Shown: positions 1-64,000 of the stretch, in pieces
Numbering within the stretch: the first letter of the stretch is position 1
Layout of the letters: the number at the start of each line of letters is the position of its first letter
DNA from: Methanomassiliicoccus sp.
GTDB taxonomy: Archaea > Thermoplasmatota > Thermoplasmata > Methanomassiliicoccales > Methanomassiliicoccaceae
DNA length: 64,000 nt
Reading direction: 5' to 3'
NCBI GenBank assembly: GCA_033485155.1
Contig: JAWQJJ010000007.1
Coordinates: 1 to 64,000 of the forward strand
The notes under the pieces: model-generated
The model's database searches: none
Told to the model about the DNA's origin: nothing
The model's input: the letters and a program-made list of their open reading frames with translations, nothing else
Translations under genes and position numbers: made by a program

Positions 1-119
1 ACGTGGTTACTGGAAACACCATCACCAACTGCCCCTCCTTCGGCATCCGCGTGTACAGCGGGAGCGGCAACACCATCTCGCCGAACACCTTCTCCGGGAA
101 CGGCCGAGACACTGGCTAG
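1..119 (+). CDS. C-terminal end of a right-handed beta-helix surface protein (partial)
   Basis: Only the last 38 or so residues are in the window; the gene begins upstream of it. The third forward frame reads to TAG at 117-119. Two short repeats with the pattern GNTI(T/S)xx and an N-x-F-SGN turn are visible, typical of NosD/parallel beta-helix repeat proteins, which archaea often carry as secreted or surface proteins. Nothing can be said about the N-terminus, export signal or substrate. The assignment rests on the repeat pattern alone. Confidence 0.5.
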   Translation, partial: VVTGNTITNCPSFGIRVYSGSGNTISPNTFSGNGRDTG

Positions 120-570
120 ATCGATTCGATGTTCTGTCCCTCTGGTCTCCCCGGCCGCCGCCTGTCAGATGACGTTGGGGCATCTTGATGGAGGTACCGC
201 ATGTATCGCGAGCTCGAGGTCAAGGTGCTCCCAAATTGCGTATGCTGACCATCCCAGGTTCGACCCACGCATCGAGCCTTTGGCGTCGTGTCTAGGGTCC
301 GATTTACAATCATCCTATATTCTTTTATAGAACGTTCAGAAATCCACACAAGGGTGTTGGGATGGGCATAGATTCCCTCAAATCCACTTAGCTTCCATCC
401 CAACGCCTATACCGCTATTCACGTACTGCGTATATTATTTCTGTTACGATAAAACGAATGCTCCCTCCCTTGAGTACTTCCTCCTTTACTTTTATCATCA
501 TTCATCCTGGGAGTTAGAGGCTCACCGGCTCTTATGCGTGGAAGTGATCATGGTCGGTCAAGTCGTTGTC
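120..570. other. Intergenic stretch without a convincing gene
   Basis: This gap of about 450 bases is AT-richer than its surroundings. A 95-codon TTG-initiated frame exists on the minus strand at 116-403, but it has no clear ribosome site and no family resemblance, and its second half is low-complexity. I see no tRNA or terminator hairpin. Confidence 0.4.
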
Positions 571-1644
571 TCAGTACCGGCGGAATCTCGTCCGGTTCCT
601 GTAGATCATGAACCCTACCACGGCCGTCGATGCAATCACGAACACGAAGATGTAGACGATGAGCAGTGGGCCGACATCGAACGGGGTCTCGGTCACCGGG
701 GAGGTGGTCTGGTTCGATTGCGAAAGGACCGTAATGGTGATCAAGTCTCTGGCCGTGTTGCCCTCGGAATCGGTGGCCACTACCCTCACGGTGTAGGTGC
801 CGGGATCGTTGTACGCATAAGTGAAGGAGTCCCCGTTGTAGGTCCCCCCGTCCCCGGTGGTCCAGGCGTAAGAGTACGGGCCGTTTCCGCCCGTCACGGT
901 CGAGGTGAAAGTTGTGCTCAGAGGGGCCACCCCATTGGCCGTCGAGCTGCCGATCCGAACGGTGAAACCTGACACTCCCGCCTGAATGATGACGTCGGAC
1001 GAGGCGGAAGTGCCTAGGCTGTCGGTAACCTCCAAGGTAGCGGTGTATGTGCCAGCAGTGGAAAACCGGTGATCGAACGAGGCGTCGTTCCCCATAGATC
1101 CGTCGCTGGTGGTCCAAACATAGCTGTACGGAGGTATACCCCCCATCACGGAGGACGTGAAGCTTACCTCAAGGGGCACCGTTCCGCTCTGGGGATCGGC
1201 CTGGGCGGTCACATTTAGGAGGGGGACCTCATCGATGGTGAAAGGGGCGGAGAAACTCAGTGTCGGGCTGATCAGGTCTGATGTGGTTACGTTGACGATC
1301 GCATCGTAGGTGCCGGGATCGACGTTGGGAGTGGTGAAGGACCCCGTCAGATTGGTGGTCTTACCGGCATCCACTTTCATTTCTCCGTCGAGAGCGACGA
1401 CTGCAGTTGTATTTCCCCAGTCGATCTCGTAGGTGGCACTCTCGATGGATATGGAGAGCAATAGGTTCTTGTTCGTGAGCTCAACGCTGATGTTGACCTT
1501 TTGTTTAGGATATGCGGAATCGGGGCTAACGGCGACCGAACCGCTCCAGGCCGCTTGAGCCTGGTCGGTGGATATGAACAGACAGCTGACGAATGTGGCG
1601 GCCAGCAGCAGGGCCGTAACGGTCACGGTGCCGATCTTTTTCAC
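571..1644 (-). CDS. Surface-anchored PKD-domain protein
   Basis: This 357-residue protein starts at GTG. It has a signal peptide (residues 1-31, ending near AQA-A), a beta-sandwich region with a TTxNLTGSFTTP-type sequence (about 35-138), two PKD domains (about 144-221 and 226-307, each with the YSYxWTT(S/G)DG and GTYTxxxxxTDS hallmarks), a short Thr-rich stalk and one C-terminal membrane helix (326-347) followed by an Arg-rich tail. This is the layout of an archaeal cell-surface protein held by its C-terminus, with PKD domains giving spacing or protein and sugar contacts. N-x-S/T sites suggest N-glycosylation. The binding partner is unknown. It stands alone between a stress-protein gene and a gene-free stretch. 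Confidence 0.8.
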   Translation of the reverse strand: MKKIGTVTVTALLLAATFVSCLFISTDQAQAAWSGSVAVSPDSAYPKQKVNISVELTNKNLLLSISIESATYEIDWGNTTAVVALDGEMKVDAGKTTNLTGSFTTPNVDPGTYDAIVNVTTSDLISPTLSFSAPFTIDEVPLLNVTAQADPQSGTVPLEVSFTSSVMGGIPPYSYVWTTSDGSMGNDASFDHRFSTAGTYTATLEVTDSLGTSASSDVIIQAGVSGFTVRIGSSTANGVAPLSTTFTSTVTGGNGPYSYAWTTGDGGTYNGDSFTYAYNDPGTYTVRVVATDSEGNTARDLITITVLSQSNQTTSPVTETPFDVGPLLIVYIFVFVIASTAVVGFMIYRNRTRFRRY

Positions 1645-1789
1645 GGAATCGCCGCGGGCACGAGTTACAGGAACTTAATATTTCCTCAGGCTATAAATGG
1701 CTCCGGGCTAGGGCGGGCGATGAGTGAAGATCGCTCACGATCAATAAGGACGAGCAGCCCGAGGGATGGTCGGGGCTCGACCCCGGCCA

Positions 1790-2230
1790 TCACCCACCCT
1801 GCGTCGTTCGGATGACCATGACCGGACAGGCGGCGAACCGCACCACCTTCTCGGCCACGCTGCCGAGTAGGAAATGCTTCATTCCCGTCAGTCCCCTGGT
1901 AGCCATCAGCACGAGGTCGTGATCCTTTGATGCTTCAATGATGTCAAGGGCCGGGGATCCCCGCCGAACGATCGCTTCAGCCTGGACCCCTGCCTCCCGG
2001 GCTGCCGCCATCGCCGTCTCCGCTGCGGCTTCGGCCGCTTTCTGTTGGTAGGAATACACGTCCGGCATCCCCAGTCCCTGCTGAATGCTCACCGCCGCCT
2101 GCACGTCGATGATGCTCATGATTGTCACCTTGGCCCCCAGGCTCCTGGCCAGCTCCAAGCCTTGCACCACGGCCGCCTGGGCGTTCTTGCTCCCATCGGT
2201 GGGGATCAGAATCTTCCTGTAGAGCGCCAT
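1790..2230 (-). CDS. Universal stress protein (UspA family)
   Basis: This 146-residue single-domain UspA-fold protein has the N-terminal (K)ILIPTDGS strand and a C-terminal nucleotide loop ATRGLTGM...LLGS, close to the family G-x2-G-x9-G(S/T) signature except that the first glycine is alanine. ATP binding is therefore likely but not certain. UspA proteins are small cytoplasmic proteins, usually dimeric, tied to stress survival. The start is well supported by GGTGAT three bases before the ATG. It lies downstream of the MFS/TetR pair on the same strand with about 78 bases between. A second paralogue lies at 12999-13424. Confidence 0.9.
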   Translation of the reverse strand: MALYRKILIPTDGSKNAQAAVVQGLELARSLGAKVTIMSIIDVQAAVSIQQGLGMPDVYSYQQKAAEAAAETAMAAAREAGVQAEAIVRRGSPALDIIEASKDHDLVLMATRGLTGMKHFLLGSVAEKVVRFAACPVMVIRTTQGG

Positions 2231-2308
2231 GGGATCACCCTAGCACTTTTCCTTCCGATATTCCGTTCGGTTCGCGTCTCACGATAGCAAAAGGAAGGAT
2301 GGTGGGGA

Positions 2309-3964
2309 TCACTTCCCACCCTCCTTGTTCGGTCTAAGGATATCGGCGATGGGGCCCTCTGCCCCAGCCGGGGTGCTCGCCGGTTCGGCATCGGTAGCGT
2401 GGTACTCCTCAGAGCTCTTCAGAGGCACGTTCTTAATAAGCAAGCTCACCACCAAGACGGACAGGACGATGAACGACCCGAGGAAGAAGGCGTAGGTGAT
2501 GCTGTCGCTGAGCGCCTGCCTGATGATCTCCAGGACCGGAGCGGGGATCTGAGCCGTTGTGGTCAAGAGGAGCTGGCCCAGACTGTTAGTGTCCGTCGGC
2601 AACATGGCCATCTGGGCGGGGGTGAACTTGCCGAAGAGCTCTGAAGCCATCCTCGAGTTGACGATGCCGCCCATGAAGGCGACGCCCACGGTGCCGCCGA
2701 TGCTCCGGAACAGGCTCATGGAGCCGGTGGCGATCCCCATCTGCTTCTTAGGCATTACGTTCTGCGCGGCCACGATGTAGTTGGACATCAGTGCACCTAG
2801 GCCGGACCCGGTGATGACCAAGTAGATGATGGCCTCGGTCGAGGAGCTACCGGAGCTCAGCGTGGACAGGAGGTACATGCCCAGTGCGGAAACGGGAGGA
2901 CCGATGACTAGCCAGACCTTGTAGCCGGTCCTCTTGAGCAGCAGGCCGCTGCCGATCGAAGTCACCATCGCCCCCAGCATCAGGGGTATGATGAGCTCGC
3001 CGCTGTTGCTGGCGCTCATGCCCACCACTGCCTGCAGGAAGAGCGGGAGGTATGAGATCACACCGAACATGCCGAAGGCCATGATGAACAGGCCAATGCT
3101 GCCTAAGCTGAAGATCGGCTCCTTGAACAACCACAGGGGTAGGATCGGATCGGCCGCACGCTTCTCTATTGTTATGAACGCGTACAGGCAGGCGACGGAC
3201 AGTGCCGTCAACCCGATGATCTCGGCGCTGCCCCAGGCGTAGGTGCTGCCTCCCCAGGTGACCACTAGCAGCGCCGGCGCCAGTGTGCCGATGAGCGTCA
3301 GCATGCCGGGGTAATCGACCGGCAGATTGCTCTTGTTGGCCAGCTGGGGAAACTTCATGGATGTGACCAGCACTGCGAGTAGCCCGACCGGCAGATTCAC
3401 ATAGAACACCCACCGCCAGTCCATGTTGTCAACGATGTACCCACCCATCAGGGGCCCCACGATGGTGGCCAAGGCGAACACACCGCCCAGCAGGCCCTGG
3501 ATCTTGCCCCGCTCGGTCGGAGCGTAGAGATCGGCGACAGTGGCCATGGAGATGGGCATCATGGTACCGGCGCCTAAGCCCTGGATGAACCGGCAGGCGA
3601 TCAGCATTTCCATCGATTCCGACATGCCAGCCAGGAACGAACCGGCCATAAACAGGGCCATGCCCGTCAGGAACACCGGTTTGCGGCCGGAGCGGTCCGA
3701 CAGCTTGCCGGCGATGGGTATGACCACGGTCTCCGCCAGCATATAAGCGGTGAACAACCAGGAATATAGGCTCATGCCCCCTAGATCGCTCACTATCTTC
3801 GGCAAAGCGGTCCCCACCACAGTCTGGTCCAAGCTCGCCAGCAGCATGCCGAGTGCCAGCCCGAGCATGATGAAGGACCGGCTTCGGGTCTTCTTGTACC
3901 TCGCCGCCTCCTCGTCGCTGAGGGTGGCGGGGCCCTTGATAGTCTTGTTCTTACTTCCGAACAT
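2309..3964 (-). CDS. MFS multidrug exporter, DHA2 (14-TM, EmrB/QacA) family
   Basis: This 551-residue polytopic protein should use proton motive force to expel drugs or toxic metabolites. The drug/proton antiporter D1 motif (LDQTVVGTALPKI, about 45-57), motif A (GKLSDRSGRKP, about 86-96) and antiporter motif C with the following WRWVFYVNLPVG (about 170-194) are all present, and the length fits 14 helices. Twenty-five bases separate its ATG from the stop of the upstream tetR gene on the same strand, so the two are probably co-transcribed and jointly repressed. The substrate cannot be read from the sequence. Confidence 0.92.
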   Translation of the reverse strand: MFGSKNKTIKGPATLSDEEAARYKKTRSRSFIMLGLALGMLLASLDQTVVGTALPKIVSDLGGMSLYSWLFTAYMLAETVVIPIAGKLSDRSGRKPVFLTGMALFMAGSFLAGMSESMEMLIACRFIQGLGAGTMMPISMATVADLYAPTERGKIQGLLGGVFALATIVGPLMGGYIVDNMDWRWVFYVNLPVGLLAVLVTSMKFPQLANKSNLPVDYPGMLTLIGTLAPALLVVTWGGSTYAWGSAEIIGLTALSVACLYAFITIEKRAADPILPLWLFKEPIFSLGSIGLFIMAFGMFGVISYLPLFLQAVVGMSASNSGELIIPLMLGAMVTSIGSGLLLKRTGYKVWLVIGPPVSALGMYLLSTLSSGSSSTEAIIYLVITGSGLGALMSNYIVAAQNVMPKKQMGIATGSMSLFRSIGGTVGVAFMGGIVNSRMASELFGKFTPAQMAMLPTDTNSLGQLLLTTTAQIPAPVLEIIRQALSDSITYAFFLGSFIVLSVLVVSLLIKNVPLKSSEEYHATDAEPASTPAGAEGPIADILRPNKEGGK

Positions 3965-3989
3965 CGTTACAACCTTCGAACATCATTTT

Positions 3990-4628
3990 TTAAACAACCC
4001 CGGGGGGAAGCAACCGATCGTTGACCACAAAGCTCCCGGGCTTCATTCCCAGCACCCGCTCGGCGAGGAACACAAGGACTTGATAGTACTCTCTCATTTC
4101 CTCCACGGTCCTCGTCTCAGGAAGCGCATTGCCCAGTCCGTGGGCCATGGAGAGGATGGCGATGGCGGTTTGACGGGGATACTTCGTATCGAAGACCCCC
4201 TCCTCCACCCCTTGAACGATGATTTCCTGCATTGCCTCGGTCATGAAGTCCAACGCCCTTTTCTCCATTGACAACTGGAGAGCCTTGTTCCGCTCCTTTT
4301 TAAAGTAGGCCATTATAGTCGAGGAGCGGCAGGTGACATCGCGCTTGGCAGCCAGGAGCTCGGCCATTCGCTCGATGGCATTGAGGCCTTTTCTTTCCAT
4401 GGCCCCGGTCACTGCCGATTCGATCTCATCCTGCAGCCTCTCGTAGAGGATATCCAGGACCTCCTCCTTGGAGTCGAAATAGTAGTAGAAGAGGCCTTTT
4501 GCGACCCCCAAGCGGGCGACGATGTCATCGATGGAGGTTTTCTCGAAACCTTTCTCGTTGAACAGATCGCGAGCTGCCTGGATGAACTCGTTTCGTCGGT
4601 CTTGGGGGGGTTTAGAGGTTCTGCTCAT
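3990..4628 (-). CDS. TetR-family transcriptional repressor
   Basis: This 212-residue protein has an N-terminal TetR helix-turn-helix at about residues 14-60 (AARDLFNEKGFEKTSIDDI followed by GLFYYYFDSKEEVLD) and a helical ligand-binding domain after it. It lies directly upstream of the MFS exporter on the same strand, the usual arrangement for a repressor that controls its own operon and is released by a transported compound. A perfect 15-base inverted repeat lies just upstream of its ATG beside a TATA box, so autoregulation is very likely. The inducer is unknown. Confidence 0.92.
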   Translation of the reverse strand: MSRTSKPPQDRRNEFIQAARDLFNEKGFEKTSIDDIVARLGVAKGLFYYYFDSKEEVLDILYERLQDEIESAVTGAMERKGLNAIERMAELLAAKRDVTCRSSTIMAYFKKERNKALQLSMEKRALDFMTEAMQEIIVQGVEEGVFDTKYPRQTAIAILSMAHGLGNALPETRTVEEMREYYQVLVFLAERVLGMKPGSFVVNDRLLPPGVV

Positions 4629-4636
4629 GTGTTATC

Positions 4637-4673
4637 GACTGACCGTCAGTCAAAACTGAGGGAGTATATATAC
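4637..4673 (-). promoter_or_regulatory. tetR-MFS promoter with palindromic operator
   Basis: GACTGAC-C-GTCAGTC (4637-4651) is a perfect inverted repeat with 7-base arms. A TATA element (GTATATATAC, 4664-4673) lies upstream on the minus strand. Initiation about 25 bases from the TATA centre would fall inside the repeat, so a bound TetR dimer would cover the start site. Confidence 0.75.
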
Positions 4674-4781
4674 ATTATCGCTTGAAGGTCGAGCCCCGTT
4701 CTCACGCCTGATTGATAACCATCGACAGGCCGACCAGGAAGGCAAAAGGGTTTTATCGGCCATCGGGCCTGAGGAGTCACC

Positions 4782-5945
4782 ATGTTCCTGACCAGGGAAG
4801 AGGAGGCCATGCTGGCCGGTGAGAAGGGGGAGGGCACCAGGACGGCCATGGAGTTGTTGGTCGCGCTGGGCGACATATACGAGGCCAAGAGACTGGTGCC
4901 AATCGCCTCGGCTCACCTGTCCGGGGTGTCGTACAAGACCATCGGAGAGGGAGGCATCGGTTTCCTCGAGTCCCTGGCCAAGGACGCCAAGGTCTGCGTG
5001 CCTACCACCCTCAACCCCGCGGGCATGGACCGCCAGAAGTGGAGGGAGATGGGAATCTCCCCCCGCTTCGCCGATCGTCAGCAACACATCATCGAGTGCT
5101 ACGGCCGGCTGGGTGTGAACACCGACTGCTCCTGCACACCATACCTCAACACCAACATCCCCAAGAGAGGTCAGACGCTGGCATGGGCGGAATCGAGCGC
5201 TCTTTCCTACGCCAACTCGGTGATCGGGGCGCGGACCAACAGGGAGGGCGGCCCAGGAGCGCTGGCCGCCGCCATCGTCGGCCGGACGCCGGAGTACGGG
5301 CTCCATCTGGGCGAGAACCGCCTGCCCTCGGTAGTGGTGGAGGTCGATCTGGAGGAGGTCGACTACTCCCTCCTCGGTCATGCTGCTGGTTCGGTCGTCG
5401 GCTCCCGGGTCCCCTACTTCCGAGGCATCCGCCCTACGACGGACCAGATGAAGACGATGGCCGCGGCGATGGCCGCGGCTGGCTCGGTCGCCCTGTTCCA
5501 TATCGAGGGGGTTACGCCGGAGGCCGACCCCGCCTGGACTAAGGGCCTGGAGCGCATCACGCTGGGCCGCCAAGAACTGGAGGCGGCGAGGAACAAGCTG
5601 GATACTGGGAAGGATCCCGAGCTCATCGCCCTGGGCTGTCCCCATCTGTCGGTCGAGGAGGTCCGTACCCTGGCGGCGAGGCTCAAGGGCCGCAAGCGCA
5701 AGGGAGACGCGGAAGTATGGTTCTGCACCTCCCGCTGCACCGCGGCTAAATGCTCCCGTGAGCTGGAAGTACTATCGAAGTTTGGTCAGGTGGTGTGTGA
5801 CACCTGCATGATCGTCACACCCATCGAGGAGCGGTTCAAGACCACCGCCACCAACTCCGGGAAGGCGTGCAGCTACCTGCCCACCCTCTGCTCCCAGAAG
5901 GTCGTGTACCGCACCACCGACGGATTGCTGGAGATGATATCGTGA
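4782..5945 (+). CDS. AcnX-type dehydratase large subunit, probable phosphomevalonate dehydratase
   Basis: This 387-residue protein is of the aconitase X (DUF521) family. It shows the family core CSCTPYLNTN (C116, C118) and the C-terminal CDTCMIVTP and TNSGKACSY motifs that hold the Fe-S cluster and substrate. In archaea this subunit pairs with a small swivelling subunit to dehydrate mevalonate 5-phosphate to trans-anhydromevalonate phosphate, a step of the archaeal modified mevalonate pathway to isoprenoid lipids. Bacterial AcnX relatives act instead on hydroxyproline derivatives, but the archaeal context favours the mevalonate role. The small subunit gene overlaps its stop (GTGA). A TATA-like ggttttatc lies about 30 bases before the ATG. 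Confidence 0.88.
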   Translation: MFLTREEEAMLAGEKGEGTRTAMELLVALGDIYEAKRLVPIASAHLSGVSYKTIGEGGIGFLESLAKDAKVCVPTTLNPAGMDRQKWREMGISPRFADRQQHIIECYGRLGVNTDCSCTPYLNTNIPKRGQTLAWAESSALSYANSVIGARTNREGGPGALAAAIVGRTPEYGLHLGENRLPSVVVEVDLEEVDYSLLGHAAGSVVGSRVPYFRGIRPTTDQMKTMAAAMAAAGSVALFHIEGVTPEADPAWTKGLERITLGRQELEAARNKLDTGKDPELIALGCPHLSVEEVRTLAARLKGRKRKGDAEVWFCTSRCTAAKCSRELEVLSKFGQVVCDTCMIVTPIEERFKTTATNSGKACSYLPTLCSQKVVYRTTDGLLEMIS

Positions 5946-6706
5946 TTTTCAAGGGAAGAGGCATCTCTAAGGGGCGAGGAGAAGGGCGAGCGCTGGTGAG
6001 CGAGACACCCATCTCCTTCCTGGGAGGCGTGGACCCCTCCACCGGTAACATCGCCGGTCGGGATGGCGCCTCGGTCAAGGACAAGATCTTCGCCTTCCCC
6101 CGGGGCAGGGGGAGCACCGTCGGCTCCTACGTTCTCTTGGAGATGAAGCGCCAGGGCACCCTGCCTGCGGCTATCATCAACTCCCTGGCCGAGCCCATAG
6201 TGGCCACGGGGTCGGTGATGGCCCGCGTGCCCATGGTCGACCGTATCGACATCTCCATGCTCCGGGACGGCGACCGCGTGATCGTCGATGGGGACCAGGG
6301 AACGGTCGAGCTGCCCGATGTGACCGAATCGCATGTCGTCAGCTGCGTGGTGCAGGACGGTGAGCGGCTCCTGCTGCTCAAGCGCAGCGGCAAGGTCGGC
6401 ACCTTCCAGGGATACTGGGCGGCGGTAAGTGGGTTCGTGGAAAAGGATGAGGTCCCGATGGAGACGGCCCGCAAGGAGCTGAGGGAGGAGACCGGCCTGG
6501 AGGTCGATGTCTGCAAGGAGGGCCGAGTAGTCACGGTCAGGGACAAGAGCACCGTCTGGCACGTGCATCCGTACCTCTTCCGAGCCTCCAGTCCTAAAAT
6601 AGAGATCGACTGGGAGCACACCGAGTTCTGCTGGGTGCGCCCCCAGGAGATGAATGGTTTCCAGACCGTCCCCGGCCTGGTGGAGATCGTTCGCGATCTC
6701 CTCTAG
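5942..6706 (+). CDS. AcnX small subunit fused to a Nudix hydrolase domain
   Basis: This 254-residue fusion starts at a GTG that overlaps the upstream TGA (GTGA), which puts the family start (V/M)xFKGRGISKG at residue 1. Longer frames upstream are not family-like. Residues 1-130 are the swivelling small subunit of AcnX dehydratases, with FLGGVDPSTG and the RGSTVGSYV loop whose serine contributes to the active site. Residues about 132-254 are a Nudix domain with the box G-x5-E-x7-KELREETGL (about 164-186; lysine replaces the first arginine of REuxEExGu). Nudix enzymes cleave nucleoside diphosphates linked to other groups, or prenyl diphosphates. The fusion suggests a link to isoprenoid phosphates, but the substrate is unproven. 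Confidence 0.88.
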   Translation: MIFKGRGISKGRGEGRALVSETPISFLGGVDPSTGNIAGRDGASVKDKIFAFPRGRGSTVGSYVLLEMKRQGTLPAAIINSLAEPIVATGSVMARVPMVDRIDISMLRDGDRVIVDGDQGTVELPDVTESHVVSCVVQDGERLLLLKRSGKVGTFQGYWAAVSGFVEKDEVPMETARKELREETGLEVDVCKEGRVVTVRDKSTVWHVHPYLFRASSPKIEIDWEHTEFCWVRPQEMNGFQTVPGLVEIVRDLL

Positions 6707-9700
6707 AAGGTGACGTCCACTTCCTTCTCCAGCAGGTTGAGCTCGTGGGGGTCCAGGGTCGAAGGGTTCAGCGCCAGCATGAGGATGGAGTGGTGGATGG
6801 CCACCTGGTCCCGCAGCGACTGCACGAACCTCAGCACCGTGAGGAAGTTGTTGTTGGTGATGAGGTATTCCAGTCCGTCGAGGAGGATGACTCCGCTGCC
6901 CTTGGACAGGAACTGCTCCAACGAGAAGCTAAGCTTCTCCAGGTCCTTGGGTCGTAAGCTGTCCTCCTTGCCGATGTTGGTCAGCCAGATCACCGGCGTC
7001 TCCCCGAGGTTGTATTTCGAGCGCACCTTGAGGGGATAGTCCCGGGTGACGCAGAAGCCCTTCATCCCCTTCTCGATCGCTTCAACGAACAGCGAGTACG
7101 AGCGTCCGCCCTTCTCCTCCTTGATCAAGTAGGTGAACGACGGCTCGAGGGCGGAAGTGGCTTTCACCGCTTCCTTGCTCCCGGCAGCCTCCTCTCCCTC
7201 GTCCTCGGCTTTGGGGATGTCCACGGGGCGATGGCAGGCTGGGCACTCGCTCTCGTAAGGCTGCACCGGTCGCTTGCAACTGCAACACTCGGTGACCCTG
7301 GTGAACCCTCCGGCGGCGGCGTGTTCCATGATTGCCTCCACCGTCTTGACCCCCAAGCCCTTGACCGACCGAAGGTCATCCTTGGTAGCCGCGGTTACCT
7401 TGTCCACCGAGTCATAGCCGGCATCGTACATCATCTCCGCCTTGAGCTGATTCATCCGGGGGATCCGCTTAAGGTATCCCAGTATGCGATCCCGGTCGTC
7501 CGGTGCTGCCGATCGGGGGGCCGCTTCGGCCTTGGCCGGAGCCTCCTGTCGGGACAGGTAGTGGACGATGTTCTTGGCGTCGTTGCGGCTTACTCCGTCG
7601 ATGTCCGCCAGCGTCGCTTCGTCCATCCCCCTCAGGTCCTCGAGAGAGCCCTTGCCCGCTTTGATCAGGGCGAGGGCGGTCTCCTGGGGCAGTCCGGGCA
7701 CCTTGGAGAATGTCTTGACCCGCTCCTTCATGTGCAGGGAGGAGAGGGCGATGTCCACCTTGTGCTTCTCCACATCCCAGCTGGCGGTGTGCTCGCCCTT
7801 GGGCTCCTGTACGAACTCCAGCTGGAGGGACCGAGTCTCCTTCATTATATGCTCCCTCCACGCCTTGAAGTAATCCTCCAGTTCGGTGGGCGCCTTGACC
7901 TCGGCGCGGATGAACTCCTCCACATCCAGCTTCATGTCCTTGCGCATCTGCTGGATACGGCGGATCAGTTCGCGGGTGTAGCCCTCGGCCTCGATCTCGG
8001 GTGTGACCTCGAAGTCAATGAACAGATCGCCCTCGGCGAACGGCACGCTGGTGATGTTGTCCGGAAGCGAGGTACTGAATGACACCATGCCGGGCTCGAT
8101 GCGCACGACTTGGCCCTCGATGCCCAGCGAATACTCGCCCCGTTCGATCGCTTCCTTGACCTTCTCAGCCGGGCGGTTCTTGAGCATGACCGCGATCTTG
8201 GCCGACCACTGGCGGTAGACCTTGCCGATGGCGTTGGGGTTGGGGACGACCTCTAGCCTCAGCTCGTTCCAGGTTTCCCCCGCCGGCACATACTCCACGC
8301 TCTTGACGTTGGCCTGAGAGAGAAGAACCTCCTCCATCGGCTTCAGTATCTCCATGGTCTCGGCCGACCGGGGCTGGATGATGATGCGCTTCAGTGGCCA
8401 GCGGAGCTTGATGTTCTTTTTCTGCCTCTCCTTGGTGATGTCATCCACCAGCTCCTGCATGGTCCGCATGGACGCTTCCAAGCGATCGTCTGCCATGGTG
8501 GGGTCGGAAACCGGCCAATCGCACATGTGGACCGATCCCAGGGTACCGTCGAGGGATTGATAGATCTCCTCGGTGATGTGCGGACAGAAGGGGGCGAGCA
8601 AGCGTACGGTGGTCATGAGCGCATCGTACAGGGTGATGTACGCCGCCACCTTGTCCATGTCCGTGGACTCGGACCACATGCGGTCACGGATGAGCCGGAC
8701 GTACCATCGGGACATGTCCTCCAGTATGAACTCCTCGAGAGCGCGGCAGGCGCGGTGCAGCTCGAACGACTCCAGGTTCTTGGTGACCTCCAGCGTGAGC
8801 TTCTCGGTGCGCGATGCCAGCCACCGGTCCTCAGGACGCAGGGCGGTCTGGACCGCGACGCGGTCGACCTTGGCCGGCTCGAACTTGTCTATCGACATGT
8901 AGGTGGAGGCGAAGTTGACCACGTTCCACAGGATGTTCAGCATCTTGCGGGCATTCTTGACCCCCTCGTGCTGGAAGGAGATGTCCTCCCAGGGAGCTGA
9001 CACGCGCATGAAGTAGAACCGCATGGCGTCGGCTCCGTACTCGGCGATGACCTTGGCCGGCTCAATGACGTTGCCCTTGCTCTTGGACATCGGCTGGCCT
9101 TGTGGATCGAGCATCCATCCGTGCATCAGGACGCTCTTGTACGGGGCCCGGCCGAAGGAGATGCTCGACGAACCGAGCTGGGAGTAGAACCAGCCTCTGG
9201 TCTGATCGTGAGCCTCGGTTATGAACTTGGCCGGCCACCATCGCTCGAACTCGGTGCGGTTGCGGGGATACCCAAGCTGGGCCCAGGAGGCAACCCCGGC
9301 GTCGAACCAGACGTCCAGGACGTCGCCCACCCGCTTCATCTTCCCCTTGCACTTGTCGCACTTGAGGACCACGCCGTCAATCCACGGGCGATGGAGCTCC
9401 ATCCCCTTCTGATATCCTTCAGCGCCTTCCAGCTCGTCGGTTGATCCCACTACCTTCATGTGCCCGCAGCTACAGGTCCACACTGGCAGGGGGATGCCCC
9501 AGTACCGCTGGCGCGATATGCACCAGTCCCGGGCGTTCATGGTCCAGTCGTACTCTCTCGAGGAACCGGCCCACTCCGGTGTCCACTGCACCTTGGCGAT
9601 CTCGTCGAGCATGAGGTCCTTGACCTCGGTGACCCTCAGATACCACTGGCTGGTGTTCCTGTAGATGATTCCGGAGCGGCACCTCCAGCAGTGCCCATAG

Positions 9701-10890
9701 CGGTGCTCGATGGTGCCGCGGTGGAACATCAGGCCCTTGTCCTGGAGGTCCTCCATGATCTGGGCATTGGCCTTCTTGACGTGCATTCCGTAGTAGCGCG
9801 CGCCGACGTCCTTGGTGAACTTGCCCCCCTCGTCCACCGGGCAGTATGGATCTAGGCCGAACTCCTTGCCCAACTCGAAGTCCTCGGGACCGTGGCCGGG
9901 GGCGATGTGCACCAGGCCGGTCATGTCGGCCTCGACCGTCTGGGAGGGGATGACCTTATGCACCCATTTCCCGCCCATGGACCGCTGCGATTCGACCTCG
10001 TCGTACAGTGGGGGAAGGTACTCCAAACCTACGAGGTCATCGCCCTCGATGAGCTGCAGCACCTCGATCTCCTCCCAGCCTTCCAGCTGGCCGATCTGGT
10101 CGATGAGGCTTTCCAGCACGATAACGGTGTCCGTATCCCCGCCCTTGTGATAGCGGACCTTGGCATACCGGAAGTCAGGATGGGCGGCGACGGCCATATT
10201 GGCCGGCAGCGTCCAAGGCGTCGTTGTCCAGATGAGCAGGGAGACCCCCGCCTCGTCCTTAAGAGGGAAGCGGACGTAGATGGAGGGGTCCTTCTCGTCG
10301 GAGTACTCGATCTCCGCCTCGGCCAGAGCGGTCTCGCATCGGGGACACCATGAGATAACCCGGTTGGATGCCGCCAGCAAGCCCTTGTCGTACGCTCTCT
10401 TCAGCGTCCACCACGCCGCCTCGATGTAGGAGGGAGCGATGGTCATGTATGGCCGCTCCCAGTCCATCCACACGCCCAGCTCCTTGAACTGCTCGGTCAT
10501 CTTGACCTGGTGGCTCAAAGCGAACTCCTTGCAGGTGTTGACGAACTTGTCGATACCGTAGGTCTCGATGTCCTTCTTGCTCTTGATGCCGATGGCCTGC
10601 TCGACCTTGACCTCGATAGGAAGGCCATGCATATCGTAGCCCGGCTGGTCGCGCACGTTGTGCTTCTGCATCCGCTTGAAACGTACCACGGTGTCTTTGA
10701 TGGTCTTGTTCCAGGCGGTACCGAGATGAATATAACCTGTGGTGTATGGAGGCCCATCGACGAAGTAGTAGTCAGCTCCGCTAGCGCGCAGCTCCTTGGT
10801 CTTCTTGTAGGCGTTGGTATCGTTCCAGAACTTCTGCACCCGTTTCTCGAGATCGGGGGGATTATAATTCGCTTGAACCTGCTTTATCAT
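6703..10890 (-). CDS. ileS: Isoleucyl-tRNA synthetase with HhH, zinc-ribbon and DUF835 C-terminal extension
   Basis: This 1395-residue enzyme attaches isoleucine to tRNA-Ile. The class I signatures are present: GYIHLGTAWNK, the HIGH equivalent typical of this IleRS branch, and MSKSKGNV. An editing domain sits between them and CWRCRS forms a zinc knuckle. A normal archaeal IleRS ends near residue 1050. Here an extra 340 residues follow in frame: helix-hairpin-helix 1 (about 1058-1112), helix-hairpin-helix 2 (about 1131-1194), a four-cysteine zinc ribbon (CxxC...CxxC, about 1202-1220), an acidic linker, and a DUF835 domain (about 1250-1395, with VILLDGLEYLITNNNF). A minus-strand TATA (about 10922-10931) precedes it. 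Its TAG shares the CTAG tetranucleotide with the stop of the convergent Nudix fusion. Confidence 0.95.
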   Translation of the reverse strand: MIKQVQANYNPPDLEKRVQKFWNDTNAYKKTKELRASGADYYFVDGPPYTTGYIHLGTAWNKTIKDTVVRFKRMQKHNVRDQPGYDMHGLPIEVKVEQAIGIKSKKDIETYGIDKFVNTCKEFALSHQVKMTEQFKELGVWMDWERPYMTIAPSYIEAAWWTLKRAYDKGLLAASNRVISWCPRCETALAEAEIEYSDEKDPSIYVRFPLKDEAGVSLLIWTTTPWTLPANMAVAAHPDFRYAKVRYHKGGDTDTVIVLESLIDQIGQLEGWEEIEVLQLIEGDDLVGLEYLPPLYDEVESQRSMGGKWVHKVIPSQTVEADMTGLVHIAPGHGPEDFELGKEFGLDPYCPVDEGGKFTKDVGARYYGMHVKKANAQIMEDLQDKGLMFHRGTIEHRYGHCWRCRSGIIYRNTSQWYLRVTEVKDLMLDEIAKVQWTPEWAGSSREYDWTMNARDWCISRQRYWGIPLPVWTCSCGHMKVVGSTDELEGAEGYQKGMELHRPWIDGVVLKCDKCKGKMKRVGDVLDVWFDAGVASWAQLGYPRNRTEFERWWPAKFITEAHDQTRGWFYSQLGSSSISFGRAPYKSVLMHGWMLDPQGQPMSKSKGNVIEPAKVIAEYGADAMRFYFMRVSAPWEDISFQHEGVKNARKMLNILWNVVNFASTYMSIDKFEPAKVDRVAVQTALRPEDRWLASRTEKLTLEVTKNLESFELHRACRALEEFILEDMSRWYVRLIRDRMWSESTDMDKVAAYITLYDALMTTVRLLAPFCPHITEEIYQSLDGTLGSVHMCDWPVSDPTMADDRLEASMRTMQELVDDITKERQKKNIKLRWPLKRIIIQPRSAETMEILKPMEEVLLSQANVKSVEYVPAGETWNELRLEVVPNPNAIGKVYRQWSAKIAVMLKNRPAEKVKEAIERGEYSLGIEGQVVRIEPGMVSFSTSLPDNITSVPFAEGDLFIDFEVTPEIEAEGYTRELIRRIQQMRKDMKLDVEEFIRAEVKAPTELEDYFKAWREHIMKETRSLQLEFVQEPKGEHTASWDVEKHKVDIALSSLHMKERVKTFSKVPGLPQETALALIKAGKGSLEDLRGMDEATLADIDGVSRNDAKNIVHYLSRQEAPAKAEAAPRSAAPDDRDRILGYLKRIPRMNQLKAEMMYDAGYDSVDKVTAATKDDLRSVKGLGVKTVEAIMEHAAAGGFTRVTECCSCKRPVQPYESECPACHRPVDIPKAEDEGEEAAGSKEAVKATSALEPSFTYLIKEEKGGRSYSLFVEAIEKGMKGFCVTRDYPLKVRSKYNLGETPVIWLTNIGKEDSLRPKDLEKLSFSLEQFLSKGSGVILLDGLEYLITNNNFLTVLRFVQSLRDQVAIHHSILMLALNPSTLDPHELNLLEKEVDVTF

Positions 10891-10992
10891 CGCAGTCCCT
10901 TTAGGGCGGGTAAAGTCCTTGCTTATTATAATGATGATGGTTCGCCGGCCTATGCTGGATAACCTTGCATTCCCAAGAGGTGGAACGTTGGC

Positions 10993-12036
10993 CTATCCCC
11001 ATCGGTCGAGGCTCGATTGAGACTTGGGCATGACCTCTGCTTTCTTGGCCGGCTTTCGGTTCTCCAGGCGGTCGAGGGCAGCGGTGATCCGGGCCTCTGA
11101 GAACTCGTAGCTACCGCACATGAGCTCGATGACCTTTTCCCGCTGGACGGGCTTCCACTCCAACCGGTACTCGTCAATGTGCTCTACACGCAGGAAGATC
11201 TCCTTGACCACTTCGACGTCAGGAATACTGGCATCGATCGCTTGAAGCGCTTTCTCCAGCGTGCCCTGCTCTTTGATCAGCTTGAGACCTTTCTTCGGCC
11301 CGATCCCCCGGATGCCTCGGTTGTAGTCGGTGCCCATGAGGATGCACAGGTCTATGAGCTGCTCGCGGTCCCTCAGGCCATTTGCCTCCAGCACCTTGGG
11401 GAGTTCCACGATCTCGATGTGGATGTCCCGGTACTCCTTGGAACCGGGCATCTTGCGCCGGCCGGTGATGTTGAGGTTGCGCACCAGACGGGGCGCGCCG
11501 AAGAGCAGGGAGTCGTAGTCCTGCGACGAGGCTGCCCAAACATGGCCTCGGGAGGCCATGTATGCCGCCTGGGCCTCGCCCTCCTCCGGAGCCTGGACCA
11601 CCGGGATGCCCAGGTAGGTCAGGAGGATGCGCGACGACTCCACGATGTCGTTGTTAATGCGCGACGACTGGGTGGCCTTGGTGCGCGCCCTCTCGATGTC
11701 CCCCTCGGACACCGCTTCCCTCCACTCGTCATGAGCCTTCGTCCTTCGTTCCGATCTCTCCGCCAGTGTCTGGGCCTTCATGGCGTGGGGGTGGCCGTCG
11801 AAGATGTATGCCGGCCTGATCCCCGCTTCCAGCAGGTTGATGTTGCGATACAGGAGACCGGTGAGATGGGAGGTCACCCGCCCCCGGGTGTCCTTCAACG
11901 GGGTGCCATCTGGCCCCCGGATGATGGATAAGAACTGATAAATGGCATTGTATGCGTCGATGGCCAGGGTTTGGCCGGTAAGGTCCTCGAGCTCCCTATG
12001 CTCGGCCTGTACGATGTCCGAAAGGTTGACTCCCAT
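10993..12036 (-). CDS. fen: Flap endonuclease 1
   Basis: This 347-residue structure-specific 5' nuclease removes RNA primers and flaps in Okazaki-fragment maturation and repair. The metal-binding acids are all visible: D27, D80, E152, E154, D173, D175 and D237. A helix-hairpin-helix (GIRGIGPKKG, about 241-250) follows. The C-terminus ends in a PCNA-interacting peptide (QSSLDRWG), so the protein should ride on the sliding clamp. Length is normal for archaeal FEN1. It lies 46 bases downstream of a small membrane-protein gene on the same strand. Confidence 0.96.
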   Translation of the reverse strand: MGVNLSDIVQAEHRELEDLTGQTLAIDAYNAIYQFLSIIRGPDGTPLKDTRGRVTSHLTGLLYRNINLLEAGIRPAYIFDGHPHAMKAQTLAERSERRTKAHDEWREAVSEGDIERARTKATQSSRINNDIVESSRILLTYLGIPVVQAPEEGEAQAAYMASRGHVWAASSQDYDSLLFGAPRLVRNLNITGRRKMPGSKEYRDIHIEIVELPKVLEANGLRDREQLIDLCILMGTDYNRGIRGIGPKKGLKLIKEQGTLEKALQAIDASIPDVEVVKEIFLRVEHIDEYRLEWKPVQREKVIELMCGSYEFSEARITAALDRLENRKPAKKAEVMPKSQSSLDRWG

Positions 12037-12082
12037 CGTCGAAAAAGAACGCTGGCCCCGGTAATAACGCTTTTGCCCTGCC

Positions 12083-12259
12083 TCAATCCTTCTTGTTCGG
12101 CAGGTACAGAACCATCAGACCCATGGCCATCCAGACAAGCAGGACCATGACCCAGCAGATGTTGATGCTAAGCGCCAGGACAACGACCAACAGGAGCAAG
12201 GGCAGTACTATGGCGACGAACGGAATGAACCACTTGGAGCCGATGGGGTCGAATTTCAT
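12083..12259 (-). CDS. Small two-helix membrane protein
   Basis: This 58-residue reading frame starts at ATG and ends in TGA. It has a short polar N-terminus (MKFDPIGSKW), two adjacent hydrophobic stretches (about 11-31 and 34-52, rich in Leu and Val) and a basic LPNKKD tail, which predicts a helical hairpin in the membrane. It lies between rpe and fen, same strand, with gaps of about 46 bases on each side, consistent with an operon member. No function can be assigned; the hydrophobicity pattern and position support it being a real gene. Confidence 0.6.
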   Translation of the reverse strand: MKFDPIGSKWFIPFVAIVLPLLLLVVVLALSINICWVMVLLVWMAMGLMVLYLPNKKD

Positions 12260-12305
12260 GGGAACGGGGGATGATTAAATGGCCCGTTAATGAACCTTTG
12301 CCGCC

Positions 12306-12971
12306 TCATCCCCTTTCCGGGAACCTGAACTTTCTCCACTGGTCCATCTCGTGCCCCATGTCCTTGGCCTTGAACAGGGAGCTCCCCGCGGCAAGCACTG
12401 TGGCTCCCGCCTCCACGCACTGGCGCCCGGTGCGAGAGTTGATGCCGCCGTCGACCTCGACCTCGGCGCACGATCCCACGGAGTCGAAATATTCCCTGGC
12501 CCTGGCAATCTTGGGCACGCATTGGGCGATGAAGGACTGGCCCCCGAATCCCGGATGAACGGTCATCACCAACAAGAGGTCGATATCGTCGAGGTAAGGC
12601 AGCACGTCCTCGAACGGTGTCTCGGGGTTCAGGGACAGTCCTGCCTTCTTTCCCAGTCCATGGATCCTTTCAATGCCGGAGCGGACCTTATCGGTCGCTT
12701 CCACATGGATGGTGATGCTGTCCGCTCCCGACCGTGCGAACTCGTCTATGTATCGTTCCGGCTCCGCGATCATCAGATGAACGTCGAACGGAAGCCTGGT
12801 ATGGGGGCGGAGAGCGCTGACCACCCCTGGCCCGATGGTTATGTTGGGCACGAAGATACCGTCCATGACATCGACGTGAATCCAGTCGGCGCCCTCCCGT
12901 TCCAGGCGGCGGACCTCCTCTCCCAGGCGGCTGAAGTCGGCGGACAAGATGGACGGCGCGATCTTCGTCAT
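12306..12971 (-). CDS. rpe: Ribulose-phosphate 3-epimerase
   Basis: This 221-residue TIM-barrel enzyme interconverts ribulose 5-phosphate and xylulose 5-phosphate. The N-terminal APSILSADF, the metal-binding HVDVMDG (H32, D34), PFDVHLM (H65), VHPGFGGQ and EVDGGIN are all conserved. In archaea without a full oxidative pentose pathway it feeds ribose or sugar-phosphate interconversion. A TATA-like cttaaaaag sits over the end of the upstream stress-protein gene, so rpe may have its own promoter even though only 27 bases separate the genes. Confidence 0.95.
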   Translation of the reverse strand: MTKIAPSILSADFSRLGEEVRRLEREGADWIHVDVMDGIFVPNITIGPGVVSALRPHTRLPFDVHLMIAEPERYIDEFARSGADSITIHVEATDKVRSGIERIHGLGKKAGLSLNPETPFEDVLPYLDDIDLLLVMTVHPGFGGQSFIAQCVPKIARAREYFDSVGSCAEVEVDGGINSRTGRQCVEAGATVLAAGSSLFKAKDMGHEMDQWRKFRFPERG

Positions 12972-12998
12972 ATGCCCAGGCGAAGTGCCTGTTGCTTT

Positions 12999-13424
12999 TT
13001 AAGTCTTAGGGACCACCAGCACGGGAATCTTGGAGTTCTGCACGATCTTCTGCGAAACGCTCCCCATGACCATTTCTCGGAAACCTGTTAGCCCTCTCGT
13101 GCCCACCACTATGGCATCATACCGTCCGGCGGCGGTGCTCAGGATGACCTCGGCCGGGTCCCCCAGCTCGACAATAGTGTCGAAGGGGACGTTCCTCTCC
13201 TGCAGGTACTCCTTGGCTCGGTCGAATCGGTCACCGGCCAGCACGTTATCTCCGGTGGTATAGGTAGGCTTGGCCGCGAAGCTGCCGGTGTACTTGTCAG
13301 AAGCAATGTATATCAGGGTCACCGACGCCCCCAGCTTCTCGGCTAGTGCCGCTGTGAAGCTGGCAGCCTTGTATGAGTCCTCCGAACCGTCGATGCCCAA
13401 CAGTATTCTCTTTATGGCGTACAT
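12999..13424 (-). CDS. Universal stress protein (UspA family), second copy
   Basis: This 141-residue UspA protein has an N-terminal MYAIKRILLGIDGSEDS and a full ATP loop (GTRGLTG...MGS, matching G-x2-G-x9-GS). The start at 13424 is chosen because GGAG lies about six bases before it and the family N-terminus begins there; a longer frame to 13532 adds a non-family leader. It sits upstream of rpe on the same strand and may lead that gene string. It is clearly diverged from the copy at 1790-2230. Confidence 0.9.
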   Translation of the reverse strand: MYAIKRILLGIDGSEDSYKAASFTAALAEKLGASVTLIYIASDKYTGSFAAKPTYTTGDNVLAGDRFDRAKEYLQERNVPFDTIVELGDPAEVILSTAAGRYDAIVVGTRGLTGFREMVMGSVSQKIVQNSKIPVLVVPKT

Positions 13425-14325
13425 ATCTTCTCCGAATGAATAATTCTTGCCGCATGGAGATAAGGCTGACGATGGCAACCACTGGAAATCCAATTCAACG
13501 GTCTGGTTTGCTGGCTCGGCATCGAGGGGCATGAAAATGGCCGCCCTAGCTGGCCTTGCGGCCGAAGCTCGTCGACGCTGATCCCGATGTACGGTCGGAA
13601 GGATGGTCGTTAGTCTCGTGTCTCATCTGCCACCGGCGATTCGTTCGTGCAAGGCATTGGTTCCTCGGCAAGGGATGCTTCCCGGCCAACAAGCGATGGC
13701 AGGAGAGCCCCAGGTCGGCCCACTGCTGTTGCGGGAGGCGAGGCGCCTGAAGGACATCACGTACCTGGAGGGCTGCTGCTTCCCGTCCCGTCACCCGTCC
13801 TGCGAGGCTTCTGTCGCGAACAGGACGGTCGAAGAATAGCCATTTCAGATTCAACAGTAAATAATGTGCCAATATTTTAGCACAATGATGGGGACCTAGA
13901 CAGAACAAAAAAATTCCATTATAGGTTCAGTGCTTGGTGACCCATCATAGCATTCCTCGGCCATCAGCTCCTGTTATGGACTCTTGGCGATGGATCGTAA
14001 TGGCCGTTCGATGTAGTGATCGTGGCCGACGCCAATAATACTGTAGTGATAAGGCCTCGATCTGAGGTCATGGCACATTAATCAAGGGAAGCATTCTTGG
14101 GCGACCATCACAGCTCAATAACACAAACGGGGATTGGACTCTGGCCCATGGTGTCGAGGGAGGGTCGATAAATTCCATATCATGGGGGCTTAACTCGAAC
14201 ACCTCCGACCTGCCGAGCTAATGCGTCACGAATCGCAAGGGCGAGAAGTGACAAAACGGTTGTGTTTTTGCACAATGTTCTTTTCATCATGAGATAACAT
14301 AGAAAAGGGAGCACCACAATTTCAA
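13425..14325. other. Long gene-poor stretch of about 900 bases
   Basis: Frames of 60-120 codons on both strands at 13546-13908 conflict with each other, lack ribosome sites and resemble no family. From about 13850 the sequence becomes AT-rich. Two similar AT-rich dyads occur, TGTGC-N10-GCACA near 13864 and TTGTG-N6-CACAA near 14259, both ending in GCACAATG. I see no tRNA, rRNA or transposase remnant. It could be a decayed gene or hold an unknown RNA. Confidence 0.4.
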
Positions 14326-14922
14326 TTGGGGAAGAAGTTGGAAAACGATTCATTATCTGCAGATAGAGTGCAAGCTCGAACCGAACGCCGATGGCCACTG
14401 CTGCTGATCATATCTAGCATCGTGCTTGGAATTATCATTTATCCAATCTACCTATTGTTGCCATATGTCGTCACCCAGACCTTCGATTACTACATCTACG
14501 CTTCACTTGCCGTTCTTCTGGCTCCCATCCTGTACGTCTGTGGTGTCGTGGAAATGGTTACGGAGAGGAGGGCAGGTGCAAAGGGACGCTATGCACTCTC
14601 ACAGATCGGCGGCGCAACGTTGCTGGTCGGTGGGCTGTTCGGCGCTGTCACTTTCATCATCTATGCCTACCAGCTTTTTACATTCGATATCCCGATGTCA
14701 TTAAGCCCATATGATGCGCTTACCTACGTACTGCCAGTAATAGGGGCATTCGGTTCATTACTAGGCGCCTATTTCGCCCTCAAGAGAACATCGTTCAGAG
14801 GAGCATTGCTTGCCGGGCTATTCAGCATCTTCTTGACCGGGTATGTATTCCCATTGGCCCTGTTGCCCATAGCTCTCGATATTGAGCATTTCAACAAGTC
14901 CGGAGAGAAGAGCGAAAAATAG
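14326..14922 (+). CDS. Polytopic membrane protein of unknown function
   Basis: This 198-residue protein has a charged N-terminus and about five hydrophobic segments (about 24-46, 53-74, 94-118, 128-152, 158-184) ending in a Lys/Glu-rich tail. The frame begins with TTG at 14326, and a second in-frame TTG lies at 14338; no ATG occurs before the first helix, so the start is uncertain. Codon use is AT-richer than in the neighbouring housekeeping genes. I do not recognise a family. Confidence 0.6.
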   Translation: MGKKLENDSLSADRVQARTERRWPLLLIISSIVLGIIIYPIYLLLPYVVTQTFDYYIYASLAVLLAPILYVCGVVEMVTERRAGAKGRYALSQIGGATLLVGGLFGAVTFIIYAYQLFTFDIPMSLSPYDALTYVLPVIGAFGSLLGAYFALKRTSFRGALLAGLFSIFLTGYVFPLALLPIALDIEHFNKSGEKSEK

Positions 14923-15304
14923 CCTCATACGGCGTTATATGGTATTGCTAAACACGTGTTCTGGGTCATCGTCATTGAACCGTACAGGTGATGCTACCGG
15001 CTCCGGGCAGCTCTCGCTTTGATTTGATCACAACGCCGCACGATATAATTGGAGTCTCGACCGCCTTTTCTCTCCAGCCACATCCGGCATGGTTTATGGC
15101 CCCGCATGCCGGGCAATCCTCCGTCCTGGTCATGTTGACATGCTCGTTAATCATGATGGTCCGGACGACCTCCATCATCGATGCATGTCGTACCAGAGGT
15201 GACCGATAGTGCGGGTGTCCCTGGGTTCCAAGATATGGGATGATTTAACTATTATTGAAACATAGATTATTAGCTTATAGAACCGATATTGGCTGGGAAT
15301 TCTT
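14923..15304. other. Intergenic stretch with one weak minus-strand frame
   Basis: Apart from the doubtful small zinc-finger-like frame at 14972-15178, nothing is convincing here. The AT-rich end (about 15240-15300, ttaactattattgaaac and ttattagcttatag) probably holds the promoter of the next gene. Confidence 0.4.
14972..15178 (-). CDS. Doubtful small cysteine-containing protein
   Basis: This 68-codon frame contains a CPACG pair followed by CGW and a later CG, which could bind one metal ion (C-x2-C...C...C). There is no strong ribosome site and the start is ambiguous among several ATGs. It might be a fragment of a larger zinc protein or chance. It is reported only because the cysteine spacing looks non-random. 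Confidence 0.22.
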   Translation of the reverse strand: MMEVVRTIMINEHVNMTRTEDCPACGAINHAGCGWREKAVETPIISCGVVIKSKRELPGAGSITCTVQ

Positions 15305-15763
15305 ATGGAACTATGGGGACATGGTAAAGTTAACTATCCCTTGCTCAAGGGACTATATGTGTTCACGATAGTTGTGGCTGGATTCTTTGGGTTGGGCATG
15401 TTGTTCATGCCAGAGACGGCGAAGGACTGGTTCTCGATGCCCATGGACAATCCGATGATTTATGGTGTTACAGGAAGTGTCTTCCTCGCATTTGCTCTGG
15501 TGTCCATTCTGGGTCTGCGGTCACCGTTGAAGTTCGTGCCCGTCCTTCTTTTACAGCTTAGCTACAAGACGATATGGGTCGTTCTTGTTGCGATACCGGC
15601 ACTGATCGATAATGCCTTCCCGTCATGGGCGTACATGACCCTGATCATCTTCCTGATATTCATCATCTGGGATCTGATCGCTATACCTTTCTGGATACTC
15701 TTGGAGAAGGATGAAACGATTGCAAAGACCAGGGCTGTGAAGAGCAAGACCAAAATCAGCTAG
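15305..15763 (+). CDS. Four-helix membrane protein of unknown function
   Basis: This 152-residue protein has four predicted transmembrane segments (about 16-36, 53-73, 80-101, 108-134) and a Lys-rich cytoplasmic tail. Conserved-looking polar spots include MPMDNP after the first helix and LGLRSPLKFVP between the second and third. The overall shape resembles small DoxX-like or DUF-type membrane proteins, but I cannot name the family. A short inverted repeat (GGGTAT-N7-ATACCC) overlaps its stop codon. Confidence 0.65.
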   Translation: MELWGHGKVNYPLLKGLYVFTIVVAGFFGLGMLFMPETAKDWFSMPMDNPMIYGVTGSVFLAFALVSILGLRSPLKFVPVLLLQLSYKTIWVVLVAIPALIDNAFPSWAYMTLIIFLIFIIWDLIAIPFWILLEKDETIAKTRAVKSKTKIS

Positions 15764-15841
15764 GGTATCTCGAGAATACCCCTCATCATGGCGGGACTGA
15801 TCCGATGAATAAGTAAGGGTCGCTCTCGTAATTTTTTTCTT
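15763..15841 (+). terminator. Possible terminator after the four-helix membrane gene
   Basis: GGGTAT-N7-ATACCC begins at the last base of the stop codon, and a run of seven thymines follows about 50 bases later (about 15832-15838). The distance between hairpin and T-run is large, so the T-run may be the real archaeal stop signal. Confidence 0.35.
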
Positions 15842-16039
15842 GATGACGAAGCTTTTTGAGCAGGATTGAATGAGTAAGAAATGACCCCATTCGTTCGCAA
15901 GGAAGAGCCACGGAACATCAAGCGGTACCTGCACCAATGCGTCTGCGGAGCTGCCGTTGAATAAATTAGTCCCTGAGCTCTTTGCCAGTGATGTTAACCG
16001 CAGGAAAACCTTTTTAGATGGACGTTAGAATGCGGGACC

Positions 16040-16234
16040 ATGGCCGAGGAAAAGTGCGGCGTGGCCGGTTGCAATGAGCCGGCGGTCAAGTCATACTCCC
16101 GGGAGACCGTGGAGAAAGCTGGTCTCAAGGCGGCGGATGAGAAGGGCAAGCGGATGCACCTGTGCAAGGAGCACAACAAGCAGTTCAAGAAGGCCACCAA
16201 GGAAGACCGCAAGCTGGAGAGCCTGGGGCGCTGA
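16040..16234 (+). CDS. Small basic zinc-binding protein
   Basis: This 64-residue protein has the pattern C-G-x3-C near the N-terminus (CGVAGC), then SYSRETVEKAGL and a C-terminal LCKEHNKQFKKATK. The Cys-Cys ... Cys-x2-His arrangement should bind one zinc ion. It is rich in Lys and Arg, suggesting nucleic-acid or ribosome contact. A TATA-like ctttttaga lies about 25 bases before the start, so the transcript is probably leaderless. It precedes RNase Z on the same strand. No experimentally known function comes to mind. Confidence 0.7.
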   Translation: MAEEKCGVAGCNEPAVKSYSRETVEKAGLKAADEKGKRMHLCKEHNKQFKKATKEDRKLESLGR

Positions 16235-16295
16235 ACCTCAGGTGGGCCCGGGGCCGCCCCGGTGGCAACCGTGGAGAATATTATCGGGTAGAGCC

Positions 16296-17276
16296 ATGTC
16301 AAGGAACGTGAGGCTCACCTTTCTAGGCACCGGTGGAGGGATGCCCTCCCCCTCCCGAGGGGTCAGCGCGATCGCCCTACAGGTGGGTGGAGACGTGCTG
16401 CTCTTCGACTGCGGTGAAGGTACCCAGCGGCAGTTCATGCGCTCCTCCGCATCCTTCATGAAGGTCACCACTATCTTCATAACTCACTTCCACGGCGATC
16501 ACTTCCTCGGGCTGCCAGGGTTGATTCAATCGATGAACTTCTCCGGTCGCCAGGCACCGCTTTCGATCTACGGTCCGCCGGGGATGATCGACCTGGCCAG
16601 TACCCTCATCTCGCTGGGCCACTTCACCCTGGCCTTCCCGGTTTCGGCCGGGGAGATGATCGACGGGGACCAGGTGGACCTGGGTGCGGTCACCGTGACA
16701 GCCGTGGAAGGTGAGCACTCGGTCCCCGCGCTGTCCTTCGTGATCGAGGAGAAGGGGCGACGAGGAAGGTTCCTTCCCGAACGGGCCATGGAGCTGGGAG
16801 TGCCTTCAGGCCCTCTGTTCGGCCAGCTTCAGTCCGGTCATGAGATCAACGTGGGCGGCCGCATCGTGACGCCGTCGATGGTCATGGGCCCGCCCCGCCC
16901 GGGACTAAAGGTGGTGATATCGGGGGATACCCGGCCGACCGCCCGGCTGGCCGAGGCCGCCGGTCACGCTTCGGTGCTGGTGCACGAAGCCACCCTTGAC
17001 TCCTCCCTGCAGGAGGGTGCCAGGAGCTACGGGCACTCCACCGCCCGGGAGGCGGGAGAGGTGGCCAGGGCCGCCGAGGTAGAACTGCTGGTGCTGACCC
17101 ATATCTCCAACCGCTACGATGACGTGTCCGTTCTTGAGGAGGAGGCCAAGGAGGCGTTCCCCCACGTCCTGGCGGCTACCGACCTCATGACCATCCAGGT
17201 CAGGACGGAGAGAGACCGTCCGTCTGGGAGGCCGGACGACGAGGAGGAGGGGAAGACCGGAACGGGTGATACCTAG
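16296..17276 (+). CDS. rnz: Ribonuclease Z
   Basis: This 326-residue metallo-beta-lactamase nuclease cuts the 3' trailer from tRNA precursors. The zinc site THFHGDH (H64, H66, D68, H69) is intact, with later ISGDTRPT and LTHISNRY motifs supplying the other ligands. LGTGGGMPSPSRGVSA and CGEGTQRQ near the N-terminus are RNase Z signatures. The start is set at the ATG that begins MSRNVRLTFLG; the open frame runs 74 codons further back over the preceding gene but is not family-like. The C-terminal 25 residues are a charged, probably disordered tail. Confidence 0.95.
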   Translation: MSRNVRLTFLGTGGGMPSPSRGVSAIALQVGGDVLLFDCGEGTQRQFMRSSASFMKVTTIFITHFHGDHFLGLPGLIQSMNFSGRQAPLSIYGPPGMIDLASTLISLGHFTLAFPVSAGEMIDGDQVDLGAVTVTAVEGEHSVPALSFVIEEKGRRGRFLPERAMELGVPSGPLFGQLQSGHEINVGGRIVTPSMVMGPPRPGLKVVISGDTRPTARLAEAAGHASVLVHEATLDSSLQEGARSYGHSTAREAGEVARAAEVELLVLTHISNRYDDVSVLEEEAKEAFPHVLAATDLMTIQVRTERDRPSGRPDDEEEGKTGTGDT

Positions 17277-17336
17277 TTCAGGATCGGAGCGCCGAAAGGA
17301 CAAATTGTTTATTGCCATATCGCTGTATTCTGGAAC

Positions 17337-17921
17337 GTGAAGCTCATCGACCGGCCGAAGTACGGACCACTGTTCCGCTTCGGGGATTATCACGTGTACA
17401 AGGTGCTCTCGATCCTTGCCGATGGAAGGAGGAAGGGACGCAAGCAGCTGGCCGACAAGATCGGCGTAGGCGAAGGCAGCATGCGGACGATCGTTGACTA
17501 CCTGCGCGATGAGGGCTTGATCGACGTCAAGCAGACGGGCATAAAGATCAGCAAGAAGGGGCAGGATTTCATCACTAGGCTTCCGCTGCAGGTGTACGTC
17601 CTCGACGTGCCGGACATCACCTTAGGCCAGCAATCGGTCGCGGTCCAGGTCAAGGGCGCGGCGTCCAAGATTGGCTCGGGAATGAAGCAGAGGGACCAGG
17701 CTATCAAGGCCGGGGCGGAGGGAGCCACCACCATCATCGTCAAAGGCGATCACCTTACTGTCCCGGTGGACTACGATCTGGACCAGGAGCGACCGGAGGT
17801 GGCTGCGGCCATCCGTAGGCTGTTCGACCTGACGGACAGCGACGTTATCATCGTGGGCACCTCAGCGGAGCTGCAACGGGCCGAAGAGGGCGCGATGGCT
17901 GCTGCGCTCGATCTTCTCTAG
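17337..17921 (+). CDS. Winged-helix DUF4443 transcriptional regulator
   Basis: This 194-residue protein starts at GTG about 28 bases after a TATA-like ttgtttatt, so it is probably leaderless. Residues about 15-80 form a winged helix ([25 protein letters not shown]). The remainder matches the archaeal DUF4443 domain ([34 protein letters not shown]), thought to sense a small ligand. Target genes are unknown. Its TAG shares a CTAG with the stop of the convergent YyaL-type gene. Confidence 0.82.
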
Positions 17922-19999
17922 GCAGGGCGGAGGAGGGAGGCGAAGGTCTCGGGATCGGCCGTCTCCTGCAGGCAGGCCTGCTCGGTGCAGAGGTGGGCCA
18001 CCGCCCTGCCCTCATGCATACCTTGTCCCTGGGCGAGGGGGGAAATCCTTCCCAACCGCTCGCCCGGCGGTCCGGGCTCGTTGAGCAGTACGACCTTGTT
18101 GGGCACGAAGCGAGGCGCCAGGGCTTTGAAGAACAAAGTGGTGTCGGGCGAACCTCCATGACCGGAGATGACGATGGAGTACGACGGCCCCACCCGGAAA
18201 TCGATGGCGTTCATCAGCTGGGCATGGTTCTCCGGAGAGCCGAACACCGCGCCGGACAGGGCGCTTACGGCGGCGTCTGCTTTCTCCAATAGGTCCGGCT
18301 CTTCGGTGATGCGGTACAGTGTCAGAAGGTCGAGTATGGCGATGGAGTTGCCGGAGGGGAGCGCCCCATCATAGACGTCCTTGAGCCTGGGCATCCGTTC
18401 GTCCGAAGCCTCCGCCTGGAAGAACCCGCCCTCCTTGCGGTCCCAGAACCGGGCGATCATCTGCTCGGTGATGATGATCGCCTCCTCCAGCCACCTGAGG
18501 TCCTGGTCCGCCTGGAACAGCTCGAGGAGCCCCCAAGCCATGAATGCGTGGTCGTCGAGGAAACCAGGCACCGGGGCCGCTCCGTCCCGGTACATGTGCA
18601 GCAGGACCCCGTCCGAGGAGCGCATGCGGTCGAGGACCAGCTCGGCCGCCCTCCTCGCCGCCTGCAGATAACGCTCTTCATCAAATGCCGCCGCCCCCCG
18701 GGCCATGGCCGCGATCATCAGGCCGTTCCAGTCGGCCAAGACCTTGTCATCCAGTCCCGGACGGGATCTCTTCTCCCGTGCGGACAGGAGCTTGCTGCGG
18801 ATGGCGAGATACAGGGGATCGGAGCGGCCCTCGGGAGAGGCGAGGCGCAGCACGTTCCGGCCTCCTAGCTCCCCCCATAGGCCCTCCCTGACGTTCCCCT
18901 CCTGGCTCAGGCCGAACAGGCGGTGTGCCGCCGACAGCGCCGGGGGATCGAGGACGGCGGCGGCCTGCCCCTCCGTCCAGAAATAGAACCTGCCCTCCTC
19001 GCCCTCGCTATCGGCGTCCTCCGCCGAACAGAATCCCCCCTCCGGAGAGGTGAGGCGGTCGAGGACATAGTCGAGCACCTCACGGGCGGTACTGGCATGG
19101 TCTTCCTTCCCTGTCGCCTGCCACCCCTCGATGTACGCTATGGCCAGCAAGGCCTGGTCGTACAGCATCTTCTCAAAGTGGGGGACCAGCCAGGCCTGGT
19201 CAGTGGAATAGCGGTGGAACCCGCCTCCCAGTTGATCGTACATCCCCCCGTTCCTCATGGCCTCCAGGGTACGGTCGGCCATCCATAGAGCCTTGGGATC
19301 ACTGGTGCGGTTCCAGTAGCGCAACAGGAAGGTCAGACGGTGAGGGGTGGGGAACTTGGGAGCCCGGCCGAAACCGCCGTAGCGCTCATCAAATGCTTCC
19401 ATCAGGTTCTGGAAAGTGGCCATCAGGTTCTCTTCGCCCATGCTGCCCCCTGCGGTGCTTCCCCCGGCCTCCCTCATGGCCTCCAGCACCCTGGCCGATG
19501 ATTCCTCCAGCTCCTCCCGACGGGTCTGCCAGAACTCGGCAATGGTCGGGAGCAGGACGGTGAGGCCAGTCATGCTCATCTTGCTGTCCTTGGGCAGGTA
19601 GGTGGCGGCGAAGAATGGCCTGAGGTCGGGAGTCAGGATGACGGTGAGGGGCCAGCCTCCTCCGCCTGACAACAGCTGAGCGGCGGTCATGTAGGTCGAA
19701 TCGACGTCCGGCCTCTCCTCGCGGTCGACCTTGATCGAAACAAAGCTGTCGTTGAGTAGCTTGGCCACTTCCTCGTCCTCGAAGGACTCCTTTTCCATGA
19801 CGTGGCACCAGTGGCAGGAGGAATAGCCGATCGACAGGAAGATCGGCCGGTCGAGCTCGCGGGCACGCTGGAACGCCTCGTTCCCCCAGGGATACCAGTC
19901 GACCGGGTTGTTGGCGTGCTGCCGGAGGTAGGGGCTCTTCTCTCCGATCAGGTGGTTCGGGCCTCTATCGGTAGCGGTGGGAGCTTCCATGAGTGACAT
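17918..19999 (-). CDS. YyaL/SSP411-type thioredoxin-domain protein (DUF255)
   Basis: This 693-residue cytosolic protein has an N-terminal thioredoxin-like DUF255 domain (about 10-175) with the CxxC site SSCHWCHVM (C62, C65), the [15 protein letters not shown] opening and [10 protein letters not shown]. An alpha/alpha-barrel of the N-acylglucosamine 2-epimerase/glycosidase type fills the rest, with the [12 protein letters not shown] motif. Homologues occur from bacteria to human SPATA20, but the reaction is not established. The length is normal. A TATA-like element (about 20046-20055) precedes it on the minus strand. Confidence 0.92.
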
Positions 20000-20242
20000 A
20001 TTGCCGCTTCAGGTAGGTAAAGGCCGATGCCCGACGGCGGCGATGAAAAATATAGTTGGGGGCGGCCGCGAAAGCATGCGGTCCTCCCCCGGTTTCTCCT
20101 CCTCTCTCGTGAACTGGGAGGGTAAGCCTCCCTGCCCACATCTCTCCTCAGTCCACTATTTTTTGCAGGTATATATAACTGTATCCGACGGTTGTAAAAG
20201 AAAAGGGAAATGGGTGGGTAAGGGGTTTGGATAAGGCCGCTT
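20000..20242. other. Intergenic region with promoter and terminator signals
   Basis: About 240 bases lie between two minus-strand genes. It holds the terminator-like tract of the upstream gltB-like gene (20196-20228) and TATA-like runs at about 20046-20055 and 20170-20177. No coding frame is convincing. Confidence 0.4.
20196..20228 (-). terminator. AAACCCCTT-type terminator after the glutamate-synthase-like gene
   Basis: On the minus strand AAACCCCTT (20228-20220) is followed by a pyrimidine tract ending in CCCTTTTCTTTT, 15 bases after the stop codon. The same signature follows several other genes in the window. Confidence 0.5.
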
Positions 20243-21853
20243 TCAATCCCGGAGGATGTCGGCCATGGTCCGATCGGCCATCTGGTCGAAGGTCTCGATG
20301 CCGGTGACCTTGCTGGCATACTCGGTGAGGGCGGCAATGTCATCCCTCTTCAGTAGCTCCAGTTTGAACTTGCGGGTACCGGCCATGAGCTGCTTCAGCC
20401 CCTCACCAATGCGGTCCTCCATGTAGGTGTTCAAGCCGACGGCGCCCCATGGAATGCTCTTGCCGAGCTTCTGACCGGGGAACTTCCTCTGCAGCTCCGA
20501 GGCCTTGACGAAGAAGGTCGCGGGGTCATGGGTGTACTGGTCGGAGAAGGACTTGGGGAGCTTGTGGGTGTCCGCCAGCCGGGCGAAGTATTCCGACTTC
20601 ATGACTGCCAGGATCGGGGCCCGAGCCATGCCGATGGCCTTGATCAGGGGGCCGTCGCCCAGATTGCTCATGGCGATGGACTTGTAGATCTGGCTCTCGT
20701 TGGTGTATCCGCCAGCGAAAACGAGGTCCGGCACGAACCGACCCTGGGCCTTGAGAATCTTGGCGCACGCCAGAACCTGAGCTTCAAGGTGCACGGTAGG
20801 GGTGGACATCTCGTTCATCATCGGCACCGGAGACATGCCCGTGCCGCCGCCGGCTCCGTCGAAGGTCAACATATCGACCCTGGCCTCGGAAGCCGCCTTC
20901 ATGGTGAAGGCCACGACTTCGGGGCGATAGGCACCGGTCTTCAGGAACACGTACTTGGCACCGCTGCCCCTCAGAGCCTCCACATCCTCGACGAAGGACT
21001 TGTGGTCCGGGAAGCCGACCCTGCTGTGCCGCTCGAAGGTGCGGAAGGCCCCGGCCTTGAACGCTGCCTGGACCGAGGGATCCTCGGGGTCCGGTAGAAC
21101 AAGATAGCCGCGCTTCTTAAGCTCCAGGGCCCGCTCGATGGTGGACAGCCTGACCTCGCCGCCGATGGCCTTGGCACCCTGGCCCCACTTGCGCTCGATG
21201 ATGTTGACCTCGAGCTTGGAGAGGGCGTACTGGTCGACTCCCGCGCGGGTGTCCTCCACGTTGGTCTGGATCGCAATGTCACCGTACTTGCCGTCCCACA
21301 GGGCGCGGAACGAGGAGACCCTGAACTCCAGGTCAGGCGACCTGACGACCCTCCCATTGGAGTAGGTGGAGTCGGGGTCCATGCCGCAGACGTTCTCGCC
21401 GACGGTCTCGATGATACCAGAGAGGGCCGAGCCCTTGGCCAGCCCATCCCAGTTCCTCTTGGCCACATCGGTGGACCCCAGTCCAGGGATGACCAGGGGG
21501 ACCTTGAGCCTGATGGGCTTCTTGCTATGGCTGGCCACCGTGGTAGTCACATCAGCGTTCTCGAAGAAGGCCATGTCAGGGTTGGCTTCTATGCCATAAG
21601 CCCCAATGAGCTCGGCCAGGATCTGGAAGTGGGACCAGTCCAGGTGGAAATTCTTGTTGGAGGCGGCGGTGCTCTGACCAAAATACTCGGTGCTGGGGTA
21701 CAGGACCTCCCTCCCACGGAAAGCGGACTTGCCGACCTCGCAGACCGCTGGGCATTCTTCGACGCACAGAGGGCACATGCCCGATACCGGGCTGATGTCC
21801 TCCACTCTCGTTCTAGTTCCGGTTGTAGACCTTGCATTCTCGATCGATATCAT
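20243..21853 (-). CDS. FMN-binding glutamate-synthase-like protein
   Basis: This 536-residue protein is of the FMN-binding, central glutamate synthase domain family. It lacks the glutaminase domain and the NADPH-binding small subunit of full-length enzymes. The FMN barrel is marked by TFDGAGGGTGMSPVPMM and GGYTNESQIYK. The N-terminus carries a four-cysteine motif, C-x2-C-x3-C-x3-C (C27, C30, C34, C38; CPLCVEECPAVCEVG), probably for an Fe-S cluster. Stand-alone proteins of this kind are common in methanogens and may make glutamate with a ferredoxin partner or act on another substrate. A TATA (ttatttatatag on the minus strand, about 21955) lies about 100 bases upstream. Confidence 0.88.
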   Translation of the reverse strand: MISIENARSTTGTRTRVEDISPVSGMCPLCVEECPAVCEVGKSAFRGREVLYPSTEYFGQSTAASNKNFHLDWSHFQILAELIGAYGIEANPDMAFFENADVTTTVASHSKKPIRLKVPLVIPGLGSTDVAKRNWDGLAKGSALSGIIETVGENVCGMDPDSTYSNGRVVRSPDLEFRVSSFRALWDGKYGDIAIQTNVEDTRAGVDQYALSKLEVNIIERKWGQGAKAIGGEVRLSTIERALELKKRGYLVLPDPEDPSVQAAFKAGAFRTFERHSRVGFPDHKSFVEDVEALRGSGAKYVFLKTGAYRPEVVAFTMKAASEARVDMLTFDGAGGGTGMSPVPMMNEMSTPTVHLEAQVLACAKILKAQGRFVPDLVFAGGYTNESQIYKSIAMSNLGDGPLIKAIGMARAPILAVMKSEYFARLADTHKLPKSFSDQYTHDPATFFVKASELQRKFPGQKLGKSIPWGAVGLNTYMEDRIGEGLKQLMAGTRKFKLELLKRDDIAALTEYASKVTGIETFDQMADRTMADILRD

Positions 21854-22225
21854 AGCTTCATCCTCGAATCGGAAAAATCCGTGATTTTGCTATGCCCGGG
21901 GGAATGCCCGCCGAATAAATAACCGTTGTCCTACTGGCTTACTATTTTTTTGTCTATATAAATAACCTGATTATTGCCATTTGTCAACGGTTCTGACGAC
22001 GCATTATATGAAAGAGGGTGACCATTCTACGGTCCTAGACAAACGCTCTAATTTGGACAATTAGACATACCGTTGCATATCATTGGAATCGATGGAGATA
22101 TGGTCAAGCATTGAAAGATATGTATACGAATGACGAGCTCGGAAGGCTTCAGATCTGGGAAAAGCTAAAACAAGGTTTTTACCACCGGACGCGATGCGTG
22201 CCCCCACTCATCGAGGGGCAGGTCC
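21854..22225. promoter_or_regulatory. Divergent promoter region with an inverted repeat
   Basis: About 370 AT-rich bases lie between the divergent glutamate-synthase-like and ABC genes. A minus-strand TATA is visible near 21955. TCTAATT-TGGAC-AATTAGA (22047-22065) is a perfect dyad with 7-base arms that could bind a dimeric regulator. No coding frame is convincing. Confidence 0.45.
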
Positions 22226-23155
22226 ATGAAGGTCATCGAGCTCGAGGATCTTAGCAAGTCGTTCGGCGGGCGTCAGGTGCTAGCTAACGTCACCTTCAGC
22301 GTGGAACGCGGAGAAGTCTTCGGTTATCTCGGCCCCAACGGGGCGGGGAAGACCACCACTATGAGGATCCTGCTGGGCCTCCTCAGGCCGACGGCCGGAC
22401 GGGCGCTGGTCCGGGGGGCAGACCTCTCTCTGGACAACGCCGCCCGCGGTTCCGTCGGCGTGCTGATGGAAAACGACGGCCTCTATGACCGCATCTCCGC
22501 GTGGCAGAACCTGGATTACTATGGAAAGCTCTATGGGGTGCAGGACCGGGACAGGCGCATATCCGAACTTCTCCACGCTTTCGGACTCGCGGACCGCCGC
22601 AACGACAGGGTCTTCAACTTCTCCAAGGGCATGAGGCGAAAGCTGGGTATCGCCAGGGCCATCATACACGATCCGGACATCCTGATGCTCGACGAGCCGA
22701 CCTCTGGCCTGGACCCAGAGGCCCAGAAGATGGTCAGGGATGTGCTCAAGGACCTTTCCCGTCGCGAGGGTATGACCGTGCTGCTAAGCTCCCACAACCT
22801 CGACGAGGTGGAGAAGATGTGCTCGAGAGTGGCGGTCATCAAGAGCGGGATGCTGAGAGCCTGTGACAGCGTGGAGAACTTGAGGGGAGGTCGAGGCGGG
22901 CACAACCTGACGATCACCCTTTCCAAGGAGCAGGATGCCCAGACTGCTATGGATCTGATCAAGAAATCGCCCACCGTGACCGCGGCCCGGGCTGATGGCG
23001 CCCGCATAAGCGTCGATCACCTCGAGGACAGCGCTTCCCCCCTGCTGAGCTCACTGGTCCGCGCGGGCATCGGGGTGGAGGAGGTCCATAAGGCCTCGAG
23101 ATCCCTTGAGGACGTATACATCGACCTGGTGAGGGAGCAGGAGGAAGTGGCATGA
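22226..23155 (+). CDS. ABC-2 type transporter ATP-binding protein
   Basis: This 309-residue ATPase powers an exporter of the CcmA/NatA-like group. Walker A is GPNGAGKTT (36-44), the signature region is NFSKGMRRKLGIARA, Walker B is ILMLDEPTSGLDP and an H-loop SSHNLDEVE follows. A C-terminal extension of about 90 residues (after 215) is typical of DrrA/NatA ATPases. Its TGA overlaps the permease start (ATGA), so the two are translationally coupled. The substrate is unknown; drug, sodium or lipid export are the usual roles. Confidence 0.93.
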   Translation: MKVIELEDLSKSFGGRQVLANVTFSVERGEVFGYLGPNGAGKTTTMRILLGLLRPTAGRALVRGADLSLDNAARGSVGVLMENDGLYDRISAWQNLDYYGKLYGVQDRDRRISELLHAFGLADRRNDRVFNFSKGMRRKLGIARAIIHDPDILMLDEPTSGLDPEAQKMVRDVLKDLSRREGMTVLLSSHNLDEVEKMCSRVAVIKSGMLRACDSVENLRGGRGGHNLTITLSKEQDAQTAMDLIKKSPTVTAARADGARISVDHLEDSASPLLSSLVRAGIGVEEVHKASRSLEDVYIDLVREQEEVA

Positions 23156-23865
23156 ACTTCGATCAGATTAGCATCGTGACCAGGAAGGAGCTCAAGGAGC
23201 TGGCCACTAACAAGGGAACTTGGATCTCGGCCCTGGTGTTCGGCCTGCTGTTCACCATGACCAGCCTGAGCACGGTGATGGCCGACGCCGAGCAGGATGG
23301 GGTTGCCTCCATTGACTGGCCGGTGATCTACCTATCCATGTTCGTGGGCGTCTTCGCCGGCTTCGTCATATGCGGGACGGTCTTCTTCCGAGAGAAGCAG
23401 AGCGGGGTCATCGAGACCCTTCTTTGCACCCCCCTGGACCTGAGGACCATCTGGCTGGGCAAGGTCCTGGGGGTAGCGCTGCCATCTTACCTCCTGGGGC
23501 TGCTGTCAGCAGGAGTGCTGGCCGTGCTCTCCTTCGCCTCCGTTGGGGCGGTTGCCATGCCCTCCCTTCTGACCGTCTTCCATCTGGCCGTCGTAGCCCC
23601 GCTGTTCATAGCCTCGGCCATCGGTCTGGTGGGCTACGTCCAGCTGGCAATGGGAATGCGGGAGAACAGGATCATCAGCATGGGTGTCTTTTTCCTCCTC
23701 ATCGCCGGGCTGTCGGTGTCCTCGGGCCTTGTCCAGGAGAACGGCGCCCTGGTCACCCAGATAGTCCTCGCTCTCCTGGTCGGAGGGGCCCTGCTGTTCG
23801 TCCTCTCCTTCGTACTATCGAACCGCCTCGACAAGGAGAAGATAGTGACGTCCATACCAGACTGA
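23152..23865 (+). CDS. ABC-2 type transporter permease
   Basis: This 237-residue permease has six hydrophobic segments. The typical ABC-2 pattern FFREKQSGVIETLLCTPLDLRTIWLGKVLG, between helices 2 and 3, includes the EK...G-x2-E-x2-L coupling motif. It starts in the ATGA overlap with the ATPase gene after GGAGG. With the ATPase it should form a two-gene exporter, probably as a dimer of each subunit. Confidence 0.9.
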   Translation: MNFDQISIVTRKELKELATNKGTWISALVFGLLFTMTSLSTVMADAEQDGVASIDWPVIYLSMFVGVFAGFVICGTVFFREKQSGVIETLLCTPLDLRTIWLGKVLGVALPSYLLGLLSAGVLAVLSFASVGAVAMPSLLTVFHLAVVAPLFIASAIGLVGYVQLAMGMRENRIISMGVFFLLIAGLSVSSGLVQENGALVTQIVLALLVGGALLFVLSFVLSNRLDKEKIVTSIPD

Positions 23866-23919
23866 AAATCCAGGAGGCAATTATTAATTATCTAGGATGA
23901 TTACCTGAACTGGATACCA

Positions 23920-24198
23920 ATGGTAGACATCAAGGAGGAAGACGGAAAGAGCACGACGGTGCTCGTCATAGAGACCATCGCGGCCCTGATGACGGCGGCG
24001 TTCGGTTTCGTGGCCGCTCTGGCGTGGAACACGGCGATACAGACCGCCCTGGCCCAGGTGTTCACGAACCCCGACGACCCGACCGGCATGTTCGTTTACG
24101 CGATCATCATCACCATCATCGCGGTCATCGCCATCGTCCTCATCGGACGGGTCCTGGCCAAGTATAAAGCGATGAACGGGAAGAGCCGCGCGAAGTAG
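23920..24198 (+). CDS. DUF5654 family small membrane protein
   Basis: This 92-residue protein has a polar N-terminus, two membrane helices (about 17-43 and 58-80) with the family hallmark ALAWNTAIQ at the end of the first, and a basic tail. It is common in archaea and of unknown role. A TATA-like ttattaatta lies about 30-35 bases before the ATG. An AAACCCCTT terminator-like tract follows its stop. Confidence 0.8.
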   Translation: MVDIKEEDGKSTTVLVIETIAALMTAAFGFVAALAWNTAIQTALAQVFTNPDDPTGMFVYAIIITIIAVIAIVLIGRVLAKYKAMNGKSRAK

Positions 24199-24211
24199 CC
24201 GGGATGAACAT

Positions 24212-24232
24212 AAACCCCTTCCCATTCTTGTT
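24212..24232 (+). terminator. AAACCCCTT-type terminator after the DUF5654 gene
   Basis: AAACCCCTT followed by a pyrimidine-rich stretch (cccattcttgttcc) begins 13 bases after the stop codon. It is one of several copies of this signature in the window. Confidence 0.4.
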
Positions 24233-24292
24233 CCGCACTGACAAAAGGGTTATAGTAAGCGTGCTGGATAGGGGCCCGTTCCGGTGCTCACC

Positions 24293-25255
24293 ATGGAAGA
24301 AAACCTTGAGCTAACCACCTGGCAGAAGGTCAAAGAGGTCCTTAGGATCGCCTATACCCTGCCATTCGTCCTGGCCTCGGTGGTGGGAGTGGTCTTCGCC
24401 CTGACCGTCAGGCAGGAGGCGCTAATCTCCATCCTTATCCCGCTCACCGTCCTATTCCTGGCACTCTTCGTCAACTTCTCCAACGATTATTTCGATCACA
24501 GGAGCGGCGTGGACAAGCTCCGGTTCAGCTACTACGAGGACGAGGCCTTGCGCGCGGAGATCGCCCAGCTCTTCAATCAGAAAGTATTCTGGTCCGGCAA
24601 CGCCCTCGATAGGGGGATCATCACCGAGGCCCAGGGAAAGGTCCTCATGACCATCCTGGCCATCGGGGCGGTCCTCCTCGCCATCCCCATCATCCTCTAT
24701 GCCGGGTGGCTGGCTGTGGCCCTCGGCCTGGTCGGTCTGGCCCTGGCGTTCTTCTATACCGCCCCCCCGATCAACCTGGGGGCACGCGGGCTAGGGGAGA
24801 TCGATGTGCTTGTGTCGTTCGCCATGATGGCCTTCTTCTCCTACTTCGTCATAGCCCAGACCTTCAGCTGGCCGATGCTCTTCCTATCTTTGGCCATCGG
24901 GCTGGGGGCGATGCTCATGCGGCTATCGGACGAGGCACCGGGATATCCATCGCACGTGGCCAAGGGAGAGAAGAACCTGCTGGTGAGGTTCGGTCTCGAC
25001 AACATCGGCCGCATCGAGGCGGCGCTCATCGCCGCCCTCTACCTCTGTGTCCTAAGCGCAGCGGTGCTCGAGCCGTTCCTGGTTATCCTGTTCCTCGTCC
25101 TTCCGCTTCCTATCAGGGCGCTCAGGATCCTGAGGACCGACAGCTCTCGCATCAGGCTGTGGAAGCCGATACCTCTATTTCTCAAGCAGACTGTGGGCCT
25201 CGAGGTCCTGGCGATCATCGCTTTGATAGCGCGAATCGCCTGGACATCTTTGTGA
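24293..25255 (+). CDS. UbiA-family prenyltransferase
   Basis: This polytopic protein (320 residues from this ATG; an in-frame GTG at 24284 is an alternative) has about eight or nine helices. The first aspartate-rich motif NDYFDHRSGVD (N64-D74) binds Mg-prenyl diphosphate. The second motif is weak (DEAPGYPSHVAKGEKN region), so the acceptor is unclear. UbiA enzymes attach prenyl chains to quinone precursors, heme or, in archaea, to lipid glycerol ethers. A TATA-like ttatagta sits at 24250-24257, placing the start of the message just before either codon. Its last 41 bases overlap the convergent radical SAM gene. Confidence 0.88.
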   Translation: MEENLELTTWQKVKEVLRIAYTLPFVLASVVGVVFALTVRQEALISILIPLTVLFLALFVNFSNDYFDHRSGVDKLRFSYYEDEALRAEIAQLFNQKVFWSGNALDRGIITEAQGKVLMTILAIGAVLLAIPIILYAGWLAVALGLVGLALAFFYTAPPINLGARGLGEIDVLVSFAMMAFFSYFVIAQTFSWPMLFLSLAIGLGAMLMRLSDEAPGYPSHVAKGEKNLLVRFGLDNIGRIEAALIAALYLCVLSAAVLEPFLVILFLVLPLPIRALRILRTDSSRIRLWKPIPLFLKQTVGLEVLAIIALIARIAWTSL

Positions 25256-26144
25256 TGGTCTCGACATTCCCTGCGAGGATGAGACGGTACTCGCGCACCG
25301 CATCGAAGCCGCATTGTCTGCACGACTCCGTTCCCTGCATGGGACAACCGGAGTGCTTCGAGCCGTCGGGCATGGTGAACGATGAGACCCAATAAGGGCA
25401 CTTGGCCGAGTAGTCCTCAATGAGCATCTCCTTCAGGGCCCGCTCGGTGTTTAGGATCGGCAGCTTCTCCTTACGCCACTGGAGGGCATCGCTGACCACC
25501 TGTTCCTTCTCTTCGTACGATAGCGCGATATCGTAGGGCGGGGGTGTGAGGAAGTTAAGCATAAGGCCTCGGATGTGAGGGTTCGCCTTCACCACCTCTG
25601 CGGTCTCCTTGACCTTATCGAGGTTCGGCCGCATGACCACCATGTTGGCGAAGATGTTGGGATGGTCGGTCATCTCTAGGTTGGTCATGAGCTTGTCGTA
25701 GACCCCCGCCCCTCGGATGCTGTCGTGGACCTTCCGGGGCCCGTCCAGGCTTATGGAGAGAACATCGCTCTCCTCGAAGATCCTTCCTGTCCCGTTGGTG
25801 GTGTACCCGATCACATAGTAACCGATGCGCCTCCCCTCGGCGATGAGGTCCCCAAGGCCCTTGTCCCCGTCCCTCCATATGGTCGGTTCCCCGCCTTCGA
25901 AGAACAGTATTTTCGCCCCCCGATGATATTCCGCCCGCATCTCCCTGGAGGCAGCGGTGAAGGTTATCGAGCTCCCCTCCGGCAGCTTGTCTCCGTTGGC
26001 GGCGATGGAGCAGTGCTGACAGCGGAGATTGCATCCATAATGGATGATCATGGTGTTGACCAGCGGCCGCTTGATGCCAAGCTTGGAGCGCAGGAACCAG
26101 CTGGCATAGTAAGAATACTGGCGTAGGGAGCTCGCCGGGGACAT
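25215..26144 (-). CDS. Radical SAM enzyme (HpnH-like)
   Basis: This 309-residue protein has the radical SAM cluster motif C-x3-C-x2-C (C38, C42, C45; GCNLRCQHCS), a GGEPT SAM-binding motif (FFEGGEPTIW) and ISLDGP. A second cysteine group lies near the C-terminus (C249, C267, C275, C278), perhaps an auxiliary Fe-S cluster or zinc site. The start at 26144 follows a TATA (26167-26174) at leaderless distance; the longer frame to 26387 runs over another gene. It resembles the HpnH/COG0535-type enzymes, but the substrate is unknown. The convergent UbiA neighbour hints at lipid or quinone chemistry. Confidence 0.87.
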   Translation of the reverse strand: MSPASSLRQYSYYASWFLRSKLGIKRPLVNTMIIHYGCNLRCQHCSIAANGDKLPEGSSITFTAASREMRAEYHRGAKILFFEGGEPTIWRDGDKGLGDLIAEGRRIGYYVIGYTTNGTGRIFEESDVLSISLDGPRKVHDSIRGAGVYDKLMTNLEMTDHPNIFANMVVMRPNLDKVKETAEVVKANPHIRGLMLNFLTPPPYDIALSYEEKEQVVSDALQWRKEKLPILNTERALKEMLIEDYSAKCPYWVSSFTMPDGSKHSGCPMQGTESCRQCGFDAVREYRLILAGNVETITKMSRRFALSKR

Positions 26145-26166
26145 GACCGATTGAACATTCCCGTCG

Positions 26167-26174
26167 TATATATG
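26167..26174 (-). promoter_or_regulatory. TATA box of the radical SAM gene
   Basis: CATATATA on the minus strand lies 23-30 bases before the ATG and directly after the stop of the upstream gene. It implies a leaderless transcript separate from that gene. Confidence 0.6.
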
Positions 26175-26175
26175 C

Positions 26176-27225
26176 TTAGTGAGCCAGACGCACCGATTGC
26201 CCCAACCCGAGGGCGAGCGCGCCGCTGGGAAGGAGCGCGGCAAGGATGGCAATGGCCGGCCCGACGATCCACCCTCCCCACAGCAAGAGACCAAGCGCAC
26301 CGATGGCCAACAGAGCCACCCTGGTCCGCATGGGCACGCCGTCGGGCGACCTGTCGCGGAGGGCGATCCTGCACGCTGCGATGCCAAGGGCTAGGACCGC
26401 GGCGGCGAAGATGATGGTCACCACCGCGACGACCTCCGACCCCGTCTGCGCGAGGGACCACAGCATCTGGTATAGGAGGGAAACACCGGACGCCGCCATG
26501 AGCAGGCCAGCAGAGGTGGCCATGATCCACAGCACATCCCGGGGACGATTCCGGCGGGATGCGATCAGCATAATGGCCAGCCCGACCAGGAAGGCGACCA
26601 CGGGAGGGGCGAGGACCGCAGCCAGGTCCTGCCCTTCCCACTGATAGATGGATATGGCGCTGAACGGGACGAGGAGCCACTCTTCGGCGGTAAAGCTCTC
26701 CCGCAAGCCGACCGCCAGTCCGTAGTTGCCGCCGGCGGCTCCATCGTACACCGCCAGGTAATAGTCGCCGTCCTGGGGCGCCTCCAGCGATAGCTCCCCC
26801 ATCTCATAGAATGCGCTGGGGGAGAACGGCTCATACTCCATCGCCGAAGGCTGCTCTCCGGTGACGACCTTGACCCCCACGCCGTCGGGCACCTGGAGGA
26901 AGGAAGGGGGTGAGCCCTCATCCTCGATACCCGGGCCCATGAGCGCCATCGAAGGCCGGAAACCCCGTTCAGTGGAGATCTGGGGCGCGGTGAGCGATAA
27001 CGTGATGTTCTCCCCTTGTTCCATCCGGAGCAGGTAGTAGTTCGCATCCCCGCCCTCCTGCAGCTGAGAGTAGAGGGCCCAGGACTTCGTGGGGTCTTCG
27101 ATCTCCGTTGCCTGGTCCAAGCCGTCGTTGCCCTGAGGGAACTCTGGGGCATGGGCCGAGATCGTGGCGGTCAGCGTAATGATCGAGATAAGGAGGACGA
27201 GGGCGGCGGCCGAACCTCGGGTCAT
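26176..27225 (-). CDS. Exported N-domain with multi-helix membrane region, unknown function
   Basis: This 349-residue protein has a cleavable-looking signal (1-24, ending SAHA), an extracellular beta-rich domain (about 25-180) resembling a PPC-type domain (GDANYYLLRMEQGENITLSL and DGDYYLAVYDGAAGGNYGLAV), then about five membrane helices (about 205-345). This is a sensor- or anchor-like layout, but no catalytic residues are visible. The ATG follows AAGGG. It sits between a GNAT gene and the radical SAM gene on the same strand. Confidence 0.75.
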   Translation of the reverse strand: MTRGSAAALVLLISIITLTATISAHAPEFPQGNDGLDQATEIEDPTKSWALYSQLQEGGDANYYLLRMEQGENITLSLTAPQISTERGFRPSMALMGPGIEDEGSPPSFLQVPDGVGVKVVTGEQPSAMEYEPFSPSAFYEMGELSLEAPQDGDYYLAVYDGAAGGNYGLAVGLRESFTAEEWLLVPFSAISIYQWEGQDLAAVLAPPVVAFLVGLAIMLIASRRNRPRDVLWIMATSAGLLMAASGVSLLYQMLWSLAQTGSEVVAVVTIIFAAAVLALGIAACRIALRDRSPDGVPMRTRVALLAIGALGLLLWGGWIVGPAIAILAALLPSGALALGLGQSVRLAH

Positions 27226-27305
27226 CCCTTGTCCATTTGCCCTCCCCTTTCAATAAACCTTCGCCCACCTGAGGGGGAGACGACCGGAGGTCCGGTCGAC
27301 GGGGG

Positions 27306-28385
27306 TCACACCCAGTCGGTGTCCCCAAGCACCAGGTGGCACTTCTGCTCGCCTCCGAGGCTCTGGGCCAAGTGCTCGGCGCCATCGGCGGGGCGGTACA
27401 GCAGCTTCATTTTTCGCTCATCGGGCCCGGGCTGCCTCATCAGGAACCCCGCCCTTCCAAGGTCAGGCATGTAGGGGTGGTCGGTGGGGAGCCATATCTG
27501 CAGGACGTTGGAGCCCTCTTCTCGGCATATCCTCGCTCCTTCCCGTACCAGGGCGGCGATGGTGCTCCCGTCACCGACCTCAGCGACGAGGTCGACGATG
27601 TCCATGAAGGTGCGGTTTTCGATGGTGTAAGGACGGAGAACGATGAAGCCGGCGGTGGACCCCCCGCGGCGGGCGAATAGGGTCCTGAATCTCCCGCCCC
27701 TAGGCTCGGAGTATCTCCATTTCAGGTACGCCTGGTCCCTGCGCAGCACGAAGGTGAAAGCCTCCTGGAAGCGCTTGGTCATGGCTTCGATGTCCTCCGG
27801 GAAGGTCGTGCTCTCGTATACCTCCACACTGGGATCGTCCTTGGCCCGGTTACCCTTCAGAGTCCTGAGGCCGGAGTAGGCAATCTTCTTCAAACCTCCG
27901 AACCTGACGTTCTCGAAGAATCCGTCAGGATTGGCGATCAGCTCGTACTGCCCCATCTCCACCTTGAGGTCTACGAACCCGGCCTTGCGGACCACCTTCT
28001 CTCCCGGCACCGAGGGGAAGGCGAACTCCACTTCCACCCCCCTACGCATATTGAGCTGGTGGAGGACGGGGACGGCGCGCTCCATGGTCCCTCTTCCCCT
28101 TACATCTTCGCGTGTCAGCAGGTCGGAGTACTGGGCTCCTCGGACCTCCTTCCCGTTGATCACCAGATCGGTGGGAAGGCTGGCAGCATGGGCGCACACC
28201 TTCCCCTCACCCACCGCGACCACCTCGTTGGTGTATCCGCGGGGGTTGTCGGCATACCTCCAATTCCAGAACTCGGTCTTGCTTCCCTGGTGAACAAACC
28301 CGGGCCACGGCATGGCTCCGGTCATGAGGTCGACGATGCCCTGGGCATCGTTCCGGTCTGCCGCTCGGATCAAAGTCTCGGTCAT
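27306..28385 (-). CDS. Tandem GNAT-fold acetyltransferase
   Basis: This 359-residue protein appears to hold two GNAT domains. The N-terminal one (about 5-155) has the acetyl-CoA loop TREDVRGRGTMERAV and FAFPSVPGEKVVRKAGF. The C-terminal one (about 185-345) has YLKWRYSEP, FIVLRPY and EEGSNVLQIWLP. The overall shape resembles the Eis-like or DUF-type double GNATs that acetylate amines or protein N-termini; the acceptor is unknown. A structured stretch lies upstream of its ATG. Confidence 0.8.
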   Translation of the reverse strand: MTETLIRAADRNDAQGIVDLMTGAMPWPGFVHQGSKTEFWNWRYADNPRGYTNEVVAVGEGKVCAHAASLPTDLVINGKEVRGAQYSDLLTREDVRGRGTMERAVPVLHQLNMRRGVEVEFAFPSVPGEKVVRKAGFVDLKVEMGQYELIANPDGFFENVRFGGLKKIAYSGLRTLKGNRAKDDPSVEVYESTTFPEDIEAMTKRFQEAFTFVLRRDQAYLKWRYSEPRGGRFRTLFARRGGSTAGFIVLRPYTIENRTFMDIVDLVAEVGDGSTIAALVREGARICREEGSNVLQIWLPTDHPYMPDLGRAGFLMRQPGPDERKMKLLYRPADGAEHLAQSLGGEQKCHLVLGDTDWV

Positions 28386-28474
28386 GAACCATCCCCTCCC
28401 TGGGTCGTATCGGTACCGTATGACATTCCCTATAAGGTGATTGCCCTGAATCGTCGACCAGGAAAATGAAGTGA

Positions 28475-28549
28475 ACCGGCAAGGAGCAGCCGGTCAGCGC
28501 CCACCACGGATGTTTGACCCAATCGGGTAAACCAGAGGTCAGGATGACC
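28475..28549. promoter_or_regulatory. Three consecutive hairpins in a divergent intergenic region
   Basis: ACCGGC-N8-GCCGGT (28475-28494), GTTT(G)ACCC-AATC-GGGTAAAC with one bulged base (28512-28532) and GGTCA-GGA-TGACC (28537-28549) lie in a row between the divergent GNAT and SPFH-operon genes. A minus-strand TATA-like attttaata (about 28560-28568) would place part of them in the GNAT leader. They could be a structured leader, operators or a small RNA. Confidence 0.3.
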
Positions 28550-28582
28550 AAGTGATGCTATTAAAATGATGCTCGGTACGAT

Positions 28583-28592
28583 ACTATTATAC
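28583..28592 (+). promoter_or_regulatory. TATA box of the SPFH zinc-ribbon operon
   Basis: The AT-rich tactattata lies 41-50 bases before the ATG of the first operon gene, and GAGGGTT lies about 10 bases before that ATG as a ribosome site. This predicts a short leader. Confidence 0.5.
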
Positions 28593-28632
28593 CCTCACCT
28601 GGGGTTTTAACGCAAAAAAGAGGGTTCACACC

Positions 28633-29163
28633 ATGCCGGACATACGTCAGAGAGTGCAGGAGGACCAAGGTATCCTGAAGAAGATCCAGCTGTTCGTCCC
28701 TGGATTCCGGGGCTACCGTCAGAGGGAGGACCTGAGGGACGCCGACCGCATGCTGCGGGATCAGTTGGCGAAGAAACTGTCGCTCCAGCGGAAGCAGGTC
28801 GAGGGAGCCCGCCGGCTGGTGGTCAGCTCCTTCAACTCCAAGGAGCTGGAGCTCATGGGCGGGATCGTCACCGGCTACAAAAAGGTGGAAGGTCTGGTCT
28901 CCCACTCCTCGCCCGGGTACTCCGGCATATCTGCCGACGTCCAGTTCAAGCAGGACGAGATATTCCGGCTTTACGATTATGACGCCTCGATGATCGACGG
29001 GCTGGCATCGATGCAGCAATCCATCGATCAGTTGAAGGCGGCCCTCGCCGCCCAGGACGGCCTGCGGGCCCAAGCGGAGCTCGATCAGCTCAAGGCTCTG
29101 CTCGGCAACTTCGAGGAACAGTTCAAGCGACGCATCAACGTCATTCAGGGAACGGAGGTCTAA
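28633..29163 (+). CDS. Helical partner protein of the SPFH operon
   Basis: This 176-residue, almost wholly helical, charged protein has the N-terminal signature KKIQLFVPGFRGYRQREDLRDADRMLRD (about 16-43) seen in a widespread uncharacterised family that neighbours SPFH genes. It then has heptad-like stretches (about 44-75 and 125-170). There is no signal or membrane helix. It is first in a five-gene run; the next gene starts two bases after its stop. In bacterial relatives of this operon a PspA-like coiled-coil protein holds this slot, so I infer a scaffold or membrane-binding role. Confidence 0.75.
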   Translation: MPDIRQRVQEDQGILKKIQLFVPGFRGYRQREDLRDADRMLRDQLAKKLSLQRKQVEGARRLVVSSFNSKELELMGGIVTGYKKVEGLVSHSSPGYSGISADVQFKQDEIFRLYDYDASMIDGLASMQQSIDQLKAALAAQDGLRAQAELDQLKALLGNFEEQFKRRINVIQGTEV

Positions 29164-29165
29164 AG

Positions 29166-30329
29166 ATGGCAAAGGTAACCGACCCCAGCGGGGGCGGGGG
29201 GCTGAAAGACAGCCTCATCGGCTCGGCCACCTTCAGCTGGGACGATATCGAGAAGCGCGGTAACATCATGTTCCGCGTCCCGCGGCTGATCAGGTACAAT
29301 GACAACATCGTGGTGAGGGAGGATGAGATCGCGGCGTTCTACCGTGATGGCAAGGCGCTTACCTACTTCGACCGTCCCGATCGTTACGCGCTCACCGACA
29401 TCAACGCTCCGATCGTAGGCAGGCTGGTCAAGGCCCTCTCGGGTGTGGTCCAGCAGGCTGAGGTCATATATCTGCAGAAGCGTGCCTTCGACGGTAAGTT
29501 TGGCTCCAAGCAACCATACCAGTTCCGGGACAAGGACTTCGGCGTGGTGAACCTCAGAGTGTTCGGCGAGTTCCGTTACAAGGTCGGACAGCCAGAGAAT
29601 TTCGTCAACCAGTTCGTGGGCACGTTGAACTTCGCCACCTCCGCCGAGGTGGAGGAACGTCTGAAGGAGCAGATGGTCGTTCTTATCTACAACGTGGTCG
29701 GGGAGATGAAGAACCAGGGGATGGGAGTCGCCGACCTGGCCTCCAGCCTCATGAACATTGAGCAGGGAGTGTTGGAGAAAGCCAAGGACCACTTCGACTT
29801 GTACGGGATCACCATCGACAAAGTATCCGGACTGTACATCTCCCTGCCGGACGAGGTCCAGAAGGCGGTGGACACCCGGGCCTCAATGCAGGTGCTGGGC
29901 ACCAACTACATGGGCTACCAGACTGGTCAGGCTATGCGCGAGGCGGCCCAGAATCCCTCGGGCGGGGCCGCCGGTGTCGGCGTAGGCCTCGGGGCCGGTG
30001 TGGGGATGGGGTACACTATGGTCGACCAGATGCGGCAACAGCCGGTCAGCGGCCAACAGCAGCAGGGCGGAGCGGTACCCTTCGGCAATACGGTGAAATG
30101 TCCGAAGTGCGGGGCCATGAACCCCCCCACCAACAAGTTCTGCTCGGAGTGCGGAACCAAGTTCGAGGCCGACAAGAAGTGCCCCAAATGCGGCGCCAAC
30201 GTCCCTGGCGGCTCCAAGTTCTGCCCCGAGTGCGGCAATCCCATGGGCAGCAAGAAGTGCGCCAACTGCGGGGCCGAGGTCAGTGCGGGGACCAAGTTCT
30301 GCCCCGAATGCGGGAAACCCATCCAGTGA
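29166..30329 (+). CDS. SPFH-domain protein with C-terminal zinc ribbons (YdjI-like)
   Basis: This 387-residue protein has an SPFH/virion-core-like domain (about 20-255), a Gly- and Gln-rich low-complexity hinge (about 260-305), then three CxxC...CxxC zinc ribbons (about 309-387, each with CP(K/E)CG or CxNCG pairs). There is no membrane helix, unlike classical stomatins. It resembles Bacillus YdjI, an SPFH protein that gathers at the membrane through zinc-ribbon membrane partners and recruits PspA. The three following genes encode just such zinc-ribbon proteins. RNA-level coupling is implied by the 2-base gap before it and the 9-base gap after. Confidence 0.88.
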   Translation: MAKVTDPSGGGGLKDSLIGSATFSWDDIEKRGNIMFRVPRLIRYNDNIVVREDEIAAFYRDGKALTYFDRPDRYALTDINAPIVGRLVKALSGVVQQAEVIYLQKRAFDGKFGSKQPYQFRDKDFGVVNLRVFGEFRYKVGQPENFVNQFVGTLNFATSAEVEERLKEQMVVLIYNVVGEMKNQGMGVADLASSLMNIEQGVLEKAKDHFDLYGITIDKVSGLYISLPDEVQKAVDTRASMQVLGTNYMGYQTGQAMREAAQNPSGGAAGVGVGLGAGVGMGYTMVDQMRQQPVSGQQQQGGAVPFGNTVKCPKCGAMNPPTNKFCSECGTKFEADKKCPKCGANVPGGSKFCPECGNPMGSKKCANCGAEVSAGTKFCPECGKPIQ

Positions 30330-30338
30330 GGTCCACAG

Positions 30339-31082
30339 ATGGCCCAGGTAAAATGTCCCAAGTGCTCAGCGCCGATGGAGCTTGACTCCGGCACCAAGTT
30401 CGCCAAGTGCAGCTACTGCGGCTCGCTGATCTTCTTTGACCGAACCGGTGCGGGGTTCTATTACGCCATACCCTTCAAGCTCAGCCAGGACGACGCCGTG
30501 GGCACGTTCCGCCGCTGGGCCGGAGGGTCCACCAAGGCCAAGGACCTAGACCGCCTGGCGAACATCACCGCGGTCAAGAAGAAATACTTCCCGGTATACC
30601 TCTTCCGCAGAGATCTCAATGGCAAGGAGGAGGTGATGGTGGAACCGGCCGGCTCCACCATCCTGCCGGGCCTTCACCAGCTCAAGATCCCTGGCGGCGA
30701 TCTCCGTATCTTCGACGACAAGTTCGACACCAACGGGGCGGAGATGGTCAAGCCGGACATCGAGATGCTGCACTATCTGGACAAGCTACCTGGAGCGGGA
30801 AAGGAGCAGGCCTTGGTCTACTTTCCAATTTGGACCATTGACTACAACTTCGGCGGTTCCAGCTATCAGGTGGTGGTGGACGCTTCCTCCTCAGAGGTGT
30901 TCGCGACTTCCTTCCCCACCCGGAGTTCGGCCGCCTACCTGTTGGTGGCGGTGGCCGGGTTCTTCACCTTTCTGGCCCTGGGATTCGTGGCCACGGTCTA
31001 CTTCATACCGGCCCTGATCCTCATGGCAGTGACCGTGGTGGCGGTGTTCCTTACCTCTCTGACGGTGGCAAGGAGGCTTTGA
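30339..31082 (+). CDS. Zinc-ribbon membrane protein of the SPFH operon (1)
   Basis: This 247-residue protein has an N-terminal zinc ribbon (CPKC...CSYCG, about 6-28), a soluble domain with recurring YFPVYLF and VYFPIWTIDYNF strands (about 40-190) and two C-terminal membrane helices (about 199-221 and 223-243). The same plan (zinc ribbon, IPFK...P-x-(Y/F), Y(F)P-x-W) recurs in the next two genes, so they are paralogues. YdjG/YdjH of Bacillus have a comparable zinc ribbon plus membrane anchor. Annotations of such proteins as PriA-like helicases come only from the zinc ribbon. Confidence 0.78.
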   Translation: MAQVKCPKCSAPMELDSGTKFAKCSYCGSLIFFDRTGAGFYYAIPFKLSQDDAVGTFRRWAGGSTKAKDLDRLANITAVKKKYFPVYLFRRDLNGKEEVMVEPAGSTILPGLHQLKIPGGDLRIFDDKFDTNGAEMVKPDIEMLHYLDKLPGAGKEQALVYFPIWTIDYNFGGSSYQVVVDASSSEVFATSFPTRSSAAYLLVAVAGFFTFLALGFVATVYFIPALILMAVTVVAVFLTSLTVARRL

Positions 31083-31083
31083 C

Positions 31084-32085
31084 ATGGGCGATATAACCGT
31101 CGGCCTGAACTGCCCCGCCTGCGGGGGTGCCATCTCCATCAAGGAAGGGGAGAGCGTTGTCAACTGCCAGTACTGCGGCTCCACCCTCTACGCGGAGGGG
31201 GACAAGGGCGTGATGACAATCGCCTTCAAGAACAAGCTGGACCAGGGGTCGGCAGTGGGAGCCGCCCAGGGATGGTGGAGGAAGGGCTTCAAAGCCCGGG
31301 ACCTGCGTACCAAGGGCAAGGTCACCGAGTGTTATCCCATCTACATCCCGTTCTGGAATATCAACACCAGGGTGGCTGGGTGGGTATGCGGCTACGAGGA
31401 GAGGACCCACTCCGACAGCAAGGGGAACACCCACACCGAGAGGGTCTACAAAGAAGAGATGGTCCTCATGGACCTGGTGTTCTCGGAGATCGCCTGCGAC
31501 CCCGGCGATCTCGGGGTTCGATCGCTGCGTAACTTCTCCGGTGAGTCATCGTTCGAGGATTTCGAGATGATCCCGACCTTCGAGTCGACCACCAGCCGGG
31601 ACGATGCGGATGCCCACGCCCGTGATGACGCCATCACCCGCGGGCGGAGCTCCGCCCACGTTCCCCATGTCACCTTCGAACGGCTTCATGCCTTGATCAA
31701 GAGGACATCGATCATCTACTATCCTGTCTGGGTCGTCCGGTACACCTACCAGGATCGCATGTACATCCTGACGGTGGATGGAGTGACGGGGCAGGTGCTC
31801 TCCGGCCGTGCCCCCGGGGACCCCCTCTTCCAGAGCCTCGCGGTCACCGCTGGGACGTCCGTTGGCGGTCTCGCCGCGGCTGGTGGGATCCTCTTCACGG
31901 TGGAGGCCGGTTCGGAGTTCGGGATCGCTGGGGTGATATTCGGCTTCATCATTCTGGGCCTCACTTACGTCTTCTTCCGCCATGGTTCGGAGATCATTGA
32001 AGGAGACTTCCCCGATCGCAGAAAGGCTGTCGATCTCAAGCAGATCGAGGACATCGGCAGGATGATAGGAGGTGCGTACCGATGA
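31084..32085 (+). CDS. Zinc-ribbon membrane protein of the SPFH operon (2)
   Basis: This 333-residue protein has a zinc ribbon (CPAC...CQYCG, about 10-34), a long soluble region with YPIYIPFWNINTRVAGWVCGYEE and IIYYPVWVVRYTYQDRMYILTVDGVTGQVLSG, then two membrane helices (about 254-277 and 280-299) and a charged tail. It starts one base after the previous stop behind AAGGAGG. Its last four bases overlap the next start (ATGA). Paralogous to its neighbours, it probably anchors the SPFH protein at the membrane. Confidence 0.78.
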   Translation: MGDITVGLNCPACGGAISIKEGESVVNCQYCGSTLYAEGDKGVMTIAFKNKLDQGSAVGAAQGWWRKGFKARDLRTKGKVTECYPIYIPFWNINTRVAGWVCGYEERTHSDSKGNTHTERVYKEEMVLMDLVFSEIACDPGDLGVRSLRNFSGESSFEDFEMIPTFESTTSRDDADAHARDDAITRGRSSAHVPHVTFERLHALIKRTSIIYYPVWVVRYTYQDRMYILTVDGVTGQVLSGRAPGDPLFQSLAVTAGTSVGGLAAAGGILFTVEAGSEFGIAGVIFGFIILGLTYVFFRHGSEIIEGDFPDRRKAVDLKQIEDIGRMIGGAYR

Positions 32086-32672
32086 GGATCGTTCAGGTCA
32101 AGTGCCCCAACTGCGGACAGCCTATCTATCAGAAGACCAGGGACGAGATGTTCCTCTGTCAGAACTGCGGAACGATTCATCAACGTGATGCGCAGGGACC
32201 TCACAAGGTCCCCTTTGAGGTCGCCAGTCCCAACCCTGCGGCCGCCGGGCAGCGGTCATACATGCCGTTCTGGCGCCTGCGCTGTGATTTCATCATACGC
32301 TCGAGGAAGGTAGAGGGAGGGTTGCTGCACAAGCTGGCCACTTCGTTCAACGGAGCTGATAACGGCGGCTCCCTGTACATCTTCGTCCCCGCCGCGGACC
32401 TCGACACCGCCACCTTCAGGCGGCTGGCGGTGATGCTGACCTCATCGCCCCCTCGTTACCAGGCCAGGTCGGACTTCGCTGGCATCGAGAGGATACCGAC
32501 TACCATGGGCCAGGATGAGGCGCTGGAGATGGCGGATTTCGTAGCGGTCACCCTGGAAGCGGAGAAGCCGGGCACCCTGCAGTATCTCGATTACGAACTG
32601 AAGGTGCAGGAGGCCAGGCTAATATATCTGCCCGTGATCGGCACCCCCGACGGTCCTTGGCTGGCACTGTAG
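32082..32672 (+). CDS. Zinc-ribbon protein of the SPFH operon (3), no membrane helix
   Basis: This 196-residue protein has a zinc ribbon (CPNC...CQNCG, about 7-28), a KVPFE...YMPFWRLRCDF strand pair and a C-terminal RLIYLPVIG, the same core as the two preceding proteins but without their membrane helices. It starts in an ATGA overlap after AGGAGGTG, so it is coupled to the gene before. It may be the soluble adaptor of the complex. Confidence 0.75.
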   Translation: MRIVQVKCPNCGQPIYQKTRDEMFLCQNCGTIHQRDAQGPHKVPFEVASPNPAAAGQRSYMPFWRLRCDFIIRSRKVEGGLLHKLATSFNGADNGGSLYIFVPAADLDTATFRRLAVMLTSSPPRYQARSDFAGIERIPTTMGQDEALEMADFVAVTLEAEKPGTLQYLDYELKVQEARLIYLPVIGTPDGPWLAL

Positions 32673-32783
32673 ACGAATTAACCTCCGAAATTCGTACCAT
32701 CCGGATAAGAGAAGGGCCCATTAGTCCAACGAGGGCGGTCCAGCGGGCATAGTTTTTAGATGCCCCTCGTTATTTTTATCCCC

Positions 32784-33254
32784 ATGACCGGAGCGGACCT
32801 AGGGCTCATATTCATCATAATCGGAGTGATCATGTTATTGGCCGAGGCGGTGACGCCCGGCGCCTTCCTGGTGGTACCGGCAACGGTACTCATCGTGCTG
32901 GGAGCGCTAGGTATGATTGCGCCGGACCTGTTGCTCAGCATCTGGTCGCCGATCATCGCTGTGCTCATCGGCGTGCCGGTGTTCATGCTCACGGTGAAAG
33001 CGTACCAGAAGCTGTCCCCGCCCATGCCCCCCACCACGACGGTGGCCACATCTCTCATCGGGAAGGAAGGGATTGTGGTGGCCGATATCTGCCCAAACAA
33101 CATCCGGGGGAAGGTCAAGATCGAGAACGACACCTGGAGCGCCACCTCGGTCCGTCCCATCCCTACGGGCTATCGGGTGCGAGTGGTCCACAGCGAAGGC
33201 GTTCATGTGAAGGTCGAGCCCATCGGGGAAGTCCCCGAGGCCGAGTGCAATTAA
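32784..33254 (+). CDS. NfeD-family membrane protein
   Basis: This short NfeD has two to three N-terminal membrane helices (about 5-75) and a C-terminal OB-fold (about 85-145; SLIGKEGIVVADI...GKVKIENDTWSATS). The start is set at ATG 32784 because TATA-like gtttttaga (32752-32759) places initiation near it; an upstream in-frame ATG at 32760 would add eight residues. NfeD proteins pair with SPFH stomatins in most prokaryotes, and the stomatin gene follows 13 bases later. Confidence 0.9.
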   Translation: MTGADLGLIFIIIGVIMLLAEAVTPGAFLVVPATVLIVLGALGMIAPDLLLSIWSPIIAVLIGVPVFMLTVKAYQKLSPPMPPTTTVATSLIGKEGIVVADICPNNIRGKVKIENDTWSATSVRPIPTGYRVRVVHSEGVHVKVEPIGEVPEAECN

Positions 33255-33267
33255 GGAGGAGGAAAAA

Positions 33268-34371
33268 ATGGTCGATGTATTGACGGTGGGACTTCTGGTC
33301 CTGGCCATTGTGGCCGCAGTGCTGATCCTGATAACTGGTATCCGCATCGTGAAACCTTACGAGCAGGCCATCTACATATTGCTCGGAACGTACAAGCGAA
33401 CGCTGAACCCGGGGTTCAACTATGTGTTCCCGTTGATCAGTGAGGTGGTGAAGATCGACCTCCGTACCCAGGTGCTGGAGGTCCCCCGGCAGGAGGTCAT
33501 CACCAAGGACAACTCGCCCACCAACGTGGACGCCATCATCTATACCAAGGTCATCGATCCCAAGAAGGCGTTCTTCCAGGTCACCAACTACCGGGCGGCG
33601 ACCGTCTACCTGGCGCAGACGACCCTTCGTGCCATCATCGGAGACATGGAGCTCGATGAGATCCTGTCGTCCCGGGAGAAGATCAACCTGCGTCTGCGGG
33701 ATATCCTCGATGAGGCGACCGATAAGTGGGGTGTTCGTGTCGAAGCGGTGGAGATAAGGGAGGTCGATCCCGCCCCCAAGGTCAAGCAGGCCATGGAGGA
33801 GCAGACGTCCTCTGAGCGTCTGAGAAGGGCGGCCATTCTGCGGGCCGACGGAGAGAAGCGCGCGGCTATCCTCAGCGCCGAGGGGTCCAAGAGGTCCCGC
33901 ATCCTGCAGGCCGAAGGTGTCCGTCAGTCCAAGGTACTGGAGGCGGAGGGCGAGCGGCTGGCAATCATTCTGCAGAGCCAGGGTGAGGCCCAGAAGCTGC
34001 GCATCCTGTCGGTCGGCGCAAGCCCCCTGGACTCGAAGGCCTTGGCGGTTCTGTCGATGCAGACGATGCAGAGCCTCGGCGCGTCGCAGTCGACCAAGTG
34101 GATCCTGCCGTTCGAGGTCACCAAGGTCCTCGAGGGCATGTCCGAGTTCCTAGGCGTCTCCCGGCAGACCCCTACCCGTGACGTCGCCGACCAGGCCGCC
34201 ATCGAGAAGGCAGTGGGCAAGCCGGAGGACATCCTCGGCCCCATTCCCACGCCTGATGAGCTGCGATCCGAGCTCAAGGGTCTGGAGGACGCCATGGCCA
34301 AGGAGCAGGCTGAGGCCGAGGCCATCGGGGCCCTGGGCCAAGGGAGGCCGGACAAAGAAATGCTGAAGTAA
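33268..34371 (+). CDS. Stomatin/slipin-type SPFH (Band 7) protein
   Basis: This 367-residue protein has an N-terminal membrane anchor (about 5-26), a Band 7 domain (about 28-200; IRIVKPYEQAIYILLGTYKRTLNPGFNYVFP and EVPRQEVITKDN are hallmarks), an Ala/Glu-rich coiled coil (about 175-255) and a variable C-terminus. It should assemble into rings or microdomains on the membrane. A strong ribosome site (AAGGAGGAGG) precedes the ATG. It forms an operon with nfeD. It is a different SPFH subfamily from the zinc-ribbon one upstream. Confidence 0.93.
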   Translation: MVDVLTVGLLVLAIVAAVLILITGIRIVKPYEQAIYILLGTYKRTLNPGFNYVFPLISEVVKIDLRTQVLEVPRQEVITKDNSPTNVDAIIYTKVIDPKKAFFQVTNYRAATVYLAQTTLRAIIGDMELDEILSSREKINLRLRDILDEATDKWGVRVEAVEIREVDPAPKVKQAMEEQTSSERLRRAAILRADGEKRAAILSAEGSKRSRILQAEGVRQSKVLEAEGERLAIILQSQGEAQKLRILSVGASPLDSKALAVLSMQTMQSLGASQSTKWILPFEVTKVLEGMSEFLGVSRQTPTRDVADQAAIEKAVGKPEDILGPIPTPDELRSELKGLEDAMAKEQAEAEAIGALGQGRPDKEMLK

Positions 34372-34379
34372 GTGCATAT

Positions 34380-34402
34380 AAACCCCTTCTTTCCCTTTTT
34401 CG
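34380..34402 (+). terminator. AAACCCCTT-type terminator after the stomatin gene
   Basis: AAACCCCTT followed by ctttccctttttcg begins nine bases after the stop codon and fits archaeal T-tract termination. Confidence 0.55.
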
Positions 34403-34522
34403 ATGGCCCGGTCACTCCATTCTGATAAACAATTCTGGTTCGACAATTCGACGTCGTAGCCAATAAGTTTCATAAGGGGCCCCAAGCTACCCCGGCCACT
34501 AACTGATCGGGGAGGTCAAGCC

Positions 34523-35242
34523 GTGTCGATAATCCGCTGCGAGAACGTCGTCAAGACCTATGTCACAGGAGACATTACCGTAAATGCCCTGAAGGGCATC
34601 GACCTGGAGATCGAGAAGGGAGAGATGGTGGCAGTCATGGGTCCGTCTGGATGCGGCAAGACCACTCTCCTCAACTGCCTGTCGGGGATCGACGAGGTCA
34701 CCTCTGGGCGCATCACCATTGAGGATAAGGATATAACCACGATGGACGACAACGCCAAGACGGGCTTCCGGGCCAAGCGCATGGGCTTCGTCTTTCAGTT
34801 CTACAACCTGCTGCCAGTGCTGTCGGCCACCGAGAATGTAGAGCTTCCTCTGCTCATCGCCGGGGGCAATCCCCAGGAGGCGAGGAAGAGGGCGTTGGAG
34901 CTCCTCGACTCGGTCGGCCTGTCCAAGCGGGCGAGCCTCCGCCCCAACTCTCTGTCCGGTGGCGAGAGGCAGAGGGTAACCATCGCCCGGGCGCTGAGCA
35001 ACACTCCGGCCATCGTGTGGGCCGACGAGCCCACCGGCGATCTCGACGTGCGGACCTCGGAGGAGGTGGTCGCCCTCATGCGTCGCCTGAACAAGGAGAA
35101 CGGGCAGACCTTCGTCATTGTCACCCACGATCCTGAGGTGGGGGCCAAGTGCGACCGTATCATTCACATGCGGGACGGGCAGGTCGTTTCCACTAATGGT
35201 AACGTTGATCACATATCCAGCGAGATCCGGCAGCTGGGGTGA
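34523..35242 (+). CDS. MacB/LolD-type ABC transporter ATP-binding protein
   Basis: This 239-residue ATPase starts at GTG behind a strong GGGGAGGTCA site. Walker A is GPSGCGKTT (40-48), the signature [15 protein letters not shown] is complete and Walker B is [12 protein letters not shown]. It is of the MacB/LolD class, whose ATPases drive mechanical work by FtsX-like permeases rather than ordinary substrate translocation. The permease gene follows directly. Confidence 0.94.
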
Positions 35243-35246
35243 TGAC

Positions 35247-38225
35247 CTGAACTGGAGATCAACGCTGCTGACCATCGTTGCCTTGGCCCTTATGGCTGCG
35301 GCCGTGGTCCTGCTACCCCTCACCCTGGCCATCCTGGCGATCATCGGCCTGGTCATGCTCCGCATCCTGCTGGACGCCCTCGGCAACCGCATGCTGTTCA
35401 AAATGGCCCTCCGCAACGTGCTCCGCCGGCCGTCGACCACCGCGCTGGTGCTGGGTGGCCTAATGATCGGCACGGCGATAATATCCGCCTCGCTTGTGGT
35501 CGGTGACACCCTCGATAACATGATCGTAGGAGAGACCACCAAGGCCTACGGGGACGTCGACTTCACCATCGCCGGCAACGGGACCGTTGCCGAAAGCCCA
35601 GGGCTCTATTCCTTGGTCAACGTCTCCGCCGTCCGCGGGGCGGTGCTAGCCGTGGACCATGTAGACGGGGCGGAATGGGTATTGGAAGCTCCGTCGAGCA
35701 TCCGTTCGGTGGGGTCAAACCTCACCCAGCCTTCGGTGGGAACCATGGGCCTGACCGACGCCACGGTGGCAAGGTTCGGCGGGTTCATCGCTGAGGACGG
35801 CACCCCCCTCGACCACCTGCCCGCCGCCGGGCATGCCTACGTCAATGAGAAGCTCGCCGCCAGCCTTGGTATAGCCGACGGCGGCACCGTAATGCTGGCC
35901 ACGGACCACCAGCATGTGGTATCCCTCACCGCGGACATCGTCCGCGACGAGCGTATGGCGGCGATGGGGCCGAAGCTTTTCCTGGACCTGTCCACAGCCC
36001 AACAGCTCAGCGGCATGGGCGATGTGGTGAACATGCTCCTGGTGACCCTTGACGACTCTGGACGGGCGAACGTAAACGCCACCCGGGCCGACCTGAACTC
36101 GACCATCGCCGCCTTCCCCGATCTGGAACTGCGGATCAACAACGACCGCGCCCAGGCTATCGTAGAGGGCCGCTCCAGCGTGTCGATGTTTACCTCCCTC
36201 TTCTTCGTATTCGGCTCGTTCTCCATTATCGCCGGCATCGCCCTAATCATAAACATCTTCACCATGCTGGGTGAGGAACGCAAGGGCGAGATGGGCGTGG
36301 CCCGAGCGGTGGGCATGAAGCGGGGGCATCTCCGCAAGCTCTTCACCTACGAAGGGCTGCTGTACGCGGCGGTGGCCGCGGCCATCGGGACCGGGGTGGG
36401 CCTTATACTCGCCTACGTTCTCATCATCGGCGCGGGAGCGCTCATCTCCACCGGGGATGTGGTCATAAGCGATTACTTCGCCTTCGCCCCCTTCTCGCTG
36501 TCGGTGGCCTACCTGGCGGGGTTCGTACTTACCCTGGTCACCATCTACCTGGTGACCTTCAGGATATCCAATATGAATATCGTCCGGGCGGTGCGGAACA
36601 TCCCCGAGCCCCTGCGGTCCAGGACCGACAAGGGTCTGCTCCGTCTCGGACTCCTGGCCTTCGTGGCCGGTGCAATGATCATGTTTCTGGGCGTGGAACA
36701 GCAGAGCCTCGCCCTGGCCAGCAGCGGCCTCTCCCTGGTGACCCTGTCCCTGGGACTGCTGCTCCGCCGGTTCACGGGCGACCGCCTGGCCTGGACCGTC
36801 GCCGGCCTCGCCACCCTGTTCGTTTGGTTGCCCAAGGGGTTCGAGATATTCCCGTACTCCGGCGACATAGAGATGTTCGTCATCTCAGGGGTGTTCATGG
36901 TCACCTCCCTGCTCATCGTGGTCATGTTCAACTCCGACAGCATCGTGCGCTTCTTCACGATGGTGCTCAGGACTAAGGGGGGTTACCGCGCGGTCATCAA
37001 GACCGCGATCTCCTATCCCCTCAGGGCCAAGGTCCGAACCGGGCTCAGCATATTCATCTTCGGGCTGGTGATCTTCACCGTGACCACGCTGTCGATGATG
37101 TCCGGCATGCTGTCGGTGGGCATCCCCCAGATGGTCGAGGAGACCTCCGGCGGTTTCGACATCGTGGCCTTCTCGGCCGCTCCGGTGGACATGTGGGGAA
37201 CGATCAACGGCACCCCCGGTCTGGTGGACCGGGTGAACGTCACCAGTATCATCCAGCTGAGCCAAGCCGACGCCCTGGTGACCATGAACCGCACCGACCC
37301 AGCGACCAACCTCACCGCGGAAGCCACCTTCAGGTATGATGCCATAGGCATAGATCCCGATGGCCGGCTGTACACCGAGGGCAATTACCCTCTCAAGCAG
37401 TGGAACACCACCCGGTTCGCCAGCGAGACGGATGTGTGGAACGCCGCCCGGTCCGATCCATCACTGGTGATCCTGGACGGCACCGCGGGGGAGGGAAATG
37501 GCGAGTTCGGCATCTCTATGGGAAGCAGTGAGATCTCCGACGCGAAGGTGGGGGACACCCTCCAGCTGACCGATCTGAGCGGCAATAACTCGACCGTGAC
37601 CGTCATCGGGGTGACCAAGCAGAGTACCTTCCATGGCGTGTTCATGAACAGCGGGTACGTGAACGACGATCTCGGGGTCAACGGAACGAACCTGTTCCTT
37701 ATCAAGCTGGCCGGAAATGTCGATGCCGACCGCCAGGCCACCCTCATCCAGAACGAGTTCTGGGAGGCCGGGGTTTACACCATACCCATGAAGACCGTGG
37801 CTCACCAGGCGGTCAGCCAGATCGACGGGATGTTCAACCTCATCAAGGCCTTTCTGGCACTGGGACTCATCATCGGTATCACCGGGCTGGGGATCATCAC
37901 CATACGATCCATCCGGGAGAGGACCATCGAGATCGGCATGATGCGGGCCATAGGCTACACCAGGCGCATGGTCGTCGCCAACTTCGCCCTGGAGTCCGCG
38001 TTCGTCTCAGTCCTGGGGATCCTCATCGGCTCCGTCCTGGGTATAGTGGTCGGCTACCAGCTGTGGCAATCGGCCTTCCAGGACATGGGGATCGATTTCC
38101 TCATCCCGTGGTGGCCCATCCTGCTCGTGGGCGGCCTGGCGTTCATCGCCACCCTCCTCAGCGTGTACCCGGCGGCAAGGGGCGCCAGCAAGGTATCCCC
38201 GGCCGAGGTCCTGCGGTTCGAGTAA
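35247..38225 (+). CDS. MacB/FtsX-type ABC permease, probable CTG start
   Basis: This protein has about 992 residues if read from CTG at 35247, or 977 from the first ATG at 35292. GGTGAT lies three bases before the CTG, the same spacing as before the ATG of the stress-protein gene at 2230. From the ATG most of the first hydrophobic segment would be lost. The protein has two FtsX domains with four-helix sets (about 300-440 with EERKGEMGVARAVGMKRGHLRKL, and the C-terminal 150 residues with RERTIEIGMMRAIGYTRRMV) and large extracellular domains between. Together with the ATPase it may export lipoproteins, peptides or lipids. Confidence 0.88.
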   Translation: MNWRSTLLTIVALALMAAAVVLLPLTLAILAIIGLVMLRILLDALGNRMLFKMALRNVLRRPSTTALVLGGLMIGTAIISASLVVGDTLDNMIVGETTKAYGDVDFTIAGNGTVAESPGLYSLVNVSAVRGAVLAVDHVDGAEWVLEAPSSIRSVGSNLTQPSVGTMGLTDATVARFGGFIAEDGTPLDHLPAAGHAYVNEKLAASLGIADGGTVMLATDHQHVVSLTADIVRDERMAAMGPKLFLDLSTAQQLSGMGDVVNMLLVTLDDSGRANVNATRADLNSTIAAFPDLELRINNDRAQAIVEGRSSVSMFTSLFFVFGSFSIIAGIALIINIFTMLGEERKGEMGVARAVGMKRGHLRKLFTYEGLLYAAVAAAIGTGVGLILAYVLIIGAGALISTGDVVISDYFAFAPFSLSVAYLAGFVLTLVTIYLVTFRISNMNIVRAVRNIPEPLRSRTDKGLLRLGLLAFVAGAMIMFLGVEQQSLALASSGLSLVTLSLGLLLRRFTGDRLAWTVAGLATLFVWLPKGFEIFPYSGDIEMFVISGVFMVTSLLIVVMFNSDSIVRFFTMVLRTKGGYRAVIKTAISYPLRAKVRTGLSIFIFGLVIFTVTTLSMMSGMLSVGIPQMVEETSGGFDIVAFSAAPVDMWGTINGTPGLVDRVNVTSIIQLSQADALVTMNRTDPATNLTAEATFRYDAIGIDPDGRLYTEGNYPLKQWNTTRFASETDVWNAARSDPSLVILDGTAGEGNGEFGISMGSSEISDAKVGDTLQLTDLSGNNSTVTVIGVTKQSTFHGVFMNSGYVNDDLGVNGTNLFLIKLAGNVDADRQATLIQNEFWEAGVYTIPMKTVAHQAVSQIDGMFNLIKAFLALGLIIGITGLGIITIRSIRERTIEIGMMRAIGYTRRMVVANFALESAFVSVLGILIGSVLGIVVGYQLWQSAFQDMGIDFLIPWWPILLVGGLAFIATLLSVYPAARGASKVSPAEVLRFE

Positions 38226-38228
38226 GCC

Positions 38229-38253
38229 AAACCTCTTCCTCCTCTTTTTTCTT
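38229..38253 (+). terminator. AAACCTCTT-type terminator after the MacB-type permease
   Basis: AAACCTCTT and a pyrimidine tract with six consecutive thymines (38245-38250) begin four bases after the stop codon. Confidence 0.55.
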
Positions 38254-38292
38254 AAGCAGCTTAAAAAATCACGACGACGTTCACCCCTTATC

Positions 38293-38877
38293 ATGACCGA
38301 CCGACGCCCCCTGCAGAGCCTGACCTACGGGATGTACATCGTGGGGGCGAGGGAAGGGGAGCGGATGAATGGGCAGCTGTCCAACACCGTGTTCCAAACG
38401 ACCTCCGAGCCACCCATGCTATCGGTGTGCGTCAACCACCAGAATGTCACCCACGGGATGATCAAGAGGAGCGGCAGGTTCTGCGTTTCAGTGCTCGACG
38501 TGACCGCCCCGTTCACCTTCATCAGTCTCTTCGGCTTCCGCCACGGCGATAAGGTCGACAAGCTCGCTGGGGTCCCCCACCGTACCAGCAAGGCTGGCCT
38601 TCCCGTGGTAACAGCCAGCACCAATGCCTACCTCGAGGCCGTGGTCGTAGGCTCCGTTGAGGCCGTCACCCACACAGTGTTCCTCGGCCAGGTCACCGAT
38701 ATGGAGATCCTCGGTGAGGGAGTGTCCATGACCTATGACTACTACCGCACCGTGCTCAAGGGGCTCACTCCCCGGAGCGCCCCGACCTTCGCTCCCCCGG
38801 TCGCCGTGCGCGACTCCGCAGGGGACGCCTACCGGGTGAGCGATCCCGCCCTCGGCACAGAGAGGACGTCCCAATAG
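38293..38877 (+). CDS. Flavin reductase domain protein
   Basis: This 194-residue FMN-binding split-barrel protein of the flavin reductase/flavoredoxin family has LQSLTYGMYIVGAREG at the N-terminus and N-x-V...PPMLSVCVN, FCVSVL and FGFRHGDKVDK motifs. Many methanogen homologues carry a C-terminal rubredoxin domain; this one ends after GLTPRSAP plus a short unrelated tail, so an electron partner must be separate. It may reduce flavins or oxygen. It stands alone. Confidence 0.88.
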   Translation: MTDRRPLQSLTYGMYIVGAREGERMNGQLSNTVFQTTSEPPMLSVCVNHQNVTHGMIKRSGRFCVSVLDVTAPFTFISLFGFRHGDKVDKLAGVPHRTSKAGLPVVTASTNAYLEAVVVGSVEAVTHTVFLGQVTDMEILGEGVSMTYDYYRTVLKGLTPRSAPTFAPPVAVRDSAGDAYRVSDPALGTERTSQ

Positions 38878-38916
38878 TATAAGTCATCAGACGTTTCTAT
38901 TTTCCTCTGAGGACAT

Positions 38917-39387
38917 ATGGCCAGCGGGTTGGGGGTTACCAGGGCCGCCCAGGCCTCGGAAGCGGTCGTCAAGCTGAAGGACAGGATGATGTTCGGTATA
39001 GCTGATAGGGCGGGGGAGAACGCGGCAGCCCGGGCTCGCCTGCTGCTGGACCATGTCATCGACTCCCTTCCCGAAGAGGCGTTGGGGGACGAGGCGGCAT
39101 TCATGGCCCTCCTGGTGGATCGGGCCAGGACCTTCGTTCTCTCCTCCGGAGGAGAGCCGGAGGGCCACTTCCGGCTGGTGGGAGCGAACCACCTGCTGGT
39201 CAACATGCTGCAGCCAGTGGTGGAGGGAACCGACGACGAGTACATCACCACCGAGTACGAGGAACTGAGCGATGGGCTCGACGACCTCGAGCGTATCGAC
39301 ATCTCGAACCCCTCGCTGAACAATCGCCTTAGTTCCATCTTCGACGAGCTGATCGAGCTGTCGAAGGCGCTGGGGATCGGGGCTTAG
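38917..39387 (+). CDS. Helical protein of unknown function
   Basis: This 156-residue acidic, mainly helical protein has no membrane segment or cysteine. A TATA-like agtataag (about 38876-38883) precedes the ATG at short-leader distance. No family is recognised. Codon use matches the surrounding genes, which supports it as real. Confidence 0.6.
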   Translation: MASGLGVTRAAQASEAVVKLKDRMMFGIADRAGENAAARARLLLDHVIDSLPEEALGDEAAFMALLVDRARTFVLSSGGEPEGHFRLVGANHLLVNMLQPVVEGTDDEYITTEYEELSDGLDDLERIDISNPSLNNRLSSIFDELIELSKALGIGA

Positions 39388-39443
39388 GCGGTCTGAGCGG
39401 CCGACAGTAAAAGGTATCACCACCCAGCTCTCAATCGAAACTC

Positions 39444-40658
39444 ATGGACGACCGGTTCGTTTTAGCGGGACCTTCGGCGAAGGACCGTGTCCTGGATCTT
39501 GTGGCAAGGATCAAGCAGGGGAAGGGGGAGTTGCCCGAAGAGGTAAGGGAAGCCCTCGAGGACACCGACCCGTTCCTCATCGAGAGGATCGAGGCGGAAT
39601 TGGTGGACCAGGGGGTGTCCCGCGACGACATCAGGCTGCTGTGCGACGCCCGGAGCAGGACCTTCATCGCCGCCGAGGAGATCGACGAGACCATCCTGGA
39701 ACGACCGGGGCATCCCATTCACACCCTGATGGAGGAGCACCGGCAGATCCTCATGTTCATGACCCGGCTCCGGGACACCGCCCGAGAGATGCGGACCGGC
39801 GAGCTGCGGCCCGATGCCGCAAGGGTCGACCTGCGGGAGGTAGCGCCGTTCATCCAGGAAGCCCAGAAACACTTCCAGAGGGAGGAGAACGTACTGTTTC
39901 CGTACCTCGAGAGGCATGGCATCGAGGGGCCGCCCCAGGCGATGTGGTCGGAGCACCAGGTCCTGAGGGCCCATGAAGGAAAGCTCATCTCTCTCATCAG
40001 CGGGCAAGGATCAACGGGGGATCAGGAGATCACAACCGCCCTGGAATGCCAGGCATCGATCCTGCTGGCGCTGCTGGACGCGCACTTCCACAAGGAGAAC
40101 CATGTCCTATTTCCCATGGCCGTGCGCGCGTTGGATGTCCATGAGTGGAACGAAGCCCGGCGGGAGTTCGAATCGATCGGCCCTTGCAGCTTCGTCGAGG
40201 CCCACGCCCCTCTCGAGTTCCGGCCGGTAGAGGTCGGGGAGACCGCTCCCGCGCAAGAGGTCGTGCTCCCCACGGGGAGGTTCACCGCGGCAGAGCTGGA
40301 GATGATGCTAGGCACCCTGCCGGTCGACATCACCTTCGTAGACGAGAACGACCGAGTGCGGTTCTACTCCAACTCTACCGACCGCATCTTCGTGAGGACG
40401 CCGGCGGTCATCGGCCGCAAGGTCCAGAACTGTCATCCTCAGAAGAGCGTGCATGTAGTGCAGAAAATCCTCGACGACTTCCGGGCAGGGAGGAGGAACG
40501 AGGCGGAGTTCTGGCTGGAGGTCGGGGAGAGGTTCGTGCACATCCGTTACTTCCCTCTCCGGAGCGCCACGGGCGAGTACAAGGGCGTTCTGGAGATGGT
40601 ACAGGACGTGACCGCCATCAGAACGCTGGAGGGGCAGAAACGGCTGCTTGACGAGTAG
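39444..40658 (+). CDS. DUF438-hemerythrin-PAS sensor protein
   Basis: This 404-residue protein has three parts: DUF438 (about 15-80), a hemerythrin-like four-helix domain (about 88-240, with HTLMEEHRQI, HFQREENVLFPYLE and HFHKENHVLFPMA supplying the diiron ligands), and a C-terminal PAS domain (about 275-395, with VDITFVDENDRVRFYSN, GRKVQNCHPQKSV and FHIRYFPLRS-like strands). Such proteins probably sense oxygen or nitric oxide and pass the signal by contact, as no output domain is present. It is a lone gene. Confidence 0.9.
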   Translation: MDDRFVLAGPSAKDRVLDLVARIKQGKGELPEEVREALEDTDPFLIERIEAELVDQGVSRDDIRLLCDARSRTFIAAEEIDETILERPGHPIHTLMEEHRQILMFMTRLRDTAREMRTGELRPDAARVDLREVAPFIQEAQKHFQREENVLFPYLERHGIEGPPQAMWSEHQVLRAHEGKLISLISGQGSTGDQEITTALECQASILLALLDAHFHKENHVLFPMAVRALDVHEWNEARREFESIGPCSFVEAHAPLEFRPVEVGETAPAQEVVLPTGRFTAAELEMMLGTLPVDITFVDENDRVRFYSNSTDRIFVRTPAVIGRKVQNCHPQKSVHVVQKILDDFRAGRRNEAEFWLEVGERFVHIRYFPLRSATGEYKGVLEMVQDVTAIRTLEGQKRLLDE

Positions 40659-40759
40659 TCCCATTCTACTCCGACGAAGGCATTCGCTCCTCGCGTAACG
40701 GCCAGGTTCTCACCATCCAAGGGGCCGGGAGTGAAACCCAAATATGCCTTATCTCCGTC

Positions 40760-41122
40760 ATGGTGGTCATGGACGAGGTTAAGAACGTAGGGGCCGGACG
40801 GTTGAAGCACCTACGAGCGAGCGACAGGAGCATGACCTTCGAGGACGATTACATGGAGATCGAGGAGGGGACCAGGGGCCTGATTAAGGCGGTCGACCCC
40901 AAGGGCGAGATCGTCGGCCTGGAGTTCATCGAACCGGAGGAGATGTGGTCGGACCCTGACGTGATGGATGAATACCTGGAGACGCTAGAGGATGGCATAT
41001 TGGTCACAGTGATCGTTCCCGACAGCGAGCGGCTGGAGGCAGAGGCTATGCTGCGGGAGGAGGTCGGTAAGAGCGTCCGCGTCCTCCCGTACAGGGAGTG
41101 CGCCACGGCCGCGTGGCGCTGA
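40760..41122 (+). CDS. Small acidic protein with a DUF2283-like segment
   Basis: This 120-residue protein contains DDYMEIEEGTRGLIKAVDPKGEIVGLEFIEPEE (about 29-61), which follows the DUF2283 pattern (a short antiparallel beta unit with GxIxGLEF). The rest is acidic and unknown. ATGs at 40760 and 40769 are both possible starts. A TATA-like aaatatgcc lies about 20-30 bases upstream. Confidence 0.6.
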   Translation: MVVMDEVKNVGAGRLKHLRASDRSMTFEDDYMEIEEGTRGLIKAVDPKGEIVGLEFIEPEEMWSDPDVMDEYLETLEDGILVTVIVPDSERLEAEAMLREEVGKSVRVLPYRECATAAWR

Positions 41123-41222
41123 TGGCCCTCTCTTTCAAGGGAAATAGCGGAGGATCGACACCGGTGGTGTCGTCCCAACCAGGGTCATCTTTTTATCCTC
41201 CCTCGGTGCTCTTTCGGGCGAC

Positions 41223-42653
41223 ATGAGCGACGATTGGACCGAGATCTACCGGCCCCATGGGCTCAGCGAGGTCGTGGGCAACCCCAAGGCCGTTGAGGAG
41301 CTGAAGGCGTGGGCTGACGCCTGGGAGAACGGGAGGCCGGCCAAGCGGGCCGCGGTGCTCATAGGTACCCCGGGCACGGGAAAGACCAGTGCCGCGCTCG
41401 CCCTGGCCGCCGATTACGGCTGGGATGTGGTGGAGATGAACGCCTCGGACCAACGCAATGCCGACGCCATCAAGGGCATCGCCCTGAGGGGGGCCATCGG
41501 CCAGACCTTCACTTCCGATGGGGAGTACCGTTCCACCAAGCAGGGCAAGCTTAAGCTCATCATCCTGGACGAGGCGGATAACATCAGCGGCCGGGAGGAC
41601 CGGGGCGGGGTGCCGGCTATCGTCGAGGTGGTGCGCACCACCAAGCAGCCAGTCATACTCATCGTCAACGATTGGTATGCGCTCACCAAGAAAAGTTCGG
41701 TGCTGAAGTCACAGACCGAGCAGATCAAGTTCACCCGCATTAAGACGGTCACCGTGCGCGGTGTGCTAAGGAGGATCGCCAAGGACCAGGAGATTAAAGT
41801 CTCCGATGGGGCGCTGGAGCTGCTGTCCGAGAACTCGGGGGGCGATCTGCGCTCCGCCATCAGGGACCTCCAGGCCGTTGCCACCGGCAGGCAGGAGGTG
41901 GGCGATCTCGATACCACCGTGGTCTCGGCGCGAGAGGTCGAGAAGACCATGTACCAGGCCATGGACTCAGTGTTCAAATCCAGCGACGCCAAGGGGGCGC
42001 GAGCGAGGATGGCCGAGGTCGAAGAGACCCCTGACGCCAAGCTGTTGTGGATAGAGGAGAACCTGCCGATCGCCTACCGCGATCATCTCGACCTGTATCG
42101 AGGGATGCGCGAAGTGGCCAAGGCCAGCGCTTATCTCGGTCGGGTCCAGAGGCGCCAGCACTACGGATTCTGGAGCTACGCTGGGGACATGCTCTCATTC
42201 GGCGTGTGCGCGGCCAAGCGGAAGGAGGTCCGGGGTTACGTCCGCTATGCCTTCCCTAGCTACCTTATGAAGATGTCGCGCAGCAAGAGCGTCAGGGCGG
42301 TGCAGTCGCAGGTATGTTCCAAGATCGGGGAACGGGTCCATATGTCTGTAGCCGGAGTGCGGCAGGACCTCCTGCCGTATTTCCGGTCGATGTTCAAGAC
42401 GGATAAGGAGTTCCAGTTGCGGATGGCGATCGACCTGCAGCTGGAGGACGAGGAAGTGGCATTCATCCTGGAGGATAAGATCGACTCCAACGCGGTCAAG
42501 CACGTCATGTCAAGCATCAAGAAGGTGCTGGAGGCGAAGGACCAGCGGATGGAGAAGGCCATCGACCGCAAGAAAGCCATCGATGCACTGGACGAGCCGC
42601 TGACGACCATGCCCAAGCCCCAGCCGTCCCCCTCCCAGCGGACGCTATTCTGA
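41223..42653 (+). CDS. rfcL: Replication factor C large subunit
   Basis: This 476-residue clamp-loader AAA+ subunit has Walker A GTPGTGKT (48-55), Walker B LIILDEADN and the N-terminal WTEIYRPHGLSEVVGN typical of RfcL, followed by the helical collar domain. The C-terminus ends in a PIP box (QRTLF) that contacts PCNA. With RfcS it loads the sliding clamp onto primed DNA. A TATA-like tctttttatcc lies about 25-30 bases before the ATG. The TYW1 gene starts six bases after its stop. Confidence 0.96.
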   Translation: MSDDWTEIYRPHGLSEVVGNPKAVEELKAWADAWENGRPAKRAAVLIGTPGTGKTSAALALAADYGWDVVEMNASDQRNADAIKGIALRGAIGQTFTSDGEYRSTKQGKLKLIILDEADNISGREDRGGVPAIVEVVRTTKQPVILIVNDWYALTKKSSVLKSQTEQIKFTRIKTVTVRGVLRRIAKDQEIKVSDGALELLSENSGGDLRSAIRDLQAVATGRQEVGDLDTTVVSAREVEKTMYQAMDSVFKSSDAKGARARMAEVEETPDAKLLWIEENLPIAYRDHLDLYRGMREVAKASAYLGRVQRRQHYGFWSYAGDMLSFGVCAAKRKEVRGYVRYAFPSYLMKMSRSKSVRAVQSQVCSKIGERVHMSVAGVRQDLLPYFRSMFKTDKEFQLRMAIDLQLEDEEVAFILEDKIDSNAVKHVMSSIKKVLEAKDQRMEKAIDRKKAIDALDEPLTTMPKPQPSPSQRTLF

Positions 42654-42659
42654 GGCCCC

Positions 42660-43595
42660 ATGACCACCGATCTGAACAGGACGAGAGAGAAGCAGCAGTA
42701 CAAGATGCATGGCGGACATGCTGCGGTCAAGCTGTGCCACTGGATGCAACAGTCGCTGCTCAAGGACCGCCCTTGCTATAAGCAGGAGTTCTACGGCATC
42801 CGATCGCACCGCTGCCTCCAGATGACCCCGGTGGTCGACCAGTGCACCCATAACTGCCTCTTCTGCTGGCGGGTGCAGGGCTTCGACCGCAAGGAGGAGG
42901 ACTGGAGGGAGCCGGAAGAGGTCCTGGATGCATGTATCGCCGAGCAGCGCAAGCTGGTCTCTGGTTTCGGGGGCGATCCAAGATGTAAGAAGGAGATGTG
43001 GAACGAGGCGCGGGAGCCCAAACAGGTTGCCATATCCCTCTCCGGGGAGCCGACGATGTACCCCTACCTCGGCGATCTCATCGCCCTATGCCACCGGCGC
43101 GGGATGACCACCTTCCTGGTGACCAACGGCACCCTCCCAGAGGTCCTGGAGAAGCTCGATCCCCTGCCCACCCAGCTGTATGTGACGGTGGCGGCCCCCA
43201 ACCCCGAGGTGTATAAGCGGCTTTGCGTGCCCCGCATCCCCGATGGGTGGCAGAAGCTCATGCGCACCCTGGAGCTATTCCCCTCGCTCGATACGCGGAC
43301 GGTCATCCGGCACACCCTGGTCAAGGAGTGGAACATCGGATGGGAGGACGAGTACGCCCACCTCGACTCCATCGCCGACCCTACCTTCATCGAGCCCAAG
43401 GGCTACGTCTTCGTCGGCGATTCACGGCGCCGCATGAGCATGGCTAACATGCCCTCTCATACCGAGATCAGGGAATTCTCCACCAAGCTCGGCGAGCGGC
43501 TGGGGGTCAGCATTTTAAAGGAAAGAAAGGACAGTCGGGTGCTGGTACTCGGAGCGGATGAATCCGAGCTGAGGATCCCCGGCCTCGACGAGTGA
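42660..43595 (+). CDS. taw1: tRNA 4-demethylwyosine synthase (TYW1)
   Basis: This 311-residue radical SAM enzyme converts N1-methylguanosine at position 37 of tRNA-Phe into 4-demethylwyosine, using pyruvate. The SAM cluster cysteines C62, C66 and C69 (CTHNCLFC) and the second cluster set C26, C39 and C52 have the spacing of characterised archaeal TYW1. LSGEPTMYP follows. The flavodoxin domain of eukaryotic TYW1 is absent, as in archaea. It is co-directional with rfcL at a six-base gap. Confidence 0.95.
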   Translation: MTTDLNRTREKQQYKMHGGHAAVKLCHWMQQSLLKDRPCYKQEFYGIRSHRCLQMTPVVDQCTHNCLFCWRVQGFDRKEEDWREPEEVLDACIAEQRKLVSGFGGDPRCKKEMWNEAREPKQVAISLSGEPTMYPYLGDLIALCHRRGMTTFLVTNGTLPEVLEKLDPLPTQLYVTVAAPNPEVYKRLCVPRIPDGWQKLMRTLELFPSLDTRTVIRHTLVKEWNIGWEDEYAHLDSIADPTFIEPKGYVFVGDSRRRMSMANMPSHTEIREFSTKLGERLGVSILKERKDSRVLVLGADESELRIPGLDE

Positions 43596-43872
43596 CCGCC
43601 GATCGGTCCGAGCCATCACGGCCGCTTGCACAGGGCCATGCACGACCTCTCTACCTATATGCTCGTAGAGCCGAGCCCGCCCCTGTCCAGCCGCTGAAGT
43701 TGAGCCACCTCTCATTTGCCCCCTGCCCCACTCAACATCACTCGGTCGTCGGTCTTCGTCCTCTGCTCGGGCGCTATCGTGGCGCGGGCGCCGGCTACCA
43801 TCGCCAGCAGCATCCACTCCAGGCCCTCATCCCTGAAGTCCCGGAAGGAAACGCCGGCGAGGCCTATGGGAC

Positions 43873-45783
43873 CTACTTCATCCGAATGGTCTCAAGGTTC
43901 ATCGGCGCCCTCGTCTCCACATTGAACTTCTTGTAGATTGACGAGGCCAGGTCGGAGCACTTGTGCTCATCGCCGTGGCCGATGATGATCCTCTCCGGCT
44001 TGGGGTCCAGCGAAGCGATGTACGCCATCAACTGGCGGCGATCGCTATGTCCTGAGAACCCCTCGGCGTTCTCCACGTTGAGCTTGATCTTGACGGTGAT
44101 GGGCTTGCCCCTTTCGCTGAGCTGCAGCTCGTTCCACCCCTTCTGGATCTTGCTGCCCAGAGTGCCCTCGGCCTGGTACCCGACGAACACCAGGGAGTTC
44201 TTGGGCTCGTCCGCCCATGACTTCAGGTATTCCAGCACCGGGCCCCCGTTCATCATGCCGCCGGTGGCGAGCACGATGCACGGTTCCACGTCATTGCAGA
44301 TGCGTTCCCTCATGTCCGAGGTCTCCACCCTCTTGAAGATGGGCGACAGGAAGGGGTTCTGCCCCATCTGGAATATCTGGGTACGCAGCTGCGAGTTGAG
44401 GTACTCGGGATACGCGGTGTGGATTGCGGTCGCCTCCCAGATCATACCGTCCAGGTATACGGGGGTGTTCGGCAGCTTTCCCGTCCTCATTAGCTCTTCG
44501 AGAACGAGCATGACCTCCTGGGACCGGCCCACCGCAAACACCGGGACGAGGACCTTTCCCTGACGGGCGAGAGTCCTTTCCACGACCGCCTTGAGGGCGT
44601 TGCCGGCGTCCACCCGGGAGGGCTGGATATCCCGATATCCGCCATAGGTGGACTCGATGACCAAGGTCTCCAGGCGAGGAAACTTATTAGCAGTGGGGTT
44701 GAACAGCCAGGTTCTCTCGAACTTCATGTCTCCGGTGAAGGCCACGTTGTACAGCCCGTCGCCGACATGGAAGTGGCAGACCGCCGAGCCAAGGATGTGG
44801 CCGGCGTTCTGGAAGGTGAGCCTGATGTCCGGCGCGATGTCGGTGGTCTCCCCGTACTTCAGCGGAATACAGTGGGCTACCATCTCACGGACATGCGAGG
44901 ACTCGTATGGAGCCCGCTTGCCCTCGCCGAAGGACACCTTGATGTAGTCCAGCTGCATGAGCGACATGAGGTCCCGGGTGGGCGGGGTGCAGTAGATGGG
45001 GCCGTCGTAACCGTATTTGTACAGCGCCGGCAGGAGGGCGCAGTGATCCAGGTGAGCGTGGGTGATGACCACCGCATCGAGGTTCTCCAGCGGCTGAATC
45101 TCTGGGGCGTTAAAGTAGGGCGTGGCGCCCTCCTTGTCCGAAGGGTCCACTCCGCAGTCGATGAGCACCTTGCTCTCCCTTGTGCTCAGGAGGGTGGCGC
45201 TGCGACCGACCTCGCGATAGCCGCCCAGTGCGGTCATGCGCACCCACGATTCGCCCTCCAAACGCGGCCTGGCGAGCCTCCTCCCGACCTTCTTTAAGAA
45301 GCTCTTCCGCTCGTCCGAGATCTGCCGGAGGTAGTTACGGATGTCGGAGACTGTCTTGGAGGAGAGGGGCGGCGCGCGAACGACCTTGGGTGCCCAGCCC
45401 ACCTCCTTCTTGATCTCGTTGAGGATGCTTCCGTGCTTGCCGATGACGAGCCCGGGGGCGATGGCCTCGATGGTAACTTCTCCCGTGTCGTCCTCGAAAT
45501 AGATATCGGTGATCTGGGCCTCCGTTGGAATGATCTCGCGGATCTTCTTCTCCACGACGGATGGGTCGGCGAGGGTGGAAGGATCGGGCCGGATGGCCAC
45601 CCTCCGCCTGAGCCCTTGGGCCAGCTGTCTCACGATGTCGTTGTTGGAGGCGAACTTCTCCATGTCCTTGGTGTAGATGACAACGACAGGGCCCTCGAAC
45701 TCGATGGCCGTTATGTTGACGTCGGATGGGGCGATCTTCCGGATCTGTTCCCTTGCATCCTCTAGAACTCTCTCTGCGCTCAT
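43873..45783 (-). CDS. fttA: aCPSF1/FttA: KH-MBL-beta-CASP ribonuclease
   Basis: This 636-residue archaeal homologue of CPSF73 cleaves RNA and terminates transcription. N-terminal KH-like domains occupy about 1-150 (GLVIGKHGSILNEI is the KH loop). The metallo-beta-lactamase core (from about 185) has THAHLDHC and later GHILGSA and FTGDMKFE. The beta-CASP insert follows, with VESTYGG, VFAVGRSQEVM and the C-terminal SGHSDRRQL and GHGDEH zinc ligands. It lies 55 bases downstream of the proteasome beta gene on the same strand, a pairing I recall in other euryarchaea. Confidence 0.96.
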   Translation of the reverse strand: MSAERVLEDAREQIRKIAPSDVNITAIEFEGPVVVIYTKDMEKFASNNDIVRQLAQGLRRRVAIRPDPSTLADPSVVEKKIREIIPTEAQITDIYFEDDTGEVTIEAIAPGLVIGKHGSILNEIKKEVGWAPKVVRAPPLSSKTVSDIRNYLRQISDERKSFLKKVGRRLARPRLEGESWVRMTALGGYREVGRSATLLSTRESKVLIDCGVDPSDKEGATPYFNAPEIQPLENLDAVVITHAHLDHCALLPALYKYGYDGPIYCTPPTRDLMSLMQLDYIKVSFGEGKRAPYESSHVREMVAHCIPLKYGETTDIAPDIRLTFQNAGHILGSAVCHFHVGDGLYNVAFTGDMKFERTWLFNPTANKFPRLETLVIESTYGGYRDIQPSRVDAGNALKAVVERTLARQGKVLVPVFAVGRSQEVMLVLEELMRTGKLPNTPVYLDGMIWEATAIHTAYPEYLNSQLRTQIFQMGQNPFLSPIFKRVETSDMRERICNDVEPCIVLATGGMMNGGPVLEYLKSWADEPKNSLVFVGYQAEGTLGSKIQKGWNELQLSERGKPITVKIKLNVENAEGFSGHSDRRQLMAYIASLDPKPERIIIGHGDEHKCSDLASSIYKKFNVETRAPMNLETIRMK

Positions 45784-45838
45784 ACAATATTCCAGCTGTT
45801 GTGTTTGATGATAATATAAACGAGGATTGGGAAGGTGT

Positions 45839-46501
45839 TTAGAGGTGTTTGGCGTAGCCGATCAGCAGCTGCATCTCCTTGGCCCGCTCCAAAGACTCAT
45901 CATCGGTGAGCTCCTTGAAGCCGTCCTTGTTGATGACAGCGACCGCGTAGCCGTCGCCGCTGGCGGAGTCCCGCCTCATGGCCGCGTTGAGCGCCCTGAT
46001 GGCGAGGTCGATAGCCTCGTCCTCGGACATGCCCAACTTATAGTGGTCCTCAAGGACGCCGTAGGCGAAGACCGAGCCGGACCCGACCGACACGAACTCG
46101 TCCCTGATGGAACCACCCGCGGCATCGAGCGAGTACACGTGGCCGCCGGTGGAGTCCAGGCCACCCATGATCAGGCCGACGTAATAGTAGCCGTAGGAGC
46201 CGCCGCCTCCCCTCATTATGTTGGAAAGGAGCGTCGCGGCGGACTTGACGGACATGGGAGTGCCCTTCTTGAGCTTGTACAGCTCGACCTCTGCCTTGAT
46301 GTACCGGGCGAGAAGTTGGGCGTCACCGACCAGACCGGCGACGGTCAGTCCCAGGTTGTCATCGATTTTGAAGAGCTTGCGAACATCCTTGTGGGCGATT
46401 AGGTTGCCCATGGTGGCCCGGTGCTCAGTCGCTATCACGACACCATCCTTGTATACGATTCCGATGGTGGTAGTTCCCGTCTTCAATTGATTATCAGCCA
46501 T
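45839..46501 (-). CDS. psmB: Proteasome beta subunit
   Basis: This 220-residue N-terminal nucleophile protease subunit is the catalytic ring of the 20S proteasome. The propeptide is nine residues here, and cleavage after G9 would expose T10 (KTG/TTTIG) as the catalytic threonine. YVGLIMGGLD and SGDGYAVAVI are conserved. The start is chosen at ATG 46501; ATG 46507 and TTG 46510 are in frame just upstream. A minus-strand TATA (46535-46542) implies a very short leader. Confidence 0.96.
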   Translation of the reverse strand: MADNQLKTGTTTIGIVYKDGVVIATEHRATMGNLIAHKDVRKLFKIDDNLGLTVAGLVGDAQLLARYIKAEVELYKLKKGTPMSVKSAATLLSNIMRGGGGSYGYYYVGLIMGGLDSTGGHVYSLDAAGGSIRDEFVSVGSGSVFAYGVLEDHYKLGMSEDEAIDLAIRALNAAMRRDSASGDGYAVAVINKDGFKELTDDESLERAKEMQLLIGYAKHL

Positions 46502-46534
46502 GACCATCAACCCATAAAATCGGTTAAAAGATGG

Positions 46535-46542
46535 ATTTTAAA
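46535..46542 (-). promoter_or_regulatory. TATA box of psmB
   Basis: TTTAAAAT on the minus strand is centred about 35 bases before the chosen ATG, so initiation falls within about ten bases of the start codons. Confidence 0.5.
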
Positions 46543-46683
46543 CTTTCTGATTTCTCCAATGATGACGGGCGTATATAAAACTTGCTTAATATCGTCATCT
46601 GGATGGATTGATCCGTCGACATTTTTACCATTCCGGATATCTCAAAAAGGACAATAAAACGCTCTATCGGCATGGGTCTCGGC

Positions 46684-46700
46684 CAAGAGATCGGCTCTTG
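46684..46700. promoter_or_regulatory. Inverted repeat in the psmB-peroxiredoxin divergent region
   Basis: CAAGAG-ATCGG-CTCTTG is a perfect dyad with 6-base arms, about 40 bases upstream of the peroxiredoxin TATA (TTTATTTT, 46741-46748). It could be an operator for a redox regulator, or chance. Confidence 0.3.
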
Positions 46701-46771
46701 CGCCTCATCGATCGGGCAACTCTGACAAATACTAACAAGGTTTATTTTACCTGACCGGAATCGATAGCGAG

Positions 46772-47263
46772 ATGACCGACGACGGCCCCAAGGAGGGAGA
46801 GAAAGCCCCTGATTTCTGCCTGCCAGAAGCTTCAGAGACCATTGTATGCCTGTACGAAGAGCTGAAGAGAAGCCCCATGATGCTCATATTCTATCCCACC
46901 GACTTTGGCATCACCTGCACTCTGGAGTTCAAGCGGTTCAAGGAGATGCTTCCCGAGTTTACAGCGGCGGGAGTCAGGCTGCTAGGCATAAGCGTCAACA
47001 GCACAAGGAGCCACCGTTCCTGGAAGGAGAAGATGGATATGGACATACCGCTGCTCTGTGACACCGATGCCGCTGTCTCCAAGCTGTACGACGTGATGAG
47101 CCCCGAGAAAAGCCTGCTCAAGGGATACTCGGGCCGGGCCATCTTCATCGTCGATGCCGAGGGGATCGTAACCTATAAGTGGGTCGCGGCGGACACCCAT
47201 TTCCAACCGGACTACGACATCATCCTGAACAAGGTCAGGGAACTCCAGGCCCCCTCGTTGTGA
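46772..47263 (+). CDS. Peroxiredoxin-like protein with altered active-site motif
   Basis: This 163-residue thioredoxin-fold AhpC/TSA protein aligns with the Bcp/PrxQ and Prx6 group. The likely peroxidatic cysteine is C49 in YPTDFGITC. The usual P-x3-(T/S)-x2-C motif has glycine (G46) in place of the catalytic threonine or serine. The later active-site arginine is present (SGRAIFIVDAEG). Other cysteines are C16, C26 and one in PLLCDTD. A TATA (46741-46748) gives a leaderless message. Peroxidase activity may be weak or the substrate different. Confidence 0.85.
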   Translation: MTDDGPKEGEKAPDFCLPEASETIVCLYEELKRSPMMLIFYPTDFGITCTLEFKRFKEMLPEFTAAGVRLLGISVNSTRSHRSWKEKMDMDIPLLCDTDAAVSKLYDVMSPEKSLLKGYSGRAIFIVDAEGIVTYKWVAADTHFQPDYDIILNKVRELQAPSL

Positions 47264-47271
47264 TCGCCGGC

Positions 47272-48213
47272 TCATGCTTTTTCCGGGGCGCAGGACGGTC
47301 TGCTTCCTAGATCGGCCATGCGGGCGTCTATCCGCTTCACCTGGGTCTCGTTGGACAATTTCTTGTATACGGCGCGAGCATGGGCCAGGGCGCGACATCC
47401 AACGTCCACCTGCCCAGCACTGATCAGGGTCTCACCGTACCAGGAGTGGGCCAGAGCCTCGTAGTACACCCCGTACCGCGTAACCCTGAATACCTCTATT
47501 GCTCTCTGAAACGTCTCCCTGCTCTCCTCCCACTCCGAGTTTATGGCCAATATCTCCGCTCTAATCAGGAAAGCCATCCCCAGGTTGGCCGGCCTCGCGC
47601 TTTCAATGTCCCCGCTGATGAGCCTCAGGGTCTCGCTCTCGAGGTCCCTGGCCTCTCCCAGCTCCCCCCGGCGCAGCCACAGGTGGGCCAGGAAAGCGTC
47701 CATGCGGCCCTTTCGAGTGGGATTATGGTGGGGAACGACGTCTTTCCCCATCTCCAGCTCGGCGGTGGCCATGCAAGGCTCCCCATGCCGCTCGTAGACC
47801 AGGGCGTGGTAGAAGTGTCCCAAGAACTGACTGTGGCTGTCGTCGAGGACCTCGGACAGGGCCACGAACTCCTCAAGGTCCCGGTGGGCTTCCTCCTCCC
47901 GCCCCATGGCCAGGTAAGCGAGCCCCCGGTAGAACAGCAGCTGACCCTTCTTGGAAGGGTTCTCTTTTCCCTGCAGCAGGTCGAAGGCCGCATCGATGTA
48001 GGCGAGGGCTTGGGGAGGTTGTCCCTGGCAAAGGCGGATCTGGCTTCTGGTGATCAGGACCTCGCTGAGCATCTCGTTATCACCCAGGTCCCTGAACGCA
48101 GTCTCCGCCTGGTACAACGCCTCCTCGGCGTCGTTGGCCTTCCGAACGGACATCAGCAGCTTCGCTCTTGTCAGCTCGTTGTTCGCCCACTCCCTTCTCT
48201 CAGAGAGCTCCAT
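47272..48213 (-). CDS. TPR-repeat protein
   Basis: This 313-residue all-helical protein has several tetratricopeptide-like repeats (for example ANDAEEALYQAETAFRDLGD, QALAYIDAAFDLLQGK, AREEEAHRDLEEF-like and SREAFQRAIEVFR-like units), spaced about 36-40 residues apart. No other domain is attached. It should act as a protein-protein scaffold. It converges with the peroxiredoxin gene with an 8-base gap. The partner is unknown. Confidence 0.8.
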   Translation of the reverse strand: MELSERREWANNELTRAKLLMSVRKANDAEEALYQAETAFRDLGDNEMLSEVLITRSQIRLCQGQPPQALAYIDAAFDLLQGKENPSKKGQLLFYRGLAYLAMGREEEAHRDLEEFVALSEVLDDSHSQFLGHFYHALVYERHGEPCMATAELEMGKDVVPHHNPTRKGRMDAFLAHLWLRRGELGEARDLESETLRLISGDIESARPANLGMAFLIRAEILAINSEWEESRETFQRAIEVFRVTRYGVYYEALAHSWYGETLISAGQVDVGCRALAHARAVYKKLSNETQVKRIDARMADLGSRPSCAPEKA

Positions 48214-48695
48214 ACTTCCCTACCTGCCGACATGCTGATTGTGCGGAACGCTCGCCTTTCCCGTGACGCCCACGTCTATATGAACGATCGACCGGTCCGG
48301 TGGCCGTCCGATGGTCCAAGGGCCGCGGCCTTCTGTGAAGAATAACGAGAAACATCATAATAGAAAAAACAAGCGCCATCGAATATTGTATAGCATAAAA
48401 AAATTACTCTATTCGTACTGAACCGCGAGCTCTCCTAGCTTCAATTACGAAATCGAGAAGGACGCACCGCGGACGAGGCCTCGGAGGGGAGATTAACGGG
48501 CCTTAGCCAGCGTGTCGCAGAAGCGATTTTTTTTGCAATAGGTTTAAATCGCGTGAAATAGGTCACATTGTCGGGACAGGTAGCGTATAAGACCATTCCT
48601 GTACACGCACCACTACTTGACTCGTGTGCTCCAAAACGGAAATATGGATGGCCTCGCGTCAGGACTTCCCGTGCCTGCCTGTCTCACTATTCTTA
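48214..48695. other. Gene-free region with a possible small RNA
   Basis: About 480 bases hold no convincing frame. On the plus strand a T8 run (about 48527-48534) follows a GC-rich stretch containing the palindrome CGAGGCCTCG, with AT-rich TATA-like sequence upstream (about 48380-48405). A second TATA-like ggtttaaat (about 48540) precedes two short dyads (ACAGG...CCTGT and ACACG...CGTGT). Either could mark a small RNA. Confidence 0.3.
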
Positions 48696-49202
48696 TCATC
48701 TTTTGTTAAGTCCCCCGCTCTGGAGCCAGTCCGAGAAATGTCCCAGGAAATAGGACGCCCCGATGCCTCCGAGTGCTCCGGTGGCGAGCCTGAGCAGGTT
48801 GTTCGATTCGTACACTCCCGTGAGCTGCACCCCTCCGTCCATCAGGATGGGGAGAATCAGGACCGCCAGCACTGGCCAGGAGAAGCGGGGTGAGAACACC
48901 AGTGCCACCAACATCCCCACGACCAGTCCGATGAAGATGCCCACGTCCCTGGCGCAGAACGGCATTTGGTTCCCATGGAGGTAGAACGACCGCTCCGCCA
49001 GCTGATGGCAGTTGATATCTCCGAACAGATAGACTCCGGCGGCCAGCGGGTTCATTTTCTCCACTTGATCGTAGTTGTCTATGGCGTTCGCCCGCCCGCT
49101 GAGGTCGGTGACGCTCCCAGCGGGCAGGGTGAAAGGTGCCAGGAAGACCAGGACGAGCCAAACGGCGAAGAGCATCAGAGCGGCACGCTTGGCCCTGAAC
49201 AT
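48696..49202 (-). CDS. DUF2085 membrane protein
   Basis: This protein has about 168 residues from the ATG at 49202, which has GAGGG seven bases upstream; a longer frame begins at 49256 with a weaker site. It has four predicted helices and the family core GDINCHQLAERSFYLHGNQM followed by PFCARDVGIFIG, in which Cys-His and Cys could bind a metal ion. DUF2085 proteins are widespread in archaea and bacteria and uncharacterised. It is divergent from the FmdE-like gene. Confidence 0.85.
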   Translation of the reverse strand: MFRAKRAALMLFAVWLVLVFLAPFTLPAGSVTDLSGRANAIDNYDQVEKMNPLAAGVYLFGDINCHQLAERSFYLHGNQMPFCARDVGIFIGLVVGMLVALVFSPRFSWPVLAVLILPILMDGGVQLTGVYESNNLLRLATGALGGIGASYFLGHFSDWLQSGGLNKR

Positions 49203-49306
49203 GGGATCCCTCTTCACGCTCCCCCATCGACCGTCCGGGGATAATCGTTTCCCCATTCTCTTCGGCTAGGCAAAGGAAAAATACCATCGACGGCTCTCGT
49301 GCAGCG

Positions 49307-49732
49307 ATGATTGCCCTCCCTGATGAAATGGTCGCTCTCAAGAGATTCCACGGACATCTTGGCCCCTATGCCGTTCTCGGTTACCGTATGGGTCTGACCG
49401 CCCGCCGCCAGTTCCCCGAGCGCATCTACGCGCGGGTCCACAGCGGCACCAAGAGGCCGCTGTCCTGTCTCTCCGACGGGGTCCAAATGTCCTCCTGCTG
49501 CACGCTGGGTAAGAACAACATCATGGTGCTGGAGGAGGGCGAGGCCAGGGTCGAGTTCTCCGACGGCAAGACCGGGCACCTGGAGATGACCGCCCGGTCC
49601 GAGGTGGTGGCAGAGATCAATACCCGGTGCGATCATCACAACGAAGAGGAGATGGCCATGCGACTGTACTCCATGCGGGACGATGAGCTGTGGACGGTTA
49701 CATCAGGGAGTTCAACCCCGTTCGGCAGATGA
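49307..49732 (+). CDS. FmdE-domain protein
   Basis: This 141-residue protein matches the FmdE domain (subunit E of formylmethanofuran dehydrogenase): FHGHLGPYAVLGYRMG near the N-terminus and LSDGVQMSSCCTLGKNNI in the middle, with His and Cys residues for metal or cofactor binding. It lacks the C-terminal zinc ribbon of longer FmdE proteins and no other fmd/fwd genes are nearby, so a role in methanogenesis is not implied. Its last 35 bases overlap the convergent pilus gene. Confidence 0.85.
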   Translation: MIALPDEMVALKRFHGHLGPYAVLGYRMGLTARRQFPERIYARVHSGTKRPLSCLSDGVQMSSCCTLGKNNIMVLEEGEARVEFSDGKTGHLEMTARSEVVAEINTRCDHHNEEEMAMRLYSMRDDELWTVTSGSSTPFGR

Positions 49733-51476
49733 AGGACACGGCGGCGAACACCACGAACGCCACCGGGGTCCTGGTGGCATAGGCGTGGACGATCCCCCTC
49801 CAGCTCCGATCTCCCATGACTAGGACGGTAAAGAACGAGACCAGCAGGGACAGTTCGCCGATGTAGATTCCGGTGATCAAGGCAACATCGTCGGCCATGC
49901 CTTCTCCCACCGAGGTCTGGGACCCGATCAGTGCGAACAACGCGCCGGTGACCCCCAGCACGATGGGGGCGAAGACCATGCTCGTGGTGCGCATCATCTC
50001 AACCACGCCTTGGAGTTTCTCTTCGATCTTCCCCTGGCATGAGCCGAGATCGGAGAGCATATGAGCAAGATTGAGGGCGATCTGGCCGGCGTAGCGGGGG
50101 TCGCGGGCGGCGCATTGCGCTACCGTCACATAGGCGTTCTCGACCACTCGGGAGGCGGCGCGCAGGCTGCCCTCTTCCACGATCATTTCGTCCAGGGGCC
50201 TCCCGTACAATCGGGAGCGATAGAGCAGGGAGCGGGCGAAAACCTGGAATGGCGTCCCATCCTGTCCCGTCGCCGCGTCGTGCAGGGCACGTTCGAAAGT
50301 CGTCCCCGACACCATGCGATTCCCGATCTGGAACAGCGCCGAGGTCGCCTCCTTCTCCAATTGCTTCCTCCGCCGGCGCGAGGAAATATGGTCCCTAAGC
50401 TTCCATCCCAGGAAGGCACAAGGGGTGAGGATTGCGGCCCCCGCGATGGCGTAAGGTCTCAGTTCCCCCAGGTCAGTCAAGGAGGCGGCCAATACCGCGG
50501 CGCCCCACAGGGCCACGAGGGGGAGGGAGAACAGCGACCGGATATCCTCCGCATCCCTTCTCACTAGCCCCAGGGGGTTCCTTGTAAGGATGGTCCAGGC
50601 ATAGCTCATCGCTGACACAGGTATGATGAACAAGAGGAGGAAGGCCAGGTAGGGGAGGGGGATCGCTTGTTCCCCGGTCGCCGCACCCATTGAAGTGCCG
50701 AGTGAGAGCAATGGCAGTATGGAGAACAGCATGATCGGGAGCAGTGTCCCGAGGGAAAAGAGGACCATCGTCGGCATCGACAGGGAGGCGGCGTATGAAT
50801 CAACCGCGTCCCGCACCCCTCCCAGGGCGACCGTGTTGGCCTTGTCCAGCAGACGGTCCATGCCTTGCTTGGTGCGCTCGCAGGTCGCCGAGATGACCAG
50901 GTGCAAGGACTGCTTCAGCGAGGAGTTGGACTCAGACAGGGAGGAGCACAGGTCGTCGATCGCCTCGGACAGCGAACCGCTATTACGGGCGAGGTTCGAC
51001 CACATCGCCTCCCGGAGGCGGGCGGGCAAGGCTCCATCGCCGCGTTCGGAGGCGAAGGTCACCCCCCGCTCCAGGGAGGGGCTGACCTGCATGCTCATGG
51101 TCATGCATCCTATAATCGCGGGCGCCTCCCCCAGCATCCTGCGTTCCTCTCCCTGCCCCATGGTGTTGGGAGTGTTGAGGTAAAGGGACGAGGCTATGAT
51201 GGGCACTAGCAGGGTAGGGATGATCCCGTAGATCAGGATGCCAACGCCGAGCGCTAGGACAGCCATGGCCAGAACGGAAACGGAAAGAAGGGAGGATGCG
51301 AGCATCAGGTTCCATGCCCCCTTGCTCAGGGTGCCTTCATCGACCTCGTTGCGCAGCATCCATCGCTCGCCCACCGTGGTCCGGTGGGGGCGCATCGTCC
51401 GGTCGAACCAAGGAGGTACCCCTACTTCAGGCAGAAATCCAGGCAGACGAGCGAACAGCACCTCGTTCCAGGACAT
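49698..51476 (-). CDS. Tad/archaeal pilus membrane platform protein (TadC/FlaJ type)
   Basis: This 592-residue inner-membrane platform has two T2SSF domains, each with flanking helices (helix groups near 55-105, 270-335, 345-390 and 520-592). It starts four bases after the ATPase stop behind AGGTAGG; a longer frame to 51527 overlaps the ATPase gene and is less likely. With the ATPase upstream it should drive assembly of a pilus-like fibre. Confidence 0.85.
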   Translation of the reverse strand: MSWNEVLFARLPGFLPEVGVPPWFDRTMRPHRTTVGERWMLRNEVDEGTLSKGAWNLMLASSLLSVSVLAMAVLALGVGILIYGIIPTLLVPIIASSLYLNTPNTMGQGEERRMLGEAPAIIGCMTMSMQVSPSLERGVTFASERGDGALPARLREAMWSNLARNSGSLSEAIDDLCSSLSESNSSLKQSLHLVISATCERTKQGMDRLLDKANTVALGGVRDAVDSYAASLSMPTMVLFSLGTLLPIMLFSILPLLSLGTSMGAATGEQAIPLPYLAFLLLFIIPVSAMSYAWTILTRNPLGLVRRDAEDIRSLFSLPLVALWGAAVLAASLTDLGELRPYAIAGAAILTPCAFLGWKLRDHISSRRRRKQLEKEATSALFQIGNRMVSGTTFERALHDAATGQDGTPFQVFARSLLYRSRLYGRPLDEMIVEEGSLRAASRVVENAYVTVAQCAARDPRYAGQIALNLAHMLSDLGSCQGKIEEKLQGVVEMMRTTSMVFAPIVLGVTGALFALIGSQTSVGEGMADDVALITGIYIGELSLLVSFFTVLVMGDRSWRGIVHAYATRTPVAFVVFAAVSFICRTGLNSLM

Positions 51477-51480
51477 AGAC

Positions 51481-53196
51481 CTACCTACCCTGGACGGACA
51501 ATCGGAAATCTGCCGCGATTCTTTCATAGTCCCTATCTCCGGCGTCCAGCCTGTTCCATAGGTACTCGTTGCACCGGCACACCCATTCCGGCTCTAGGTA
51601 CTGCACGCCTCGGTCGGCCGCGGCATCCAGCAATGCCTGCCGCATGTCGGACCGAGCCTGGATGTTCGCCGCCGCCTCGGTCAGGGTAATGCCCCAGGAC
51701 CCAGCGATGCGGGCCACCATCCGGGAGGTGACTATGCCCTCAGTAAAGGACCCTGGCCGCAGGAGCTGGTTGAAGGTCACGCAGCCATCCTCCTCCCGGC
51801 ACTCCGCGACCTCGATGAGCCGGCGGACGGGGCGGGACCCCCCACCCGGGCGGGAGAGACCCATGGTGAGCACCACATCGGTGGCCAGGAAAGCCTCCTT
51901 GGGTATACCCATATCATGGACCACTCGGTCATAAACCGAGCTGGCGGAGTCGCCGTGGATGGTGCCCAGGACCGACGAGCCGGCTCTGCCCGCCCGCATA
52001 CTCTGATAGAGGGTCTGGGCCTCCCTACCGCGCACCTCGCCCAGCACGATGGCCGATTCGCCGAGACGAAGCGATACCCTCAACGCCTGGTCGGCCGCTT
52101 CCTCGTTGCTCTGGTCCATCCGTGTTTCTACGAAGAGTGACTGGACCTTGTAGCCCAAGGACTGCATGCGGCGGATGGGAAGCTCCAAGGTATCCTCGAT
52201 CGCCAGGATGCGCTGGGAGAGGGGGAACTCAAACATCATGGCCGAGAGCAGGGACGATTTGCCGGCCCCTCGGGCGCCGCAGATGAGCATGGTACTACGT
52301 CCGTCCATGAGGAAGGAGAGGAGGCCGGCGGTCCCGGCGTCCATAGACCCGTTGGCGGCGAGCTTCAGCAGGGTCCACGGGGTCCTCGAGTGCCTTCGTA
52401 GGGCGACTGCCGTCCCTCCGGGGGATAGGGGCGGTCCGATGATGGTGGCCCTGGACTCCTGTCCCTCGATATCGGTCTCCATGACAGGGTAGGCCTCGGA
52501 GAACGGTCGGCCGCTCGACTGTCTAAGCCGGGAGGCCAGCTTGGCGACCTCACCCTCGGAAACGGTTATGTTGGTCAGGCACCGGCAAACCGCGTTGACC
52601 CCGGATATGCCGTTGACGGTGACATGCACGGGATTGTCCTCGGACGGCGCGTCGACGTAGACGTCCTCGATCCGGTCGTCGGCGAGGAGGATCTCGAACA
52701 GGCCGAGGCCAACGGTGTAGCGGGCCACGATATCGGACAGCCTGGCGATCATCTTCTCCCGCTCCTCGATGTTGCCTCCGAGGTCGAGGCCACCTCCCGT
52801 ACTCAGGTTGCGGAGGAGGCGGGCGGAGCTGGAGGTGACATGGGATCGCAGTTCGTCCATGGATATGCTGAGCGAGGGTGGGGGGAGGAAGGAGATGCGC
52901 TGGATAGCCTTGGACAGGCCGGATACCCAGCTGTCAGGGAGGCCGTACTCCCAAGGCGTGACGTGGTACAGCATGCCGGTCCCGTCGCCGGTGGAGGCGA
53001 TCGTGACCCTGGCCCCGGCGATCTCGTAGGTCTCCACCGCCCTGCTCCCAGAGGGCAGGGAGGTTCCGATCCAGCACCCCGAGAACCCCGGACGCCGAAT
53101 CGCTCGCTCCCGGAACAGCATGGCCAGTGCTCGTCCTACAGGGTCACCGGGATCGGAAGTGGGACGGGGGGCTCGGACCAGGACCCTAGTGTTCAT
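51481..53196 (-). CDS. Type II/IV secretion ATPase (TadA/FlaI type)
   Basis: This 571-residue hexameric ATPase for pilus assembly has Walker A GARGAGKSSL, an Asp box ILAIEDTLELP, Walker B VLGEVRGREAQTLYQSM and a His box TIHGDSASSVYDR. An N-terminal region of about 240 residues precedes the core. It overlaps the upstream Cys-rich gene by 11 bases and is followed by the platform gene, giving a tight three-gene operon. Confidence 0.92.
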   Translation of the reverse strand: MNTRVLVRAPRPTSDPGDPVGRALAMLFRERAIRRPGFSGCWIGTSLPSGSRAVETYEIAGARVTIASTGDGTGMLYHVTPWEYGLPDSWVSGLSKAIQRISFLPPPSLSISMDELRSHVTSSSARLLRNLSTGGGLDLGGNIEEREKMIARLSDIVARYTVGLGLFEILLADDRIEDVYVDAPSEDNPVHVTVNGISGVNAVCRCLTNITVSEGEVAKLASRLRQSSGRPFSEAYPVMETDIEGQESRATIIGPPLSPGGTAVALRRHSRTPWTLLKLAANGSMDAGTAGLLSFLMDGRSTMLICGARGAGKSSLLSAMMFEFPLSQRILAIEDTLELPIRRMQSLGYKVQSLFVETRMDQSNEEAADQALRVSLRLGESAIVLGEVRGREAQTLYQSMRAGRAGSSVLGTIHGDSASSVYDRVVHDMGIPKEAFLATDVVLTMGLSRPGGGSRPVRRLIEVAECREEDGCVTFNQLLRPGSFTEGIVTSRMVARIAGSWGITLTEAAANIQARSDMRQALLDAAADRGVQYLEPEWVCRCNEYLWNRLDAGDRDYERIAADFRLSVQGR

Positions 53197-53749
53197 CGGA
53201 CCTCACCACTCGGTAGGCGGCCTTGTTGATCACGATCCCGGCCTGTTCGAGCAGGAGCTTGGCATGGTCGAGGTTGGAGCGCATGGAACGGACGCATTGC
53301 TCGCAGGCCCGCCCGTGGCCGCCGGATGGGCGGGTGTACCTGGTATCGAGCTCGGGAGCGGCCTGGGGGAGGCAGTCCACGACCCGCGAGATGACCGTGC
53401 GGGGATTGGAGAGGCAGGAGGAACAGTCCTCGAACGGTTGCTGGAAGCTTATGCCGTTGGCGAACCTAGCAATGTCTCCCAGTCCAGAGAGGACGTCGAC
53501 ACATTCCTGGTCATACACGACCTCCCAGTCCCGGCAGAGCATGACCCCGTGGATGCCGGAGGCCTCGGCGGACATCAGCCTGATGATGCCCTTTAAGCAC
53601 CGCTGGTCGGTCAGGTCCTGCTTCTGACGGCATCCGTGGCAGTCGACGACGAGAACGCCCCGTTCCCGGTGCCCGGCGCAGGTCGGATGCATCGGTTTTC
53701 TCTCCGGGGGGCGGCTCCTAGCTCTTTTCGAGAAAAGATCGATCCTCAT
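53186..53749 (-). CDS. Cysteine-rich protein leading the pilus operon
   Basis: This 187-residue soluble protein has 11 cysteines: C24, C37, C40, C51, C72, C83, C109, C112, C126, C149 and C152, including three C-x2-C pairs. This suggests zinc or Fe-S binding. It has no signal or membrane helix. It is first in the operon with the pilus ATPase, so it probably acts with it in the cytoplasm as a regulator or adaptor. I do not recognise the family. GGAGCGGG lies before the ATG. Confidence 0.7.
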   Translation of the reverse strand: MRIDLFSKRARSRPPERKPMHPTCAGHRERGVLVVDCHGCRQKQDLTDQRCLKGIIRLMSAEASGIHGVMLCRDWEVVYDQECVDVLSGLGDIARFANGISFQQPFEDCSSCLSNPRTVISRVVDCLPQAAPELDTRYTRPSGGHGRACEQCVRSMRSNLDHAKLLLEQAGIVINKAAYRVVRSDEH

Positions 53750-53882
53750 GGTCCCGCTCCTCCCACGGCGGATGAGGTCATCCTTGTTGATGCTACAATG
53801 ATGCTACGGTGGCCCCCTGGTGGCTCGTGGGAATGCTATTCCGACGATGAGGTTATCGCCCCATGATCGATCGCAATAGAGG

Positions 53883-53890
53883 TTATATCG
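53883..53890 (+). promoter_or_regulatory. TATA box of the U32 gene
   Basis: TTATATCG lies 22-29 bases before the ATG at 53912, the spacing of a leaderless archaeal transcript. Confidence 0.55.
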
Positions 53891-53911
53891 GACCCACCGT
53901 ATTGCAAATGC

Positions 53912-55834
53912 ATGGAAGTGCTCGCCCCCGCCGGGTCCAAAGAGTCGTTCAAGGCCGCCCTGGCCGGCGGTGCCGATGCTATCTACCTCGGCGGCAAGCT
54001 GTTCGGGGCCCGGCGCTTCGCTCAAAACTTCTCCGACCCGGAACTAGCCGGAGCGGTTAGGCTGGCCCACTCCCGCGGGGTCAAGGTGTACGTGACGGTG
54101 AACGTGCTGATCAAGGAGCGGGAGCTCCCCTTGGCCTACGACTACCTCGATGTGCTGGACCGCATCGGAGTGGATGCGGTCATCGTGCAGGACCGCGGCC
54201 TTGCCCGACTCATTCTGGACAATTACGGAATGCCGGTGCACGCCTCGACCCAGATGGGGATCCACTCTCCTGAGGATGCCCGGTGGGCGGAGAGCATGGG
54301 GATGAAGAGGGCCATACTGGCCCGGGAGCTTGGCCTCGAAGAAGTGGAGAGGGTACGAAGCGCGAGCAACATCGGGATCGAGGTGTTCATCCACGGGGCG
54401 CTGTGCTACGCCTTCTCAGGCCAATGCCTCTTCTCCTCGGTGCTGGGGGGCCGCTCGGGTAACCGGGGAATGTGTGCTCAGCCCTGCCGGAAGCGCTACA
54501 CCCTGGGGAAGGAGACGGCATACCTGCTGTCCACCGCCGACCTGTTCTCGGTGGACGCTCTTCCCGCACTGATGCGGATGGGTGTGGAGGCGGTCAAGAT
54601 CGAGGGTCGGCTGCGCTCCCCTACCTATGTCTACCTGGCGTCCAAGGTATACAAGGCGGCGGTGGAGCGCGCATCCCGAGGCGAAGAGGAACTGATCACT
54701 CCGCGCGAAAGGGAACTGCTCTCCGTAGCCTTCAACAGAGGATTCAGCTCGGGATACCTGTTGACGGACAAGGTTATGCAGCGCTCTTACCCAGAATCCC
54801 GGGGGCTGCCCCTGGGGACCGCACGTTCCGAGGGCCGCACGGTCAGGGTCCACGGCGCCATGCAGGAGGGGGATGGCATCACTTTCTACCGCGACGGAGA
54901 GAAGATCGGAGGCTTCGAGGTCCGTGCTCCCCGCCGGGAGGGCGACCAGACCGTTGTCGCCTCCCCCTTCCGGCTGGAATTAGGCGAGTACGCCGCCTAC
55001 AAGACCAAGGACCGGGAGTTCCCGGCCATCGAGAGGGAGATCTCCGCGATCCCCATTTCTGATTCCCAGGTCAAACGGCGCCGCACCCATCTTGACCTCC
55101 CGACGGTGGAACGACCTCCGCGCCAGGGGGAGCTCTCATTCTACATCTCATCGATTCCATCGCTGGAGGCGGTCCTGCCATGCGCGGGGAGGGTGTACTT
55201 CGATGCCGGCCCTCACCTGGAGGAGGCGATCGAGCGGTGCCGAGCCTCGGGGGTGGAGATCGTGGCCAACCTGCCTCGGGTGACCATGAAGGTCCCCCCC
55301 ATGCCCTCTGTACCGCTGATGGTCAGCTCCCCAGGGCAGGCTTTTGCCTTCCCCGACCGCCGCCTGTATGGCTCGTACTTCATGAATGTCTTCAACTCCC
55401 TGAGCAAGCCGGAGCTGTACCAGAGCACCCTTTCAGTAGAGCTTTCCAGGGACGACCTGAAGGATCTAACCGCGCACCACCGCGGCCGGCTGGAGGTCAT
55501 GGTCTTCGGACGGGTGGAACTCATGGTTACTCGCGATCCCTCACTATCAGAGGGCACGCTTATCGATGAGCGAGGGGCACGGTTCCCGGTGTTCCGCGAC
55601 CATTGCGGCTACGCTCACATCCTCAACTCCTCGGACCTCTTCCTCCTGGACTTCCTGGGCGAACTGGACCGCATGGGCATTGACTCCTACGGCATCGACC
55701 TGAGGCAGCGCCCCGCCGACCTGTGCTCGCTGGTGGCCAAGGCGTTCCACCGCCGAGACCTCAGGTCCAAGGACCGGATCAAGCGCCGGGTCGGGTCCAT
55801 AACCGCTGGCCATTACCTGCGAGGGGTGCAGTAG
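53912..55834 (+). CDS. Peptidase U32 family protein
   Basis: This 640-residue protein has the U32 signature EVFIHGALCYAFSGQC and GNRGMCAQPCR, whose cysteines bind a metal or Fe-S centre, in an N-terminal barrel that starts MEVLAPAGSKESFKAALAGGADAIYLGG. The C-terminal 250 residues are an added domain seen in longer archaeal and bacterial versions. U32 proteins include a collagenase and enzymes that hydroxylate 23S rRNA (RlhA), tRNA (TrhP) or ubiquinone precursors (UbiU/V), so an oxygen-independent hydroxylase role is as likely as proteolysis. Confidence 0.93.
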   Translation: MEVLAPAGSKESFKAALAGGADAIYLGGKLFGARRFAQNFSDPELAGAVRLAHSRGVKVYVTVNVLIKERELPLAYDYLDVLDRIGVDAVIVQDRGLARLILDNYGMPVHASTQMGIHSPEDARWAESMGMKRAILARELGLEEVERVRSASNIGIEVFIHGALCYAFSGQCLFSSVLGGRSGNRGMCAQPCRKRYTLGKETAYLLSTADLFSVDALPALMRMGVEAVKIEGRLRSPTYVYLASKVYKAAVERASRGEEELITPRERELLSVAFNRGFSSGYLLTDKVMQRSYPESRGLPLGTARSEGRTVRVHGAMQEGDGITFYRDGEKIGGFEVRAPRREGDQTVVASPFRLELGEYAAYKTKDREFPAIEREISAIPISDSQVKRRRTHLDLPTVERPPRQGELSFYISSIPSLEAVLPCAGRVYFDAGPHLEEAIERCRASGVEIVANLPRVTMKVPPMPSVPLMVSSPGQAFAFPDRRLYGSYFMNVFNSLSKPELYQSTLSVELSRDDLKDLTAHHRGRLEVMVFGRVELMVTRDPSLSEGTLIDERGARFPVFRDHCGYAHILNSSDLFLLDFLGELDRMGIDSYGIDLRQRPADLCSLVAKAFHRRDLRSKDRIKRRVGSITAGHYLRGVQ

Positions 55835-55890
55835 GAGGCTAACTGTAGCCGCAGCCCTGATGCCCCGGGCATAGGTTAAGGAGCGAAGTG

Positions 55891-56376
55891 ATGCTCGAAA
55901 TCGGAGGTGGACCTGGAGGCGATGCCCTATCCCGGAAAGCTCATCGCCCGGCAGGTGACCGGCGGGGGATGGGCGGTTTCTACGAGGCCATCATGGCCAT
56001 GATGATTGTCACCTCGGGAATCGTCCTCCTCACTTGCTCCTTCACTTTCCTTGCCGTCGACGGGCGAGAGGAAGACGCCCTCGACGGCACCTGCCAGGAC
56101 GTTCTTGCTTCGATTCTAAGCAACCGTACTCTGGCTACCAACGACCACATGCTGGACCATCGCAAGCTGGAGCGTGCCGATTGGTCGTCGCTCCGGGGAG
56201 CATGGGATGGAGGCCTCGCCGTAATGCTCACCCTTCCCGACGGATCCACCACGACGCTTTTCCGTGACGATGCTCCCCTCACTGGAGAACGGAGCGCACG
56301 GAGCGAGCCGATCAACCTCGTGGAGCGAGGCGGCGAGGTCGGGGCTGGTCTGCTGACGGTGTGGGTGTGGCGATGA
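55891..56376 (+). CDS. Pseudopilin-like protein (1)
   Basis: This protein of about 161 residues starts at ATG 55891, seven bases after AAGGAG (a GTG at 55888 is in frame). It has a charged leader of about 26 residues ending in KAHRPAGDRRGMG/GFYEAIMAMM, a class III-like prepilin site with a glutamate about four or five residues after cleavage and a hydrophobic helix, then a small soluble domain. The nearby pilus ATPase and platform make a minor pilin role plausible. The next gene starts in an ATGA overlap. Confidence 0.65.
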   Translation: MLEIGGGPGGDALSRKAHRPAGDRRGMGGFYEAIMAMMIVTSGIVLLTCSFTFLAVDGREEDALDGTCQDVLASILSNRTLATNDHMLDHRKLERADWSSLRGAWDGGLAVMLTLPDGSTTTLFRDDAPLTGERSARSEPINLVERGGEVGAGLLTVWVWR

Positions 56377-56810
56377 GGAGAGACCGCCGCGCCCTGGCCG
56401 GGCTGTTCGATGCCCTCATCTTCCTAGCCATCGCCTCCCTGGTCTCCGTTTCCCTGCTCTCCGCCATTGGTGTGTCTCACGACGATGGCCGTAGGGACCA
56501 TAGGGTCGACGCCGTGCACACCGCCCTCTTGAGGTCCACGGTCGACGACTCCATGGGGAACCCATGTTCGGTGCAGGACCTCTTCAAGCTCGAGGTCGTG
56601 GGGCCGAAAGACCACGAGGAAGAGATTTCGTCCGTCCTGGAGCTATTACTGATAGGGAAGGAGTGGCGCTGGTCGGTGATTTACGGCGAGCGGTCCTGGT
56701 CGTACGGGACCGACACGGTGCCCGATGATACCGTGCGCTGCTCTGTCGTCCGGGCGCCGTTCAACGGCTCCTTCATCGAATACCGGCTCGAGGTGTGGAA
56801 TCACTCATGA
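56373..56810 (+). CDS. Pseudopilin-like protein (2)
   Basis: This 145-residue protein begins in an ATGA overlap with the previous gene. Leader MRRDRRALAG/LFDALIFLAIASLVSV is short and basic, followed by a hydrophobic helix with a charge near its start, and then a soluble domain with one cysteine pair. It is probably a TadE/F-like minor pilin paired with the gene before. Its end overlaps the convergent zinc-ribbon gene by 10 bases. Confidence 0.65.
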   Translation: MRRDRRALAGLFDALIFLAIASLVSVSLLSAIGVSHDDGRRDHRVDAVHTALLRSTVDDSMGNPCSVQDLFKLEVVGPKDHEEEISSVLELLLIGKEWRWSVIYGERSWSYGTDTVPDDTVRCSVVRAPFNGSFIEYRLEVWNHS

Positions 56811-57166
56811 AGGCGTCCTTTGCGCTCCTCGATGATCTGACGGGCCTCCCGGTTGGTGCGACCGAGGTCAAGGTAGGAGAACACGAAAGACACGACGATC
56901 AATCCGAACACCAGGCCGATGTACGGCGTCCCGTCCATTCCAGAGATGAATGAGGCGAAGCCGGCATTATAGTCGCGGTGCGCCAGCAGCAGGAGGATGA
57001 GCGCCAGCGCCATGCCGCTGGTCAGGTACATAGCCCTGCCATAGACGGACCGGTGAACCTTGATGGTGATGGCCTCGTCCCGACACGCCTCGCACCGATC
57101 ATCCATCATCAGCGTCCTCGGCCGTGCAATATCGCACTTCGGACAGTACTTATATCTCATCGTCAC
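56801..57166 (-). CDS. Zinc-ribbon two-helix membrane protein
   Basis: This 121-residue protein has an N-terminal zinc ribbon (CPKC at 8-11 and CEAC at 25-28), two membrane helices (about 47-64 and 82-100) and a charged tail. It starts at a GTG overlapping the apgM stop (GTGA) or at the ATG six bases later. No family name is recognised. It is translationally coupled to apgM, though a functional link is not obvious. Confidence 0.65.
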   Translation of the reverse strand: MTMRYKYCPKCDIARPRTLMMDDRCEACRDEAITIKVHRSVYGRAMYLTSGMALALILLLLAHRDYNAGFASFISGMDGTPYIGLVFGLIVVSFVFSYLDLGRTNREARQIIEERKGRLHE

Positions 57167-58395
57167 GCCCCGAACTTCTCCGACCGATCCACTTTGTCCA
57201 CCAGTATCGGTAGGAGATCCACTCCTCTAATGCGCCCCAGGCCCCCAGATGCACAGGACACTTCGTCGTAGCTCTGGACGCCGTCCCTGACCGACGTCTC
57301 GGAGCATATGGTCAGCGGGACAGGGTCCCCGGAATGGTCCATCCTGCCCACCGGGGTGCAGTGGTCGGCGCACAGGGCGATGGCCGTGCCCTCCGGCAAT
57401 CCATCGCGCAGCACCCCAGCCATATCGTCCAGGCGCTCGATGACCTCAACCTTGGCCATGACATCGCCGTCATGGGAGACGATGTCCGGAGCCTTGACGT
57501 TAATCAGTACGAAGTCCTTGCGCTCGAGCTCCCGGAGCGCGGTCCTGGCCTTGGACACCATGTTGGTATCCAGTCCGCCAGTGGCGCCTGGCGCGTCGAC
57601 CACCTCAAGGCCGCAGACCCGGGCGATGCCCTTGATTAGGGTCACTCCAGCCACACAGGATGCGGTCATGCCATACTTCCTCTCGAACGGCTCGATGTGG
57701 GGGAAGACGCCGCCCCCTCTGGGCAGCAGGGCGTTGGCCGGGGGGAGTCCTTCCTCCCGCCTCCTCGCGTTCACCGGATGGTCGTCCAGAATCTCGTAAG
57801 TCCTGCGGACGAAGGCGTTGACCGCATCCGCCGTCCGTTCCGCTCCGGGAACCAGCGGGCGGGACAGCTGGACCCTGGCGACGGCGTGGGGGTCGGCATC
57901 GGTGACCCGTGGGTCCAAATCATCGCCCTGAAACAACAGGACGGCCCGGTGTTCGGTTCCCTCCCTGACCAGGACCTTAATGCCGTCAACCTCCACACCC
58001 TCGAGGGCCTTGACCAGCTCGACAGTGTCTGGTTCCCTTACCCGACCGGCCCGTCGGTCCAGGACGTCCATGCTGGCATCGACGGTGGCAAAGTTGCACC
58101 GGAACGCGACATCCCCCTCCCTGCCCACGAGCCCGACCCCGGCCGCCTCGAACGGTCCCCGGCCAGTGTACACCTGGCGCGGATCGTAACCCAACAGGGC
58201 GAGGTGGGAGGTATCCGAGCCTGGCCTGATGCCCGGCCCGATGACATCCATGCATCCCGAGGTGCCGTTCTGGGCGAACCAGTCCAGGTTGGGCTTGGAG
58301 GCCGCCTGGAGCGGCGTGCGGTGACCCAGCTCCTTGACCGCCCGGTCCCCCAGACCGTCCATTACTAAGATAATGATCTTTCCGGCGGTATCCAT
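57163..58395 (-). CDS. apgM: Cofactor-independent phosphoglycerate mutase, archaeal type
   Basis: This 410-residue alkaline-phosphatase-superfamily enzyme interconverts 3- and 2-phosphoglycerate in glycolysis and gluconeogenesis. ILVMDGLGDR supplies the first metal ligand, SDTSHLALLGYDP the catalytic serine region, and KAPDIVSHDGD and LCADHCTPV the later ligands. Length fits the archaeal aPGAM family. A TATA (58421-58429) lies 26-34 bases upstream, within the terminator tract of the preceding gene. Confidence 0.95.
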   Translation of the reverse strand: MDTAGKIIILVMDGLGDRAVKELGHRTPLQAASKPNLDWFAQNGTSGCMDVIGPGIRPGSDTSHLALLGYDPRQVYTGRGPFEAAGVGLVGREGDVAFRCNFATVDASMDVLDRRAGRVREPDTVELVKALEGVEVDGIKVLVREGTEHRAVLLFQGDDLDPRVTDADPHAVARVQLSRPLVPGAERTADAVNAFVRRTYEILDDHPVNARRREEGLPPANALLPRGGGVFPHIEPFERKYGMTASCVAGVTLIKGIARVCGLEVVDAPGATGGLDTNMVSKARTALRELERKDFVLINVKAPDIVSHDGDVMAKVEVIERLDDMAGVLRDGLPEGTAIALCADHCTPVGRMDHSGDPVPLTICSETSVRDGVQSYDEVSCASGGLGRIRGVDLLPILVDKVDRSEKFGA

Positions 58396-58419
58396 CCGAT
58401 CGATCGCGTTATGGACAAA

Positions 58420-58439
58420 GAATATAAAAAAGGCGTTTG
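58420..58439 (-). terminator. Combined terminator tract and apgM TATA box
   Basis: On the minus strand AAACGCCTT (58438-58430) runs into TTTTTATATT. It follows the 58449 gene as a likely stop signal, and its ATAT part is also correctly placed as the apgM TATA box. Confidence 0.45.
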
Positions 58440-58448
58440 GCCCGCCGT

Positions 58449-58826
58449 TCAGGCCGTGGACCGGGACCAGATCCCTTCAGGCAGGGAATCGTAGAGCCCC
58501 ATCTCCATCTCCTCGGCCTCGATCGTGGGAGCGGCGTACTTCTCAATCTTCTCTACGTTCAGTCCCCAGTAGAACACCCGCCAGGTCCGGCCGTTAGGCA
58601 GAACAACCTCTTCCCAGTGGGTGGTCAGGAGCTGTACGTCCTGCAGGAAATAGAACATTCTCCGGTCATCCTGATCGAGGGCGTTATCGATGATCTCGTC
58701 GCCAAACCCGAAATAGTTCAGCACCCTGATCGAGATATCATCGGCCACATCCTCGGTGACCTCCATCTTGTTCTTTACAGCCTTGGCCAAGGTTTCGTAC
58801 GTTACGATGTCTCTTATGTTACTCAT
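58449..58826 (-). CDS. Conserved-looking small soluble protein
   Basis: This 125-residue protein starts at ATG 58826, which has AGGAGAGAAGGG just before it; an ATG 15 bases upstream would place the ribosome site inside the gene. Residues 1-60 are helical (MSNIRDIVTYETLAKAVKNK; VADDISIRVLNYFGFGDEIIDN). The rest has YFLQDVQLLTTHWEEVVLPNGRTWRVFYW. I cannot name the family with certainty. A short-leader TATA-like tatataaag lies about 30 bases upstream. Confidence 0.7.
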   Translation of the reverse strand: MSNIRDIVTYETLAKAVKNKMEVTEDVADDISIRVLNYFGFGDEIIDNALDQDDRRMFYFLQDVQLLTTHWEEVVLPNGRTWRVFYWGLNVEKIEKYAAPTIEAEEMEMGLYDSLPEGIWSRSTA

Positions 58827-58949
58827 CCCTTCTCTCCTCATAGGTATCTGTATGCACTACTATATAAAGATGATGAATCATTCATCCAATGTGGCTGTCG
58901 ATTCCTGTCTGGCTGAAAAATGAGAATAAAAATGATCGGGTGGAGGGTT

Positions 58950-60008
58950 TCAGATGATTATGTCGCCGTCCTTGAGGATCTGCGTATCGTCGACCCATAT
59001 CGAAGGAAGCTTGACCAGGCAGTCCTGGTGAATCATCGCCGGGCCGTCGTTATCGTAGTTGAACCCAATGGCGAAGTGGCATGTCTTGCCCACCTTCTCG
59101 TCCTCTAGCATATTGTTGACCATCTTGGCCCTGTAGTTGAGCCCGATCCCCAGCTCGCCAATGTTGCGGGCATTGCGTTCCTCCGCGACCATGCCGTTCT
59201 CTCTAGCCCGACGCTCCCCACTCCTAATGACCTCCAGCAGGGCCTCTGCGTCCCGCCCCCCGCTGACCTTCTTGATGAACCCGTTCTCAAAGTCCAACCG
59301 GACGGGCTCCTCTGGCTGCACGCAGTGGGGTATGAGGTCCAGGGTGCCGTCATAGACGATGGTCCCCTTGGTCGAGCCGACAACCGGAGAAATGTATACT
59401 TCCCCGCATGGCACGTTGCCGCCGCTCCCCGGAGTGCGGAAGTCCCCATCATCGGCATAGGCCAACCGGTCCTCGATGGATATGGTGACGTCGGTGCCTG
59501 CCGGCGAGGTCACGTGCACCCTCCTACCGCCGTCGATGACCCTCTTGAGCTTGGCGGCGTTGGCCCGCATTTCCTGGTAGTCCACCACCACGCAGCGCTC
59601 GAAGGTATCTCTGGTCAAAGAGGGGGACCAGAACGAGCGGATCCTGCGCTCACCCATCATATAGTATTGGATGTGGTCGTACTTCTTGCCGTTATGCCCG
59701 ATGTAGCCGATCTTCTGACCGAATGGGTCCTTGCCGGTCTTGTAGAACGGAACGGAGATGAAGATGTCAGGGTTCTCCCTGATCGCCGCCAGCACCGTAT
59801 GCTCGGCGAACTGCAGGATGGTCTTCGGCTCCTGGACGATCATCACTGGCTTGCCGCCGAGGGCCTTGGTCTGATCGAACAGCGCCCGGGATATGTCGAA
59901 GGCGTCCCCCTCGAAATTGGTCGCAATCACCACTTCCTCGCCGGGCCGGAGCCCGAGAACGTCGCGCATGGCCACCAGGGCCGCTTCTTCAAGCTTGGAC
60001 ATTAACAC
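58950..60008 (-). CDS. M29-like metallo-aminopeptidase
   Basis: This 352-residue enzyme resembles the AmpS/PepS (M29) and NicX group. NIGELGIGLN, CHFAIGFNYDNDGPAMIHQDCLVKLP and a C-terminal HQD region supply the expected metal ligands (Glu, His, Asp). The N-terminus (LGLRPGEEVVIATNF) is family-typical. It should release N-terminal residues from peptides in the cytoplasm, downstream of the proteasome. The preferred residue is unknown. It is monocistronic. Confidence 0.87.
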   Translation of the reverse strand: MLMSKLEEAALVAMRDVLGLRPGEEVVIATNFEGDAFDISRALFDQTKALGGKPVMIVQEPKTILQFAEHTVLAAIRENPDIFISVPFYKTGKDPFGQKIGYIGHNGKKYDHIQYYMMGERRIRSFWSPSLTRDTFERCVVVDYQEMRANAAKLKRVIDGGRRVHVTSPAGTDVTISIEDRLAYADDGDFRTPGSGGNVPCGEVYISPVVGSTKGTIVYDGTLDLIPHCVQPEEPVRLDFENGFIKKVSGGRDAEALLEVIRSGERRARENGMVAEERNARNIGELGIGLNYRAKMVNNMLEDEKVGKTCHFAIGFNYDNDGPAMIHQDCLVKLPSIWVDDTQILKDGDIII

Positions 60009-60164
60009 CCTCCGCGTCTGCTGTGCAGATTGGCACTAAGCTCGTGCGTATAAGACACTTGCATGGAGAGGTCAAGATATGAATGTAATGGAGCCTGCCA
60101 CCATAGGGCCGAAAACACTGGATGGAAAAAGAGGGAAGTAGTTTCTGAGTTCAGGTTCTATTGC

Positions 60165-60341
60165 TTAGAACCTTCTCTCGCTGCGTGCCGGCTTATGCTT
60201 CTGGTAGCATTCCCTGCAGTACACCGGCCTTCCCTCAGTCGGCTTGAATGGGACCTGGGTCTCTGCTCCACAGTCGGAGCACTTGGCTGGATGCATCTCA
60301 CGGGGCTCGTCGCGCCTATAACCGCCTCTTCTGTCGTTCAT
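60165..60341 (-). CDS. Small CxxC-CxxC zinc-binding protein
   Basis: This 58-residue protein starts at ATG 60341 after CAGG; a longer frame to 60368 lacks a site. The core C-x2-C-x17-C-x2-C (CSDCG...YCRECYQKH) is a treble-clef or zinc-ribbon knuckle, flanked by Arg-rich termini. Such small proteins are abundant in this lineage and in some bacteria and may bind nucleic acid. The role is unknown. Confidence 0.75.
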   Translation of the reverse strand: MNDRRGGYRRDEPREMHPAKCSDCGAETQVPFKPTEGRPVYCRECYQKHKPARSERRF

Positions 60342-60528
60342 ACTATTACCTGTTGCTACTTTCCACATGTGGTTCAGACATGTGTATGTCTCTCCAATTC
60401 ATAATCTGGTATAAAATAACACCTATTGCACCCATCGTTAAACGAAATTAACGTCGTTCAACCCAGTAACTCGCTGTTTCTGAGCGACTATGGCTCGGAC
60501 CTCGTAGCCAGTATCATCTTAGACAAGG

Positions 60529-60536
60529 TTTATATG
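60529..60536 (+). promoter_or_regulatory. TATA box of the 60561 gene
   Basis: TTTATATG is 25-32 bases before the ATG, predicting a leaderless message. Confidence 0.6.
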
Positions 60537-60560
60537 CGAAACTGCTCATCCATCCCCCCC

Positions 60561-60806
60561 ATGAACAAGAACGTTCTGTTGGTCCTCGTCATCATTCTCA
60601 CCCCTATCGTCATAATGGGCGTTCTGGCAGTAGGTGGAGCGGAGAAGTTCGAGGAGAAGAAGCAGGCGGCCGAGCAAGAGGAAAGCGGCACTAATAACAC
60701 CGAGGCGGCGACCATCCTGCTCCCCGTGGAGGGTGCAATCTCCACCTTCCCGTCATACTCCCTGTCCCCTCTGGCATATCAGGGGTTAGCGGTCAGGGCA
60801 ACATAA
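60561..60806 (+). CDS. Small membrane-anchored protein
   Basis: This 81-residue protein has a basic start (MNKN), one hydrophobic helix (about 5-25), a Glu/Gln-rich stretch and a Thr-rich outer part. The start at 60561 is fixed by the TATA box; the open frame extends further upstream across that box. It could be a signal-anchored surface protein. The function is unknown. A terminator-like tract overlaps its stop codon. Confidence 0.6.
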   Translation: MNKNVLLVLVIILTPIVIMGVLAVGGAEKFEEKKQAAEQEESGTNNTEAATILLPVEGAISTFPSYSLSPLAYQGLAVRAT

Positions 60807-60827
60807 ACCCCTTCGTTGTTCTTTCTC
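60805..60827 (+). terminator. AAACCCCTT-type terminator overlapping a stop codon
   Basis: AAACCCCTT begins inside the TAA and is followed by a T-rich tract (cgttgttctttctcc). Confidence 0.45.
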
Positions 60828-60906
60828 CTGGCTCTTGATCATATGGACTCTTCATTTATCGAGAGCGAAAGATGCCGTACTTAGGTTGGAACGATTTTGC
60901 TGGGCG

Positions 60907-60955
60907 GCCTTGAGGTGATCGCGAAATCTCAAGGCGCCTAGCGATCTCAGTCGCT
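60907..60955. other. Two adjacent hairpins at the end of a small minus-strand gene
   Basis: GCCTTGAG-N13-CTCAAGGC (60907-60935, 8-base arms) and AGCGA-N6-TCGCT (60940-60955) lie side by side and overlap the stop codon of the gene at 60947. They may form a terminator or part of a small RNA; no T-run follows directly. Confidence 0.35.
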
Positions 60956-61171
60956 GGGCCGGGAGGCCTTGCCCTCTGAGGTCATGACTATCCTCACCCG
61001 TTTGCCTGGCGGAACCTCGATGACGACCTCGTCCCTAATACTCCGCTCAGAGACCTCCTTCTCCTTCCTCACGCTCTTGTTCATCTTGAGCATCTTTTCG
61101 CTCGGCTCATCGAGCAACACTATGTTCATCCGCCGGACCTCATCCGATGCCGCCAATATCAGCTCGCCCAC
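60947..61171 (-). CDS. Small charged protein of unknown function, GTG start
   Basis: This 74-residue protein starts at GTG with GGTGAT three bases before it, the same spacing seen at other starts here. The frame stays open for about 14 codons upstream (reading VLDFQWIKGDT) before an in-frame TAA, without an ATG, so a decayed N-terminus is possible. No domain is recognised; the middle is rich in Lys and Glu. Confidence 0.45.
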   Translation of the reverse strand: MGELILAASDEVRRMNIVLLDEPSEKMLKMNKSVRKEKEVSERSIRDEVVIEVPPGKRVRIVMTSEGKASRPSD

Positions 61172-61575
61172 TGTATCACCCTTGATCCACTGGAAATCCA
61201 GGACGGGTCCTGTTTACGGGACGACGACTGCCGCTGCGGTCGCCGGTCCGTGAGCCCATCTCTTCGTTAACCATCCCTAACGCGCACCTTAGGATATCGT
61301 TTTCTATCGCCCCCTAACTTCGGGGACGCTCCTTCAGGGCATCGACAGCCATTAAGCATTTCTTCAGAAAAGGGAGCCGAGCTATGGGATGAGGTCATGG
61401 AATGGCTCGATCCTGCGATTATGGCCTGTCAGCATGATCCTTCGTCTTATCATAAAAAACGAATGTCGTATGTGGCTTCTGGAAAAATTGGAATACATCA
61501 ATTAAGGAATAAAACCTACATAATTCAGTTAGGAATGATTATAAATGTTTGTTTCAAATTATCTTGATTGATACA
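61172..61575. other. Intergenic stretch, AT-rich toward its right end
   Basis: No gene is convincing in about 400 bases, apart from the short upstream extension of the 60947 frame. From about 61440 the sequence becomes AT-rich and carries the TATA box (TTATAAAT, 61539-61546) of the next gene. Confidence 0.4.
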
Positions 61576-62262
61576 ATGACTGCAAACATACCAACAGGAG
61601 CCTCAAAACCGGGCGTACCGAAGATGTTCATCGCCGCGATCGTCGTGATCGTCGTTGCGGTGGCAGCGGCTGGGGCCTTCGTCCTGATGAACGACTCAGG
61701 AGCTTCGGACCAGAACAACAATGCCAGCAACTCGAACAGCAACGATAACAACAATGGAACGAAGGATAACACCAGCAGCAACGCTTACTCTTACTCTCCG
61801 AAAGATGGAGATTTCATGGAGTTCAAGACGACCACTGTATCTTCGGCCATGTCGTTCGATATGACCATGAGATGGGCCGTCTCCAACGTCACCTCCACAG
61901 GTTATGACATCACCCTCAACCACACAAATACCTTATTCGGATACAGCTACAGCAACACGATCCACGCCAATCTGACCGATGATGTGGGCTCAGGAGCGGT
62001 GGACGAAAACTACACAAAGGGCACACTAGTTGGGACCGAGACCCTATCCACTTCTTTCGGGACCAAGCAGGTCGAGCACTGGCGTCTACAGGAGACCGAT
62101 GGCTCGAAGACCACGGTGACCGATTATTACATCGGTAAGGATACCAAGATGACCTATAAGATGGTGGTCACCGAGACTGACTCCAGCGACTCGAATGGCA
62201 ACGCGACGATCACGACCGTGCTCACGGACACCAACATAGTCTCCCTGACGGCCCGTAATTAA
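61576..62262 (+). CDS. Membrane-anchored, Asn/Ser-rich surface protein
   Basis: This protein of about 228 residues starts at ATG 61576, 30-37 bases after the TATA; a longer frame begins at 61549. A short cytoplasmic N-terminus is followed by one helix (about 18-40), a low-complexity Asn/Asp/Ser linker (about 44-70) and a beta-rich outer domain with many N-x-T/S sites. This suggests a glycosylated surface protein. The outer domain matches nothing I recognise. Confidence 0.7.
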   Translation: MTANIPTGASKPGVPKMFIAAIVVIVVAVAAAGAFVLMNDSGASDQNNNASNSNSNDNNNGTKDNTSSNAYSYSPKDGDFMEFKTTTVSSAMSFDMTMRWAVSNVTSTGYDITLNHTNTLFGYSYSNTIHANLTDDVGSGAVDENYTKGTLVGTETLSTSFGTKQVEHWRLQETDGSKTTVTDYYIGKDTKMTYKMVVTETDSSDSNGNATITTVLTDTNIVSLTARN

Positions 62263-62646
62263 GTCCCATTCCCAAACCTCTTTTCTTTTTTCGATGTAGA
62301 CTTCCCCAACTTCACATCAGGTAGGGTTAATTCCCCAGCTTATCAAGAGTTATCTGATCAAGCCAATACGGCAGCTCATGGGAGAGATCACATACTCTCT
62401 CACTCCGGATCATTGACCCAAATCCGAGAAGCGAAGAAGCCTCACTTCTGAAATTACGAGCAACGAGGAGAGAGAAGCATCCTGCCAAGGCGGCCTCCAT
62501 TAGCTGTGCTGGATCCCATGGCTATCCCATTTGTTATTTATTTTTATTCTCAAGAAGGAATTGTTAAACAGATTCCTTTATCTTATATTTAAAAATCACA
62601 AAAGTAAATCAAATGTAACATTTTACAAATACAGAAAGGTGTTTAT
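62263..62646. promoter_or_regulatory. AT-rich intergenic region with promoter and operator-like repeat
   Basis: About 380 bases start with a terminator-like tract and end with TATA-like TTATATTTAA (62583-62592) and the dyad TGTAA-CATT-TTACA (62614-62627), which lies at the predicted start site of the next gene. AGGTG is its ribosome site. No coding frame is convincing. Confidence 0.45.
62274..62291 (+). terminator. AAACCTCTT-type terminator after the 61576 gene
   Basis: AAACCTCTTTTCTTTTTT lies 11 bases after the stop codon. Confidence 0.55.
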
Positions 62647-63141
62647 ATGGGCTTCAAGGCAACTAAGATCGGAGGGGTGAGCGTGCTCACCATCCTCGGT
62701 GTGGTATGTTTGGGATCGTTTTTGATCGCTGCGTTCACTTGGTCAAGCCAGGTCACTGCATCGAAGGGGCCACAAGAGGTATCACTGGCTAGCCCGAGCA
62801 ACAATGAGTGGGATGATGCCAGCTTCTTTCAGGCAAACGTCGCCTATGACATAACAACAACAGCAACGTACAATTTCCACAGTGGGACCCAGATAACTTA
62901 CTCCTTAAGTGTTATAGCAACAGCTAATCAAGGGACAATTGAGCTATCCGATTTCACGATAATAATCTCTGGAGTAACAGTAACACTTACCGAGACCTCG
63001 GCTGGTACATGGTCATCGAGCCAGATAACAATTAGTAGCGACAATCCAAGCGATGAAATCAATGTACGAATTGTCCCAACGAACAATGCGCTCGACCTTG
63101 GCCAGGTGCACTTTGCAATATCCGCCCAATCATCGGCCTAG
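62647..63141 (+). CDS. Small exported beta-rich protein
   Basis: This 164-residue protein has an N-terminal signal or anchor helix (about 10-32, VSVLTILGVVCLGSFLIAAF) and a Thr/Ser/Ile-rich outer domain that looks like one beta-sandwich. It has no cysteine after the helix. Codon use is notably AT-rich. It lies 50 bases upstream of a membrane-protein gene on the same strand. The function is unknown. Confidence 0.7.
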   Translation: MGFKATKIGGVSVLTILGVVCLGSFLIAAFTWSSQVTASKGPQEVSLASPSNNEWDDASFFQANVAYDITTTATYNFHSGTQITYSLSVIATANQGTIELSDFTIIISGVTVTLTETSAGTWSSSQITISSDNPSDEINVRIVPTNNALDLGQVHFAISAQSSA

Positions 63142-63143
63142 GC

Positions 63144-63164
63144 AAACCCCTTTAATTTCTTTTC
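63144..63164 (+). terminator. AAACCCCTT-type tract after the 62647 gene
   Basis: AAACCCCTTTAATTTCTTTT begins two bases after the stop codon. It may end transcription before the next gene or be read through in part. Confidence 0.45.
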
Positions 63165-63191
63165 AAATAATATTGAAAACGGGGAAATTAT

Positions 63192-63695
63192 ATGGGCTTG
63201 AATCAGCAAAAATTCCTCGACCTGTTCATCGTCATTTCGGGGGTCGTAATTCTGCTTCAGTTCATACCGATGATCAATACAATCACATCGATCACGGTCA
63301 TCGGACTCGATACATTTTCCGGAGAAACAGTCTTTACACTTCAAGCTCTGGTGATCGCATGCAGTGCATTCCTGACGACCGATGCCCTGTTGTCCCTGCT
63401 CCCTGTTCAAGAGGGTAGATCTGAAAGGAGCATACTTCGTCCCCTTCCGTTCGTATCCGGTTCCGTGCTCGTAACATTGGGATTGGCATCCATTTGCCTA
63501 TCGCGCGCGGTGGTCGGTGGGACAGGCAATTCGCTTCTTCTCGCAGGCGTTGAGCTGTTCTCTCTTGGCACGCTCTCCCTGGCGCTGTTCGTTGAAAGAG
63601 AAGGAAGGGCGTCATTGATCGACGGCATTCCCAACTACGCATACCTCTTGTTCTTTCTCGCGATGCTGCCCACAGCTGCCCTTATGCGCCTCTGA
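63192..63695 (+). CDS. Polytopic membrane protein of unknown function
   Basis: This 167-residue protein has five predicted helices (about 8-28, 45-66, 85-107, 112-130, 145-165). It starts behind GGGG in an AT-rich leader. It has few charged residues and no recognisable motif. It may belong with the exported protein upstream. Confidence 0.65.
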   Translation: MGLNQQKFLDLFIVISGVVILLQFIPMINTITSITVIGLDTFSGETVFTLQALVIACSAFLTTDALLSLLPVQEGRSERSILRPLPFVSGSVLVTLGLASICLSRAVVGGTGNSLLLAGVELFSLGTLSLALFVEREGRASLIDGIPNYAYLLFFLAMLPTAALMRL

Positions 63696-63728
63696 GCATA
63701 ACCTCGTACATCCGTGTCTCATACGGAG

Positions 63729-63785
63729 GCACTTGTCATTCTGCGTGATCAGGACAGAAGTGCTTCGTACGTCAGCTGCTTTTTT
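63729..63785 (+). terminator. Hairpin plus T-run terminator
   Basis: GCACTT-GTC...GAC-AG-AAGTGC (63729-63763) forms a 9-pair stem with a small bulge, followed about 17 bases later by six thymines (63780-63785). Confidence 0.4.
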
Positions 63786-63827
63786 CTCTGCCATCACTTT
63801 TTATTGATGATTTTGAAATGAATCAGG

Positions 63828-63842
63828 CGGCCCAATGGGCCG
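63828..63842. promoter_or_regulatory. Strong short hairpin before the DUF1801 gene
   Basis: CGGCCC-AAT-GGGCCG is a perfect GC-only stem about 60 bases upstream of the last gene. It is either an operator or an RNA hairpin; the tctatttta that follows could make it a terminator. Confidence 0.3.
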
Positions 63843-63901
63843 TTCATACCATGATGTCTATTTTAATTCGAACCTCCATCGCAATATGGAGGATAATGCC
63901 A

Positions 63902-64000
63902 ATGGCTGAAGCGCGCTCAAGGGCAAAGCCCAAGGATATCGACGAGTACATCGCCGCCTTTCCGCCCGAGATCCAGGAGAGATTAGTCATGATCCGTCAG
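63902..64000 (+). CDS. DUF1801 (YdhG-like) protein, N-terminus only
   Basis: Thirty-three codons are present before the window ends. The sequence KPKDIDEYIAAFPPEIQERLVMIRQ is the opening of the DUF1801 domain, a small fold of unknown function common in bacteria and archaea. GGAGG lies before the ATG; another ATG six bases upstream is also possible. The remainder lies outside the window. Confidence 0.7.
   Translation, partial: MAEARSRAKPKDIDEYIAAFPPEIQERLVMIRQ

Follow-up and report, generated by a model that had tools for sequence, protein, structure and literature searches.

A five-gene SPFH and zinc-ribbon operon of archaea partly resembling the bacterial PspA–YdjGHI system

PspA/ESCRT-III is regarded as an ancient core of membrane repair, and SPFH proteins in general form oligomeric scaffolds. 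Among the closest described counterparts of the locus reported here is the PspA–YdjGHI system of Bacillus subtilis, in which an anchorless PF13421 SPFH protein with a C-terminal zinc ribbon (YdjI), a YdjG-type zinc-ribbon protein with a transmembrane segment and a helical protein are encoded in the same operon (PMC8581546, PMC9239133, PMC11237479). YdjI has no membrane anchor and reaches the membrane only together with YdjG/YdjH, of which YdjH is the likely anchor according to two-hybrid data (PMC8581546). The gene content of ydjGHI (PMC11237479) is also that of an SPFH-ZnR-TPM operon of Enterococcus, where a neighbouring protein matches the TPM domain (PF04536) at 8e-20. On bacterial plasmids (Vibrio, Paracoccus, Comamonas, Tsukamurella, Enterococcus), there are SPFH genes that have a homologue of gene 4 of the present operon directly downstream and no PspA gene adjoining, and the other partners vary, with TPM in Enterococcus and TelA in Paracoccus. 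Among archaea, an SPFH protein with a zinc ribbon is likewise found in the Meth_adaptin ESCRT loci, whose defining genes, those for Vps4 and adaptin-like proteins (PMC10936438), are not seen in the five-gene operon.

This operon was found in Methanomassiliicoccus sp., in a window of 64,000 nucleotides (the whole stretch of DNA that was analysed). Unlike PspA–YdjGHI, it contains neither PspA nor TPM (YdjH), its helical protein belongs to the LIMLP_15305 family, its SPFH protein carries three zinc ribbons, and it encodes two anchor paralogues, with one ribbon each, and an additional soluble zinc-ribbon protein.

The SPFH and zinc-ribbon proteins

The five genes lie in tandem on the + strand at positions 28633–32672 (Table 1), with gaps of 2, 9 and 1 bases followed by a four-base ATGA overlap, and the open reading frame coordinates agree with the layout given in the initial annotation. 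As the 19-residue hydropathy maxima of the helical protein (0.78), the SPFH protein (1.32) and the gene 5 product (0.85) show, these three proteins have no membrane helix. By contrast, the products of genes 3 and 4 have C-terminal hydrophobic hairpins (residues 196–247 and about 273–300, respectively), so that two of the three zinc-ribbon proteins are membrane-anchored, as first proposed.

Table 1. Coordinates of the five genes and of the features downstream of them (positions in the window)
Feature	Position	Strand	Description
Gene 1	28633..29163	+	176-aa helical protein, archaeal representative of the LIMLP_15305 family (NF047596)
Gene 2	29166..30329	+	SPFH protein of Band_7_1 type (PF13421), YdjI-type, 387 aa
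Gene 3	30339..31082	+	N-terminal zinc ribbon, soluble domain and C-terminal hydrophobic hairpin, 247 aa
Gene 4	31084..32085	+	N-terminal zinc ribbon, two alpha/long-beta domains and two C-terminal membrane helices, 333 aa
Gene 5	32082..32672	+	Soluble zinc-ribbon protein, 196 aa, four-base overlap with gene 4
Stem-loop	32745..32765	+	GGGCAT...ATGCCC between gene 5 and the NfeD gene, with a T-rich stretch after it
NfeD gene	32760..33254	+	NfeD-like protein (PF01957), neighbour outside the conserved core
Stomatin gene	33268..34371	+	Stomatin-type SPFH protein (PF01145), neighbour in Methanomassiliicoccaceae, outside the conserved core

Gene 2 matches PF13421 (Band_7_1), a family also present in B. 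subtilis, at E=2e-32 (112.9 bits, gathering cut-off 24). Its product lacks an anchor and ends in three CxxC-CxxC zinc ribbons (residues 312–382), which bears out its earlier description as a three-ribbon SPFH protein devoid of a membrane helix and, as judged from the sequence, identifies it as a YdjI-type SPFH protein. Like B. subtilis YdjI it has no anchor of its own, and the products of genes 3 and 4 could provide one.

As for the zinc-ribbon proteins, the initial annotation had described three paralogues. Genes 3 and 4 are securely assigned as such by a profile alignment that covers the whole soluble part with the zinc ribbon removed (hhalign E=6e-13), while gene 5 shares the zinc ribbon with them and little that can be demonstrated outside it, and is only probably a third paralogue. 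A relationship to YdjG and YdjH had also been suggested, and it stands for YdjG. With its zinc ribbon removed, gene 4 matched bacterial SPFH-linked proteins with two zinc ribbons (from Vibrio, Enterococcus, Comamonas, Tsukamurella and Paracoccus) in profile comparisons, with 97.8% probability and E=9e-13, compared with E values of 0.2 to 0.7 for eight column permutations and the reversed profile used as controls. The homologue of gene 4 in Enterococcus sits in the SPFH-ZnR-TPM operon mentioned above, which here stands in for B. subtilis YdjG. On this basis gene 4, and gene 3 through gene 4, are assigned as homologues of the bacterial YdjG-type proteins, with which they share the C-terminal membrane segment; having one zinc ribbon each, against two in the bacterial proteins, they are homologues of different architecture rather than strict members of the type. 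The link to YdjH did not hold, since none of the five proteins matches PF04536 at E<=1.

When genes 1 and 4 were used as single-protein queries, a search of plasmids returned no match; the plasmid relatives of gene 4 surfaced only through reading the genes that adjoin plasmid SPFH genes, and a homologue of gene 1 was found on no plasmid searched. Among solved structures gene 4 had no meaningful match, the top-ranked entries being long-strand proteins at very low TM-score. A role in anti-phage defence was rejected too, the PADLOC matches being weak, confined to genes 4 and 5 and limited to the zinc-ribbon stretch.

The helical protein and the conservation of gene order

Gene 1 matches the bacterial LIMLP_15305 family (NF047596), described from Leptospira, over residues 7–170 (E=1e-10), at 41.8 bits, far below the equivalog cut-off of 210 bits. 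A scan of 63 archaeal gene 1 proteins with the same model matched every one of them (best E=2e-17). The protein has an invariant P-G-x-R-G-Y motif and a conserved GYSG loop. Gene 1 is thus classified by sequence as an archaeal member of the family, a distant relative and not an equivalog. The family, for which no function-linked context was found in the literature searched, hereby gains one. A relationship of gene 1 to TelA was also considered and none was found.

The recurrence of the operon in related genomes, expected at the outset, was observed across Thermoplasmatota and Methanomicrobiales. Of the loci fetched, 24 have the complete order 1-2-3-4-5 and 11, chiefly of Methanomicrobiales and DHVE2, have the genes permuted as 3-4-5-[4TM]-1-2, which indicates that the linkage of the genes outlasts rearrangement. 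Since gene content and order are kept across several families and a second archaeal phylum, the arrangement is not due to chance. Gene 1 lies directly upstream of the SPFH gene in 64 of the 67 named loci with sufficient downstream sequence, with a median gap of 3 nt. Among 293 Thermoplasmatota genomes, gene 1 occurs together with the SPFH family in 75, gene 1 only in 8 and the SPFH family only in 13; 74 of 84 gene 1 copies were immediately 5′ of a Band_7_1 SPFH gene. The single scan of a genome collection used a narrow alignment, a broader one being too diverse for it, and is biased to PG[YF]RGYR-bearing sequences. Both genera Methanocorpusculum and Methanomicrobium, of which cultured strains exist, carry the operon.

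The core is reduced in Methanomethylophilaceae, where genes 1 and 2 are present and genes 3–5 are not beside them, and therefore the anchors are not obligatory there. Upstream in this family, as judged by eye, are a TPR-looking gene and a zinc-ribbon-bearing gene. Where other Thermoplasmatota have a divergent gene 1, the gene after it codes for a coiled-coil/zinc-ribbon protein. This partner may be a very divergent SPFH protein, the comparison with SPFH giving E=0.002 over 183 columns with a probability of only 12%. No convincing copy of the small four-helix membrane protein encoded ahead of gene 1 elsewhere was detected in the source genome.

Possible roles of the operon

The reading that we favour, and consider fairly probable, is that the operon encodes an archaeal version of the SPFH/YdjG membrane scaffold that does without PspA and has the LIMLP_15305-type protein for a dedicated partner. 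The soluble SPFH protein would assemble into an oligomeric scaffold at the inner face of the membrane and would be held there by the products of genes 3 and 4, anchored by their C-terminal membrane hairpins with the zinc ribbon and alpha/beta domains facing the cytoplasm; the compact helical protein may be the dedicated partner or effector of this scaffold, and gene 5 a soluble zinc-ribbon accessory. We infer a physical complex that is recruited to the membrane via genes 3 and 4 and serves membrane integrity or the response to membrane stress. These archaea, some of them without detectable PspA or Snf7, retain the SPFH and zinc-ribbon half of a PspA system, and a different helical protein stands in the position of PspA. 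Should this protein act on membranes, the constant part would be the SPFH/zinc-ribbon scaffold and not PspA, and the partner would be exchangeable.

The operon might instead encode an SPFH-based protein quality-control or sorting assembly, comparable to HflKC for FtsH, in which the SPFH cage and the zinc ribbons collect clients from the membrane or the cytosol, gene 1 serves as the adaptor for them and membrane stress is not the main cue. This reading, which we regard as possible but somewhat unlikely, is consistent with the scaffold-building nature of SPFH proteins, with the coiled-coil/zinc-ribbon gene adjoining the divergent gene 1 and the genes seen upstream in Methanomethylophilaceae, and with the SPFH-coiled-coil-zinc-ribbon protein in an archaeal ESCRT-like locus (PMC10936438). 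Against it, the loci mapped, whose unlabelled neighbours were identified in part, showed no further gene family in constant association with the operon. A bolder reading, in which bacteria and archaea have an SPFH/YdjG membrane-scaffold module in common and a wholly different effector of the LIMLP_15305 family does the membrane job of PspA/ESCRT-III in archaea, independently of that superfamily, we consider unlikely.

Quite improbable is a full equivalent of the Bacillus PspA–YdjGHI system, in which the helical protein coats and seals the damaged membrane as PspA does. Gene 1 does occupy the position of the helical partner beside the SPFH gene, PspA_IM30 is missing from the source genome and from all 9 further genomes that carry genes 1 and 2 and is above cut-off in just 3 of the 293 Thermoplasmatota genomes, and Snf7 is missing from the source genome as well. 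However, PspA is rare in the phylum with or without gene 1, and its absence therefore says little, and two genomes of the same genus carry both gene 1 and PspA. Moreover, kinship of the helical protein with PspA/Vipp1 was not borne out, and gene 1 was rejected as a PspA homologue: PspA_IM30 (PF04012) gave no match at E<=1 in the Pfam search, and the structural model (pLDDT 86.9) shows a compact bundle whose helices are no longer than 35 residues. A profile comparison with PspA was also empty, as was its positive control (PspA against PspA, single archaeal sequences), and a fold search run without positive control returned nothing from the PDB at E<=0.001 and neither PspA nor Vipp1 among its best 50. 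That gene 1 takes the place of PspA is possible only as an analogy.

Directly 3′ of the five genes and on the same strand are an NfeD gene and a stomatin-type SPFH gene, which had been missed in the initial annotation. Translation of the NfeD gene more probably begins at its second ATG (32784). That the five genes and this pair form one seven-gene unit organising lipid domains is very unlikely, since the pair, although it follows immediately and in the same direction in nine mapped loci, is missing next to the five genes in Methanomicrobiales and in the order's other families, and is separated from them by the stem-loop with its T-rich tail. The stem-loop, which is only mildly better than shuffles (z -1.3), may represent the end of the five-gene transcript.

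Operon layout and conservation of gene order

The coordinates of the five same-strand genes, with their gaps and overlap, agree with the initial annotation. The source genome comprises 2.8 Mb in 15 contigs, and its nearest named relatives belong to Methanomassiliicoccus, which places it as a Methanomassiliicoccaceae-type archaeon within the Thermoplasmatota. Gene 1 encodes a helical protein of 176 residues, gene 2 an SPFH protein matching PF13421 (Band_7_1, the YdjI type; E=2e-32) with three zinc ribbons at its C-terminus, and genes 3, 4 and 5 proteins that each start with one zinc ribbon. Hydropathy predicts C-terminal membrane hairpins in the products of genes 3 and 4 only, in line with the earlier claim that two of the three zinc-ribbon proteins are membrane-anchored. 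NfeD and stomatin-type SPFH genes lie directly downstream, so that two different SPFH systems stand side by side (an adjacency seen in nine mapped loci), and the head-to-head pairing of a GNAT-type gene with gene 1 is kept in Methanomassiliicoccaceae (13 loci listed, some being one genome duplicated).

Coordinates of the operon, its neighbours and related loci (L, locus fetched from another genome or plasmid)
Feature	Position	Strand	Remark
Five-gene operon	window 28633-32672	+	gaps of 2, 9 and 1 bases, then a four-base overlap
NfeD and stomatin-type SPFH genes	window 32760-34371		
GNAT-type gene	window 27306-28385	-	
Four-helix membrane protein	L124:7602-7973		
Four-helix membrane protein	L149:7640-7984		
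Four-helix membrane protein	L060:7992-8369		35 others
TPR-looking and zinc-ribbon genes before genes 1-2, family f2	L066:1147-3616		
SPFH/YdjG-type genes, genome G086	L178:5113-7711		
Paracoccus SPFH locus	L168:536-5254		

Sought across relatives by a scan of the genome collection, the order 1-2-3-4-5 is complete in 24 loci and retained in three families of the order Methanomassiliicoccales, and a permuted order, 3-4-5-(small membrane protein)-1-2, occurs in 11 loci, chiefly of Methanocorpusculum, Methanomicrobium and DHVE2 archaea. The linkage thus outlasts rearrangement between two archaeal phyla, which is strong evidence for a joint function of the genes. They are also co-inherited: among 293 Thermoplasmatota genomes, gene 1 is present in 83 and PF13421 in 88, with 75 carrying both, and the gene 4 family occurs in 61, 59 of which have PF13421 (P < 1e-30, Fisher tests, a value that overstates independence because the genomes are related). 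In these genomes a PF13421 gene directly follows 74 of the 84 gene 1 copies; of the remaining ten, some sit close to the end of a contig and six or seven represent remote gene 1 relatives, and in the copies read the next gene encodes an unannotated protein that carries either a zinc ribbon at its C-terminus or a long coiled-coil stretch.

Relationship to bacterial SPFH/YdjG-type proteins

Bacterial partners were found by inspecting, on plasmids, the gene that lies 3' of an SPFH gene of PF13421. Those from Vibrio, Enterococcus, Comamonas, Tsukamurella and Paracoccus are proteins of 350-430 residues with a pair of zinc ribbons and a hydrophobic segment at the C-terminus, and the Enterococcus gene order is SPFH-ZnR-TPM, the same gene content as ydjGHI (PMC11237479, PMC8581546). 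The gene 4 family matched the Vibrio two-zinc-ribbon protein at 98.3%, and after removal of zinc ribbons and membrane parts gene 4 still matched the bacterial proteins at 97.8% probability (E=9e-13, 175 columns), against E values of 0.2 to 0.7 for controls (eight permutations and one reversal). For gene 3 there is a match to gene 4 (E=6e-13) and, over a short motif at the C-terminus, one to the profile of the bacterial proteins (6e-8), and gene 5 has no significant similarity to the bacterial proteins outside its zinc ribbon. Judged by sequence, genes 2, 3 and 4 are homologous to the bacterial SPFH/YdjG-type pair because of PF13421 and the profile matches outside the zinc ribbon; the proposed YdjG relationship stands for gene 4 directly and for gene 3 through gene 4. 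The tie to B. subtilis YdjG itself would run through equivalence of operon and architecture, with Enterococcus as its basis. The Paracoccus SPFH and zinc-ribbon genes come after a TelA (toxic anion resistance) gene and a DUF2927 gene, which puts yet another partner where Bacillus has PspA.

Gene 1, PspA and the proposed mechanism

Gene 1 belongs to NF047596 (LIMLP_15305), a family named for a Leptospira gene and matched by 63/63 archaeal gene 1 relatives. Its AlphaFold model has five helices, the longest of 35 residues (pLDDT 86.9). Two conserved loops, P-G-x-R-G-Y near residues 23-28 and G-Y-S-G near 95-98, together with D38, R42, D117 and R167, are candidates for contact with gene 2. Gene 1 is not PspA, having no match to PF04012 (PspA_IM30), and its compact model has none in the PDB at E<=0.001. 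The operon likewise lacks a YdjH counterpart, because the TPM domain is in none of the five proteins.

Neither PF04012 nor Snf7 was found in this genome, and PF04012 is absent from nine other genomes with genes 1-2. This would fit a replacement of PspA by gene 1 without proving it: with or without gene 1, few genomes of the phylum have PspA (PF04012 above cut-off in 3/293 Thermoplasmatota genomes), and the two coexist in two genomes of the same genus.

In Bacillus, YdjI is brought to the membrane by YdjG and YdjH (PMC8581546). By analogy gene 2, which has no anchor, would reach the membrane via genes 3 and 4, with gene 1 as its dedicated partner. This is the best supported reading. Its homologies, operon structure and co-inheritance are established, and from them we infer complex formation, membrane recruitment and a role in membrane integrity; the main rival is an SPFH scaffold serving quality control or protein sorting. 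SPFH proteins and zinc-ribbon anchors are of types already described. What is new here is that the helical partner is constant and that PspA and TPM are missing, and a search of open-licence papers returned no account of the archaeal operon or of a gene 1-SPFH link.

Core pair and variants

Genes 1 and 2 are the constant pair of the operon. Genes 3-5 occur in Methanomassiliicoccaceae and two sister families, Methanomicrobiales, DHVE2 and others, and are absent beside genes 1-2 in family f2 (Methanomethylophilaceae). A third element recurs in 38 loci that do not belong to the window's own group: a four-helix membrane protein of ~117 residues with no convincing Pfam family, encoded immediately 5' of gene 1. 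It is not beside gene 1 in the window, and this genome has no convincing copy. One locus (L176) combines a small membrane protein, gene 1, a gene 4-like gene and gene 2 within one operon.

In four loci (L169, L170, L172, L174) a divergent gene 1 is followed by a ~400-residue protein with a coiled coil and a C-terminal zinc ribbon, possibly an SPFH protein that has diverged very far, the similarity not being significant. In an f2 locus (L066), genes 1-2 come after a TPR-looking gene and a gene for a 512-residue protein with a zinc ribbon at its N-terminus; Pfam matches neither of the two. G086, another f2 genome, in which no gene 1 was found, has an SPFH gene and, after it, a YdjG-type gene with two zinc ribbons that looks bacterial and was possibly acquired from bacteria.
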